DNA of 64,000 nt, from contig JACZZP010000007.1 in NCBI GenBank assembly GCA_015183035.1, positions 1,798,001 to 1,862,000 of the forward strand, written 5' to 3'. Made by a program: the position numbers and the translations under genes. A model generated the notes under the pieces. The model made no database searches. It had not been told where the DNA came from and saw only the letters and a program-made list of their open reading frames with translations. This document shows, one piece after another, positions 1-64,000 of this stretch; position 1 is the stretch's first letter, and each line of letters begins with the position of its first letter. This stretch comes from Meloidogyne chitwoodi. Lineage: Eukaryota > Nematoda > Chromadorea > Rhabditida > Meloidogynidae.

Positions 1-583
1 CAATCGTAAACGATCTGCTCCTTCAGTGCAAGTTGAAAACGAACAATCATCAACTTTTCAAGCTTCAACTGGGACATCACCCCCTGAAAATAATAATAAT
101 AGCTCTGCATCTGATGGAAAGGAAAGTGCATGGAATCTTAAGGATTGTATTTTTATTCATGAAGAAGCTGTCAATGATACAAGCATTGTTAAAATTGTAT
201 GCATATTTTTACTATTTGTTAAGCCTGTTTTTATTTCATTAGAATTAGCGATTTATCCTTATTTTCTTTAAAGGTCGATGGTACTTATTGTGGAATTGTT
301 TTTAAATCCACAATAGAGAAACTTGAAGCTGATAATGAACTATCATTGGACATCAGCAATCTGGAACTTAAGCTTCATCACGTGGATCAAGATCTTCAGA
401 AAATTTTCAATTACAGTTCAAACAAATTCGCTTGCCCTCCTCTGTTAAGCGAGTTCTTTCATTTGCTGCAGGTTTATATTCTTTACGTATCTTTTTAATT
501 TAAATGTTCTTTAGGCTTTCGAATTTTATGTGAAAAGCGTTCAGGCGTACATATTCGAACCTTCTTCCTTTATTAACTCTTAA
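1..583 (+). CDS. 3' end of an unrecognised host gene (partial)
   Basis: Three exons can be followed: up to 196, 274-471 and 515-583, joined by GT-AG introns of 77 and 43 nt. The reading frame is continuous across both joins and ends in TAA at 581-583, followed by an AATAAAA-type poly(A) signal. The 5' part lies outside the window. The visible protein has a Ser/Asn/Pro-rich stretch, then about 110 ordered-looking residues that include VDGTYCGIVF and end SSFINS. The DGTY segment faintly resembles a short motif in UBR5/hyd ubiquitin ligases, but here it lies close to the C-terminus, so I do not assign that family. Function unknown; the gene model itself is fairly sure. Confidence 0.6.
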
Positions 584-799
584 TAAAAATTTTTTGTTTA
601 TAATTAAATGTTTAATCAATTTAATACTTATATTTTTAATTTAAATTTTTAAAATGTTTTAGGTGTTTAATCTTATTCAAGGGGGCTTTTATTATTTTAT
701 TGTTTTTTCTACAAGGAAAATAAATTGTGTGTTTATATATTAGGTTTAAGGTAAATATTTTTTAATTGTAAAATAAAAAATTGTTTTGTAGTTTGAAAT

Positions 800-2437
800 A
801 TGAGGCCTTTAAAATTAACAAAAACACAACAAACAATTGCAGATTTACAAATGGCTCTGGACAATTCAGAAAGACTAATTGATGAATTAAATTTAAAAAT
901 TGACAATAAACAAATTGAAAACAATCTCCTTTCCGATGATAATGATAAAAAGGATATTCAAATAAAAGAAAAAGTAAATTGTTTTTATAAAGTTTTTTTT
1001 TTTAATTTAATTAAAACAGAAAACAACAATTATTAATTTAACAAATAAATTTAAAAGTTTATTAGAAGAAAAAAACAACTATATTAAAAAAATTGAACAA
1101 GATAATCAAAAAATGAAAGTGAGATAATTTTTATTTCTAATAAATAAATTTTTAAAATTAAAGAAAGATTTTAATCATCTTATCATTGAAGTTCAAAAAC
1201 GAGATGAAATAATAAAAAAATTGTAAATATATTTTTTTAAGCTAGAAAACAAAAAAATTTTTTTTTTTTTTTTTTAAGTAAATCAGAAAATCAAAATAAT
1301 GATCTTATTAAAATTGAATTAAAAAATGAAAAGGTTTCTAAATAATAAATTATTTTTATAAAAAAAAATTTTAGAAACTTACAAAAAAATTACAAAATCA
1401 ACTTAATGAAAAAGAAGAAAAAATTCACAAACTAATTAATAAGAAAAATAAATTAAAACAAATAATAAATGAAAAAGTAAGTTATTTTAATATTTAAATT
1501 GACTTATTTAAAAACAAAAAATTTTAAGAAAGAAATTATATTATCATTTAAAAAAGAAGATGAATTACATAAAGAAGATTTGACTACTTCGAATTCTTCT
1601 GTAAAAAATAAAAATTTTACAATTTTAAAATAAATTTTCAGAATTTTTCTGAAAAAAACTTTGAAAAAAGATTAAAAGAATTAGAAGATAAATCTAAAAA
1701 TGTTAATATTCAAAATGTTTTAATCAATAATAAAAGTGCCGCGAAAAGTTTAAATAAGATAAAAATACCCTATAAAATAAGTTTATATATTATTATAAAA
1801 AAATTCACTTTTAAAAAATTAAATGATAAACCCCCCCCCCCTTATCCAATTTAAAAAAAAATAAAGCCACATCCCCCCTTATCCAATTTAAAAAAAATAA
1901 AGCCACATCCCCCCCTTATCCAATTTAAAATAAAATAAAGCCACATCCCCCCTTATCCAATTAAAAAAAAATAAAGCCACATCCCCCTTATCCTTTTAAA
2001 AATAAAATAAAGCCACATCCCCCCCTTATCCAATTTAAAAAAAATAAAGCCACATCCCCCCTTATCCAATTTAAAATAAAATAAAGCCACATCCCCCCTT
2101 ATCCAATTTAAAAAAAAATAAAGCCACATCCCCCCTTATCCAATTTAAAAAAAATAAAGCCACACCCCCCCTTATCCAATTTAAAAAAATAAAGCCACAT
2201 CCCCCCCTTATCCAATTTAAAAAAAATAAAGCCACATCCCCCCCCTTACCTCCAAAAAATTTCCCTAATTTATAAAATTAATATCCCCCCTTACCAAAAA
2301 AAATATTCTTAATTTAAAAAATTAAATTATTTTTAATTAAAAATTTTTTTTACTTTTTTCAACAGCCTATTATTCCTAACAACAACCAATTTAATCAACA
2401 AGGACAATACTACTTTCAAAGAGGACAATACTTCTAA
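800..2437 (+). CDS. Coiled-coil protein, many small exons
   Basis: The ATG at 800 opens a lysine/glutamate-rich heptad-like sequence that continues through at least seven short exons separated by AT-rich introns. The last exon, 2366-2437, follows a clean TTTTTTCAACAG acceptor and encodes a Gln/Asn/Tyr-rich tail ending in QRGQYF. Most of the protein would be one long coiled coil; no enzymatic motif is visible. The intron before the last exon holds a cytosine-rich minisatellite (1829-2255). Exact exon ends in 960-1790 are my reading of GT/AG sites and could be off. It may be a structural or scaffold protein, but coiled coils match many families by composition alone, so I give no name. Confidence 0.55.
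1829..2255 (+). repeat. Minisatellite, ~36-bp unit, about 11 copies
   Basis: A unit of the form AAAGCCACATCCCCCCTTATCC followed by an A-rich spacer repeats about eleven times, with small changes in the length of the C and A runs. It stands out as strongly strand-asymmetric (C-rich on the plus strand) in AT-rich surroundings and probably lies in an intron of the coiled-coil gene. The core loosely resembles AAGCCACGCCCCTTTAT at 19435-19451 in a promoter region of the virus-like element. Confidence 0.9.
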
Positions 2438-2997
2438 AAACAACAACAACAATTTTTTATTTATATAAACACTATTTTGAATAATTTATTTATAACAATC
2501 TCATCATTGCTATTTTTTTAAATAAAAAATTTAATTTTTTATTATTTAAAATACTTATTTTAACTTTTATTGTTTAAATAAAAAATTTTTTAAATCATAT
2601 ATTTATTTTTTATTAAACCAATTTTTTATTAATTATATATTTTTCAAAAATTTTTTGAACCATAAAAATTTTTTAAGTAAAAAATTTAAAATTTATTTTG
2701 AAATTTTTTAATTTTCAAAAATGGCTCAAAAAATTTTTTAATCTTAAAACAATTATTTTATTTTTTTAAAAATATTTGTGTATCTTTTTTTTTTAATTTA
2801 AAACCAATATTTATTTTTATGTATTAAATAAACTTTTTTAAAATTTTCTTTCTTTTATTTTTTGGGTAACAATAAAAAATAATTTTAGGTAAAAAAATTA
2901 GGTAATAATAATTAAAATAATTATATATTAAATTTAAAAAATTATTTTTAACAATTTATTGAAAATATTAAATTAAAAAATTTTTACTTTTTAATTT
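2438..2997. other. Gene-free AT-rich spacer
   Basis: Nothing beyond poly-A/T runs and short stops in all frames. TTTTGGGTAAC at about 2867 is matched in inverted orientation near 21274, too short to call a terminal repeat. Confidence 0.6.
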
Positions 2998-3392
2998 TCA
3001 ATTTCGCATTTCTTCTTCGTCAGTTTCGCTATCCATAACAACTTCCTGTGGATAATTAGGAGGATCTTGCTCCATATTCTGAACATTCTGAATTACTTCC
3101 TCATTTACAGATTCAAACAATCTGTTGAAATTCCCGATGCCGGTCTATTGATAATAAGGTTAAATTAAAAAAAAAAAAAAAAAAATTACTTGAACAGCCC
3201 AGTGTTCAAGCATCTCAATTCTAAACTGAAGATGGTTTATCATCTGGGCGGCCATATAAATTCGCTGATCTTGTTGTTGTTGTTGTATTTTTGTAGTTCA
3301 TTTTTCTGTAAAAGTTCTTCATTGATATCAGCTATATTTTCAACTTTAATAGATAAACGGTCAAACAGTCGGGCAAGACCCAAATCATTCAT
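2998..3392 (-). CDS. Small acidic-tailed protein, two exons
   Basis: Exon 1 is 3392-3190 and exon 2 is 3144-2998, joined by a 45-nt GT-AG intron that keeps frame. The product is about 116 residues: a helical N-terminal part (starting MNDLGLARLFDRLSIKVEN) and an acidic C-terminus ending SETDEEEMRN. I do not recognise a family. It is the first minus-strand gene left of the virus-like element and could be either a host gene or the element's outermost gene. It lacks the GAAGCCAAGCCA promoter motif next to it, which makes membership of the element less certain than for its right neighbour. Confidence 0.5.
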
Positions 3393-3796
3393 TTTAAAAT
3401 ATAAAAAATATTTTTAATATTAAAAAAAATAAATATAAAAAATTATAAAAATAATAAAAATAAAAGAATATTTGAATATCATCCACATTATTTTCTGTAA
3501 TATTTATCCACACTTCTTTTGTACTTACCGCTATCAACAGTTCAAAAGGTCATAAGAAAACACAGCTGTTTGCGCGCAAAAGTAGGCAACTTAAAAGATC
3601 AAAAAAAAATAAAAATAGTTTATATGTTTAAATATATACAGGCATGAAAATATATAAAAAATTTTGAAAAAATTATAAAAAAAAATTTTAAATTTCTATC
3701 ATTTTTAAATTATTGAGTTAAAAAGAATTTTAATTAATAAATTTATTTAAAAAAATATAAAAAAGTATAGAAAGTAAAAAGAAAAATTTAAAAATT

Positions 3797-4159
3797 TTAA
3801 TTTATTATTTTGAGGTTTGAAAATTCTTCAAACATTTTATCTTCGTTCATCAGTTGTATTCGTCTTTGTTGTTCCATCTTAATAATTCTGATCCTCATTG
3901 GAATGATATAATTTTTCTAAAGTGTAAATTAAGTTTTGATAAAATATTTTCTAACCTTTCGATAAAATTTTCTGTTATTACGTCTTGTATGGTTCTGCTT
4001 TTGTTTGAGCATTCTTAAAGCTTGTATATTTAATGGTACATGATAATACATAGGTTGACGTATAATTTTAACCTAAAATCATAAATAAGTTTTATAAATT
4101 TAACAAACCTCTTTGCGATTATATTTAGTAGTAATTGTCAAACGTTCAAATATATTCAT
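3797..4159 (-). CDS. Small basic protein, three exons
   Basis: The ATG at 4159 begins a short first exon (about 50 nt). Two further exons follow, separated by introns of 36-40 nt with GT...TTTAG borders; the last ends in TAA at 3797-3799. The product, about 94 residues, is rich in Arg, Lys, Asn and Gln (for example KQKQNHTRRNNRKFYRK), as expected of a nucleic-acid-binding or ribosomal-like small protein. No family is recognised. It is divergently transcribed from the PAZ-domain gene at 4473, and the ~310-bp gap holds the GAAGCCAAGCCA repeats, so the two may share regulation. Confidence 0.5.
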
Positions 4160-4257
4160 TATAAGAAATTTTTATTAATTTAAACTCTAAAATAATAAAG
4201 TAGGATATAAAAATTTTTGTAATGAATGACTTGAAAATAATTTGTAACTCGGAAGAT

Positions 4258-4300
4258 GAAGCCAAGCCATTATTTAAATTTAAAAAACGAAGCCAAGCCA
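4258..4300 (+). promoter_or_regulatory. Left pair of GAAGCCAAGCCA motifs
   Basis: GAAGCCAAGCCA occurs exactly at 4258-4269 and 4289-4300, a 31-bp period, in the divergent intergenic region between the small basic gene and the PAZ gene. The same 12-mer recurs three times at 19328-19401 with the same spacing in the other edge promoter of the element. I infer a shared transcription-factor or regulatory site array; this function is not proved. Confidence 0.6.
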
Positions 4301-4426
4301 ATTTTTAACATCTGGTGTTTAAAATATTAATATAATAGAGGGATCATATTATTTAAAAATTATAAGAAGGGACCGTATTATTTTATTTAAATATTATTTT
4401 ATTAATAACTATATTTGAGGTGTGAG

Positions 4427-4434
4427 TATAAAAG
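4427..4434 (+). promoter_or_regulatory. TATA box of the PAZ gene
   Basis: A canonical TATAAAAG lies 39-46 nt upstream of the ATG at 4473, implying a leader of roughly 10-20 nt. TATA boxes at similar spacing precede several other genes of the element. Confidence 0.65.
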
Positions 4435-4472
4435 GATAAAAAATTTTTCAAGATTATCATTCATTATTCAAA

Positions 4473-5012
4473 ATGTTGTATCTAATCGACGAGTGTACCA
4501 AAATTCTCAAATGTCGACCAAACTCCTTGCGTGATCATTTAAATCATCCTTCAAAACGCTCACTTCTAATTTCAAAACTTAAAGGAAGAAAAGTACGTAC
4601 TCTGTATTCTGATCGGAATGGATTCCGCAAAACATTTATCATTTCTGATTTTACCCATAAGGGAGCTCATTCTATTATGGCATATGGTGCTTTATCTCGA
4701 CCTTTCAATGTTTCAGTAGCAGCACATTTTTATTCTCGACATAGAATTCGTCTACAATACCCGTATTTACAGTGTGTAATTGAACAATTTCCACGTCGAT
4801 GTGAGGATAGATTTTACCCTTTGGAACTTTTGGAGTTTGTAGATGAAAATGTGGAAGATTACATTAGTTTTCCTGTATCTAAGGAGGATAAACCACTATA
4901 TGTTGAAGTTTCGGACAAACTTAATATTGATAAAACAACTTCTGAAGCAGATAAGGATATAGATGAGCCTTTAATTTTTGAAGATGATTTTGATGAAATG
5001 GAAGGATGGTAA
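4473..5012 (+). CDS. PAZ-domain-only Argonaute-like protein (179 aa)
   Basis: Uninterrupted 179-codon gene. Residues 1-35 read like the end of an Argonaute L1 linker (hydrophobic segment, then LISKLKGRKVR, the position where Argonautes have a conserved KGLKV). Residues 36-127 match the PAZ order: a beta-rich segment, FNVSVAAHFYSRH (compare the VAxYFxxxY step), then RIRLQYPYLQCVIEQFP and FYPLELLEFV, the two most conserved PAZ strips. From about 128 the tail is acidic and low in complexity. MID and PIWI are absent, so it cannot slice. PAZ domains bind the 3' ends of small RNAs; a free PAZ could sequester them (inference). It has its own TATA box, and the repeated 12-mer upstream links it to the virus-like element. 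Alternative: a captured, decaying host Argonaute fragment, though an open frame this long in AT-rich DNA argues for selection. Confidence 0.68.
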   Translation: MLYLIDECTKILKCRPNSLRDHLNHPSKRSLLISKLKGRKVRTLYSDRNGFRKTFIISDFTHKGAHSIMAYGALSRPFNVSVAAHFYSRHRIRLQYPYLQCVIEQFPRRCEDRFYPLELLEFVDENVEDYISFPVSKEDKPLYVEVSDKLNIDKTTSEADKDIDEPLIFEDDFDEMEGW

Positions 5013-5176
5013 ACTTATGATATATTTTTTAAATTTTTCTCCGAAAATTTTTAAATTTATTTCTTCTTAATGTTAATGTTAATTATGTAAATTTTCCCAA
5101 TAAACTTATTAAAACTAATTTTTATAAAAAATTTATTAAATTTGAAAAAAAATAAAACAATAATAAAATTAATTAA

Positions 5177-8100
5177 AACCAAAATCTAATACAATAGAAT
5201 CACTTGGACGAACAATACCTTTACCTACGAAGGGTCGATACATTTTATTTAAATGTTGGGTACAACAGAACCTTTTTTTACAGAAGGGCGAAGAAAGTTG
5301 GGATAATTAAGATTAAGAGGGGGACAATAACCATTATTATTAATAAAATAAAAAACTTTTTCTTTAAATTTTTCATACTGCAATTCCTGGTTGACAACCA
5401 CATTCCAGCTCAACGTTATTCCTCTCAGTTTTAAGACGAATTCCGCATCTGCATCTGGTGGCATCTTCCGTTTAAGCATCAAACCATATTGCTTGGCTCC
5501 ACCAGAGCAGTACTCCTTGATGAAGTGCTGCGGATATTCATCCGTAAACTGGCCAAGATGTGGTCCAAGTTCAAGAGGGCACCTTTCTGAAGGGTGTGCA
5601 AAGATGAGTGAATCAGTATCTTAAATTTATTTTAGTTAAATAAAAAAAAATTTTTTAATTTACCTGTGTACAAAAGTGTACATCCAGGTGTCCTGACAAC
5701 TTGTTGCATTGCCTTCAGAAGATGAAGTCGTGCCATAGAGGTCGTCCATAAAGAAATAACTAAAGAATTTTATTATATTTATGTTAATTTTAATTAAAAA
5801 CATACCAACATTCGAACATTCATGTTCCTCTACCCAATCTTTTTTAGTCAGGTGAGAGATGAGGATTATATCAGGAGTCAACTCATCTACAGAAGAAACT
5901 TCTTTGCTTGAATCATCGATAATTTTTCTCCATGTTGCAGGGCTGTCAGTAATTGTAGTTTGACTTAGCCCAAAATTTCTCAACGAGAATCGCCCCCCTA
6001 AATTTATTATAAAATTAATTATTATTAGTAAAAAAAAACTTACATAAATTATTCAAACACAGTTTAGCCTGTGTACGCTTCCCCTTATTCGGCACCTTAA
6101 ACAAAATTATTCATTTTATTAAAATTTTTAAATTTACCATTTTATTTCGATCAATTATTATATCAAATTTATCTGCACATTCGCGGATAAATTGTTCTTC
6201 AGATTCCAAATTTCCTTTGATCGAGTTGTCAAACCCCGAAGAATGTATCTTCTGGGCCATAAATTCTGCAATGTAGGGTCGAAATAAATTTTCATCTGAT
6301 GTTGTATACTCGAGGACCCTGAAGAGCTTCGTTACATAGTAGCCCTCATCAAGCGCTGCGTTCAGTTCCATTGACGTGCAAGTACTAACCCAACCACGTT
6401 GTTGATCTTCGTGAGTGCATCTATAATTTTCCTGCACACCTCCTTCAGGATTTTCTCTTCTAAAAATTTTTTTTTAATATTTAAAAAGTTATTGTTAAAC
6501 ATACGCGCAAGTGATGCATAATGGGAATAAAAGCCTATCATTTGATTTGACAGGTAAGACAGGCACATCGATTCTCTTCGGAGGGATCACAAAAACCTAA
6601 AAAAAATTAAAATATTTTTGGAAAAATTTTTTACCTTAAGAATAGCCAAGTCAAATTTATTATCATTAGAACTTGTCCAAAACACATCTTGGTTGAGAAT
6701 ATGGACGATAGGATGTCCAGTTGGGTACTTAGTTGTTACATTAATATATGGGTAGAGACTGGTGACATCATAATAACTTATTCTTTCACCAGGCTGAGCA
6801 GAATGAAATAATTTTAGTGGACCTGTTCTGCCTCCATAGAATGCTGATCGAATGTCGATAGGACCGTTGTCGAGATATTCATCAAACTTTTTCTTCATTT
6901 CTTTATCTTTCTTCAACATTTCTTTAATCTCACATTCCCAATATATTTTGATATCCTGAATCTGAGGCTTGATAAAATCAAGTCTCTTCTTGTCCAACTG
7001 TCGTTGACGTCCAGCAGTTTTTCCAGAAGGAAGAACAATATTGTCGTCAGGGTAGCATTTGATACATCCATGCCAACAACATCCATTTACTTCTATTGCA
7101 AGTTGTTGTTGTTCTACCCATCCATCTAGTCGATAATTCCCAATCCTTTTAAAATTTTATTAATTATATTATAATAAAACTTTTACCTTTTTTCTCCATC
7201 CGGTGAATTGGCATGTTGAATAATTACATCATATTCTTCAGCATACCATTCCAAAAATTTCAAAGCTAATAAGCTTTGATTATCTTTGTTGTCATATCCA
7301 CGTTCTGGAACGATTCCTACATGTTCTGCCTTCAGATGATTGGTTCTGAAGTGGCGCATACATGCGCTGGCAATGGTCATTGATTCACGTAGAACATCAA
7401 TGCCTTCATTTCCTCTCATTGAAACCTAAAATATTTTTAAATTATTATTATAGTTAAAATTTTTAACCTCCATAAATTCTTTACGAAAAGCAATAAGTCC
7501 GGCCATTAAAATTTCAACATCATTCGTGCAATATGAAGCAAGAGCTTCAGTAAGATTGAAGGGTTCCATATGATGTTGTTCGTACCACAAATCAAATTGT
7601 TTTCTTTTTTCTGGAAGCATTCCATCAGCCAGGTAGTCAGCCTTTGTTGGATGAATTTCTTTCCCATAGTTGCGAGGATGGTTTGCCAGGTGAGGAAAAT
7701 ATGGTTTATCCTCAACTTGAAGTCCAAATGCTGGAACCAAAGATGCAAGAGACATTGGCATCAGGTTGAAGGAGTCTCTAAAGATGATACTTCCTTTCTT
7801 CGGTCCTCGGGATGTTATCTTCATTTCGTACATTTTATTCCCTCTTTTTAACATTTCAGGTGTATATCCTTAATTTTTAATTAACAAAAATATTTTTAAA
7901 ATTATTACCTTTGAGAAACAATTCTTTGAAAACAAGTACCATGTCAAATCTTCCACCAAAGTGGGAAAAAGCAATAGTATCATGTTCTTGAGGTAATCCA
8001 TTAATTATCCAGTCGACAAAAGCCTCTAAGGGTTTTGGGTTAATAAACATTTTATCAACAGTTGTTGTTGTAAATGGATGATGTGAAAAAGTTAAAATTC

Positions 8101-9917
8101 TATTTTCACCACAAACTTGACATTCACTTTCCTAAAAAATTTTTGTTTTTAATTCTAAAATTTAAATTTACCTCTAAAATACATTCTGGGCATGTAACTT
8201 TAGCACATATGAAATTTGCCTCGTGCTTCTTTCCGGTATCAGAAGGAAGATATTGTGTTGTTTCCAGGTCGAAGGCTATAAATCTATATTTCTTTGCAGT
8301 TTTAAGCTCTAGAGGTTTGATGTAACATCCTCTCTTGGGATCATGGTAATCCCCACATGTACCACAATGTTTTTCCCCGCATACGTGCCCTTTTCCGCCA
8401 GCCTTTGAAAAACAGTTCACGTTCCAAACAACACCACATTTTTCACATTCCTTCGACATATTGCAGAAGCCACATTTGAGATGATATTGATAGCAGTTGT
8501 TGTTATAAAATATTTTTTTACATAATTCACATAATTTGTAGAAGCCTTCAATGATCTTGCAAGGGAAGCCAGGTCCAACTCTTGAACATTTAATACATCT
8601 GGCTTTGCATGAAGAATTATGTCGAGAATCTCTGTTGTACACTTTTTCACAATGTAGACAATAGGGTTGTCCAAATAAACCACCAGTCTTTTTCACACCA
8701 TCAAAGTGTTGATTTTTGTAGTATAAAATAATTGGTGTGTCGAAATTATCAGGACCACTTTTAAATTCCGGCTCATAGTAACCGAGCGATCCAAAGACGT
8801 AGGCTTTGAAGATATGTTTTCCAGAATACTTGTTGTTCCAATAGTTAACAACAAGAGGGATCCATTCTTCGGCGTTGTAAGAGTTTAAATTTCTTGGTGC
8901 TCCAATACTTTCCATTAATTCTTCTGTATCTTCTCTAAATTTATTTGCCATACCATGTTGACTTCTAATATAACGTGAAAATTTTTCGTAATGCCAATTG
9001 AACACGGTGTGAACAAGTGTTGCTACAAGCGCATAAAAGAGACAATAAGTATCGTTGTTATTTTGAATCTAAAATTAAAAAATTAATTACTGAATCATAA
9101 CATAGTCCTAGCTAACAGAAAATTTTAAATATTTTACTTTTATCAACCTAAAGATTTTTATATTATTTATATTTCCTTTTAAATCCCACACTTAAATTTT
9201 ATCATTTTGTTAAAACTTGGTAAACTGACCTTAATCAGAGCTCTCTCATTAATTCGGTGACGAACAGGAGCCATTTTTCGATTTCCTGAACCAGGTAATT
9301 TATGTTGTTTAGGTAGAGAATTCTTATCAACAACTGTTGCTGTCACCGTGAAAGGTTGTCCAAAAAGTGAAACATCCTTCTGACGAAAACTTTGAGCAAC
9401 CAAAAGAAAACGGTTGAGTATAGCATCAACCGTATTCTCATTTCTATCTCTGAAAAATCGAAATTTTAGTAAAAATGGTCACAAACAAAACCAACCTCAC
9501 AGGAATCCATACATCATGATCCAAGATTTCGCTGCTAATGACGCAACCTATCTGTTCAGCTTTCAAGCCTCGATTAACACTGGCTTCTACAGCTTCGTTT
9601 AAGAAATATTGAAAAATTCCTGTAAATTATATTTTTAGAAAAAATTTTTTTAACTTACTGCTAAGAAGTTCTTCAGGATCCGCAGGTAGATCTTTTATCA
9701 TAAATTTTGATCGACACTTCAAGAACTTGAATTTTTTGTTTTCCTCAATTGTTGATTCAAGTCGATCAACATAATCCTTAGGTTGTTTTGAAGAAGAAGA
9801 ACCAGCTCCATCTTGAAGACCAAGTAAATTGGTGATGGAAAAAATAGATTGAAGTCCAAGGAGACTTTCAATAGTAAATCGAGTACGTTTTCTCGGTGGA
9901 GGATTATTATTATCCAT
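5177..9917 (-). CDS. polB: Protein-primed DNA polymerase B (Polinton type), intron-containing
   Basis: About a dozen exons joined by 40-60-nt introns. In order: a Ser/Pro-rich N-terminus; an OTU-like stretch with TYCLFYAL near 9040; a Cys/His zinc cluster (8650-8350, many CxxC); exonuclease motifs FDLETT (Exo I, ~8265), FGGRFD (Exo II, ~7950) and YCTNDVEIL (Exo III, ~7525); polymerase motif A YYDVTSLYPYIN (~6760); a motif B exon pair around 6090-5960 (lysine-rich KGKRTQAKLCLNN, then the phenylalanine-glycine segment); motif C TDTDS spanning the intron at 5626-5656. The catalytic residues are all visible. The last exon meets a stop at 5249, while a plausible C-terminal tail continues in another frame to about 5177, just past a run of seven A (T on plus, 5273-5279). 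The enzyme would replicate the element from its ends using a terminal protein. Intron number is high for a virus-derived gene. Confidence 0.88.
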
Positions 9918-9962
9918 ATTAACTCAAATTTCAAAATTTTACTAAAAAATTGCAAATGACGA

Positions 9963-9970
9963 ATTTATAC
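9963..9970 (-). promoter_or_regulatory. TATA box of the polymerase gene
   Basis: GTATAAAT on the minus strand, 46-53 nt upstream of the ATG at 9917. A second TATATATAA stretch lies a little further up (about 9985-9993). Confidence 0.45.
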
Positions 9971-10108
9971 AGAATCCTGTATTATATATATTAAAAATGT
10001 AAATAAGAAATAGAAGTAATTAAATATTCAAGATTTGACTTTGCGCGGGACTTTATAAAGAATAAAAATTTGAATTTAATTCAGTATTGTTTTATTACCC
10101 TAGCACGC

Positions 10109-10284
10109 TTAGAATTTTTAATTAATTTTATTACTTTGTTTTCCTCAAAAATTTTACCATCTGTCGCCAGATGATTAATATTTAATTTTAAAGATCAAAG
10201 ACTTCCGAACTTTTCAAGGTCTTTAGAATTTTTAATTTATTTTATTGTCTTGTTTATCTCAAATCCTTTACCATCTGTCGCCTG
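10109..10284 (+). repeat. Direct repeat of ~62 bp in the polymerase upstream region
   Basis: Copies at 10109-10172 and 10223-10284 share TTAGAATTTTTAATT at the start and TTTACCATCTGTCGCC near the end, with a few changes between. They lie between the divergent polymerase and 10404 genes. GAAGGGACC at 10350 also occurs at about 4365 upstream of the PAZ gene. A regulatory or replication role is possible but not shown. Confidence 0.75.
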
Positions 10285-10403
10285 ACATTTAAATCAAAAG
10301 ACGCCAAATTTTTATTAACATTTTCTTAATAATTTTATTTCAATGAGTGAAGGGACCAACCATTATTTAATTAAAGTAATTTAAAAATTTTTTAAATAAT
10401 TAT

Positions 10404-10682
10404 ATGGAAAAAATTAAGGGGTTTTGTAATTACAAGTCATGCATGAAGCATAGTTATCTTACAGCTCTTAATTTAGCTTTGAAAAAAGGAGAAAAGTTAG
10501 ACAAGGGTGCTCGTGGAAGTTTTATTTGGCACTATTTTATGGGCTTTCATTGGTGTGAAGAGTGTTTAATGTTCAATTTAATGAAAAAGCAGAAAAAAAC
10601 TTTATTACCGATAAGTGATAATTTATTCTTTTACTCATTTTGGTTATGTACTGATTGTGCTTTATTTGCTACTACACCTTGA
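10404..10682 (+). CDS. Small zinc-knuckle protein (92 aa)
   Basis: Single-exon ORF between the polymerase and the capsid block, on the opposite strand to both. Four cysteine pairs or near-pairs stand out: FCNYKSC near residue 8, HWCEEC near 51 and LCTDC near 83, plus a lysine-rich stretch KKGEKLDKG and KKQKK. This pattern suggests a compact zinc-binding fold, perhaps a nucleic-acid-binding or regulatory factor. The gene at 19529 has the same size range and a similar C-x2-C ending (LCNKC), so the two could be distant relatives. No known family is recognised. AAGGGACCAACCATTATTTAAT upstream resembles a motif before the PAZ gene. Confidence 0.6.
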   Translation: MEKIKGFCNYKSCMKHSYLTALNLALKKGEKLDKGARGSFIWHYFMGFHWCEECLMFNLMKKQKKTLLPISDNLFFYSFWLCTDCALFATTP

Positions 10683-10766
10683 ATACAAAAAATCATTTAT
10701 TATTTCATTTTATTATTAATAAATAGAAGAAACAATTTGTAAAAAATTAGTTGAGGGAAGATGTCA

Positions 10767-10923
10767 TTTTTAGGGGTAAAAATGCAGAATTAGTGTGTCG
10801 AAGACAAATTTTGGAAAAAATTAATGAATAAAAGTTTATGTTTTTAATTATAATATACAAATTAGTGATTAGAAGTTATACTTTTTAGGGGTAAAAGTGC
10901 AGAATTAAGGAAAAGAAGACAAA
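10767..10923 (+). repeat. Direct repeat of ~42 bp downstream of the zinc-knuckle gene
   Basis: TTTTTAGGGGTAAAA is followed by TGCAGAATTA and a GAAGACAAA at 10767-10812 and again at 10882-10923, period about 115 bp. The stretch 10683-11030 otherwise has no gene. It could be untranslated or regulatory sequence between convergent genes. Confidence 0.8.
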
Positions 10924-11030
10924 ATTTTTGAAAATTTGATATTTTTTTAAGCATTTTAATCGAAAATGCGCACACGTACAGGGTATAGGGGTATACATGT
11001 ATTTTAGATGTGCGTGTATTTTATATCTAA

Positions 11031-11471
11031 TCATTTTACAAGTTTATTGCCAAGTCTAGTTACAAATAAATCTGGGTTTTCAAGTTTATCTAACATTTTC
11101 ATGTATTTTTCAAAAGTAAAACCTCGTGTTAAAAAATAAGCTGCAGAAATACAATGATGTCCACATGTTTTAGCGAAGGGAGATTGATAAGGTTTTGAAT
11201 TCTTTGTTATTTTAGAAAAATTTGAAAGAAAAGAATTAATTATACAAAAATTAGAGGGTAGGGCTAAACTATCAAAATACTATGCTTCGTCACCATTTAT
11301 AAAAATTGTTATCCAATGTGATCCTTTTGATCCTTCAGGATCAGTATTGACGATAAATATTGATTTTTTCTGTTCAATTTTTGGAATATGATTACACGGA
11401 AAACATCCCCGGAAAAGATGTTTTGTCATTCTGTTTGAGTTCATTATCCGGGTTATTTGGTGACTGTTCAT
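11031..11471 (-). pseudogene. Adenain-like cysteine protease, broken by an in-frame stop
   Basis: The ATG at 11471 starts MNSHQITRIMN, in the same frame as the larger ORF from 11894. The catalytic histidine sits in GSKGSHWITIF (about 11310), as in adenovirus and Polinton maturation proteases. A TAG at 11280-11282 then interrupts the frame. Beyond it the same frame stays open to TGA at 11031 and holds the acidic residue position (YFDS) and the catalytic cysteine segment KTCGHHC at about 11150. So all three catalytic parts survive but are split by one nonsense codon. This enzyme normally matures the capsid. Alternatives: programmed readthrough or a sequencing error. I favour a recent point mutation because the downstream half shows no further decay. 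Confidence 0.8.
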
Positions 11472-11894
11472 ACCCTCCTTGCCTAAAAATATTTTTAAAA
11501 TTTGTTGAAGTAATTTAATGTATAACCTAAAATCTAATAATTCAATATCTTTAGCTTTCTTTCTTGGAAGTACTACTTTGAGCCAAAGTATTGATCGCAA
11601 TTGAAAAATAATGAGACTTATTACGAATAGAAGATATAATCCTATCATACCCCAACAAAAGATATGTCCATATATATTGTTTTCCCCAGGACTTTCCTTA
11701 CAAAGCTGGAAGGCCGGGAAATTTGGTATATTTATTGGAGTATCAATTGTTGTTGTTGTTGTAGTTAATTGTTTTTGTAGATATTCTGAATATTCGGGTA
11801 AATTGTCATATTTAATTGGACTGTCTGTACTTAATGTTTCAACAAAGGGAGAAAAAATTCTGACAATTAATAATATTATAGCAATTTTATTCAT
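11392..11894 (-). CDS. Signal-peptide membrane protein overlapping the protease
   Basis: The ORF from 11894 begins with a signal peptide (MNKIAIILLIVRIFSPFVE), a Thr-rich lumenal part, and one strong membrane span (about residues 86-108, GLYLLFVISLIIFQL). It reads into the protease frame without a stop. A 44-nt segment at 11483-11526 has perfect intron borders (GTTATA...TTTTTAG). If it is removed, the frame shifts and the protein ends with a hydrophilic tail at a TAA at 11392-11394. I therefore think this is a separate single-pass membrane protein whose spliced 3' exon overlaps the protease start in another frame. If not spliced, the two would form a membrane-anchored protease fusion. The function is unknown; a virion or membrane-interaction role is a guess. 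Confidence 0.5.
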
Positions 11895-11935
11895 TTTTAA
11901 AAAATTTATTTATACAATAACGAGGTTAAATGAGT

Positions 11936-13258
11936 TTATATAGTGGTGTCACTGGCTATTGTTCGATTTTTGTCTAGAATAATTAACGAGTCTGCTTCTC
12001 CCATAGCAACAAGCATGATTCCTCCGTCTGGTACAGGTTGGCTAAATTTAATATTCACGGCGGTTGTTCCATTCTTTATTAAATCAAAAAGTCCTCCTTG
12101 ATCATCTCCACTATTGGTTAAATTAAAGACATAGATGCAGTGAGTACTACCGTACTGTTTTAGAGTAATTCCATTACTTTCTGTAGAATTTGCTAGACCA
12201 AACTCATTCATGTCATTAAATGCTCGGATATATCTACCATTTTCAAAGTCAAAATCATAGGGAGCCTGAGGGTAGCTCCGACCATTGGCAATTACACTAA
12301 TTTCACGGACATTAAAATGCTGGAAATTGAAAGGACTACGTCCAACATTTCCAACATAGTCGGAATTTGCTACCAGACCAAGAGTTATTCTTCGAGGAAT
12401 CTGATCCATAAAGAGATTAGCATTAAACTCATATCTCCCTTGGCTAATGAATAGGGGTTTCATCATTGTCTTTCTTATAGCATAACGAGCTGGCTTGGTA
12501 TCTAATTTTCTTGCAATATCTAGAGCTAGTCCATCCATAAGGTCCATCTTTTTTACATAAAGTTTACAATTGATAACTTCAAAGTGGTAGCGTAAAGGTT
12601 GAGCAATACCGAGAACAGGAGGAGCAATTAAGACGAATTTTGTATCATTTGGTAAAATTTCAATATCTATCTCACATTGATTTATTAGATATAAAGGTTG
12701 ATTAAAAATATCAGCATCAAGTTTTGCAATAAACTGAGCAGTCTTACTCAACGAAAATAAACTTTTTCTTGCATTATATCCGACTCCACCTTCTAAACTT
12801 GTTTCAGGGTCAAAATAATAACCTGCTGCATTGAGATGGGAATTTTTAGCTCCTTGAGAATACGATAATTCATACGATAAATATGTTTTGTAAGCATATA
12901 AGGAATTTGAATTAAAAATTTCGCGCCCATTTATACTAATTTTCATATTATTAATAAAAGTTTGTCCTATAAGTTGAATAGGTGCTACATTATCCGTTGA
13001 TGAAATATTTATTAAATGCCCATTCTCATTCTCTTTTCTAATTCGAAATTCGGTAAAAAGATAACATTTTGTCAAATCAATATAATTTTGACTTGAATGA
13101 ATTTTAAAGTGGTAAGGAGTATCAGTAAGAGGGTTGCTGGGAAGAATTTCAAAAACTTTAGATGAAGATACTGTAACATTTGTAGGGGGAATTTGAAAAA
13201 AATCAAGAGCACTTGTAATTGAATTTATACTTTCACTGTCAATTTTGTGAAAAGCCAT
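11936..13258 (-). CDS. mcp: Major capsid protein (double jelly-roll)
   Basis: Intact 440-residue ORF. Its length, beta-rich character and position between the pX-like gene and the protease match Polinton major capsid proteins. Recognisable features are YHFKIHSSQNYIDLTKCYLF near residue 50 (the typical opening strand region of this family), a central SRGRY-like strip read here as ISQGRYEFNANLFMDQIPRR near 275, and GSTHCIYVFNLT near 370 where the second jelly-roll closes. Trimers of this fold build the icosahedral shell in adenovirus-like and Polinton-like particles. The start codon is 9 nt downstream of the stop of the 13267 gene, so the two may be co-transcribed. No frame damage is seen. Confidence 0.85.
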   Translation of the reverse strand: MAFHKIDSESINSITSALDFFQIPPTNVTVSSSKVFEILPSNPLTDTPYHFKIHSSQNYIDLTKCYLFTEFRIRKENENGHLINISSTDNVAPIQLIGQTFINNMKISINGREIFNSNSLYAYKTYLSYELSYSQGAKNSHLNAAGYYFDPETSLEGGVGYNARKSLFSLSKTAQFIAKLDADIFNQPLYLINQCEIDIEILPNDTKFVLIAPPVLGIAQPLRYHFEVINCKLYVKKMDLMDGLALDIARKLDTKPARYAIRKTMMKPLFISQGRYEFNANLFMDQIPRRITLGLVANSDYVGNVGRSPFNFQHFNVREISVIANGRSYPQAPYDFDFENGRYIRAFNDMNEFGLANSTESNGITLKQYGSTHCIYVFNLTNSGDDQGGLFDLIKNGTTAVNIKFSQPVPDGGIMLVAMGEADSLIILDKNRTIASDTTI

Positions 13259-13266
13259 TATTATTA

Positions 13267-13722
13267 TTAATAAAGTCCAAAGGCGTCCGATCTTAATCTT
13301 TTTTTAAATTTTTTACCAATAAGTGTTTGATATGAGGGTAATGCATGTCTTTTTATACTCTTTTTACGACCTGTTCCAAACTGTTTAGGTAATCCTCCTT
13401 TGTCAAGTACAGTATCTATTCCTTTCTTCCCTTCTTCTCTAAGTGCAGTCTTAATTGATTCTCCTTGATTTACTCTCTCTAATACTCTTTGTCCTGTATT
13501 CAATGCTTCTCCTGCTACAGTAGTACCAGCTTGCTTGATGATTGGTAGGAAGAAACGCCATAGGCCACGCATAACATCACCAATTCCTGCACCTTTTTGG
13601 GAACCATATCCCCTTTGATAAGGTGATGAACCCTTAAAATATTCATCAGAAATACCACTTCCTTTCATAGGAATAAATTCTTCATACCCAACTGTTCTAG
13701 TATCAAAGATTATATGAACCAT
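13267..13722 (-). CDS. pVI/pX-like basic virion protein (151 aa)
   Basis: The glycine-rich N-terminus leads into GIGDVMRGLWRFFLPIIKQ, an amphipathic/hydrophobic helix. Next comes AGTTVAGEALNTGQRVLERV, the pattern seen in Polinton and adintovirus proteins compared to adenovirus pX/pVI. The C-terminal third is basic (RKKSIKRH, KKFKKRLRS). Such proteins are packaged inside the capsid, bind DNA or disrupt membranes, and are often protease substrates; GxGxG-type sequences near residues 20 and 45 (for example MKGSGISD) resemble adenain cleavage sites, though I cannot prove cleavage. It sits immediately upstream of the major capsid gene. Name and role rest on pattern similarity, not an alignment. 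Confidence 0.7.
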   Translation of the reverse strand: MVHIIFDTRTVGYEEFIPMKGSGISDEYFKGSSPYQRGYGSQKGAGIGDVMRGLWRFFLPIIKQAGTTVAGEALNTGQRVLERVNQGESIKTALREEGKKGIDTVLDKGGLPKQFGTGRKKSIKRHALPSYQTLIGKKFKKRLRSDAFGLY

Positions 13723-13772
13723 TTTCTTTTATTCGAAAAAAAAATAAAATGAAATAAAATAATAACAAGAGT

Positions 13773-13781
13773 ATTTATATA
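13773..13781 (-). promoter_or_regulatory. TATA box of the pX-like/capsid pair
   Basis: TATATAAAT on the minus strand, 51-59 nt upstream of the ATG at 13722, in a 79-bp intergenic gap. Confidence 0.55.
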
Positions 13782-13801
13782 GGCAAGGTATCATATGAAA
13801 A

Positions 13802-15217
13802 TTAGAAGTTTATAACTTTTTTAAATATTAATACGATCATTACAGTACCGAATGCAAAAGGTACAAGTCTTCCTCCGTCCATCGTTCTTAACTCTATCTC
13901 AATCTCATTAATTTCTTTTGGAAGCACTCGAATATAGATTGGGGAGTCGTAAATTTTCTCTTGATATTCTCCAGGAGTTCCGGACACAGAGACAACTCTC
14001 AATAGAGAACTTAGAGAATTGCCGACAATCATGTTTTCTGTTAATCCTTTTGAATAAACAGCAAAACTTGAGAATCCTCCCCGTAAATCACTTCCGTATT
14101 TTGCTGTCTCATTGTTCATTACCATCATTGAATTTTCAAAACCTAGTACATAACCAAGTTGGGGAGAGAAAGACAAATATTTTATATAATCATGTGAGAA
14201 TTCCAATTTGAAACGTTTAAAATCATGATGAAAGTATAGAGATATTGAATTAATAATTTGTTTTAAATCTTCAACACTAAATTCAGCTTTACTATTTTTA
14301 TTCTTCTTTCCAAGTAATACATCAAAAACATCTTGTTTTTCACCTTTTTCCCTTCTAGATAACCCCATAACGTCTAACACACTTGGTGTTTGTGTGCTAT
14401 TTTCCTTTCTTTCCTTCTTTAGAGGTGATGGAAGTGAAGGCAAGGTTTGAGTTAGAGTAGAAGGTTTAGGTATTGGAAGTGAAGGTATTTGAATTTGAGA
14501 AGTTGTTTGAATAGAGGGAGAAGTTTTTTGTGATAATGTTTGAGGTGGTGCAGTAGAAGGAGGAGGAGGTGCAGGAAGAGATTTTTGAGGTGTTGATGAT
14601 TTTTGCTGAGGAGGCTTAGGTGTTGAAGTTGGAGGAGTTGGAGGTTTTTGAGTGTTTAAAGTGTTTTGTGGGGATTTTTGGAGATTTGTAGGTGTAGGAG
14701 GTGAAGGTATAGATGATTTTTTTGGTAATTCTTTTTTCTTAGGATCAGCCCAAAGTGGAGGTGAACCAAGTTCTCGAGCTTTTGGAGGAGATGGAAGAGT
14801 TGCTTCTGAAGATTTTATTTCACGTTTTGAACGGTCAGGCCTTAGTGGTGAAATTACGACAGGTTTTTGTACAAATCCTTCATCAAAAGATTTTGCTTCT
14901 AGTGCTCCACTTTGATGTTTCAATGTTGAGATTAAAAAACTTTCCAAATCTTGGGGTTTATTGTGGGAACCTCTTGGAACAGGAACATGAATAACTTGTT
15001 CAATTTTATTATCAGTACAGTGAATATCTATCCATTGTTCATCTAAAGTACCTATTGTCGAGTGCCAAGAATAAGGATATGAAATACTATGCAAACCACA
15101 CACCCAATCACCCGAAAAGTAAATTGGTTTTGGAAGATGAACTCGAAATTTATTAGGTTGATTATCGGGATAATCAGTTGTATTACTTAGTAAACAAACG
15201 TAAAAACTATTTGACAT
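13802..15217 (-). CDS. Minor capsid (penton) candidate with a Pro/Ser/Thr-rich insert
   Basis: 471 residues. The N-terminus has FYVCLLSNTTDYPDNQPNKF, then FRVHLPKPIYFSGDWVCGL and SISYPYSW, the signature of the Polinton single jelly-roll minor capsid family. The conserved part is interrupted at about residues 130-300 by a low-complexity proline/serine/threonine/lysine insert, then resumes with a hydrophilic beta-rich C-terminal half that ends in a short hydrophobic strand. The insert keeps frame through many repeats and is likely a flexible surface or scaffold region. The penton would occupy fivefold vertices. The gene follows the integrase on the same strand with its own TATA box. Identification relies on the N-terminal motif; an alternative is another structural protein of the same block. 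Confidence 0.7.
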   Translation of the reverse strand: MSNSFYVCLLSNTTDYPDNQPNKFRVHLPKPIYFSGDWVCGLHSISYPYSWHSTIGTLDEQWIDIHCTDNKIEQVIHVPVPRGSHNKPQDLESFLISTLKHQSGALEAKSFDEGFVQKPVVISPLRPDRSKREIKSSEATLPSPPKARELGSPPLWADPKKKELPKKSSIPSPPTPTNLQKSPQNTLNTQKPPTPPTSTPKPPQQKSSTPQKSLPAPPPPSTAPPQTLSQKTSPSIQTTSQIQIPSLPIPKPSTLTQTLPSLPSPLKKERKENSTQTPSVLDVMGLSRREKGEKQDVFDVLLGKKNKNSKAEFSVEDLKQIINSISLYFHHDFKRFKLEFSHDYIKYLSFSPQLGYVLGFENSMMVMNNETAKYGSDLRGGFSSFAVYSKGLTENMIVGNSLSSLLRVVSVSGTPGEYQEKIYDSPIYIRVLPKEINEIEIELRTMDGGRLVPFAFGTVMIVLIFKKVINF

Positions 15218-15256
15218 TTTATTACAAAAAATGATACAATAAAATGAATATTTGAG

Positions 15257-15264
15257 CTTTTATA
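15257..15264 (-). promoter_or_regulatory. TATA box overlapping the integrase stop codon
   Basis: TATAAAAG on the minus strand, 40-47 nt upstream of the ATG at 15217. The first three bases after TA form the TAA stop of the integrase (15260-15262), an example of dense packing. Confidence 0.65.
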
Positions 15265-16339
15265 CAAGTTGATTCTCATGAATCCATTCCCTTTCGGGAT
15301 ATCCTATAAATTTTACAAGAACTTCATATGTACCATCTTTTCTCTTTCTTTTTCGATAAATCTTCTCAATTCTGTATTCTGTCTCGGCATCTTTTTTAAC
15401 TCTAGATAACTCTTCGTTGTAAAATGATCCCTTATACTTTTCTCCCTTGGGATCTTTAATTTTGTATCTTGTAGGACGCGATTGGTCTTTGACTTTGTCA
15501 ACTTCAGCTATTACATCACCCCAGTTTGGGATATATCCTTTTTCAAAGCTTGTTTTATTTATGCTCATTCGAACAAAATCACCCTTTTTAAATTTGGGTT
15601 TAGACTTTCTAGTTTTTGTTTTACCATAAATTATCTTCCAAACTTTTTGAGCATTTTTAAAATTTACATCTATAGGTCTCATTCCATGAACTCGACATTT
15701 AGCCTTATTAATTCCTTCCAAAATTTTTGGTAAAATATCAATCCAGTTAAGGTTTTTATAATGTGCAAAGTATCGATATAATCTTTGTTTAATATTTCGA
15801 ATTGCACGTTCTGCAAGTGAAGCCTTGACAATTGAATGAGTGGCCTCAAATTTCTCAATTTCTTCTTTTTCAAAAAATTCTTTTAATTGACGGTTTTTAA
15901 ATTCTAATCCTTTATCAGAAAATATTCTATGTGGTTTCATAGGCATTTGATCAAGTAATTTCTTGAATGCATCAGGCATATCTTCACCTTTCTTAGATTT
16001 GACTGGTACTCCAAAAACTTGTTTAGATAAAACATCGATTCCCAATAATAAATATCTATTTCCTTTATTATGTCTAGATAAGCTTTGGAAATCTGCCAAG
16101 TCTACTTGGACATCTGTCATAAATCCAGCTGCTATTGTTTTACTTCTAGTAAAATGTATTCTCTTGGGACGCATAAGAGTGTAAGTTCGGTGTCCCTCAA
16201 GAAAATCTTGAACTAATTTACGAGGTAAATGTTTATGAGTTTTGCGTGCCTCAAGCCATAATCTATCTACACCAGAAAATGCTGCAGGCGACTCAGGATT
16301 ATTATAGAGATGTTGTAAATGTTTTGTATAATCTTCCAT
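15260..16339 (-). CDS. int: Retroviral-type integrase with C-terminal chromodomain
   Basis: 359 residues. The conserved Polinton opening (NNPESPAAFSGVDRLW, then KRIHFTRSK) is followed by the rve DDE core: first Asp in QVDLADF near residue 80, second in FSDKGLEF near 142, and the catalytic Glu in KASLAERAIRNIK near 173. An SH3-like basic part (KFKKGDFVRM) follows. The last 40 residues are a chromodomain: YRIEKIYRKRKRKDGTYE with VKFIGYPEREW, including the aromatic positions that bind methyl-lysine. The enzyme inserts the element into host DNA, and the chromodomain could steer it to marked chromatin. Catalytic residues and frame are intact. The gene is 12 nt from its upstream neighbour and overlaps the promoter of the next gene. 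Confidence 0.92.
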   Translation of the reverse strand: MEDYTKHLQHLYNNPESPAAFSGVDRLWLEARKTHKHLPRKLVQDFLEGHRTYTLMRPKRIHFTRSKTIAAGFMTDVQVDLADFQSLSRHNKGNRYLLLGIDVLSKQVFGVPVKSKKGEDMPDAFKKLLDQMPMKPHRIFSDKGLEFKNRQLKEFFEKEEIEKFEATHSIVKASLAERAIRNIKQRLYRYFAHYKNLNWIDILPKILEGINKAKCRVHGMRPIDVNFKNAQKVWKIIYGKTKTRKSKPKFKKGDFVRMSINKTSFEKGYIPNWGDVIAEVDKVKDQSRPTRYKIKDPKGEKYKGSFYNEELSRVKKDAETEYRIEKIYRKRKRKDGTYEVLVKFIGYPEREWIHENQLV

Positions 16340-16351
16340 ATTTGAGAAAAT

Positions 16352-17563
16352 TTACCACAATGAGGGTTTAAAATTTTTTGATTTTGCTTCTTTTCTTTTA
16401 GCCTTTATAAGTCTCAACATCCAAGTTCTTCCGGCTTTTTCTGATTGTTTTTTAGTAATAGGCATTCTTTTTCTTTTCTCTTCTCCCTCGGGAGGACCTT
16501 CTCGTTTTCTTTTTATTTTAATACGAGATATAGGAGGTGATGGTGATCTACCATCTTTTGAAATCTTTTGTCTTCTACGTCTATTCTTATTTCTTTCAAT
16601 CTCTTCAGTTCGATGCATTCTTTGTATTTCGGAAGAGTCAAGAGGGACTTTAAGTTTTTGACTTGCTCTCCTTCTCTTTAATAAATCTTTTTTCTTTTTT
16701 TGAATTAGTGAAAGATCTTTTTGACTAGGAATTATTTCTTGTGGCTCATCTTCGGGCTCAATATTTGGATCTAAGAACTTTCTTCTCCTCAAATCATCAA
16801 TTTCTTCAGCTTGTTTGGTTCTCTTAGTACTTTGACGAGATATCGGAGGTGAAGGTGATCTACCACTTTTTAAAACCTTTTGTCTTCTACGTCTATTATT
16901 ATTTTCAATCTCTTCAGCTTGTTGGGAACTCATAGATATAGGAGGTGAAGTTATATTTTGAGTCTCAATTATAGGAGTTTGTTCAATTATGGAGGTTGTC
17001 GAGACTCTTTTCTTTTGTTTTTTATTTTTCAAAATTGGGATCTTAGATTCTTTTATTTCCTTTTTTATTTTTATTTTCTTTGACTCTTTTCCTTTTTGTT
17101 GAATAATCTTTCGTTTAGAAGGCTGTCTTGGGGTTGATATTTGTCTACTTGTTGTAGGTATTGAAGAGGGAGTAGAGTATACAGAGGGAGTTGGTACAAT
17201 GTTATATGCTTTATTAGGTGGTTCTCTAGGGTAAGAAGAGAATGAAACATCATCACTCATCCATATATCATCTTCATTTTCACCTATATTTGTAGTAGGT
17301 CTAATAGGGTCGTTATTCATTAAAGCTCCTTTTGGGGATGCGACCATTTCAACTCGAACAGGACGGTTTTGTTGTTCGTTACGTAGATGTAAGTAACGTC
17401 TTAATTCTTGGTTATAATTAATATTTTTTGCACTTGGATGTTCTCTAACTCTACGAGTTTTATCAAGTGTTTTTCGAACATCATCAAGATTTGGTTCACC
17501 CGTATCAAAAGTTGTAAGACCGCGATAAATTTCTTGGGGTACAAGGATAAATTTGTTTGCCAT
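16352..17563 (-). CDS. Conserved Polinton accessory protein with long basic tail
   Basis: 403 residues. The first ~85 are the conserved part: FILVPQEIYRGL, a Gly/Glu/Pro/Asn step, then NINYNQELRRYLHLRNEQ and RPVRVEM. This N-terminal module recurs next to capsid genes in many animal Polintons, where its job is not established. The remaining 300 residues are low-complexity, rich in Arg, Lys, Ser and Pro, with duplicated blocks such as KSGRSPSPPISR and KDGRSPSPPISR, each preceded by NRRRRQK. This tail looks like an internal tandem duplication and would bind nucleic acid. It is probably a structural or genome-condensing protein; no enzyme motif is present. Confidence 0.7.
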   Translation of the reverse strand: MANKFILVPQEIYRGLTTFDTGEPNLDDVRKTLDKTRRVREHPSAKNINYNQELRRYLHLRNEQQNRPVRVEMVASPKGALMNNDPIRPTTNIGENEDDIWMSDDVSFSSYPREPPNKAYNIVPTPSVYSTPSSIPTTSRQISTPRQPSKRKIIQQKGKESKKIKIKKEIKESKIPILKNKKQKKRVSTTSIIEQTPIIETQNITSPPISMSSQQAEEIENNNRRRRQKVLKSGRSPSPPISRQSTKRTKQAEEIDDLRRRKFLDPNIEPEDEPQEIIPSQKDLSLIQKKKKDLLKRRRASQKLKVPLDSSEIQRMHRTEEIERNKNRRRRQKISKDGRSPSPPISRIKIKRKREGPPEGEEKRKRMPITKKQSEKAGRTWMLRLIKAKRKEAKSKNFKPSLW

Positions 17564-17590
17564 ATTTTTGTAAAATGTAAATTATTTGAA

Positions 17591-17932
17591 TTAATTTGCG
17601 CTTTTTATAGACCGTGCCAGTTCAATAAGAATGGGGGTAAGAAGTGCCGCAAATACTCCAACACCACTTCCTTTCTGTATTATGTGTTTTGCTCCTCTTT
17701 CACTTCTAGCTCTACTTACACTTCGAACAAAGCAGGCATATGGCATTAAACGTTTCTTTTGACGAGATGTTAGTTGAAAACGAGATTTTACAATATTAAG
17801 ACAAATTTCAACAAGTGCTAAAAGCTGTGATGGACTAGCAAATCGTAAAATACGCTGAATTTTTCTTAAAGATTTTGTATGACATAGAATATTTAAAAAA
17901 TTAGCATTCTCATTAACTAATTGACTGACCAT
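17591..17932 (-). CDS. Small conserved Polinton protein (113 aa)
   Basis: Start placed at the ATG at 17932, one base after the ATPase stop (17934-17936); the longer frame begins at a GTG, not a normal eukaryotic start. The pattern of a helical N-terminus, a leucine/cysteine step (LLALVEICLNI), LTSRQKKRLMPY, then IRK/VRS-like basic residues, QKGSGVGVF and a hydrophobic C-terminus (ALLTPILIELA) is a recurrent small gene next to the ATPase in animal Polintons. The C-terminal part could be a membrane-active or capsid-associated helix. Its function is unknown in the family as far as I know. The very tight junction with the ATPase suggests one transcript or overlapping promoters. Confidence 0.65.
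   Translation of the reverse strand: MVSQLVNENANFLNILCHTKSLRKIQRILRFASPSQLLALVEICLNIVKSRFQLTSRQKKRLMPYACFVRSVSRARSERGAKHIIQKGSGVGVFAALLTPILIELARSIKSAN
17601..17609 (-). promoter_or_regulatory. TATA box inside the end of the upstream gene
   Basis: TATAAAAAG on the minus strand, 38-46 nt upstream of the ATG at 17563. It lies within the last codons of the 17591 gene. Confidence 0.55.
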
Positions 17933-17933
17933 T

Positions 17934-18590
17934 TTAAATTCCACTTTTTGGAGTAAAGACTACCCTTTCTTCATCTTCCTTAAATATCCCCGTCCTCAGT
18001 CGTAAACTAGGTTCAGATGAAGCATGCATATCGATTAATAGATATCCGTAGGGTTGGTTAGTAGCTTGTCTGTAAGAATCAAGGAAATAATCTAGTTTTC
18101 CAGGAAAAAGTTGTACGCCTATATTTCTTATTGCAAGAGCAGAATTTGGAGACCGCATTAAAATAATATATTGGGCATTTTGTCGGGCGACTTTAATTTT
18201 TTTATCGAATAAATTTTGTGTAACAAAAATAACACCAAAGTTTTGATGATGTGATTTTTTAGTAAAAAGTTCAGACAAATATTTTTCATCAATTGAAAGT
18301 AATAAATCATCAAGAATTAAGAGAAAGGGTTTTGGGAGAGTTTTTAATAAATCTTCATTAGGTACACCGACAAAGACATTAACTCCGGATTTTTGAAGTA
18401 ATGGAACAATATTACTCATTTCCCCGAAACAGTAAAGTATACTCTTTGGTTTGGGTTCAATTAACTCTGCTGCTTCAGAAATAAATTTTAAAAGAAATGT
18501 ACTCTTTCCACTAGAACTAGGACCCGATACAATCATACCAAAAGGCAATTTAAATTTTAAATCTTTATTTGAAAATGTTAATGCTTCCAT
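17934..18590 (-). CDS. Genome-packaging ATPase (FtsK/HerA family)
   Basis: 218 residues, the normal size for Polinton packaging ATPases. Walker A is IVSGPSSSGKSTFLLKF near residues 21-35. Walker B is PFLLILDDLLL near 88, with paired acidic residues. Downstream, FGVIFVTQNLFDK near 119 provides the Gln sensor typical of the A32/HerA group. It would drive DNA into preformed capsids. All motifs are intact. It is preceded by its own TATA box in the 46-bp gap to the 18637 gene and followed after one base by the next gene. Confidence 0.9.
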   Translation of the reverse strand: MEALTFSNKDLKFKLPFGMIVSGPSSSGKSTFLLKFISEAAELIEPKPKSILYCFGEMSNIVPLLQKSGVNVFVGVPNEDLLKTLPKPFLLILDDLLLSIDEKYLSELFTKKSHHQNFGVIFVTQNLFDKKIKVARQNAQYIILMRSPNSALAIRNIGVQLFPGKLDYFLDSYRQATNQPYGYLLIDMHASSEPSLRLRTGIFKEDEERVVFTPKSGI

Positions 18591-18621
18591 GCTTGAATAT
18601 TATTTAATGGAATTAATTTAG

Positions 18622-18629
18622 TTTATATA
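18622..18629 (-). promoter_or_regulatory. TATA box of the ATPase gene
   Basis: TATATAAA on the minus strand, 32-39 nt upstream of the ATG at 18590. It lies immediately after the stop of the preceding gene. Confidence 0.6.
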
Positions 18630-18636
18630 CGAAAAT

Positions 18637-19263
18637 TCAAAGAGGTGGTTGTAATTCTTCTTCGTTCTTATTTTCTGGGATTCCCATTGTAACAGTTTGC
18701 ATAGAATCAAAAAAATCCAAAAGAACTGTATTGTCTTCATTAGATGTATCAATTATTTCATTAATTGGTGTAGAGACCAAGGGTGGTTCTATCAATTTTT
18801 CTTGAAGAGGTGCAATTGGTGGCGGGGGTGGTGGTGGAGGTAATTGACTTTCAGATTTTCGCTTGCTCGAATTTTGGACAGGGCATACATTTTGTGACCC
18901 ATATGGAATATTCAAAACGCGGCCTTTGTTTTTAATCTTAAATTTAAATTTCATTTTAATTTTATTACAAATGACCTTGAAGAAACAATGTCCTGGCAAA
19001 TCATAAATAAAGTCAAAAGGTACAAAGCGAGGGGTTGAGAATCGGGTACAGTAGATAGTTACTCCTTCTTTTGTCACGATAAAATCAAGCTCTATCTCTG
19101 TACTCTTACATTCCCGGCATCTACCACCATTCTCAAAAGGAATAAAACGGGGAGTAGAAATTCTTTCACTAGTTAGTGTAATACCGTTTGTTGTAAAATT
19201 GAATTCAACCTCGGGTAATATCTGAGTCATCAAAGACTCTTTATTATTAATATTAATTGCCAT
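18637..19263 (-). CDS. Unrecognised protein with an internal STPRF repeat
   Basis: I use the ATG at 19263 (MAININNKES). The longer frame starts at 19335 inside the GAAGCCAAGCCA array and runs through the TATA box at 19319-19326, so it cannot be transcribed from that box. The 208-residue product has two related blocks: GITLTSERISTPRFIPFENG, and GVTIYCTRFSTPRFVPFDF about 45 residues later. Each is followed by a cysteine or a CREC-type pair, suggesting a duplicated beta module. A KR-rich strip, a polyproline run (about 10 P) and an acidic C-terminus follow. No family is recognised. It is the first gene of the morphogenesis block, and its promoter is shared with the divergent 19529 gene, so an early or regulatory role is possible. 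Confidence 0.6.
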   Translation of the reverse strand: MAININNKESLMTQILPEVEFNFTTNGITLTSERISTPRFIPFENGGRCRECKSTEIELDFIVTKEGVTIYCTRFSTPRFVPFDFIYDLPGHCFFKVICNKIKMKFKFKIKNKGRVLNIPYGSQNVCPVQNSSKRKSESQLPPPPPPPPIAPLQEKLIEPPLVSTPINEIIDTSNEDNTVLLDFFDSMQTVTMGIPENKNEEELQPPL

Positions 19264-19318
19264 ATTTTTTTTCAAAAATTTTTTGAGTAAGATTGATTGT
19301 TTACATGAAATTTCGGGG

Positions 19319-19326
19319 TTTATATA
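19319..19326 (-). promoter_or_regulatory. TATA box that decides the start of the 18637 gene
   Basis: TATATAAA on the minus strand, 56-63 nt upstream of the ATG at 19263, immediately next to the GAAGCCAAGCCA array. It lies inside the longer frame and so argues for the downstream start. Confidence 0.6.
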
Positions 19327-19327
19327 T

Positions 19328-19401
19328 GAAGCCAAGCCACTATTTAAAATTATGAAAAGGAAGCCAAGCCACTATTCAAAATAAAAAAGGAAGCCAAGCC
19401 A
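19328..19401 (+). promoter_or_regulatory. Right triplet of GAAGCCAAGCCA motifs
   Basis: The exact motif (one copy with G for T before it) starts at 19328, 19360 and 19390, spacings 32 and 30 bp. It lies between the divergent 18637 and 19529 genes. A weaker related AAATAAGCCACGCCCC follows at 19431. It mirrors the left pair at 4258-4300 in sequence, orientation and spacing. Confidence 0.65.
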
Positions 19402-19528
19402 ATTTGTTTTTAACAACTTAATAAAATTTCTAAATAAGCCACGCCCCTTTATATTAAATTTTATTTCTCAATTCATTCTAAATAATTTAATTATTTCCAG
19501 TCAATAAATTGTTCCTTTAATTTTAAAA

Positions 19529-19908
19529 ATGTCACAAAATGGTAAGTTAATAAAGAATAATATTAATTAAAGAAAAAATTTTTTTCAAGAAATTAAAGAA
19601 ACTCCTCAAGAAAAAAAGGTTGAACAAACTGTTAAAGAACCTGTTTTTAAAAGACAGCTTTGGAAGTTGATCAAAGGAAAATATCTGATAATTTTTCAAT
19701 TATGTTATGGTAATAAAAATTTTTTTATATAACTTTATTTTTAGAATGTCAAGACAATTTATTCAATGCTCAAGATAAATTTGTAGAAAATTCTAATGGA
19801 ATTACTCTCAAGATGGACTTATGTAATAAATGTATCGAGACTAATTGTGCTGCAACTGATATTTTGACACCTTTTAAGAAGTCTGGAACAAAAAGAAAAG
19901 CCGAATGA
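19529..19908 (+). CDS. Small cysteine-pair protein, three exons
   Basis: Exon 1 is 19529-19541, exon 2 about 19590-19709, and exon 3 from about 19745 to TGA at 19906-19908. The frame is kept across both short introns. The product, about 98 residues, starts MSQNEIKETPQEKK, has a basic-hydrophobic helix (QLWKLIKGKYLIIFQLCY), then a four-cysteine arrangement (ECQDN ... LCNKCIETNC) and a lysine-rich end (FKKSGTKRKAE), which could be a nuclear localisation signal. It shares general layout with the 10404 gene and may be a small zinc-binding regulator. It is divergent from the morphogenesis genes with the GAAGCCAAGCCA array between, so probably belongs to the element. Confidence 0.55.
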
Positions 19909-20340
19909 AGTAAAATTATTAAACTTAAGTATATTGATAAATATTCATTTGTAAAATTTAAATGTTAAAAATAAATTATTTTTTAATAAAAAATTGTTTT
20001 AATTATTTAAGACGGTCCCTTTTTAAATCATACAAAAAAAAGAAAGTGTTTTTGTAGTTAATTTTTAGAATGGAGTTGGGACTACCCTAAAGATCACTCT
20101 TTAAAAATTAATTATATTATAAAAAATTACCAATTCTTAAGGATAACTTAAAGCTAAAAATACAACCTATGTGAAATTATAATAATTAAAATTAAAGTCT
20201 ATTAATAATATTTATTTTATAAAAAGTGAAAGACAAAATTTTTTTTTAATGTTTTAAAAATCTTTAAAAATGAAAGACAAATTATTTTTGTTTAAAAATC
20301 TTTAAAAAATTTTAAATCCTAATAAAATTTCTTTATTTTT
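19909..20340. other. Gene-free spacer
   Basis: AT-rich with no supported frame. GGTCCCTTTTTAAAT at about 20012 is the reverse complement of the AAGGGACC-type motif seen upstream of the 4473 and 10404 genes. Confidence 0.5.
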
Positions 20341-21060
20341 TCATAATGAGGCTCTTCGTGCTTCTTCTTGTACGATCCTGGACATTTTGTTTAATGTCGT
20401 TTGTGCACGTGTTTCCGGCAAATTGATTTGAAGGTGTGTCTTAAAGAGAAAAAATTATAGAAATTTTTTAAATATAAAAAATTACATTTTTTTTGTTGAC
20501 GTCCATCGATGGTAAGAGATGGAAATTGTATCGGTCGCAACTAAAATAATAATAAACTTTAATAATTAATTTATAAAAATTTACATTTTTTTCTCGAACA
20601 TCAATTTTAGGTGGTGCGTATTGTCGTCGAATTGTTTGAAGCTTAAATAAAATATTAAAATATATATTTTTAATTAGTTTAATTTACTTCATATCCTTGA
20701 TTATTTTTAATATAATTTGTTTGTTTTGTTGTTTTATTATGTGTTCGTCGATTGTATAAACTGCCACAAAAAATTGAAAAACACTGAAAATAAAAAATAA
20801 GTTATTAAGTACATGACAATTTTTACTTTAATTGCCAGCAAAAAACACACACAAAAAAGAATAATAAAAATACTAAGTTTTTCAAATTTCCCAAATTCAT
20901 TAATTGTTAAAAATTGAAGTGGATCTGCAATATAAGCATGTAAATTGGACGGGTCAATTTTATTAGGAATGCACAACACAGGTTTGATATAAGCATATGG
21001 GCGAACACAATAAAGCCCTTGTGATGCGCAAGTACAGTTATTAAAAGTTACCCAATTCAT
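20341..21060 (-). CDS. Single-pass membrane protein with a basic tail, five exons
   Basis: The ATG at 21060 opens MNWVTFNNCTCASQGLYCVR, a short cysteine-rich ectodomain with no signal peptide, followed by one membrane span (LSIFIILFCVCFLLAIK, about residues 61-77). The unspliced frame stops soon after. Taking the GT...TTTCAG intron and three more short introns gives an open frame through CFSIFCGSLYNRRTHNK, REKN and a final exon ending in TCA (stop) at 20341, with Arg-rich cytoplasmic sequence (RIVQEEARRASL). All four intron borders are canonical. No family is recognised. It could be the rightmost gene of the virus-like element or a host gene next to it. Confidence 0.5.
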
Positions 21061-21477
21061 TATAAAATATATTTAAAACTAAAATATTATTAATAAAATT
21101 TATTAACTAAAAATAAGAGTATTATTTGTGTGTTTATTATCTTGTCTTCTTCATATCATTTAAACGTAAAAATTTATTCCTTTTATTATGTTAATTTTTT
21201 TTAAAGTTATAAGAAAAATTAAAAAGCTTACAAACTTATTTAAACATCTGAAGTATTTCATTATTACGTTACCCAAAAGATCAACTAAAAAATAAAAATT
21301 ATATTTATTTTTAAATATTGATATTTCGAAAATATTTATTTTGTATTTATTTTATTTCTTCTCTTTGTCTTTTTTCTCTTTGACTTTTTCCTATATTTAA
21401 ACATTGTTTCTCTTCCTTTTTTTCCCTCAATATAATTTTACATTATTTTTTATCATTTAGTTAATTAATATATAAAT

Positions 21478-21663
21478 ATGGATATTTTTAACAACAATAA
21501 TAGCAACAATTACTTTTATCTTTTATGGAAAGGTTTGTATTTTTAATTTTTACAATAATTATATTTTAAATTTCCAGAAAGAATTACAATTCTTTTGATT
21601 TTAATTTTTATTGTTCAGCTTTGTCATTTTCTTATATTTACTCACGCACTTCTGATGCGCTGA
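21478..21663 (+). CDS. Tiny single-pass membrane peptide, two exons
   Basis: The ATG at 21478 starts MDIFNNNNSNNYFYLLWK. A GT...TTTCCAG intron of about 45 nt follows, then ERITILLILIFIVQLCHFLI, one membrane span, and a stop at 21661-21663. Total about 46 residues. TATATAAATATG sits directly at the start. It is short enough to arise by chance in AT-rich DNA, but the in-frame intron with good borders and the clean N-out/membrane layout support it moderately. Function unknown. Confidence 0.35.
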
Positions 21664-21930
21664 AAAAAAAAGAATATTTTTAAAATTCACTATGTGATTT
21701 TTTATTTTTTAATTCCAAAAATTATTTATTAAAAATTTTATTATATTTTTATAAATTAAAAATTTTTCAATGAGATTTTTTATTTTTTGATTCCAAAAAT
21801 TTGTTAAAAAAATTTTTTATTATTTTTTTATAATTTATTATTATTTTATTAAAAATTTTTCAATGAATACTTTTTTTATCGATAATAAAGTCAGTCCATA
21901 AGATCACCTCCAAAATATCAATTGACCAAA

Positions 21931-22150
21931 CCTTTCCTCAGACTCAAGTAGCACCTTTACAATTTTGCTGCAAAATCAAAGGTAACTAATTAATAAGTGC
22001 TAATTAGTCAATTAATCTTTTTATTATTTGTCACCTAAACCCTTAAGTTTAATTATTACTAGGACCCTTCCTCAGACTCAAGTAGTACATTTACAATTTT
22101 GCGGCAAAATCAAAGATAACCAATTAGTACCTACTAATTGGTTCATTAAC
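21931..22150 (+). repeat. Two-copy ~125-bp repeat with hairpins
   Basis: CCTTTCCTCAGACTCAAGTAG at 21931 recurs (CCCTTCCTCAGACTCAAG) at about 22065, each followed by TTACAATTTTGC and GCAAAATCAAAG. Each copy ends in a palindrome: the second is 12 bp on each side of a 2-base spacer at 22118-22143 (AACCAATTAGTA and its complement); the first has an 8-bp version. This looks like a structured or protein-binding site that was duplicated. Confidence 0.75.
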
Positions 22151-23103
22151 ACCTTGGAGTCTGTCGGCAAGATAAAAGAACTCATGTCAAAACCCTTCGC
22201 GACTAATTGGAACATCAAACGAAAAGCCGCTAAAAACCCCTTACACCCATAGATTTTTTCGGACCCCTCCCCAAAACCCCTCAATAGGTTGGCGGCATCC
22301 CTTTGTGTGAAAATCTGGCTGGTTACTACTCAGAAAGATCTAATTAAGACTGATTAAAATAAGAATTAATTATTTCTAAAAAATGGATTCTTAAATATTA
22401 AATTAATTTTAAAAAATCTATTATTTTTCCCACCTTATTCTTTATATAAAAAACTGCTTTTCTGTTTAGAATTATTTTTCCTTTTTTGTCATCTTTTTTT
22501 TCTACCATGTAAATATTTTAAAAATGCAGCTGATAAACTTTAAAAAAGAGAATTCTTATTAAAATTAGAGGTATTCAAATACTTCAAGTATATATTTTTA
22601 TTTTTTATTTATTTTAAATTTATTTTTTAATTTTTAAAAAATAGTTAAGTGATAGTATGTATTAGTGTTACTGAAAATGGAAAAATTTATGTACTCGAAT
22701 TATTTAGAAATTAAAGAAAAAATAGAAGAAAAATTGTAAGGAATAGTTATTAAAATTGACAAGAAGTAATTTAATATTTTAATATCAAACTAATTATAAA
22801 TAAAAAAAACTAAAAATTATTAAAAAATTAAATTTACATAAATAATTTTGGAGTAAATGTTAAAAAAATTTTTTTTTAATTTTATTTACATCTTTTCTCA
22901 ATTATTAAGTAAATTTAATTCTCTTGAAAGATTTTATTTTAAATAAAAGTGAATTTAGAATTTTAATTTTCTTAATATTTTTATAAAAAAATTTTAGAAC
23001 TTAACAAGTTTAGATACACACCGCATTTATTCGTAAAAAATATTTTATTGTTGGATCAATTTTGGTTGTAAAATATTTTCCTTCGAATAAATGTGGTTTG
23101 TAT

Positions 23104-23232
23104 CAGGGCTGGAGATTGTATTATATATCATATTTTATCGTATTTTTTAAAGGTGATTTTATATAGTATCGTATTTTTTAGAGAAATAATATCGTATATC
23201 GTATTGCATAAAACCGAACGATCTCCAGCCCT
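23104..23232. mobile_element. Small inverted-repeat element (hAT-like MITE, degenerate)
   Basis: Starts CAGGGCTGGAGATTG and ends CGATCTCCAGCCCT, an inverted repeat of about 12 bp. Its AT-rich interior carries repeated ATCGTAT strings. The flanks GTTTGTAT and TTTTGTAC would be an imperfect 8-bp target duplication. It resembles the clearer element at 46425, which also starts CAGGG. Confidence 0.6.
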
Positions 23233-24842
23233 TTTTGTACTAAAACTTAATAAATTTCCAATTTTTTTAAATACAATCTATGCAATAGAATAAGAGAAAT
23301 TCTATAGTAATTATATATCATCTTTTACCTTCCTTTCTTTTGTTTCTAAATTTTGAAGTTTTATACTTTTACAATACATAAATATATTTGTTTATTTTAA
23401 TTTCCATTAATATTAAATATATAAACAAGTTATAAAAGATCAAAAAATGTTTTTTAAATTTATCATTTCTTAATTTTTTTAGATTTTTTTTTCGAATATT
23501 TTAAAAATGCAGCTGATAAAATTTAAAAGAAAATATTTAACTCATTTATTTCTATTAAACTTATTTAAATGAATTTATTCTTTTAAATATTAAATTTAGA
23601 ATTTCGCCAAAGGAGTCTATTCCAGAATTCTGTCTTTTGACACACACTAATTATTTTTTAATATATTTAAAAAAAGTAGCCCTTTTATATAAAATAGCCG
23701 TCTAACTATAGATCAATATTATTTTAGTAGTTTCACGGATGGATTAAATATATACTATTTTTTTTTTTGCTTTCATTCCAGACGATAAAAAAAGTGAACT
23801 TTTGTTGTACTCAATATATATATTCCTCTCTAAATAAATTTTTAATTTTTTTTTAAATTTACTTTCCTTTTTTTTTAACAAGAGAAATAAAAATTTTATA
23901 AATTTTTATAAATTATTTTCTGAATTTTCCTTAAACTTATTAACTGACCAAACATGTTTATTTACTTATTTTTTATTTAAAAATTGATTAAAATTTATAT
24001 TTAAAATTCAAACATACTTACCTATTCAAGTTTTTAAAAGGGAGAATCTTTTAAATTATAATTATTTTAATATTTTTAAAAAATTATATTTTGCTGGGAT
24101 AACTAATTAATTTTTGACTATTATATAATTCTCTAGTTAAAATAATAAATATTAAATAAATATTTATTAAAAAATAAAAATAAAGTGAAAAAATGTTCGG
24201 TAAGAATTTTACATTTACCTATATATACCTATTTACAATAGTACATACATAATTACATTTATTTATTTATTTATATATTTTAGTCTGGTCATCAAAATAA
24301 AAATATTTTTCTCATTCTCTTTTCTATTCTCTCTTTACTATTCAAATTTTGACAAAAAAATATTATTAAATATTTATTTGGTTTGACTATCTTTCTCATA
24401 AATTCTTTGCGTTTTGAAAAATAAATCAATTTATAAATGACCAAACTAGTTTTATTATTTAATTCTAAAAAAGATTAATTTAAAAATCTTCCAAAAATTT
24501 TATTTTTTATTTTTTCATAATCTAGAGGGTATAATCTCTTTTTTATTAATCCAATATTATTATATAATTTATAATTGCTTTTATTAATTTTTTTATTTAT
24601 CATAAATAATTTTTTATCTAAAAAACCGAACGACTTAACTATAATTTTTATTTATTTTTTTTTAACTTTTTATCAAATCCTTTTAATTACTGACCAAGAA
24701 AATATTATTTGAACTTTAGAATTTCAATTTAATCAATTTTATATTTTAAAATATAATTTAATTTTCTTTACTTATTTTTAATTAAATTTAATTGATTTTT
24801 TATATATTTTTATATTTTTTAATATTTTTTAAAAATTCAGAT

Positions 24843-27800
24843 ATGCCTCGAAAAATATTTGAATTATTTACTAATTTTATTTTTAAAAATCCAACATTTG
24901 TTTGTTTTGCTACATTTATTACAACTTTTGTATTTCCTATTATTCTATTATTTGTTTTCCCACTTGGTCTTGGAAATAATCCTGAAAAAGTATAAAAAAA
25001 ATTTTTAATTTATTTTTTAACCTTTCCCTTATTGGAAAATCAATAAATTTTAAATTAAAAATCTTTATTTTATTTGAGTAAATTATTTTTAATTTAAGGG
25101 ATTTGAAACAGATGGAACGCCGTATTCAGGACCTCGACTAACTTGGAATTATTTACAGGTATTAATTATATAAAATAATTAAATTTTTTTATTAAAAATT
25201 TAATTTTCAGCCTTTTCTTCTTCAAGGCAGTCAAGTTGAATTTATTAATGAAATTGAAAAAGTAAATATTATTGAAAATAAGAGAATTAAGCGTTCTTGG
25301 GCTGATGATTTAGTTAATTCAATGTTTAGTGTTATTAATAATTGTTATGATGAACCTATACCTGCAAGTAAATTTATTAAATTTATAATTATTTTTAGAG
25401 TAAATTTATTTTAGTGTCTTTCCTTTCTCAATTTGTTGTAGAAATTGAGAATTTTGACAATTTGTTTTCTATTGAATTTATCCAGCAATTATGTTCATTA
25501 AAAGAGAAACTTTCTTTGTTTGTTTATATTTTTTTAAATTAAAATTTTTAAATATTTTTAAAGTGAATTATCAGACTTTTCAAGCTTTTCGTTATATAAA
25601 AATATTTGGAGTTGGCCTAATTTTATAAATTGTTTGGCCCCAAATCATAGAGATAATTGCTCACAAATAAAAGAGGAAGACATTGATAATTTCCATTCTG
25701 TTTGTTTTTTTATAAATTAAATTTTATTTTTTAAAAAGATATTTTTAAAATGTCTCCCTCATCGACAAACAATTTTGGATTGTGGTCATATTTGTGGACA
25801 AAGTAAATCAAATATTGAAGGAATTATTAAAATTAGTGGTCATCGTTATAGTCGTCAATCTAATTTTAATAAAAATAAAAATAATGATATTTTATTTGAA
25901 GAGGAAGAAGAAAAAGAAAATAATGAAAATGAACAAAAAAATAATGAAAATAAATGTTTTGAAGAAATTAATATTTGTACAAAAATTCCAAAAGAATGCA
26001 ATGACCAAATGTGGTAATTTTTATAATTATTTAAAATTATATTTTAATTAAAATTTTATTTATTTTTGAGACAGTCCTGACCAAAAAAAACTCTTTTAAT
26101 TTTTAAGTCACTAATCTTATAAAATTTAAAAAACTATGTTATATTCAGTTGACTCTCGTTATAATAATTAAGGCCAAAATATATAGAGGGAAGAAGCTTT
26201 TAACTTATTTATATAAAGGCAGAGAGCACAGAGTAAGTTATCTTTCTCTTTATTTTGCATAGCTTCTTTTTAATTATTTTCTTTTTTATTTATTTTAAAA
26301 AATAATTAATTATGATTTGATATTATAAAATAAATTTATATTTTGTTTAAAAAATTGTGATATATTAAGAATCAACTAATTGGGTCTTTTTTGGTCATCT
26401 CTGTCTCTAAAATGTTTTTTATGATTAAAAAAACAAAAATATTTTATATAAATATTTTTTTAATTTTAAACTATAGGTTTGATTTATTCTATCGAATTTT
26501 GCCAGAAGATGTTTACTCTAAACCGGTATTTTTACTATTTTTTAAAATTTTATATTTTTTAGTTATTATTAAACAATTTTCTGCCTTTTTACACTTTTTC
26601 TGCTTATCGTCTTCAAGGCATTAATGTTCCATTAAATTTATTTGTAAATTTTGAATCTAAAATTAAAAAAATTGCTCAGGAAAAGTCTTCTATTTTTCAA
26701 TTGAAGGGTAAATTAAATTAATATTTAAAATAAAATTTAATTGAAAATTAAAAATAAAAAATTTAATTTTCTTTCAAAGGTCTTTCCCTTGACACAAAAC
26801 GTGATTTACTTTTGGAAGCAGCATTACGTGATTCTACCATAACTTTATTTTCTGCTCTAATTATTTTTTTATTGCTATCAATATATTCGTTAAGTCTAGC
26901 CTTTGCTTTTATTGTTTCTTTACAACTTTCAAGTGCTGTTTTTACATCTTTAGCATTATTTAGATTATTTATTTCGGTTATTTTAAAAATTAAAAAAATA
27001 TTTTTATTATTTTTAAATTAAAGGCAGAAATGCCAGCACTTAATTTAATATCTTTTGTTTTGCTAATTTCTGTTGGTTCTGATGGCGCATTTCTTTTACT
27101 TGATGTTTTTCCTCCACCTGAAAGGCTTACACCAATTACCTTAAATAAAGCATTACTTCATACAGCAAAAACAATGTTTTTAACACAATTTTCAACTGTA
27201 AAATTTAATTTAATTTTAAAAATTTAAATAAAATATTTATTTTAGGTTATTCCTTTTTTATTAAATTTATTATCAAGTGTTTTTGCTTTTCGGTAATTTT
27301 TTAAAAATAATTTAATTAATTTTATTTTTTATTTAATTTTTAGTAGTTTTGGTCTATTTGCTGGATTAACATTAATTTTTAATTATTTTCTTCTTGTAAC
27401 GTTCCTTCCAGCATTTTTGGTTCTTCAAAGTCGTTTTTTGAATCCATGGTTTTTTAATTTAATTTTTTAAAAATAATTTTATAATTAATTATAGTTTTGT
27501 TCGTTGGTGGCCAAGTAGTTGTTGGTATTGCTTTTCGGGTATAGGTGGAGGATATTCTGGCAATTCTCCTCGTTTTGGGACACAAAGGTTTAAAAAAAGT
27601 ATTTTTTATTTAATTTATTTTTTTTAAGTTCACAAAGTCGTTGTTCCCCACCAATTTTTAAATTTCCATTAACTTGGTTAGACAGATTTCGTCATTTTAT
27701 GCGTCTTGTTTTGGATGATATATTGCCTTCCGTATTAATTCAAGGACGTTTTGTTTGGATTGGATCTTTATTGCTATTTTTAGCAAGTACCTATAATATT

Positions 27801-30498
27801 ATTTTAATTAAAATATTTAATAATTAATGGAAATGTCAAACCCACATTATTTACAAATTTATTTTTGACCCTTTTTAAAAGCAAATTAAAAATAAAAAAT
27901 TATTAATTATTTTTTTAATTTTTCAGTTAATATTTATCTTATATTTACACAATTGTCTTTACCTCGTTACAATCCTTTACAATTATTTAGAACATCTAAT
28001 CCTCATGAATTTTATGATCAGGTTATTATTTAAATTAATTTTATATTTAATTATAATTAATTTATTTTTAATTAATTTTATTGTTGATTTTATTACTTTT
28101 TTCTTTTAATTAAAATAATTATTTTTTTAAAGAATGCTGAACAACTTTATCCATTTATTGTTGATAAAATAGGAGAATTACCATTTTCTATTCGTTTAGT
28201 ATGGGGAATTAAAATAATTAAAAGTGATTCTTCTTTGTCTAATTATTTTGATTTAAATATTGATAGAAATCAATTAAAACAACAAATATTATTAAAAGAA
28301 GATTTTGAACATTTTAAATTAAATTCTCCTACTCAAGTATAAATTAATTATTTAAATTAAATTTAAAAAATAAAATAAAATTTTTTAGTTTAAAAAATTA
28401 TTATTTATCAATAATTTTATTTATTTATTTTTTAATTTAAATTTACATATATTTTTAGCTTAACGCATTAGCAGTTCAAATTTCTCGACTTCAACATTTA
28501 AAATTTGTAAATATTCCTGTTGGTGATAAATTTTGGCCAGAGAGGTTTAAAATCCCTAATAATTATTTTTTTTAAATTATTTTTTAGATTTATTGAATTA
28601 ACTTCGTCAAGTAATTGTAACACAACTTTTTCCAATTTCTCTCCTTGTTGTAAATTATTTGAAAATCATCGAATAACTCCAATTTCTTCTTCAATATTTG
28701 ATCATTGTGTACGTCTTTCAACAACTTTACTTCCAACTGGATATAATGATACTTTAATTTGGGATAAAGAAACACATAAACTTGTTGGGTATACTGTATG
28801 TTTTATTTTTTTTTTAATTTATTTAAAATAATTTAATTAATTTTTGAATTTTCTACTATTTAATATTTTCTTTTTGCCCTTAAAATTTAATTAATTAAAA
28901 AAATAAATTAATTAATTAAAATAAAATAGGCATTATTACCTACTAAAATTGTTTATTCTCATCGTTTCTCCAATTTATCCGTTTCTTTTGCTTTACTTGA
29001 TCAAATAATAAAACCAATAATAAATATTGATAATTCATTAAATGGATGGTATACAACAGAATGGGGAGGTAAATAAATAAAAATTAATTTTAAATTTTAT
29101 TTTTTTAAAGTAATCTCGCAATGGTTTGATTTACAACGTTCAATTATTAATGATTGTGAACAATCTTTTATTATTTCTTTTCTTGTTGTTCTTTTATTTT
29201 CTGCTATCATGTTGCGGTAATTTTTATTTTAAAAATATTTTTAAATTTATTTTATTTTTTTAAAAAATAGTTTAAATGCAATTTTTGCAACCATAACAAT
29301 TGTTTTCATTGTAATTTGTACGCTTGGAATGCTTCTTTTGCTCGGTTCTGAATTTTTATATTTAAATTATTTAAAAAAATATTTTTAAAGGTTGGGAGAT
29401 TGGTGTTTTAGAAGCAGTTATTCTTGTTGTTGTTGTTGGCCTTTCCTTTGATTATACACTTCATTTTGGTGCTACAATGAGTTCTAAAGGTTTTTTTTTA
29501 TTTAAAAATTAGTATTTATTAAAAGTCTGTCCTTCACATTCTTTACAATTGGCAATACGTCGTGCAATTCGTCCAGTTGTAATGTCTGCGATTTCGAGCA
29601 TTCTAGCGGGTGCTGTGATGCTTTTTGCTGAAACTCATGCATTCTTTCAAGTAATTTTTATTAAAATATATAATCCCTTACTCCTCAATATTCTTTGGAA
29701 TTTTGTTTTAAAATAATTTTGTGATTAATTTAAATTGGGAAAAATAAGATACGAACTAGAAAATATTATTACAATAATTTTATTCTAAATAAATATTTAA
29801 ATTTTAAGGTTGGAATTTTTCTTGTTGTGTGCAGTTTCTTAAGGTTGGTTTTATATTAAAATATTTAAAAATAAATTTATTTTTTTAGTCTTCTTTTTGC
29901 CATTTTCTTCTTTCTTCCACTCTTTTACTTTTGTACTACATTTGCTTCAAAAATTTATCAATACTATTTTATATTTTTGGCAACAAATATTGAAGAGAAA
30001 TCAGACAAGAAAAATCCAAAACAAAAAGAAAATAATTGTGAATGGTGTAAAATTTCTCAGAAACAGAATGAGGATGTTAAAATGAAGAAAATAAATAAAA
30101 ATAAGAACAAAAATAATAACAATAAAATAATAAGGGAATTAAAGGACGAAAATGGCACAAAAATTGCAGGTAATTAAATTTTTATTAATTATTTAATAAA
30201 GTTAATAATATTAAAGTCAGATATAATAAATGTATCGATCTGAACCCTAACTTTTATTTAATCAAAAAAATAATTTTTTTTTGAAAATTTGCCAACATTT
30301 GTTAAATTTTTTAATAAATCTTAGTAATCAAATTTTTTAGGAATTTTTGAAAATTCTGTCATAATTAATAATACCAACAATATATTAGAAACACCCAAGA
30401 ATCGTTTCTTCTCTTCTGATATTTCTAGTTTTGTTGGAAAACTAAAATTTGATCCAAGAGAAGAGGAATATGAATATGGAGATATTATTAAACTTTGA
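24843..30498 (+). CDS. Dispatched/CHE-14-like RND transporter
   Basis: About twenty exons with 40-60-nt introns plus a few longer ones. The N-terminal cytoplasmic/TM1 exon MPRKIFELF... is followed by GFETDGTPYSGPRLTWNYLQ, the typical post-TM1 strip of Dispatched. A sterol-sensing region (26760-27480) has the RND pore strip VGSDGAFLLLDVF at about 27070, where one of the usual two acidic residues is glycine. The second half has GLSFDYTLHFG at about 29440 with its conserved Asp, then AIRRAIRPVVMSAISS. The C-terminal tail ends in TGA at 30496-30498. Dispatched proteins release lipid-modified Hedgehog-type signals; in nematodes CHE-14 acts in apical secretion of sensory and cuticle-forming cells. 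The Asp/Gly change may weaken proton coupling or be normal for this branch. Confidence 0.8.
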
Positions 30499-31586
30499 TA
30501 TTTTTTTTAAATGTAGCAAACAAACTTAATTTTATTTTTTTTTACAAATAGCATTTTCATTAGTATATTTTTGTACTAATATATTTTTTTTAAACAGATT
30601 ATGTATAAGAATTTTATTTTTAAAATTTCTATTACTATTTTATTCTTTTGTTTTTTATTTCATTTTATAAATTACATATTTTACAAATATAAATTTGAAT
30701 TTCTTAAATATGTTTATGAATTTTAATATAGTAGACATCGTCTAAAGGTGCTATGTAATTTGGGTTGTGGTAAAGTAGACAGTGAGTAATTTGGACAGCG
30801 AGTAATATGGACAGTGAGTAATTTGGACAGTAAACCTTTTTCGGAAAAATTAGTAATATAGACGGTGAGTAATTTGGGCAGTAACACTTTATTTTAAAAA
30901 ATAAGTAATATGCTGAGTAATTTAGACAGTAAATCCTTATTTTTTTAAAGTTAAAAATTATCACTGCAGTTGATCTTGCCAGATGTTTCTTTCGAATAAA
31001 TTATTGAAAAAGAAGATAAAGAAAATGTATAGATATTATTTTTTTATTTTACACATTTATTATGTAAATAAATAATTTAGGATGGCAGGCCGAAACTTCC
31101 GGACCAATGCTTCTTGACTCAAACGTCTGGTCCAAAACTTGGATATAGTTTTATTACCAGGCTACAAAGTTGTTAAATTATAGTACCAAATGGTCCTTTA
31201 AAAAGGGAAATAAACTAATTTCTTTGTAAGCTTTTGTGGGCGTCCGGAAGTTTAGTTCCACCTTTAGGATAGAAATTATTCTTTTTATTTTTACTCTTAT
31301 TTTATAAATAATTTGACTTTGTAAATTATTTTCCAACTCAAAAAAGTATATTAATTTAAAGGTTATGCATGTCTGTTGTATTGGTGAAAGATCTAACAGA
31401 ATTGTCACCGAAAAAATGTTTGGACGAAAAGTCTTTTGGCGAAATGTAATTAGAAATATTTTTTTTATTTCAATATTATTTTTTAAATTATGTTTCAAAA
31501 TAAATAATTTTTAGTTTTTTAGTTAGTCTATAATGAACTCGAGTTGTTCTCCATTCTCTTCTAATTCAAATAATAAGTCTGAAACT
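30200..31586 (+). repeat. Duplicated segment, copy A (Dispatched end to GOPC exon 1 fragment)
   Basis: The last Dispatched intron and exon, its 3' flank and the start of a GOPC first exon (31532-31586) match 45915-46825 almost base for base, apart from one ~625-bp insertion here (30741-31365). At 31586 the match ends abruptly. The GOPC piece here runs into a stop and is only a fragment. TCTGAAACT is the last shared string. Confidence 0.85.
30760..30945 (+). repeat. Imperfect short tandem repeat (GAGTAATTTGGACAGT)
   Basis: About eight imperfect copies of a 14-18-bp unit (GAGTAATTTGGACAGT and variants with ATATGG or GGGCAG) in the insertion present only in copy A of the duplication. Confidence 0.7.
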
Positions 31587-31744
31587 TCCCAAATGGTTCC
31601 TATTTTTTATAATTAAAAAAATTAGGAAACACCCTTTAGCCAAGGCTTAAAAAGCCTTAAAACTCAGAAAATAATTATATCTTTTTTATTTTTAAAAATT
31701 TTACCAAAATTCCCTGTTTCACTATCACTTAATTAATTAAAAGG

Positions 31745-33410
31745 GTAACTTACTAATTAACATTTTTTGATTAATCCATCATCTTAAATGAACATTTTTG
31801 TAATTTTCCATGCCTTTAATTTCAGTTTGTTCTGTTTTCCATATAAAATTATAATCAGAAATATTTCTAAATGCTTTCAAAAAACTTTGTGTCATTCTTA
31901 TTGGCATATTTGTTGTATTTGAAACTGTGCCTTATATTAATTAATATTAAATTAATTTTTAAATATAAAACAACCATTGAAAAGATGATAACACCTAAAA
32001 TAAAATTAAAAATTAGCAATGGAATATTCCAAGTTAATTATTAGGCCCTTAAATCAATTAACTCTATCACTTGGAATAAACTAACCTTTTTTAGACAAAA
32101 ATCTGGTAAAAAAGTTTAAACCTTGATTTTTACTTTAAACGATCCTAAAGGCTCGGGGAGATTCAACCCTCTTCTTCCAATTGTTTAAAATATAAATTTG
32201 GGGATTTTTTTAAATAAAAAAGAAGTAAATATTAAACTTTCTCATTAAATATATTTATTACTTAAAAAATTTATAAATAAATTTCTATTTATTTTAAAAT
32301 TATTTCCCCTTATTAAAAAAAATTAATTAAAATTATACCCTTATTTTTCTTTAAATAAATTTTGTCATCATCTTCTTCTAAAATTTCTGATTTTTTTAAT
32401 TTTTGTTATTTTGAAGCAAGAGTACCCAAACTCAAAATAAATAAAGGTAAAGGTCTGGGAAAATCGAAAAAACGTTCTCCATTTAATAAAAGAACAGAAA
32501 TTTGTTGTCCAAAAGACCAGACTTTGAGATTTTGGAAACAATAAAAAATTAAAAATATTTAAAAAAAATTAATTAAAAAAAACTTTTTTGATATAAACAA
32601 TTCTCTTCATGAAGCAAAACTAAAATAAATATTTAAATTAAATAATTGTCAAAAAAAAACCGTTTGGTAGATTGACAAATTTAATACCGGCAAAATGCCA
32701 AAAAATATTAAATATACGTTTAAGAAAATTCTAAAAAAACATATAAAATTGTAACAAAATAAATAAAAATATTTTTTTGAAAATTTTTGATTTCCGTGAC
32801 TTACTTTTATTATTCTGTTAGACTAAAAGTTTCTATAAAACATTAAAAACTTCTAAAAATAATATTCTAGTTAATATTCCCTTATTTTTCCTAAATTTGC
32901 TATCTTTCAATTTTTTTTACAAACCATTCTATCAGAATTGGAAGAGAGTGGATGTGGAACAAACGAAGGAAATGTCCTTAGACCAAACTAGAAAGAGATT
33001 AAAATGTTAATAAAAAAATTAAAAAAAAAAGATTGTGCTGTAAAGTCATAAATTGAAGGTCCATGAGTTATCCAAATCATCTGAAACAAAAAAGAAATTT
33101 TAAAAAATTTCAAAAAATATCTCTTCTAAGGGAAAAAGCTTGGTAAAGACTCAATAAAAAATAATTAAATAAATAAATAAAATTACCTACCCTAGGCACT
33201 CCTGCAGCACGAGCCATTGCCACTGGACAGCTTAAAAGGAATTAATTAATTAAACAAATTTATTGCAAATTCTTTTAAAGAAAATCTTAAAATCTCACAA
33301 ATCATGAAAATGCCCAATTGCAAGATCAAATTTTCTATAATTTATAGAAGAAAGAAATTTAGCAAGGCCTTCTCCTAACATTTGTTCACATGCTTCTAAA
33401 CGCATTTCCT
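31745..33410 (-). pseudogene. UDP-glucuronosyltransferase pseudogene
   Basis: On the minus strand, successive short exons give recognisable UGT pieces in the right order: KFDLAIGHFHD with CPVAMARAAGVPR (33330-33190), MIWITHGPSIYDF (~33070), FPSFVPHPLSSNSDRM (~32950), LLNGERFFDFPRP (~32430), then SNTTNMPIRMTQSFLKAF (~31900) before a WINQKML stretch that corresponds to the WxPQ step. A TGA at 31779-31781 interrupts just before that stretch, and the frame also stops after TLASK near 32367. The UGT signature exon and the N-terminus are missing. UGTs conjugate sugars to small molecules in the ER. The left end stops at the edge of the duplication, and the right side abuts a transposon. Confidence 0.7.
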
Positions 33411-34033
33411 GAGAGGTATTATTAAAATAGAACGGGTAAAAATAATAAAAATATGTATTTTAAAAAAATATGTTAGTTAACTAAAATTTATATTTAAAAA
33501 AAATTAAATTAATTGAAATGTAATTAAAATTTTTAGAAAATATTTTTAAAAAAAGGTCAAAGATAAAGGTATTTAAAAAAATATATAAAACGGACTTCGT
33601 TTTAATTCACAATCTAAATAAAAAACTGCTAAAACAGAGATTTTTAAAACTAAAAAAACTCTGAAAATCATAAATCCGCAATCAAAAATATTCACTACTT
33701 GCTTCAAGCAAAAGAGTAAGGAAAAGGGAGTAAAAAGGAAAAAATAAAAAATATATATAAAAATAGAATGCTCGACTTTTGGGCGCATAAAAACATAAAC
33801 CTTTTCTTATTATATATTACTCCCGGCAGCCAGACTTTTAGGGACTGACATTTGGGAACGGATATTTAGGGATCAGTCTTTTGGGAACGGACATTTAAGG
33901 ACGGACTTTTGGAGACCGCATTTGAGGATGGACATTTAGGGACGGATATTTAGTGATCTCATTTTAGGATGGACATTTGGGAACAGACTTTTGGGGATTA
34001 GACATTTGGGGACAGAAATTTGGGGATGAACAT

Positions 34034-34548
34034 TTGGGGACGGACATTTGGGGACGGACATTTGGGGACGGACATTTGGGGACGGACATTTGGGGACGGA
34101 CATTTGGGGACGGACATTTGGGGACGGACATTTGGGGACGGACATTTGGGGACGGACATTTGGGGACGGACATTTGGGGACGGACATTTGGGGACGGACA
34201 TTTGGGGACGGACATTTGGGGACGGACATTTGGGGACGGACATTTGGGGACGGACATTTGGGGACGGACATTTGGGGACGGACATTTGGGGACGGACATT
34301 TGGGGACGGACATTTGGGGACGGACATTTGGGGACGGACATTTGGGGACGGACATTTGGGGACGGACATTTGGGGACGGACATTTGGGGACGGACATTTG
34401 GGGACGGACATTTGGGGACGGACATTTGGGGACGGACATTTGGGGACGGACATTTGGGGACGGACATTTGGGGACGGACATTTGGGGACGGACATTTGGG
34501 GACGGACATTTGGGGACGGACATTTGGGGACGGACATTTGGGGACGAA
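34034..34548 (+). repeat. Perfect 14-bp minisatellite, ~37 copies
   Basis: TTTGGGGACGGACA repeats without error about 37 times in the left terminal repeat of the 33825 element; the right terminal repeat has only about two matching units. Because 14 is not a multiple of 3 and the unit has no stop in any frame, long frames appear on both strands here; they are not genes. Confidence 0.95.
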
Positions 34549-34630
34549 AAAGAATTAAAAAAAAATTAATGAAAATAAATATGAAACAAAAAGTAAAATT
34601 TTAATCATCCCAATTATTAAATTGGGGTTG

Positions 34631-35744
34631 GTATAGTACATGGGGGCCGAGAAACGGTATCGAACTATATATCATTCTAAAGAGCTCATCGAGCTGACAA
34701 GGGAACATCACAACATGCCACTCACCGATTTTCACAAAACTTATACCATTCGAAAGAGTTTTTCGAGTAGGTACAGAATCTCATTTTTTTACGTGCCCTA
34801 GTTAAGGTATCGTAAAGTTACGAGCTTTTAAAGTTTCAAAAAAGAGGCTCTCCACACTTAAGATCACCTCTATACTCTATTTTCCTTTTGTTTTCCATGC
34901 AGCGGCCGCCTGCCTTCTCTTTGTTTCTATTTTTTCTTGGAGTAACTTTCGGCCGCTGTAAGGAAAAGAAAAGAGAGAAGAGAGGTGATCTTAAGGCCGA
35001 AGTAAAGAGTAGAGAGAAAGGAACACTTTCGAAGAGGAAAAGGAACATTTTTTGAAACTTTAAAAGCTCATAACTTTGCGATACCTTAACTAGGGCACGT
35101 AAAAAAATGAGATTCTGTACCTACTCGAAAAACTCTTTCGAATGGTATAAGTTTTGTGAAAATCGGTGAGTGGCATGTTGTGATGTTCCCTTGTGAGTTG
35201 AATGACACTAAAATTAGTTCGCGGAAACAAGTATGGACCAAGTTACAGGTCCCCGAAAATTGAAAAACCATAGGGGGGAGTAAGCTCATTTTTGGGGTGA
35301 AAAATTCGAATATGAGTATGATAGCTCATTCGAAAGTGCTCTTCGAGACCTATCGAATGAAACCAAAATCAGGTTGATTGAACGATTATTAACAAAAGTT
35401 ATGACGGATCGAAGTTGCTTGAAGCACGCCAAACTTGGACCTATTGGGAGTGTTTTATGACTTCTTCATTTGGGAGCCCATCTCTCGTTGGCTTTTGGTA
35501 CATGCGTTATTCTACGGCGCAAATTACAACAAAATAATTAATTCAGTGAAAATAATTTAAGAGCAGCCGCGGTAATCACCTCAAATGACCTTACTCCCCC
35601 CTATGGTTTTTCAATTTTCGGGGACCTGTAACTTGGTCTATACTTGTTTCCGCGAACTAATTTTAGTGTCATTCAACTCAGCTCGATGAGCTCTTTAGAA
35701 TGATATATAGTTCGATATCGTTTCTCGGCCCCCATGTACTATAC
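34631..35744. mobile_element. Long inverted-repeat element nested in the 33825 transposon
   Basis: Ends are GTATAGTACATGGGGGCCGA and its inverted copy. A TA flank on each side (if the end is TAGTACATGG) fits a mariner-type insertion. Inside are further inverted arms (34697-34843 with 35045-35193; 35215-35290 with 35580-35690), including a segment around GGGACCTGTAACTTGGTC that is shared with the element at 43097. No protein is encoded. A NotI-like GCGGCCGC occurs at 34902. Confidence 0.75.
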
Positions 35745-36080
35745 TACAGCCATTAAATTCATTTTCACTCAATCTATATTGTATGGCTCTTAAATGGGTT
35801 AAAATTTGATCATCATTGATATTTAGATTCTGATCGAATTGTAAAACCAATCGCTTTAACGCTGCATCATTACTTTTATATTTTCGACGTCTAGGTCTCA
35901 AAGTAATGCCTCTAGTATTGTCTAATTCATATACTCAAACTCGATCCTGGCAAGGCGCTCTTCTGTTTGCATAACTTGAATAAGCCTTGAAAGAAATTAT
36001 TTCAGAAAAATAAGTAAATAAACTTTGATAACATAGGACGAGCATTTAAATGACTTTAAATTTTTATGAAAACTTTGACT

Positions 36081-36779
36081 CTATATGAAAGGAATGCCGG
36101 CATCCAATTTTTTCTATATTCTTAAAAAATGGGTAATTTTTTTATAATTTTTCTCTCTATTTTTGATTTTTGTCTTGAGGCTATAGACGCGAAATGATTA
36201 ATTTTTTATATATTTTTTTCATTTAATTTCTCTATGATCGTTTACTCATTAAAAAAAATTAAAAAATTAATAATATGGCTCCACAAAAAAACAAAAATTG
36301 TTGAACATGATGAGGTAATTGGTTTTTAATACGCTGAAAATCCTATTTCATAGTTTTCGCCTGACTTTGACGTTATAACTTTTCATTGGATTTTATCATT
36401 GGATACCAGTGGGGTACTTAAGTTCCTTGCATATCATGGTTTAATCAAAAATGAAATGAAATGTACGTAATGTGTAAATGTTATGGGTCTGAATAAGAAA
36501 AAAGAAGATTTTGAATGGAGATGTAATCCATGTGATATATATGTTGGAAGCACTTTTTCGCCAAAATTCAAGAGCTAGAGGGGAATCTATTTCATCAGCT
36601 TTTTTTAAAAAATTAAAAGAAAAATATTGCCTTTAATTTACTATTTTTTGCATAAAAATTAATCATTTCGCGTCTATAGCCTCAAGACAAAAATCAAAAA
36701 TAGAGAGAAAAATTATAAAAAAATTACCCATTTTTTAAGAATATAGAAAAAATTGGATGCCGGCATTCCTTTCATATAG
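36081..36779. mobile_element. Inverted-repeat element with a Merlin/IS1016-like zinc-ribbon remnant
   Basis: Arms of about 150 bp begin CTATATGAAAGGAATGCCGG on each side. Between them, on the plus strand (about 36440-36576), a broken frame reads HGLIKNEMKC, a C-x2-C with a stop in it, then FEWRCNPCDIYVGSTF. This is the order of the zinc ribbon at the start of IS1016/IS1595-type (eukaryotic Merlin) transposases. Two in-frame stops show it is dead. No clear target duplication is seen. Confidence 0.5.
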
Positions 36780-37616
36780 TGCCAAAACGTTCAATAGCAT
36801 TATTCGTCCTTCCCGAATCATTTATTACTGAGTCATGATGGTTCCGTATAGGGAATAATGGAGGCTGGCCATTTTCGCTGCTGTTATTTGGGTAACTAAT
36901 TTTATTTTATTATTTTAAAAAGATAATTAAAGATGAAGATGGATTAGTTCAACATTTAAGCCGAAAAAACAAAATGGAATTAATAAAAAGCCGTGCAACA
37001 ACTAAAAATAGACAAACTGTTTTAGTTGCGACATTAATTGTCCGCATTCGTGATATCAAGTTCATTCTTTACATCCAATTACCTTAATCACCTCACAAAA
37101 ATACTGTGTGAACTACCTAAATTTTTTACCCGGAATTTTCACCAGAAAACTGATTTAAATTAATCACCTTTTATATTTTAATGATTTAAATAAAATAATA
37201 ATTTGTTTCATATTTATTTTCATTAATTTTTTTTTAATTCTTTTTCGTCCCCAAATGTCCGTCCCCAAATGTTCATCCCCAACTTTCTGTCCCCAAATGT
37301 CTAATCCCCAAAAGTCTGTTCCCAAATGTCCATCCTAAAATGAGATCACTAAATATCCGTCCCTAAATGTCCATCCTCAAATGCGGTCCCCAAAAGTCCG
37401 TCCTTAAATGCCCGTTCCCAAAAGACTGATCCCTAAATATCCGTTCCCAAATGTCAGTCCCTAAAAGTCTCGCCACCATTACTCCCAACTTACTTTTCAT
37501 TATATTTTCAAATTATTTTATATATAAAATTTTTATTTAAAAAAATTAATATAATTTATTTAAACTTAAAATTAATTTATTAAAATTTATTTATAAGCTT
37601 AAAATTTAGACAATAA

Positions 37617-39163
37617 ATGTTTTTACGTAGATGTATGTTGTTTGTATTTATATTTATAGTATTAGCTTTTGCTGGGCAATATTTCTATATAGGTATGTTT
37701 ATAAAAATTAAAATATTTTCTTTTTTAAAATTAACAATTATTTTTTCTAGAAAACTATCTTCTTTCGTATTCAATTGAGTCTAAACAACAAAATACAAAA
37801 GGTCTTATGTCAATTTTAAAAGAAACAAACAAATCAAATATTATTATAAAATTGCCATTTTTTCCAATAATTAATAATGATACAAAGTTCCTACTTATGC
37901 AAATACCTAAAAGTTGGAATGGTGAGTGTGGAGGCATTGCGAATCAAGTGAGTTTTTATTTTTAATAAATGTTAGTTTTTAACAATTTTATATTTATTAA
38001 AGATGTGGAGACTGGCCGTACTTTTTAGTATTGCAAAATCTGTAGGTAGAATCCCAGGTATATCAAACACAAGCACATGGACATGTGACAAATTGAACAA
38101 TCCTAACGAGATTGAAGACACATTTCCAATACTTTATTCATCTCTTATCTATATGGTAAAAAAATAAATTAAAAATTTTTTAATACCAAGTAATTACTTT
38201 AATTTTTTATAGCAAGCAGATCCTTTAAATTCAGTTTATGATAATGTTTCTGATACTATATGTTGTAGCTTCTTTAATATTACAGAGTTAGTTTTTTACT
38301 CCCAAAAATAAAATTTATAAATAATATTATTTTAGCAAGCTTGCAAAATACAAAGAAAATCATTTAATTATTGCTCCTCCTCCACAAGCTCCAAAATATT
38401 TAGAAAATAATAATGCCGAAATTAAACAATTATTCCGATTCTCGAAAAAAATGAATATTAAAGTAATTAGTTATATTAATGAATTGTTCGGGTAAGATTT
38501 TATTATATTAATATTTTTATAAAATGATAAAATGTAAAGCTATAAACTCTTCTGATTTTTCAAGTATTAATTTATAAAATTTAAGAAGTGATCAATCTTC
38601 CCATAAATTATGTGTTCATACACGTAGAGGCGATTTTGGTCCACCAAAGTGGCCAATGCATGGAAGATCGGAAAAATTGTTTACAGAAGCTGCTATTAAG
38701 CATGTTCTTGAATATTTACAGGTATTAAAAGTTTTTAAACAAAAAATAAGTTATTTAAAGAAAAAATACATTTTAAACATTTCAATTGTTTTGCTGGGAG
38801 AAGACAAGGATTTTCTAAAAAAAATTAATATTTCTCAAAAGGTAGTAATAATATTTTAATTATAATTTTTTAAAAGTACGAGTAAACTTTTTTATATTTA
38901 AGCAAGTTAATAAAATTCATTTTCCAAAAAAACTGGTTAGAACATATGATATGTGTTTTGGAGTTTGGGCATGCGACTCTTTAATTATAACAGCCTCTTC
39001 TTCAACATTTGCTTGGTGGATTGGTTATTTGCTAGAAGAAACAAATTCAATTGTTTTTTATAATTCTGATTTTACGAACTCAAATTATAATAAAACAAAT
39101 TTTCCAATTGATTGGATACCTCTAAAATTCGATTCGAATATGAACAAAATATTGATGGAATGA
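37617..39163 (+). CDS. GT11 alpha-1,2-fucosyltransferase-like protein
   Basis: Multi-exon type II membrane protein. The N-terminus MFLRRCMLFVFIFIVLAF is a signal anchor for the Golgi. The lumenal part has GGIANQMWRLAVLFSIAKS (the GxxxNQ(M)xxxA strip of GT11), SHKLCVHTRRGDF at about 38605-38640 (the HxRRGDF donor-binding motif), and CDSLIITASSSTFAWWIGYL at about 38970 (the SxSTFxWW motif). These three motifs in this order define GT11. The enzyme would add fucose in alpha-1,2 linkage to glycans; nematodes have many such genes. All motifs are intact, the end is TGA at 39161-39163, and no disabling change is seen. Confidence 0.85.
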
Positions 39164-39593
39164 TTAAACTTTAAGTTAATTGAAAGGCACTAAATAAAAC
39201 TTTTTAAAAGATGCATATTTTTGACTATTTTTTACTCTTATTGTGTATTTTTAATTTTTCATCTGACACTCTGAAATATAACAACAAGTTTTTGTTTTTT
39301 CTTTAAAAAATATTATTTATTTTATTTATTTAGCTCTAAAATATTTTATAAAATTTTTCATATTTTCATTTTATAATCATGATAAATTGCTTACAGAAAA
39401 AATTAGTTTTAATTTATTTTGTTAATATTTTTTTATATCTTTTGAGCATTTTCTGAAATTATATTGTAAAAAACTTTCCGGAGTTAATTAAATCAATAAT
39501 TTTCATTTAAATATATGTATAGTCTTCTGACCAATTCTTTGCTAATTCTGTTTTAACTTTAAAAATACTTTTAAAATAAAAAATCTTACAAGA

Positions 39594-41681
39594 TTAGCAA
39601 AAAAATTTTTCCATACATTCTTTTTCAACATAATTAACAAAAAAGATACTGTGAAATATTTCTGGGTTAAATATTCTATGAAAAAATTCATCTGGTTTAA
39701 ACATGTCATTTTTTAACATTGCAAATTTACTATGACGAATAAAGGTTTCAAAGTTGCGCAAAAATTGTTGTTTTAGAAAAGTATTTAAATATTCTGGGCG
39801 AGGATGAATTACAACATTTATTTGGCAAATAATTACTGGAAGTTGATTATATTGTTCTGAAAATTTTAAACATTTATAAAAAATCCAATAACTTGTAAGA
39901 AGTTGAAAAATAGAAAATTCAGTTCCTTCAACATCAAGCATAAGCAAATCAATTACTAGTTTAGCATTGTAATAAATAAAATCAAAAAAACCAATAGCTG
40001 GTTCACCTAAATTTGTATTAAATTGAATTACTGAATATAAAAAAATAAACTTGAAGAATTACAAATTGTACTTTTTAATTAAACTTTTCTACAATTGTAG
40101 TACTTAAAACTTGACTTAAATTACAAACTTAAAATAATTATTTATTTGCTGCAAACTAGCGAAATAAAGTTGTAATCAAATCGAAATTTACAAAATAACA
40201 AAAGTAAGTTGTTTTGCTTTTAAAAACTTTTTCCAAAATAAGTTGTAATTTAAAAAAAAGAAAACTTACAAAAATTTAACATTTTTTAATACATTTATAC
40301 CTGTTTGTGCATTATAACTATCTTCAGCTCCAATTGTTCTTTTTATAACTGTTCCTTTTAACTTAGTCTCAATTAAATCAGCATTAATGACTGAATCTGG
40401 GTTTATTGATAAAAAGGTACATTGTGGATAATTCTTTTTAAGTTCCATTTCAGCATCTATAGAATGTCCAACACCTTTTAAATAATTAAAATTTATATTT
40501 ATAATATTTGTGTTAGGTCCCTCACTTATTTGTGTACATACTAGAGTTGTACACTTTTCTGTATTCCGGGATTACATAATTCTCTTCAGAGCTCTTGTGA
40601 TAAAGGCCACTCTCTCGTTGATAAAGACGCAGAAATTGTGTACAGTTCTGGAAAAGAGCAGGTCATTTGACGTTTCTCTGACCTCAACCATACATTGGTC
40701 AGTTTTTCTGCGTCTTTATCAACGAGAGAGTGGCCTTTATCACAAGAGCTCTGAAGAGAATTATGTAATCCCGGAATACAGAAAAGTGTACAACTCTAGT
40801 ACATACTATTTCTATTTAATACTTTAAAAAATAATCCCGTCAACCTAGTATGCGAGGTTCTATGTATATACCTATATAAATATTTATTTACCCATTTTAA
40901 CAACATTACATTCACTATTATGCTTGATAAATTTAAAAAAATATTGGCTGTAGAAGTATACAGGTGTTAAAATTTTGTAGCAAAGGACATACCATTCAAT
41001 TCATCTCAAGAGCTGAGTCGAAAGGTACTACATTTATGGTGCGGAAATGCCCCTGAACCGGGATCGGGATTTAGAAAAACCGGGATAATTCCGACCGGGA
41101 ACTAGATCCCGCTCAGATATTTAAGTTCCTTTTAAGGCAAGGCACTTTGTTTAATAACAAATATAATTTAAGTAAATTAAGTAAAAATTTAAAGGATTGA
41201 TGAGTTGAAGGAAGACTCTGAGATCTTAGATCAGAAGAATCTCACAGAGTCAAAATATGTATTATGCATGTGTTATTTTAAAGCTACAAAATTTACCACC
41301 TATTTACTATATTATGTCCAAAATATTTAATTTTGGCATCACCAAATTTAAATGGTTCATATTCTATTAAATGCTCTCTCCAAATGTACTAAATTTTTAT
41401 TTATTAATTTTTAAAAAGTAGTAAGATTTATCAACATAGTTTTCAACATGTATATTTATTAATGTTGTTTCATAATCTGCAATGTTTTTATCATTACGAA
41501 TAATGTTAATTCTTTGTTTTTGTTCCTTTATTGCATTTAAAAATTTTACTAATTGATTTAAGCATGTAGGTTTATTTTCAAATATTATCGTTTTAATCAT
41601 CGTTTCCCGAATTAATAATTTATATAAAATAATAAAAATAAATAGAATTAATGGTAATATTTTAAATTTTTTTCTAAGCAT
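39594..41681 (-). CDS. FkbM-type methyltransferase, membrane-anchored
   Basis: Four exons. Exon 1 (from ATG 41681) has a signal anchor ILPLILFIFIILYKLLI. Exon 2 (~41375-41285) encodes YIWREHLIEYEPFKFG. Exon 3 (~40500-40266) has VGHSIDAEMELKKNYPQC and a following NPD step, the SAM-binding region of the nematode FkbM-like family. Exon 4 (~40020-39594) has LLMLDVEGTEF, the second conserved FkbM strip, and ends EKECMEKFFC. These proteins are thought to O-methylate sugars or lipids, but for the nematode members this is not established. A hAT-like MITE lies in intron 2. Intron 1 borders are my best reading. The frame is otherwise intact. Confidence 0.65.
40542..40798. mobile_element. hAT-type MITE (257 bp, near-palindromic) in the FkbM intron
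   Basis: Starts TAGAGTTGTACACTTTTCTG and ends with its inverted copy; the arms are about 110 bp and nearly perfect. Exact 8-bp target duplication GTACATAC (40534-40541, 40799-40806). The TAGAG end and 8-bp duplication fit hAT. Confidence 0.9.
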
Positions 41682-42430
41682 TATTGGTTCTAAATAAAAT
41701 TAAAACAAACTTACAGATTTTTACTTAATATAAAATAATATATATATATCAAATATACCTTACTATTTGCTTATTACAAATTAAAAAAATAAAATAATTT
41801 AAAAAGATTATTATATTATTACTTAATAAAAAAGATAAGCATTTTTTAGTATAAATAATTTAAAATAAATAACTAATTTTAAAAAGTTATCTTTTTTCAA
41901 CAAATTAATTTAATTTACTTACATTTTTGGAATAGTTTTATTTTTAATTAAATAACAAACAGAATACAAATTTATTTTTAATTATAAATTTTAATTTTAA
42001 CAAAATTTCTCATTTAAAAACTAGAAATGTTTCAAATTTTCTTTTTAAATGTTAATGTAGTTCTTTCATTTTTCTCTTTTCGTCTTTTTTTATTTAATCT
42101 TCGACAAAAATCTAAAACATTTTTTGTTAATTTAACAAAAGCTTTAGCGGTATTCTCCATGGGAGGTTAATTTTTTTATAATAAGTTATGTTATATTTAT
42201 TTCTAAACTAATACTACTTTACATTATATGTACATATTTCCTTCCAGTATTTCTTTTAATTCTAAATCCCAAAAGAAATATTTAAAAAAATAATTTTATC
42301 AATTTAAAAAAAAAATAAATTCTTCTTTTTATATTTATTCAATCATATTACTTTACATCAATTATAAAGTATTTGTAGGGTTAATTTTATTTTTAAAATT
42401 TTTTATGAAAATTATAAATTTTTTAATCGG

Positions 42431-43054
42431 CAATCTTTCGGAACACGGGTCCCAAAAAATTTTTTTTTATTTTTCCGCGAAAATTTGTATTTGGGGGTTA
42501 TCAAGGGCGCTGATTACGAATTTGATATCAGATTTTGTCTAATCATTGATTTTATCTATGATTTTTCGTCAAGTACTTGATTTTTCTAAAAATTTTTATT
42601 TTTCCAAATTACTCAGTTATTTACAGGATAAAAGATAGAAATTTGTTGTAAAATATTATCAAAGGCTTCCAATGTCTTCTTTCCATACACTTGACGCCAT
42701 TGAAATTCATCGAGATAAGACGGCAGTAACTCCAGCGATGTACCGCACATCTCTTTGTTCTGTCTTATCTCGATGAATTTCAATGGCGTCAAGTGTATGG
42801 AAAGAAGACATTGGAAGCCTTTGATAATATTTTACAACAAATTTCTATCTTTTATCCTGTAAATAACTGAGTAATTTGGAAAAATAAAAATTTTTAGAAA
42901 AATCAAGTACTTGACGAAAAATCATAGATAAAATCAATGATTAGACAAAATCTGATATCAAATTCGTAATCAGCGCCCTTGATAACCCCCAAATACAAAT
43001 TTTCGCGGAAAAATAAAAAAAAATTTTTTGGGACCCGTGTTCCGAAAGATTGCC
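42431..43054. mobile_element. Fold-back element, 624 bp, with 8-bp target duplication
   Basis: Two nearly identical inverted arms of about 290 bp start GGCAATCTTTCGGAACACGG; the loop is only about 45 bp (42722-42765). Flanked exactly by TTTTAATC (42423-42430 and 43055-43062). It encodes nothing. Arm identity suggests a recent insertion or recent arm homogenisation. Transcripts would form a very long hairpin. Confidence 0.9.
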
Positions 43055-43406
43055 TTTTAATCAAAATTTTAGTATCTGTTCTTACTGTTTTATTTACAAA
43101 GGAAAGTACCTGAGGTGTCCGTGGAAGTTCGGGATGAAACTTGGTGGGTAGATAGATTGACCCCCCTTTGTATTGCGAAATTTTCACCGTTTTTGCCACC
43201 TGACATCTGGGACCGAGTTATAGGTCCCTGAAAATCGACTCATTTTTTGAAGTGAAAAATTAAAATATGACTATGGTATACTTTCGAAAAGCTCTTCGAG
43301 CTGAGTTGAATGAGACCAAAAATAGCTTCTGGTCTTAAGTCTGAGCCGAGTTATAGGTCCCTGAAAATTGAAAAACCAAAGGGGAGAGTAAGCTCCCTCT
43401 CGGTAA

Positions 43407-44244
43407 CAGAGATGTTTCGAAACTAAAAAAATATCGAAACACGAAAATCGAAAATCGAAAAAATTACAAAAATATCGAAATCGAAAACTTTTTCCAAATA
43501 TTCGAAATCGAAAATCGAAAATCGAAACCAAAAAACCTCGAAAATCGACAATCGAAACTCGAAAATCGAAAATCGAAAAAAAAAATTAAAAATTTTTAAA
43601 TTGAACTAAAATTTTTTAATATTCATTTGTATTCACATTTTAGCGTTGCAGGCAAAAATTTTGAATAATTATTACACCATAATTGCCAACAATTCATTCT
43701 TTATAGCGCCGCAGACAAAATTTTTTTTTAATTTTTAAACCTCTGTGCCAAAAATTACCCTTTTTTGCACGCAGGCGAAAATTTAGGGGTTTTAATTTAT
43801 TTAAATTGTTTCAAAACGAAATTAAAATACTTTCCAACTGTATTAATGTATACAAAAAGCCTTATCCACCATTGGGTATCGAACCTATACCTATTTAATG
43901 AATTAGACTATGTTACTAACCACTCAACCACAACCGAACTTGAACTGGAAAATTAAAATTTAAATAAATCTTTCCCTTTATAATCATCCTTCATGCTAGA
44001 AAAGAAATGAAGAGAAAAAATTAAAAATTACAAGGAAGGAAAGAAGTTAGAGAGAGAAAAAACTTCTCTGACCTTTATTGTTTTCTAATTTATCTCACCG
44101 CTGCTTAACTTACCAGATCCCTTGAAATCATAAAATTTCGAAAATCGAAAAAATAGCAAAAATATCGAAATCGAAAATCGAAAATCGAAACCAAAAAAAC
44201 CTCGAAAATCGAAACTCGAAAATCGAAATTTCGAAACATCTCTG
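43407..44244. mobile_element. hAT-like element nested in the Harbinger-like one
   Basis: Ends CAGAGATGTTTCGAAA, inverted at the other side; exact 8-bp target duplication CTCGGTAA (43399-43406, 44245-44252). The subterminal regions are tandem CGAAAAT-type repeats (43425-43580, 44140-44235). The interior has GCGCCGCAG- and GCAGGCGAAAATTT-type strings shared with the hAT element at 52805. Confidence 0.88.
43865..43937 (-). ncRNA. tRNA-like sequence with A and B boxes (inside the nested hAT element)
   Basis: On the minus strand TGGTTGAGTGG (43920-43930) fits a pol III A box and GGTTCGATACC (43875-43885) a B box, 35 nt apart. The T arm is a perfect 5-bp stem (GGTAT/ATACC) with a 7-base loop. The acceptor and anticodon stems do not pair convincingly, so it is a tRNA-derived promoter or SINE-head-like piece, not a working tRNA. 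Confidence 0.55.
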
Positions 44245-44560
44245 CTCGGTAATCACCTAAATGGGCTTAGTCTTTTAAGTATAACTTTGTCAATATTTGT
44301 CCAATTAAGCTAATTTTGGTGTCATTAGACTCAGCTCGAAGAGCTCTTTCAAATGAGCTATCATACTCATATTTTAATTTTTTACCCCTAAAATGAGCTT
44401 ACTCCCCCCTATGGTTTTTCGATTTTCAGGGACCTATAACTCGGTCCCAGATGTCAGGTGGCAAAAACGGTGAAAATTTCGCAATACAAAGGGGGGTCAA
44501 TCTATCTACCCACCAAGTTTCATCCCGAACTTCCACGGACACCTCAGGTACTTTCCTTTG

Positions 44561-45914
44561 TTAGTGTTAAATAAATAAGGGAGGAAAACCTGAAAATAAT
44601 TAATTTTAATATTATTTAATTAATTATTTATTAATTAAATAATAAAATATTTTAACTTATCGTGAATATGCAACCTAAAAAATTAAAAAATATTAAATTA
44701 AAAATAAATAGGGTGTATCCTTTATATTTTTCATAACATCCAAAAAAATTAAAAAAAAGAATTATATTTACTAGAAATAGTATTCCAAGAGTCTTGGTCT
44801 TAGAAATTACTTGGTTATTTTTGTCTCTAAACATCTCTATTAATTACTAAGAAAAATGTGCAATCATTAAAAGCAAATTGTCATGATCTTCATGATGCAT
44901 ATTATAGGAATAGACAATTCCTGCTAAAGTATTTAACATTGAAATAATAAATACTTGAATAAAAACCTTAAAAAATATTAATTAATTTACTATAAATTAA
45001 ATTTTTCTCTAAAACCATTAATTCTTCTTTGGTTACACGGTTTGAGAATTCTCGAGCTTTAAAGAAAAGACAAATAATAAATAAATTGTAGGTGATCCTA
45101 CAGCCAAAATTGTGTTATTTATTGTATATTCAAATAACTAGTGGAATACATACAAAATTGGAGAATTATCTTTTTACGAATAGCCGCTTCGCGACTGAAG
45201 TGTATAGAAACCGCTTCGCGCTTTTAACACTGATTCTAGAAAATGTCTTGCGAATAGATGGCCTTTCTTGAAAAATTTTTTAAAAATATTTTCGCCGTTC
45301 GAACCCGCATTCAACTTAGCAAATCCAACACATTACCACTACACCACAACTCATCTTACCAATTTAAAAATAAAAGTGCTTTTGACTTTGCCTCTCATCT
45401 CATAAATATCATTTTTAAATTCCCTTGGAGAGGACATCTACCTTTTATCTTTATCCGATCCGAACAATTTTTATACCATTCGATAGCCCAAAGTCTGAAG
45501 GTGTGCCCTCTCGCTGGGACCAACTATGTACCTTTAACCACAAAAAAGTTGTGGTCAAAAAACCGCAGTCACTGCCTCTTTTTCTCTTGTAAAAAAACAC
45601 GTTTTTTGACATTTTTTCGATATTGTTCGAATTTTTTCAAAAAACTTTTATATACATTCGATAGCCCTTTCAAAATGCTATCGAATGGATATACATTTAT
45701 CTGCAAAAAAATCAAAATTTAAAAAGTTATTCCAAAAATTCAAAAAAACGACCTATTTTTCTCTTATAGGCGGAAATCCTCTTCAAACTAAAAACTTGAA
45801 TAATATTAAAAAAAAGTATTTTTTACAAGTTCTGATCTGTAAGGTCTATATCCAATTAATGGATCAAATAAAAATTCAAATGTTGTTCCATTAAAAATAT
45901 AAGGTAGGTTGATA
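44561..45914. other. Gene-free repeat-rich stretch
   Basis: No supported gene. CCGCTTCGCG occurs twice (45182-45220), and CATTCGATAGCC-type strings recur at 45476-45690 together with an inverted partner ATCGAATGG. These look like fragments of old repeats, with the tRNA-like sequence in the middle. Confidence 0.45.
45285..45355 (-). ncRNA. Second tRNA-like sequence
   Basis: On the minus strand TGGTGTAGTGGTAA (45333-45346) and GGGTTCGAACGGC (45293-45305) resemble A and B boxes, about 28 nt apart. Stems are imperfect. It is probably a tRNA-derived SINE head or a decayed tRNA. Confidence 0.45.
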
Positions 45915-46825
45915 TTATTAAAATCAGATAATAAATGTATTCTCAATCTGACGGGGAACTGAATAAATTTTCGATCTATATAAATAGATCCAACCTTTTA
46001 TTTAATCATAAAAATTTTTTTTTGAAAATCTGGCAATATTTGATAAATTTTTTAATAAATCTGTAATTCAATTTTTTAGGAATTCTTGAAAATTCTGTCT
46101 AATACCAACAATATATTAGAAACACCCAAGAACCGTTTCTTCTCTTCTGATATTTCTAGTTTTGTTGGAAAACTAAAATTTGATCCAAGAGAAGAGGAAT
46201 ATGAATATGGAGATATTATTAAACTTTAAGATTAATTTTATTTTTTACAAATAGCATTTTCAAAGTATATTTTTGTACAAATATATTTTTCTTAAAACAG
46301 ATTATTTATAAGAATTTTTATTTTTTAAATTATTCTTTTGTTTTCATTTCATTTTATAAATTACATAGTTTACAAATAAATTTGAATTTTTAAATATGTT
46401 TATGAATTTTAATATAGTAGACATCAGGGATGGGCAAGTTTCGGATTTCGTGTTTCGGAAGTTTCGGATTGTTCGGGTTTTTTAGACATTTTTATTTCGG
46501 ATATCGTATTTCGGTTTTTATTTTTTTACATTTTATTTCGGATTTCGTATTTCGGATTTTATTTTCCAATTTTGCCCATCCCTGGTAGACATCGCATCTG
46601 TTGTATTTGATGAAAGAACTAACAGAATTCCCCAAAGCAACGAAAAATGTTTGGACGAAAAGTCCTTTGGCGAAACGTAATTAGTTAAATATTTTTATTT
46701 TAAATATTATTTTATTTTTAAATCATATTTCAAAAAAATAATTTTATTTAGTTTCTTAGTTAGTCTAATAATGACTTCGAGTTGTTCTCCATTCTCTTCT
46801 AATTCAAATAATAATTCTGAAACTA
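45915..46825 (+). repeat. Duplicated segment, copy B (Dispatched 3' fragment to GOPC start)
   Basis: Carries a second copy of the last Dispatched exon (about 46078-46229) with no upstream exons, so it is a gene fragment, followed by the same 3' flank and the first exon of a GOPC gene. Compare 30200-31586. It contains a hAT-type MITE not present in copy A. Confidence 0.85.
46425..46584. mobile_element. hAT-type MITE with an empty site in copy A
   Basis: CAGGGATGGGCAA ... TTGCCCATCCCTG inverted ends, exact 8-bp target duplication GTAGACAT (46417-46424, 46585-46592). Copy A of the duplication has a single uninterrupted GTAGACATCG at 30732-30741, i.e. the empty site. The interior is TTTCGGAT-type repeats. 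Confidence 0.92.
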
Positions 46826-48490
46826 CTAAAACTAAGGCTTCCTCATTAAATGACAGTGTATCCTCCTCCGACTCGTTTGAAACATTCGAAAATGAGTTCG
46901 ACAAGGCTTTTGTTGATTTGGATGTTTTACTTGGTGAAATTGAACAAGAAAATGTAAGTACTTTATAAAGAACAGTCAAATTATTTTATTTTACGATAGT
47001 CTGACCTAATAGTTGAATGTCGACGTCGTCTAAATCTCATCAGTGGTGTCTTTGTTCAATTTGTTCATAAAGCTCAAGTCATAGATCAACAGAAATGTGA
47101 CCTTAAGGTAAATTAAAATTTATTTTTGATATTTATGAAAATAGAATTTATCTTTTTATTTATTATAGAAAGATCTTCAAACATCAAATGATAAACTTGT
47201 TGGAGCACTTGCCACCAATTCATTATTAGAGGAACAATCTGAACAACTTCTTTTGCGTGTTCATTCACTTCAATGCCAATTATATTCTAAAACAGCTCCA
47301 CATGAATCAGAAATTATTAAAAAGAAATTGGTGAAAATATTTTTATTTAATAATTTATTTATTTATTCAACAGGACAAAGAAATGAAAATGTTCCAAACA
47401 AAGAATTTACCAATAGCTAAAACACAAGCAGAACTTCCATTATTAAAAGAAGAGAATCTTCGATTAAGAAGTCTTCTTAATGCAGTTCATGGTGAAATTT
47501 ATGGAGCTCGTTTGGCAGCAAAATATTTGGATAAAGAATTGGCTGGACGGTAAGATTTTTTAATATTAATAAATTAACTAAAACGATTTTGTTTTAGTAT
47601 TCAACAAATCCAATTGCTTGGTCGTAATATGCGTGGTATTTTTTATTTTTCTAATATTTTTTTAAAATCATTTTTATTAAGGAACTCAATATGATAGTCT
47701 TTGGGGTCGTTTGGAGGCCGAAATTCATTTAAATAGACACAAAACTTTTGTTAGATCCTTTTGGTAAGTTGTTAATTATATTTTTAGTTTACAATTAACA
47801 TCTTAAATTAAGTGCCCCTGACGTTAAAGATTTTTTGAGGATGCAAAATGATTGGGTAATTTTTATTTAATTTTAGAATTTCTGACATTATTCAAAAATA
47901 TTTTACTCAAATTTAAAAATTAAAATTCACATTTTAGATACATCAAAAACAACAGACGACAAGTAGTGCTTCTCCACATTTAAAGAAAAATTGTTTGACA
48001 AAATATCCTGTATTGTCGCCTTGTTCTCCATCCTCTTCTCTTTCTATGACATCTACTTGTCAAAGTTTGTGTGAACAACAACTTGAGGAGGTAACAAATA
48101 TTTTTTATATTTTTAAGATTAGTGAGGACACTACTATTAAGGGTGTATTTAGATATTGGATTTTGAGAGGGTGAATAATTGAAAATTTTTTATAATTAAA
48201 TTCCGACTTGCCCTCTTTACTCCCCTTAATATGCAATTTTTAACCTTATATACTTAAAAAATAAATTTTATATTTTTTAGCAACTCAATAAAACATTAAA
48301 TAATTCATGCTCAATATCTTCTGCATCATCTTCTGTTTCTTATGAATCTGCTGCTGATGAGTGTAGTAATAGTGTTAAACTTCGTATAAGGGAAAGTTTG
48401 TATGGAAAAGTGGTGGCACTTGATGACAAAAATGTTTCCAAGACCAGTAATGACGATTATGAGAAAAATAATGGTAATCCATTTATTTGA
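46771..48490 (+). CDS. GOPC-like coiled-coil protein lacking the PDZ domain
   Basis: Exons run through the GOPC hallmark strips: [20 protein letters not shown] at 46887, coiled-coil exons, [20 protein letters not shown] at about 47490 and [13 protein letters not shown] at about 47600, then [12 protein letters not shown]. In GOPC a PDZ domain follows. Here the next exons instead give a Ser-rich linker (SPCSPSSSLSMTS) and the C-terminal tail [11 protein letters not shown], which matches the tail of the second copy, so only the PDZ-coding exons are lost. The frame is open to TGA at 48488-48490. GOPC sits at the Golgi and routes membrane cargo through its PDZ; this paralogue could dimerise by coiled coil without binding cargo. 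Confidence 0.75.
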
Positions 48491-48555
48491 ATGAAAATAA
48501 TTTTTTTTAATATGTAATTATATAATAATAATTGTTGGACTTTATATGATAATTT

Positions 48556-49155
48556 TTCGGCGGTGCAATCCCATGGGATTTTCAAGCTATAAAATTAAGT
48601 ATTTAATTTAGAAATCCAAAAAATATTTTTCCCCAAACTTTTCTTGCAAGCGCCTGTAAAGTCATACAAACAGAAAAAAGATTTTGTCCTTCAAGTAAAT
48701 TAACAGATTGAAAAGTTTCTTCATCAATTGCACCGAATTTAATTGCTACTGTCGGTTAATATTCTCCATACAACTTTATTTAAATTTTTTTATTAAATTA
48801 AAAACTATTTTATTATAGAAGAGAAAATGAAAAGACTTAAATATAATTGAGCCTAGAACTGTTAAAAAAGTGATGAAGCCAATCTCAAACTTTAAGTAAT
48901 AAAATAGTTTTTAATTTAATAAAAAAATTTAAATAAAGTTGTATGGAGAATATTAACCGACAGTAGCAATTAAATTCGGTGCAAATGATGAAGAAACTTT
49001 TCAATCTGTTAATTTACTTGAAGGACAAAATCTTTTTTCTGTTTGTATGACTTTACAGGCGCTTGCAAGAAAAGTTTGGGGAAAAATATTTTTGGATTTC
49101 TAAATTAAATACTTAATTTTATAGCTTGAAAATCCCATGGGATTGCACCGCCGAA
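48556..49155. mobile_element. Fold-back element, 600 bp
   Basis: Inverted arms of about 240 bp start TTCGGCGGTGCAATCCCATG. The spacer in the middle (about 48815-48895) is unique. No exact target duplication, though both flanks carry AATAATAATTGTT-type sequence. Non-coding. Confidence 0.8.
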
Positions 49156-49518
49156 GCAATTGCCAATAATAATTGTTAGATTATCATAATTTATATAAAT
49201 TAAAAGTCGGTTTTTTTAATAATTTTATAAAATTAAAAAAAAAATAAATATTTTACAAAATATAAATTTTTATTTTTAGAAAATTTTATTAAAAAAATTT
49301 TTAAAATTAATGTTTGATTTTAATTGACGTGTGTAAATTAAAAATAGAAAATATTTTAATAAAATTGTAATTTTTTGTTTGAACAGATTAAATCCGTAAG
49401 TTTACAAACTTGAATTTATTATAATTTCGTAAAGAATTTGGTTATTTATATGAATGTCAAATTCAGTTTTATCTAAAATAATTTCTAATTGATAATTTAA
49501 ATTTAAAAAAATAATAAA

Positions 49519-49879
49519 ATGTTTATATATTTTATTCTTTTATCTGTTATATTTAATAACGTCGTTAATATCAAATTTGGTGATAATAAAGCTCTAGGCC
49601 CACCAATTGAGAATTGTGGATGTACTGATAACAGAAAATGTTGTTATACTTTTGGAATGCAAAATGTTAAGGAAGAGAAGATTACAATAAAGTAATTATT
49701 GTTTTTATTTTTTAAAATATTTTTTAGTAAAAATTAAATAAAAACCCGAAAAAAAAATTAGAAATAAAAGCCAAGTCAACTTTTTCAAGTACAGTAAAAA
49801 TTATACAAATTTTTAAAATAATTTTCAACTTGTTTTTAGATGCTGTCATAACTGCCATGACCCAAGAACATGTACATAA
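49519..49879 (+). CDS. Secreted eight-cysteine peptide, two exons
   Basis: Exon 1 is 49519-49691 and exon 2 is 49840-49879, joined by a 148-nt GT-AG intron that splits a codon and keeps frame. The precursor is about 71 residues. MFIYFILLSVIFNNVVNI is a good signal peptide. The mature part has eight cysteines arranged CGC, CC, CC, C, C, with NCGCTDNRKCCY in exon 1 and CCHNCHDPRTCT in exon 2. An even cysteine number in a small secreted protein suggests a disulfide-stabilised fold, as in antimicrobial peptides, secreted effectors or signalling peptides. I recognise no family. The exon 2 reading is very short, so confirmation by transcript is important. Confidence 0.5.
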
Positions 49880-49992
49880 ATTCACGTATTTTGATTGATT
49901 TATTTAAACACTTGAAGCAATTTTTTCTTATTCAAATAACCATTTTATCAAAGCATAACCTTTTTTCATTTTTTTCTGTTAACCTCTTTTAG

Positions 49993-50206
49993 AAATGATG
50001 ACGGCCTTAAGGGAATTCTTTTTCTTAAAACAACAGACTGGTTGAAGAGAAGCATTTATTGGACCACTTTTTCAAGAGCTTTTCCTTATTTGATTGGTCT
50101 TTTTAGCCTTTTTTATAAAAAATTGATAATTTTATGGAATATTTTAATATTCCATCTTATTCTTTATTTTCAATTCCTTCAATTATTCACAAAAATTCTT
50201 AAATAA
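49993..50206 (+). CDS. Possible hydrophobic terminal exon
   Basis: After a TTTTAG acceptor the frame is open for about 70 codons (NDDGLKGILFLKTTDWLKRS, then two hydrophobic segments) to TAA at 50204-50206. There is no upstream ATG in frame nearby. It could be a last exon of an unseen gene or an alternative exon of the peptide gene at 49519. The remaining 50207-51190 shows no gene. Confidence 0.25.
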
Positions 50207-51190
50207 AATTATTCAATAAATATTAAAAATTATATAAAAAATTATTTAAATTTGAACTGTCCTTTTTTAATAATTAATAAATTCTAAAAAATTAAAAATA
50301 ATAAATAACATAATAAAATGTTGTTTTTTATAAAACATCAATTTTTTCAATTTTAAAATAGTTAAAAAGCAACTAGCCTTTTCCCTCTATTTACTCGTGT
50401 GAATTAACACACTAGCTTTTGGTAAACGTCTCATTTTCACTGCTTTTTTCCTTTTTTTAACTCAAACTCATCGTCAAAGAATTGTCAAAAATCCTTTTTT
50501 GATATTTATATATTTATTCCTCTTTCCATATTTTTTTCGTATTTTTTTACACCAAGCAACAACTTTAAAGCAATTTCTCTTCACAAATTTTTTTTGGAAG
50601 AAAAAAAAAGTAAAAGAGACGTAGTTTGAGTAATTATAGGCAAAAAAGGTCTCTTAGTTTCTCTGGGGGATTATTGCTAGTCTCCCTCTTGCTACGATGA
50701 CCATTAAATATTTAAAAATAACAAAAACAATATCTTTATATAAACAGTTATAATAATTTAAAATAATAACTTAAATTATTGTGTTAAATTATGTATTATA
50801 AGTTTTATTAATTACATAAGCAATTTAAATTCATTGATTTTTACATTTGTAATATTTTTATTTACAAAAGGCTAAATAGTATTTGATTCAAACTTTTTTC
50901 GCAATTAAGTTTATTTATTTACAACATGTTTTAGTAAAGTTTTTTATAATACAATTGTAAAAAGTTCTCAAACATTATTTAACTGTGTATAAATATTGTT
51001 TAATGTTTAGAATGTGTAAAATGTTTGTATTTTTTAATGTTTGTTTTAATTATAAAATGTTTTATTAAAGTTTGTGAAAAGCTTAAAAATTAAATTCAAA
51101 CATTAGCTCAAGGCAAATACTTGAAATGTTGATTCAAACATTTTAAATAAATATATTTCAGATTTTAAGAAATTTTTATAGTAAAATACA

Positions 51191-54100
51191 ATGAATTCAT
51201 CTCCCACAAATTCACCTATTTCAAGATCAACGTTAAAAGCGTCTGAAAATAGCTTTTCAAAGGTTTCGTCTTTTCATAGTAATTTACCCTCACCTGATTG
51301 GTTTGAAGCATTGGAGAATGAATTTGACAAAGCTTTTGTTGATTTAGATGTTTTAATTGGAGAATTTGAACAGGAACATGTAAATAATTATATTAAAAAA
51401 ATTGAATTTAATATACAAAATTACCTATAATAATTTTTTTAAAGTCTGAACTCACATTTGAATGTCGCCGACGTCTGACGCTTATCAGCGGTGTTTTTGC
51501 TAGATTTGCTCAAAAAGTTCAGATAATGTGCCAACAAAAATATGATCTTAAGGTTAATAAAAAATGGATTAATATTTCCTTAAAGGGTAAAATTAGATAT
51601 TTTAATAGAAAAATCTTCAAACATCAAATGATAAACTTGTTGGAGCACTTGCCACCAATTCATTATTAGAGGAGCAATCTGAACAACTTCTTTTGCGTGT
51701 TCATTCACTTCAGTGTCAATTATATTCTAAAACAGCTCCACATGAATCAGAAATTATTAAAAAGAAATTGGTGAATATTTTATTAAATTTTTAAAAATTT
51801 AATTTTAAGGACAAAGAAATGAAAATGTTCCAAACAAAGAATTTACCAATAGCAAAAACACAAGCAGAACTTCCATTATTGAAAGAAGAGAATCTTCGTT
51901 TAAGAAGTCTTCTTAATGCAGTTCATGGTGAAATTTATGGAGCTCGTTTGGCAGCAAAATATTTGGATAAAGAATTGGCTGGACGGTAAGATTTTTTAAT
52001 ATTAATAAATTAACTAAAACGATTTTATTTTAGTATTCAGCAAATCCAATTGCTTGGTCGTAATATGCGAGGTATTTTTTATTTAATTTTATTAATTAAT
52101 AATTTCTTTAAATTATATAAAGGCGCCCAACATGATCGACTTTGGAATCAATTGGAGGCTGAAATACATTTGAATAGACATAAAACTGTAATTAAAGCTT
52201 GTCGGTAAATTGTAATTTTTAATTTTATCAATTTTGTTTATTTTAGCGTGCTTGATGTAAATAATGTTTTAAGTTATCAAAGTAAGAGTGAGGTAATTTT
52301 TGTTAATTATTTTGAAATCATGAGATAAAGTAAAGATTTAACACATTTTTAATTTTATAGTATTCTAATATCTCTTCAATTAAATTTGACAAACGTGGTG
52401 TCGGAAGGCCTCGCCGCATTCGTTTTAATTTAAAAGAAAATGAAGGTCTAGGCATTTCAATTACTGGGGGAAAAGAGCATGGAGTACCAATTATTATTTC
52501 TGAATTACATTCTGGACAACCTGCTGAAAAAAGTGGAAATTTATTTGTTGGTGATGCTATACTCTCTGTTAATGGAAAAAATCTTAGTAATATAAAACAT
52601 TCACATGCGGTGAAAATTCTAAACAATGAGGTAATTTAATAAATTTACATTTGAAAAAACAGATTCAATTTTAAATTAATATTTTTTAATTTATTAAGAT
52701 GCGAGAAAGTAATGATCTTGTATTGGAAGTTCTTTTAATCAAACCGGATTTGGACAGTGATGATGGATTAGAAGAGCAAGCTGAAACACTAAGGTAATAA
52801 ATACTAGAGCTGTTCCAAGAGTCTTGGTCTTGGTCTTGGTGGTCTTGGTTTTCTTGGTTTTTTTTGGTCTTGGTCTTGGTCTTGGGTCTTGGCTTGTAGG
52901 TCTTGGTCTTGGGTCTTGGCTTGTAAGTCTTGGTCTTGGGTCTTGGTTATTTTTGGTCTTGATGTGAAGGGGGACCAAGCACAATTTTGGGGAAAAATTT
53001 TGGCAAGAGGTTTAAAAATTAAAAAAAAATTTTTGCCTGCGGCGCTGAAAATGGTTAATATTTGACAACTAATGCAATAATTTTTTCAAATTTTCGCCTG
53101 CGGCGCTAAACTTGCGAGGTTTTACATTTTCTAAAGGTACTTAATATATTTTGTCATGTGTAAATAAATAATTAAACTCAGAGTCATTTTTAATCGCTGG
53201 TATATAATCCAATTAAATTTTGGGAGAAAGACTTATCACACCCAACACTTAAACAGCTTGCGAAAATTTTTCTTTGTTCACCACCAAGCACAGTAGAGCG
53301 TGAAAGAACATTTTCGATTCTTGGAGAAATTTACAAGCCAAAACGGCTTTCTTTTAGTAGCACTCATGCTAAACAGCAATTGTTCTTACATTTTATTATA
53401 ATTTTGGGGATTTATAATAAATTTTAATGAATTTAATTTTTTGTATACTTTATATTAAAATATTTTTAGTATTGGTCTTGGGTCTTGGTCTTGTTTTTCT
53501 TGGTTTTTTTTGGTCTTGGTCTTGGGTCTTGGTTATAAGTCTTGGTCTTGGGTCTTGGGTCTTGGTTATTTTTGGTCTTGGAACAGCTCTAATAAATACC
53601 ATTATTGGATAAAAATTTAATAAAACAATTAAACCTTGTTAAAGTGACACTTAAATGATAGGTCCTGTCACTATAATTTGTCCTATTTTAAGAGAAAAAT
53701 ATTTAGGTACAAAAATCAGTGAAATAACTATAGTTTTATATATACTTATATATTAATTATAATAAAGCTAAAGATTATTTAATTATAATTTTAGTTTAAA
53801 CACAATATCAAGAAAAAATGGACATTCTCAAATTTGCAATAATTATAAAAATAAAAATATTTCCAATATTCACCAGTCAACAGAAAAACATTTAAATGTC
53901 TTTCCTTCGTGTCCATCATCTTCCTCTATGCCAGTAATTTCTGAATGCAAAAGTTTTTGTCCGCAGGTATATATCTTTTAAATTTTATTAATTTAAATTT
54001 TTCAGCAATCCAAAACAATATTTAAACACTCATCTTGTTCATTTTCTTCATTATCTTGTGATTCTTCTGCTTCTTATGAATCTGCTGCTGATGAGTATAA

Positions 54101-54218
54101 TAATAATAATATTAAACTTAATAGAAATGAAAGTTTATTTAATAAAGTTGCTTTTGAGAAAAATTCTTCAAAAAACAATACAAATTGTGAGAAAAATAAT
54201 TTTGATGTTTTTATTTAA
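51191..54218 (+). CDS. GOPC: GOPC orthologue (Golgi PDZ and coiled-coil protein), full length
   Basis: Exon 1 has [20 protein letters not shown]; the coiled-coil exons carry [20 protein letters not shown] and [13 protein letters not shown], then [18 protein letters not shown] domain follows in exons at about 52363-52800: [20 protein letters not shown] (the GLGF-type carboxylate loop), [20 protein letters not shown] and [15 protein letters not shown]. The C-terminal tail is Ser-rich with [11 protein letters not shown]. This order matches GOPC/PIST throughout. The protein would sort PDZ-ligand membrane proteins at the Golgi and bind Rho-family and autophagy partners, as known for the family. 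A hAT element sits 11 bp inside the intron after the PDZ exons, yet the splice donor is intact. Confidence 0.88.
52805..53591 (+). mobile_element. hAT element remnant with transposase C-terminus, in a GOPC intron
   Basis: Ends TAGAGCTGTTCCAAG, inverted at the other side; exact 8-bp target duplication ATAAATAC (52797-52804, 53592-53599). Both subterminal regions are CTTGGTCTTGGGT-type short tandem repeats. At 53233-53402 an open stretch encodes [20 protein letters not shown], the dimerisation region at the C-terminus of hAT transposases. The rest of the transposase is missing. Confidence 0.92.
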
Positions 54219-57200
54219 AAATATTACAAATTTAGTTATTTTGATATTTATTTGTGATAAAATATTTTAATTAAATAATATTTAGATTAAAAATAATATA
54301 AGCATTTCTTCGAATAGAGAAACCTTCAAAAGGAGAAAATTTTAATCAAAAATTTAATTTATTTTTAAAAGTTTTCTTTCCCTAATCCAAATAAAAATGT
54401 TAATCATATTATTCATAAAAAATGAAAATTAAAGAGTATTTTTTTAAATAAATTGCTTATTTTTCTAACATTTATTTTCTCACTGTGTAGTAATAAAATA
54501 TTTTCGCATTCCTTTTTTAATTTTAAATGATCATATCATTTATAAAAGTAATTATGTTTGGAATTTATATTAAGGCCAGTCACTGTTAACCACAGAAAAT
54601 ACAAAAAAATATTTATTTATATTTTTTTAGCAGTATAGGTATATCAATAGTAATTAAAAAATGATTACTTGGCTATTAAATGGGTGCGGCAACTGATCAT
54701 TTTTTTAAATATAATTTTAAATTTTAAATTTAAAATAATTTTAATATTTTTGGCGCTTTTTTTAATTTTAAATTAAAAATTAAAGCAATCTTTTTTGCGC
54801 TCTTTCAAAATTTTTCAACTTTTTTTATTCCGAAAAGTCGTTCATCCACGACAGATGGTTGTTCACTCATTTCTCATACAAAAAATTTCCCTCCCTTGAA
54901 CGTTGTTTCCATTTTGCTTTGTTTGGTTTATTGAAGGATAAATATATAAGTAGAATGTATTACAAAATGATCGACAGTTCATTAGTGTCCCAAAACACTC
55001 AAAAATGTAAAAAAGAAAAATATCTTCTCCAATTCCAGACTCTAATGGATATGTTGATTTTTTGGATTGACTAGAGAGAATAGTTTAGGGTTTGTCTACT
55101 ACAATAAATATAAAAGAACATAGAAGACAAACAAGTGGGAGCGGCGTTGGTGACCTTATAAAAGAGAAGGGTACCTCGCAAGGCCTGTATAGAATGACCG
55201 TGCTGGGTTGGCGGTTACAGCATTGGACTACTTGTTCTTTTTTTCCCCATCATTTTTTAATGCCCAATTCCTTTTTCTAATCGATAGAAAGCGCTGGCCC
55301 GAGAAGAGGGATATTTAGGAATATTAAAGCATTTTTATCAAAAATTGGTTAAAAACTTTTTTGTCCAATTAATATATACTCTGACAATTAATATGATAAA
55401 AATTTCTTTATTCCCTGATTATTTTGATCCATTATTCTAAATAAAATTCCTTAATTAATTTATTCACTTCCTAAATAATTAAGTTTTTTTCTTTTTGCCT
55501 TATTTGGTAATTCTCAGTCTTAGAACTTGTTCTCCCTCCTTTTTCTTGCTTATTTTAATCTTACTAATCAGTATTTAAAAAAACGATGTTCGATCGTTAA
55601 TAAACATTTTTTATTTATTAAACAATTTCTCACTCTCATTTCCCCTATTTCTTCCCAACTAAAACAACAAAAATATATACTATTTTTACCCCATTCACAT
55701 AAATACACCTACACACACTAATAGTACTATTTCCCTTATAATAACTTTATCTCTCCAAGTACTTATAAAAGAGGAATGATATATATTTTGTTGGACATAT
55801 AATAACCGATTGTATGTAAAAAGCAGTTCTGGTTTTACTATGTGGTTATAAATAAAATAAAAATAAAAAACGGAGAGGAGAATGAACACTACCAAACACA
55901 TAACTAAACAATCTATACAAGAGGTATAAGACTATTTTCTAAACTCTCTTCTTTTTATTTTATTTTTTAATCTAAAGGTTTTTAAAATTTCCAATTTTGG
56001 ATTAATTTAAGGGTAATTTAAGGGATTAAAGTCTAATCCAAGGATTAAATCAAAATAAGATAATTTTGACCTTTTTTTAACGATTATTAATCAAAATAAC
56101 TTTATTCTTTAAAAAAAAATTAATTAATTAAAATTATATTTAATTTTAAAGAATTTTTTTAGTTTAATTAGGGTATAGCTTTATTAAAAAATTATTTTAT
56201 AAAAATTTATAAAATAAAATTCAATTATTCCCAATAATTCTATTTCCTTATTTTTTACTCTTTTTCTCTCTTTAGTAATTAAAAAATTTGTTAAAATTGA
56301 TTAAATATATTTATTTTTTATCATTTTGTATGTTTTGTGACACATTACTATTTGATTTTATATTTTTTGTTATTTTTCATGACCAAATTCAAAAAGAGAA
56401 AAATAAAACGTGGCATTCCTATAACCTCTTGTTTAACTAATTTTTAGCAAAAATTAGTTATAAATTTAAAAAATAAATTTTATTTAAAATCATTGACCAA
56501 ATATTATTATTTTTAATGATTTTTCACTTTTTTTACTCCAGAAAGAGTCAAAAAATTTAATTCTTAACTAATTAAATCATCTTTTTTGTTTGAAATAAAT
56601 TGTTTATAATTAATTAAAAATTATTCGTTTATTTTATTATTTTTAATTGATTTTTAATTTTTTTAATCATCAATATTTAGTTTTATAAATTTCACTTTAA
56701 AAAATAATTTTTCTCATATTTGTTTCTAAATATTAATTTTATTATTTAAATTAAATCAATTGTCTCCAACAACAAATAAATTTTAAATATAAACCTGTTG
56801 TTTATTTTCCCATTAATTCTCTAAAATAAAAAATTCATTTGACAACTAAAAAATGATTAATTTTTGTAATAAAATTAATAAATATTTTTTATTTAATTTA
56901 TAGATCTCCTCAACATTTTAATTTTTGTTTTATCTTTTACAGATTTATATATTTTTTATTTAATTATTTTAATATTTTTTTCTTTAAAATTCTTCATTTT
57001 TTATTTTTCATTAATTTTTGCATTTACAATTAATTTTTATTTTGTAATTTATCCCATTTCCCAAAATATAACCCCAAAAAAGAATTTTTTAAAAATAACT
57101 TGCTGGGTTAGAATTAATTAAATTTTATATTTTTGTCTTTTTTATAATTTTTGAATCGTTTTAAAAAAAATAAAGTACTTTATTTATTTTTTTATAATAT

Positions 57201-57800
57201 ATTTAGTGCACGGAGAACGCATCAACTCGTAGTAATATATAATTCATTCAACCATTTAAAAATTGTATTTAATTTAAATTAAAATGATTAAAATTAAAAT
57301 TTATTTTTCTTATTATTTATTTATGTTTTAATTTTTAATTCTTTTTAATTCTTTAAAAATTAAATTTTAATTTTTTAATTTAATTTTTAAAGAAAAAATA
57401 AGTCATATTTTTTAATTAAAAATAATTTCAAAATATTTTTATAAAATCATTAAAAATAAAAAATATTTTTTCTTTACAATCTCTGAACAATTTAAAATAA
57501 ATTTAATTTTAGAAAATTACTGATTTTTTGACACCAATATATTTATACAATTTTTGTCTTAATTTATAGTTGCTTTATTATTATATATTTTTTTAATTCC
57601 AAAAATTTTTAATAAATATATATTTTAATATTTTTAAATATTTTAACAAATGATGCTAAATTGCTCTATATATTTTTTTTTAAATTAATAAAAATACTTT
57701 AACATATTTTAGGTTAATTAATTGAATGTTTTATTTTTAATTCTTCTAAATTAGACTATAAATTTATTTAAATTATTTTATTTCAATTATTATTAAAAAT
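54219..57800. other. 3.6 kb gene-free stretch
   Basis: AT-rich; only short chance frames. It probably holds 3' flank of GOPC and the promoter of the 57801 gene. A more GC-rich patch at 55135-55230 (GGGAGCGGCGTTGGTGACC) stands out by composition, with no recognisable gene or RNA fold. Confidence 0.45.
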
Positions 57801-60800
57801 ATGCAAATTATTGATAACCAACAAAAACAAGATGAGACAATAAATAATAATAAAACAATAAAAAACAACGAAAATAAAAATAATAAAACAACAAAAAATG
57901 ACAACAAAATTTCAATTTCTTCAATAGAAAATAATAATAATCAATTAATGAAAGAAAAATCAGAAAAAAAACAAAATAATATTATCAAAAATATTCATAA
58001 TCAATCACAACGACGTACAGCCGCTGAACGACGTGCTAGTCATAGACGCAGATCTACAGCTCAAGCAACTGAGTTTTTACAACTTACGCAGTTGCGAAAA
58101 GGTTTTTTTATTTTATAAATATTGATTTTATTTATTTTAACATTTTTTAAGTTTTTGATATTTTTTAATTCCGATGAGTTGGTGAGGGATATTTCCAAAG
58201 AAAAAAGTTTATTTATTTTATTTCTACTCTTTTTCTTCTCTCTTTTTATTTTTTATGAATTAATTAATTATTGTTATGTCATAATTTTATTTAATTTTTA
58301 TTTGTGTTTTTGCTACTCTCCTTTTACATTAATTATTATTTTTATATTATTTTAGGTGATTATGGAAAAAATAATTTAAATAAAAATCTTTCTTTTAAAC
58401 ACTTACCCTTACCTTTATATATCCAAATATCTCTCATTTACTATTCTTTTTTGAATACTCTGCTTTTTAAGTAATAATTTTGGTCCAATTTTATTGCAAA
58501 AAATCTTTTTTCATTAAAAAAAATTTTTTCTTTTACGTTATAATTTTATTAACGAAAAAAAACCACAAGGTACTTAAACAAAGAATCATAAAAATTAATT
58601 ATTTTATCAAAAAGACATTCTTTTTAATTACTTTCTAAAATAATATTTAATTGTAATCAAATAAATATATTAATTTTTACTTTAAATATTTTAATCAATT
58701 TTTATTTAAAAAAATAAAAATATATTTATAGAAATTGAACAACGTCTTGAAAGTCAGGATAGTGCTAGTTTAGAGCAAGTAGCCGAAGAAGAACAAAAAA
58801 CTAACAGTTCAACATCTCTGGATAAAGTTGGTTTAATTTTTTTTTGAAAAAAAAATATTAAAAAAATTAAAAAAAGATGTCATTGTAATTTTAAAAAATT
58901 TTATCCTTAGCTTTTTCTTTACCCTATTTATTGTGTATTTTTAATAAAAAAAGACTTATATTAAAAAATAAAATATTATTTTCTGTTAAAATAATATTTA
59001 ATTTAAGTATTTTATTTTTTTTATTTTTTACTTTTTTGACATTTTATATTTTTAAAAATATATTTTTATATAATTATTCATCTCCTTTAAAAATTATTTA
59101 AATTAAAAAAATATATTAATTTTTATAAATTCTTCAAGTTATCTAAAACTTTAAAAATGGCTTTATCAACGACAGAATTATTAGAAGAATTTCCACCAGA
59201 GCCACCAATTACTGCACCTGGTGGAGAAGAGGAAGAAGAAGAAAATATTTTATTAAATAATAAAATTAATAATTTATTATTTGAAGAAGAGCAAGAGGCT
59301 ACTTTAATGCTTTTTGAGGTTTTTTTTTAAATTTAATTAATTTATATTTTTATTTAAAAAATTTTAATATATTTTTTTAATTTCTAAATATTTATTTTAG
59401 AATTTATAGACCTTTTTTGATTTTTTTAATTCAAAATTTATATTTTTTATAACTTTTATATATTTTTAATAACTTGTAAATTTATAAATAATCTTTGGTT
59501 TTTAATTTAACATCTTTTTTCGCCTCTAAATTTAATTTATTTTAATTAAAAAAAATTATTTTAGAAAAATTTTCGTGTGTTTTTGTGTCTTAAATTTTTA
59601 AATGAATTTATCAATTAATTTTTAAAAATTAAAAAAATTAATTTTTTAAATTTTTAACTTTACAGTCATCTCCAACTACTTCTTCAACAAGACAACAAAA
59701 AACAAAAAAAATTACTTCAATAAATAAAAATATTTCACAAATTCCTTTAAATAATTTTCAACAAAAATATAAACTTAAACGAAGTATTTCTGATAATTTA
59801 ATAAATTATTCTTCTTTTTATAAAAATGATTTTCTTTTTTATTCTTCTCCTTCTTCTTCAAATATTCAAAAACAACAACAAAAAAATGAAAAAAAGAATT
59901 TTGAAAAAAATAAATTTAATTTTTCTCAGGTACTTTTTTTTAAAAAAAAAAAATACTTTAAGTAATAGAAACAATTGTTTTTAAAAAATAAAAAAAAATT
60001 CTCTTCATTTTTAAAATTCTTTTTTTTTCTTTTTGCTAATTTATAAAAAAGAAAAAAATATAAGTAAAGAATAGTTTTTTAACTTATTTTTAAAAAAGAA
60101 AATAATATATTTCTTTGCAGAATAATAATAATTTCAGAAAATAATATACTTATATTTATTTATTTATTTGTTTATCCTTAAGAATACCAGATTTTTATTT
60201 TTTCTTTTAAAAAAATTAAATTTTTATTTTATTTAAAAACAACAAAAATTTTCTAAAATTAATTTTTAAATTTAAAAACACATTTTAAAAGCCAAAAACT
60301 AATTAACCTTCAAAAAAAAACAATTCTGTCCCAAACTATAATCTCTCTTTTATTTTTTATTATAAAATTATCAGTATTTTAACTTTCTCTTTTCGAATTT
60401 ATTATAAAATACAAAAAAAATAAAATAAAATTAGATAACAAAAATTCTACAATTAACACATTTATGTATATTTTAAATTTTATTTTATTATTGCTTTGCC
60501 ATTAAAAAAAATTTAAATTTAAATTTTGTTTGTAGTTTATTCCATAAAAAGTTTAAAAAATTAAAAAATAAATTAATCTTTTGTCTATTCCTGAATTAAG
60601 AAAGAAAAAAAAATATTTCTTGTTTTTTATATTTTTTAATTATTTAAATTTCACAAAATTAAATAAAAGTTTTAAATTTATTTAAATAAACCAGTAATAT
60701 TTATTTTATTTACTTAACTTTTTCTTTAAAAAAAATTTTTCTATTTTTTTTAATCTTTTTTAGTTACAATTTTTATTTTTGCAAAACTTTCTTCTATATT

Positions 60801-63534
60801 TCCTTTTTTTGAATATTTCGAAATCCTTTTAATTTTAAAACAATTTAAAACTGTAATTATTATAATTATTAAAAATAGGGAAGTTTTTTAATTTAAAAAT
60901 TAATAAATATTATATAAATATTCTAATTTCTCATTATTTTAAACATTTTCTGATTTGTCCAATAAAATTATCTAAAATAATATTTATTATTTTAAAATAA
61001 TATATTATATTACCTATTATTGTAAACGAATAAATTTTAAAAAGACCGTGTGACCATGTGAATAAATAAATTTAAAAAAATAATTAAATTTAAAATATCA
61101 ATTAACACACTTTTGGAAACCTTTGACGGATGTTTATTTATTTTAAAAATAATTAAAGAAGAAATTTATGATTTTATCAGTCTTTTGTAGAGAAAATAAA
61201 ATACAAAAAATATTACAAATTATCTTTAAAGCATTCCTTTTATTAAAAAAAGAAAAGAATTTTATTTATTTCATCTACACATTTATTTTTATAAAAATAA
61301 CAGAAAAAAAAGCTTTTATTTTTAATACTTAGAATTTTGAAAACTTTTTATTATAATATTTTTTATTTTTATTTAAAAAATTATTATTTATTTTTTTTTA
61401 ATTAATTTTATTTTTTTAAAAAGTCAAAAATTTTTGGATGTTTAAAAATATGATTATTCATTATAAAAATGGTCCTTATGATTTATTAAAATAATTTTTT
61501 AATTATAAAATCAATTATTCTTTCATTTTATTATTTTCACTATATAATTCATTATTTATTGGAAATTATAAAATTTTAATCCAATTTTAAAAGATTTCCA
61601 AGCAGAAAAAATATTTAAAAAAAAATTATAGATCATAAAAATTAAAAAAAAATATTCCCAATCTTTATCTTAAGCATGGAAACTTTTTTAAAAAATTATC
61701 TTTTTTTTCTCTCTTCTTTTCCTTTTATGTGGGTAAAATATATATAAATTTGACCTAAACATCTTTTATTTTTTTTTAATTTTTTCTTTTTAATTTAAAA
61801 ACACTTTTTATTATAAAATAAAACAAAAAATGTCATCCTTTATTTTTTAATTCCTTTTTTGTGCGCTAAGAGATCGATTACATTATTTTTACAATTTAAT
61901 ATAATAAAAATACTATTATTTTTACATATAAACTATATATTTTTATAGTTTTGACATTTGCATCTTCCGTCTTTTTTTTCTTCTCATTTTTATATTTTAC
62001 AAGAAAAAATCATTTTATATTTTTTGTTGATTTAGGTGCGCGTTTAAAAACATTTTTGCATTGAGTGTAGGGACGTTTAGGTGCGATAAGTGAATTAGAC
62101 GTTTATGAGCACCTTGAAGTTTTTGCGTTGAACTTTTGCATTGATAAAACAATAATTTTTGTTTTATTTAAATTTTGAAAAATTCTTTAAATATTTTGAA
62201 AAATGTAAAAATAAAACAAAAATCTAACCTTTTTAATATTAAAAAAATCAAAGCCTGAATTAACAGCCGTCAAAAATCTCTTCATTTTCTTTAATAAAAT
62301 TTAAAAAATTTTGGACAATAAATTCTCAAATTTATTTAGATTATACTAAACACTTTTATTAATATTTAAATAAAATTTCATAGCTTTTATATTTTTATTG
62401 TTTTTTATTTTTTAATGCGCGCTCATCGCTACCAAATATCCAAATATTTACCTTTTTTATAAAAATAATTTTTTTATTTTTCAGTTGGACAGGGAAATCA
62501 TTCAAAATAAAAATAATAATAACAACAACAAATTTTCAACTTTTACACTTCCTCGAAAACGTCCAACTCCTAGAGGTGTTTCAATGCAGCAAAGACGTCG
62601 CGGAAACTTGGGACCAGCTGCTACCCGAAAGAAAAGTATTGTACAATTATCAGTTGAGGAAACGGCTGAGTTGGCAGCCATTGTAGCAGCTGTAGAACAG
62701 CAACAACAAAATAAAGAAGAACCAGAAATTCAACAAGTACCTGTGGATGAACCAGAAAAAGTTAAAAATGTTGAGGAAGTAAAAGAAGTTGAAACAGTGC
62801 AATTAGTCATTCAAGAACCTAAAAAACAACAAACAAAACAACAAGCAATGTTTAGAGTTAAATCATCCAAAAATACAAATAATAATATTTGTACAAGTAG
62901 AGCAATTCTTAGACATTTATTGGGGGCAACAGATCGTAGTCGTGTTGGAGGAGGGAAAGTTGCACCAAAAAATAATAATGGAGGAATGTCTAAAAATAAT
63001 TCTTTGGATAATAATACAACAACAAACACAATAATAAAAAATGGTGGAAATTCTTCTTCTGTTGATGAAGTGGCCGATAACAATAATAATAATGCTACTG
63101 TTGCTATTAGGTAAAATATTAATTAATTAATTTTTAAATTAATTTTATTTATTTCTTATTTCTTTTTTGTTGCTTTGCTATTTTTTATTTTATTTTTATT
63201 TATTTAATTTAATAATATATTTACCCTAATTTTTTGAAATATTTGTTAAAAATTTAATTTAATTTTAAGACCAATTTTAAAAGACAAAAAACGTGAAACA
63301 AAAACTAATTCAATGATTCTTGGCACTATTTGGTCAATTCGTCCACTTCGTAAAAAAGAGAGTAATGCACAAAGAAGTTTAGTTAATTTATGGGGAGCAG
63401 CACTATCTCCAACAGAGAATATTACTACAGCAATTATTAATAATGATCCAACTATTACAAAATTATCACCTATAAATAATGGTGGGGAATTTTTATTTTT
63501 ATTTAAAAAAAAATTAAATAAAAAATTAATATAA
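57801..63534 (+). CDS. Large low-complexity protein, unrecognised
   Basis: At least six exons keep one frame across canonical introns: 57801-58101, ~58732-58827, ~59140-59319, ~59665-59929, 62485-63112 and ~63270 on. The N-terminus is Asn/Lys/Gln-rich, then AAERRASHRRRSTAQATEF and EQRLESQDSASLEQVAEEEQ. The middle has LLEEFPPEPPITAPGGEEEE. The long exon has PRKRPTPRGVSMQQRRRGN, TRKKSIVQLSVEETAELAAI and SRAILRHLLGATDRSR. The last part includes MILGTIWSIRPLRKKESN and LVNLWGAALSPTENI. Arg-rich RKxS patterns look like kinase sites. The 2.55-kb intron (59930-62484) is the longest here. I cannot name the family; it may be a scaffold or regulatory protein. The 3' end may be an artefact: the last 20 codons are low complexity and a further exon could lie beyond. 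Confidence 0.6.
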
Positions 63535-64000
63535 AATTTATTAAATTGTTTTAATTTGTCCGAAAAATTAATTTTTTTTGTTATAATTTAGAAAAAAGCG
63601 CAATAATTTATTAAAAATATTTATTTTTAAAAAATAAATTAATTTTTAAAAATAAATAAAAAATATTAAACGGAAATTGTCAAAAAAAAAAATAGCAAAA
63701 ATCAAGTATTAAATTTAAAATAAAAAATTAGCATAAACTTAGTAAGAATAAATAAAATAATAAATTAAATTAGTAAAAGAGAGAAGAGAGAGGAGAACTT
63801 TCTCTTTTTAAAGGAGTGTTGTTGTGTAATTAATTAAGAGAAAATTAGCGTTAAAAATTAAATAAATAATTTAATTTATTTATTATTTTCAAGTTAATTT
63901 TATTTTACCTTTAAAATATTTATATTTTGGTATAATTAAATATTTTCTAATTTTTATTTTATTTTATTTTTTAAATATAAATAATTCTAGAATTTTCAAT
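63535..64000. other. No gene seen at the window end
   Basis: AT-rich with one purine-rich patch (63776-63802, AAAAGAGAGAAGAGAGAGGAG). It may be 3' flank or an intron of the preceding gene. Confidence 0.4.

Follow-up and report, generated by a model that had tools for sequence, protein, structure and literature searches.

The stretch of Meloidogyne chitwoodi DNA analysed here (64,000 nucleotides, hereafter the window) contains a Polinton that carries a stand-alone PAZ gene (4473..5012, plus strand), whose product of 179 residues consists of a PAZ domain (about the first 126 residues) followed by an acidic tail (net charge -15), predicted to be disordered and ending in tryptophan. We hold the chances to be even that a Polinton lineage has made a captured Argonaute PAZ domain into a gene of its own, the product of which would sequester the 3' ends of small RNAs against silencing, an activity that we infer from the sequence.

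The initial annotation had called the domain by motif, and its 179-residue frame was recovered exactly at that position with all three of the amino-acid strips that it quoted (3/3) present in the translation. When the protein was compared with Pfam, PF02170 (PAZ) was the sole matching family (E 2.6e-6, residues 32-125), with a score of 27.8 bits, 1.0 bit under the gathering cut-off of 28.8 bits. Many paralogues in the genome scan exceed this cut-off (up to 37.1 bits), and all 36 members of a family alignment match PF02170 at E <= 0.01 (best 9.8e-9). The predicted fold of the window protein is likewise that of an Argonaute-type PAZ, collinear across residues 227-350 of AGO2, so that profile and predicted fold both support the identity of the domain. 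The strip that had been read as an L1 linker aligns within these same residues, that is, inside the PAZ domain instead. The absence of MID and PIWI was borne out, with no match to PF02171 (Piwi) anywhere in the window; the sole Piwi match listed for the contig (C28) is placed at 1692057, inside a host Argonaute.

The pocket was compared with that of human AGO2, for which the accessible sections of a binding and modelling study (PMC5896489) describe H271, Y311, R315, H316 and Y338 as touching the 3' overhang and K335 as a contact of high relevance. Among the 86 family sequences, some of them with gaps, the equivalent of H316 is a histidine in 83 of the 84 with a letter at this position, and that of R315 is arginine in 63, histidine in 20 and lysine in one. 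Histidine and tyrosine share the Y311 position (42 each, plus one isoleucine), the Y338 position has tyrosine or phenylalanine in 80 of 83 sequences (Y 42, F 38, H 2, V 1), and at H271 tyrosine (65) is found together with histidine (20). Of 85 sequences with an equivalent of R277, 40 have lysine and 8 arginine there, F294 has no equivalent that can be aligned with confidence, and conservation is lacking at K335 (E 32, H 22, C 16, K 6, T 5, G 2, N 1). Most of the alignable 3'-end contacts hence appear kept or similar, K335 excepted. The AGO2 entries of the PDB include a designed R315V/H316A pair.

The window protein shares with the Argonaute PAZ (PF02170; human AGO2 and AGO1, Drosophila AGO1 and AGO2) the predicted fold, the R-H pair, the PLE strip and several of the 3'-end contacts. 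It differs in the loss of K335, in its lineage-specific tail, in being encoded by a mobile element and in its architecture, since an Argonaute comprises N, PAZ, MID and PIWI domains and the 179 residues hold PAZ alone. The presence of much of the pocket, the absence of the slicing domains and a carrier of the type that host small RNAs silence are the grounds on which sequestration is proposed.

In groups A and B of the family the tails are acidic and end in an aromatic residue, in group C they are near neutral or basic and in group D almost absent; tryptophan is the C-terminal residue in 34 of the 86 members. An artefactual origin of the tryptophan before the stop, as part of a splice donor (TG/GTRR), seems unlikely in view of an AATAAA at 5099..5104 (plus strand), which may serve the PAZ gene as polyadenylation signal, and of the same terminal W in database proteins of other Meloidogyne. 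Such a residue, within a tail predicted to be disordered, could point to a dominant-negative partner that contacts Dicer complexes or the Argonautes of the host, for instance through a C-terminal (G)W serving as Ago hook, with a precedent in the P1 suppressor of sweet potato mild mottle virus (SPMMV), in which WG/GW motifs act according to the available text of PMC2904775. However, a single W in each tail makes a weak motif, and the hook cannot be the common mechanism since the proteins of groups C and D do not end in W; we regard this explanation as quite doubtful. A tail mechanism valid for the whole family, be it an Ago hook or an SSB-like tip, was discarded with the same distribution of terminal tryptophans and tail charges.

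The genes around the PAZ gene define the element. A family B DNA polymerase region (6587..8951, minus strand) is made of open pieces between AT-rich gaps, with DNA_pol_B_2 in 6587-6919 and 7426-7854 (PF03175, E 2.2e-11 and 2e-9 for two pieces) and a further piece, used as marker (8124-8951, minus strand), without Pfam match of its own. On the same strand are placed a retroviral-type integrase (rve, 15260..16339; E 2.7e-5, under its curated threshold, plus a weak chromo match at the C-terminus), which adjoins other markers in related elements, and an A32-like packaging ATPase (17934..18590; Pox_A32, E 2.9e-4, just below the curated cut-off). Polymerase B, rve integrase and A32-like ATPase together identify the window element as a Polinton. 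The minus strand also contains a conserved ORF of 440 residues (11936..13258), used as element marker and named capsid candidate by its size and place only (0 Pfam matches over the cut-off and 0 PDB sequence matches), a conserved ORF with no assigned function (13802..15217) and the ORF nearest the opposite edge (18637..19263). No Pfam match above cut-off to an adenovirus-like cysteine protease was seen among the ORFs scanned, and for the double-jelly-roll major capsid protein of Polintons the 440-residue ORF is the candidate. These elements have in common with Polintons/Mavericks the polymerase B, the rve integrase, the A32-like ATPase, the terminal repeats, the 6-bp target duplication and a length of about 20 kb, and carry the PAZ gene in addition. 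The short open pieces of the polymerase gene (window 5200-9000, minus strand) have intron-like, AT-rich gaps between them; in another lineage a related match to the polymerase marker lies within a 1433-aa open frame.

The limits of the element were established from its copies. A sister copy on contig C27 (20,602 bp) is bounded by inverted terminal repeats (224 bp with 90.6% identity, followed by a weaker stretch, one end with one extra AGT) and a 6-bp target duplication (AATTTT), and contains between its polymerase marker and terminal repeat a PAZ ORF 97% identical to that of the window. The right terminal inverted repeat of the window copy (22000..22330) was located by its inverted match to the opposite end of the C27 copy, with the element end ...ACTACT at 22330. 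On the other side there is no C27 match left of 3875, so the left end of the window copy seems lost. A third copy (G000 C4, about 1564780-1579210) is 99.9% identical to the window over 10 kb and ends at window position 7915, so that the PAZ gene is missing there; this suggests recent activity and a subsequent truncation. A group C element (C30:2328251-2347937; 19,687 bp) also has the PAZ gene inside its terminal repeats (994 bp at 99.5%) and target duplication (TGAGTA). No terminal repeats were seen in the pieces of D-type elements examined, the right end of which has an ACTACT terminus.

A repeated 12-mer had been proposed as common to the region upstream of the PAZ gene and the opposite edge of the element, and it was indeed found at both. 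Five copies of GAAGCCAAGCCA occur in the window (0.01 expected from shuffling), two of them upstream of the PAZ ORF (4258..4269 and 4289..4300) and three at 19.3 kb (19328..19401; starts 19328, 19360 and 19390), just upstream of the first ORF of that edge. All five are on the plus strand, thus facing the PAZ gene and reversed with respect to the ORF on the far side. Genome-wide the sequence occurs 13 times, 12 of them within three element copies (window, C4 and C27), and its reversed control does not occur (0). Its presence at both edges ties the upstream region of the PAZ gene to the element, and a role in regulation, as part of a promoter, is putative. A TATA-box-like TATAAAAG (4427..4434, plus strand), a candidate for such a role, begins 46 bases upstream of the ATG.

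Searched against its own genome, the window ORF gave 36 matches, 33 of them without internal stop. All except two (34/36) have one or more of four Polinton markers in a 20-kb neighbourhood, and such neighbourhoods cover 6.3% of the genome; the binomial probability of 1e-38 overstates the association, as related copies are treated as independent. In seven of the 34 the sole nearby marker is a 275-aa ORF preceding the polymerase pieces, itself without Pfam match. One of the two exceptions is a host Argonaute exon and the other is locus L026, where the PAZ gene adjoins a relative of the 13802-15217 ORF (46% over 172 aa, E 8e-37) and therefore seems to be element-borne too. The element remnant of L026 is flanked by repetitive sequence open in many frames (L056 7400-8564).

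Counted from the capsid candidate, a PAZ match lies no more than 20 kb away in 44 of 54 loci, a rule that may credit one PAZ to a neighbouring locus, and in 40 of 54 when each PAZ is assigned to the nearest locus only. By identity class of the capsid candidate, PAZ is present in 20/26, 5/6, 5/7 and 14/15 loci. Six of the ten loci without PAZ match in that distance also have no polymerase marker there and are probably incomplete. The PAZ profile matched 18 further places (one of them the host Argonaute exon counted above as an exception), two near Polintons, which belong to group D, and 16 away from them, as expected for exons of host Argonautes and Dicer. This co-occurrence, together with the terminal repeats and target duplications of the C27 and group C elements, rules out a stray host gene next to the element and agrees with the earlier proposal that the element itself encodes the PAZ protein. 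Within this genome, neither a missing PAZ match, nor another fold, nor homologues confined to loci outside Polintons was thus encountered.

The place of the gene varies with the type of element, from between polymerase and element end in the window type to the vicinity of the ATPase or of the capsid candidate in others. A second PAZ group (D) occurs in elements with capsid candidates that share 31-33% identity with that of the window; within the 33% class, 14 of 15 loci have their nearest group D match 0.5-2.3 kb from the capsid candidate (start to start). By Pfam PAZ, the group D proteins P0024 and P0034 score 29.7 and only 16.7 bits, respectively; the comparison of the group D and group A profiles gave a probability of 98.7% over 66 columns, and P0022 and P0023 combine features of both groups. 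As the predicted group D model has a mean pLDDT of 40.9, the assignment of this group rests on sequence. The proximity to the capsid candidate could indicate a structural or packaging role, or else a regulator of element transcripts that binds RNA 3' ends through PAZ, an explanation that we consider rather improbable because the position is a different one in other element types. In loci L061-L066, with group D and E PAZ genes, an apparent intron directly before the QYFY strip is seen in some copies and absent in others, which suggests gain or loss of introns inside the elements.

A lone PAZ domain also binds the 3' ends of single-stranded DNA, and the tails of bacterial and T7 SSBs recruit polymerase. 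The main and serious rival to sequestration is a replication factor that would bind free 3' ends, or single strands displaced in the course of protein-primed DNA replication, replacing an SSB, with the tail of groups A and B recruiting the polymerase. The frequent presence of PAZ among the capsid-candidate loci, its place between polymerase and element end in the window type and the charge and terminal tryptophan of the window tail all speak in its favor. The polymerase-adjacent place is not kept in the other element types, however, and the argument of the tail fails for groups C and D. On balance we find a role in replication unlikely, though it is the alternative that deserves most weight.

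Selection on the PAZ protein was examined in 13 pairs. The dN/dS of the PAZ core is 0.11-0.18 in eight of them, those with more change, and 0 in two, with none of 7 changes (window versus C27) and none of 5 being non-synonymous. Two pairs with few changes gave 0.24 and 0.56, and one could not be computed because synonymous sites were saturated. The tails are mostly looser than the core. In three element pairs in which the PAZ core has values of 0.13, 0.14 and 0.17, those of the capsid candidate are 0.05, 0.09 and 0.08, those of the integrase 0.27, 0.08 and 0.13 and those of the ATPase 0.05, 0.06 and 0.11, and the dN of the PAZ core is above that of these three genes in all three pairs (3/3). 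The PAZ core is under purifying selection, yet looser than the capsid candidate and the ATPase. No sign of positive selection was seen in the pairs compared, though an arms race might give one. The higher dN, the variable place and the lineage-specific tails fit an accessory factor facing the host. Against sequestration, the low dN/dS and the wide presence also suit a core gene, K335 is lost and ten of the 54 capsid-candidate loci lack a PAZ match in the 20-kb range.

Ten host Argonaute loci were searched with the family profile, and one PAZ (C28:1693640) reached 50.3 bits against 19.7 for the next, a gap that is partly unfair, since several of the other host PAZs are split by introns and were scored piecewise. 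This domain belongs to a gene with a Piwi match (C28:1690500-1696500, L037), about 109 kb from the window PAZ gene on the same contig. In a tree of 83 columns, with many weak inner branches and several partial host rows, host and element PAZ are separated with a support of 89, a hint that the elements may have captured the domain once. The score of this host PAZ and the truncated C4 copy without PAZ gene could be taken as signs of a mere passenger, either a functionless fragment of a host Argonaute copied by the elements or a nearby host gene. The near absence of stops among the ORF matches, the low dN/dS, the location within terminal repeats, the conservation across element lineages and the relatives in several Meloidogyne species make this scarcely credible.

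Database searches returned 23, 15 and 28 proteins (three occurred more than once), of which 12, 13 and 10 had a named organism, always a Meloidogyne, the remainder coming from metagenome or read collections. The 12 named relatives of one search are 52-82% identical to the window protein. These proteins are already public, as PAZ domain-containing or hypothetical proteins; the Meloidogyne entries of UniProt and NCBI called 'PAZ domain-containing' are relatives of the window protein whose automatic names make no mention of Polintons. The relatives in other Meloidogyne species may be located in Polintons as well. In viral collections, each of which may omit records of or near the genome of the window, 25 pattern matches on IMG/VR contigs yielded 0 confirmed relatives, no relative was found in phages and no predicted viral structure matched at E <= 0.001.

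As regards the silencing that such elements would face, PRG-1/2 have not been identified in plant-parasitic nematodes, and ERGO-1 and ALG-3/4, the Argonautes of endogenous siRNAs, were also not found in root-knot nematodes, according to the accessible sections of PMC5934874; given the absence of PRG-1/2, other small-RNA pathways must act in plant-parasitic nematodes. In Ascaris, likewise without piRNAs, WAGO small RNAs target repeats (available text of PMC8837657). For sequestration the following course is envisaged, at a probability that we place slightly short of even: an ancestral nematode Polinton captured an Argonaute PAZ, which became a standing gene acting in counter-defence as a guide-less fragment, made by a virus-like transposon, in competition with host Argonautes for the 3' ends of small RNAs. 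The PAZ protein would grip the 3' ends of host small RNAs, or those of siRNA duplexes made from the element, and no cleavage would be guided by it. Argonautes would then load or retain fewer small RNAs, and the element would evade silencing during its expression and replication, to its own benefit. The proposed effect, fewer active small RNAs, is the one that viral silencing suppressors (p19, B2, viral RNase III and SPMMV P1) have in common with the window protein. To our knowledge none of these suppressors is a PAZ domain.

No description of a PAZ gene in Polintons was found in a search of open-licence PMC papers, including the available portions of PMC3671162, PMC4504477, PMC4901422, PMC5896489, PMC5934874, PMC8160347, PMC8837657 and PMC2904775. 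If sequestration is true, animal DNA transposons use part of the silencing machinery to counter it, and the lone 'PAZ domain-containing proteins' recorded for root-knot nematodes in databases are explained; caution would also be due before PAZ-only proteins are counted as nematode Argonautes. If the role is in replication instead, PAZ gains a function outside RNA silencing in eukaryotes.

Two further features of the window lie away from these genes. An array of 36-38-bp tandem repeats occupies positions 1762-2285, to the left of the element, and the segment 34001-36000 has a higher G+C content (0.47, then 0.37) with a GC skew of 0.33 in its first half, the rest of the window being mostly 13-35% G+C.
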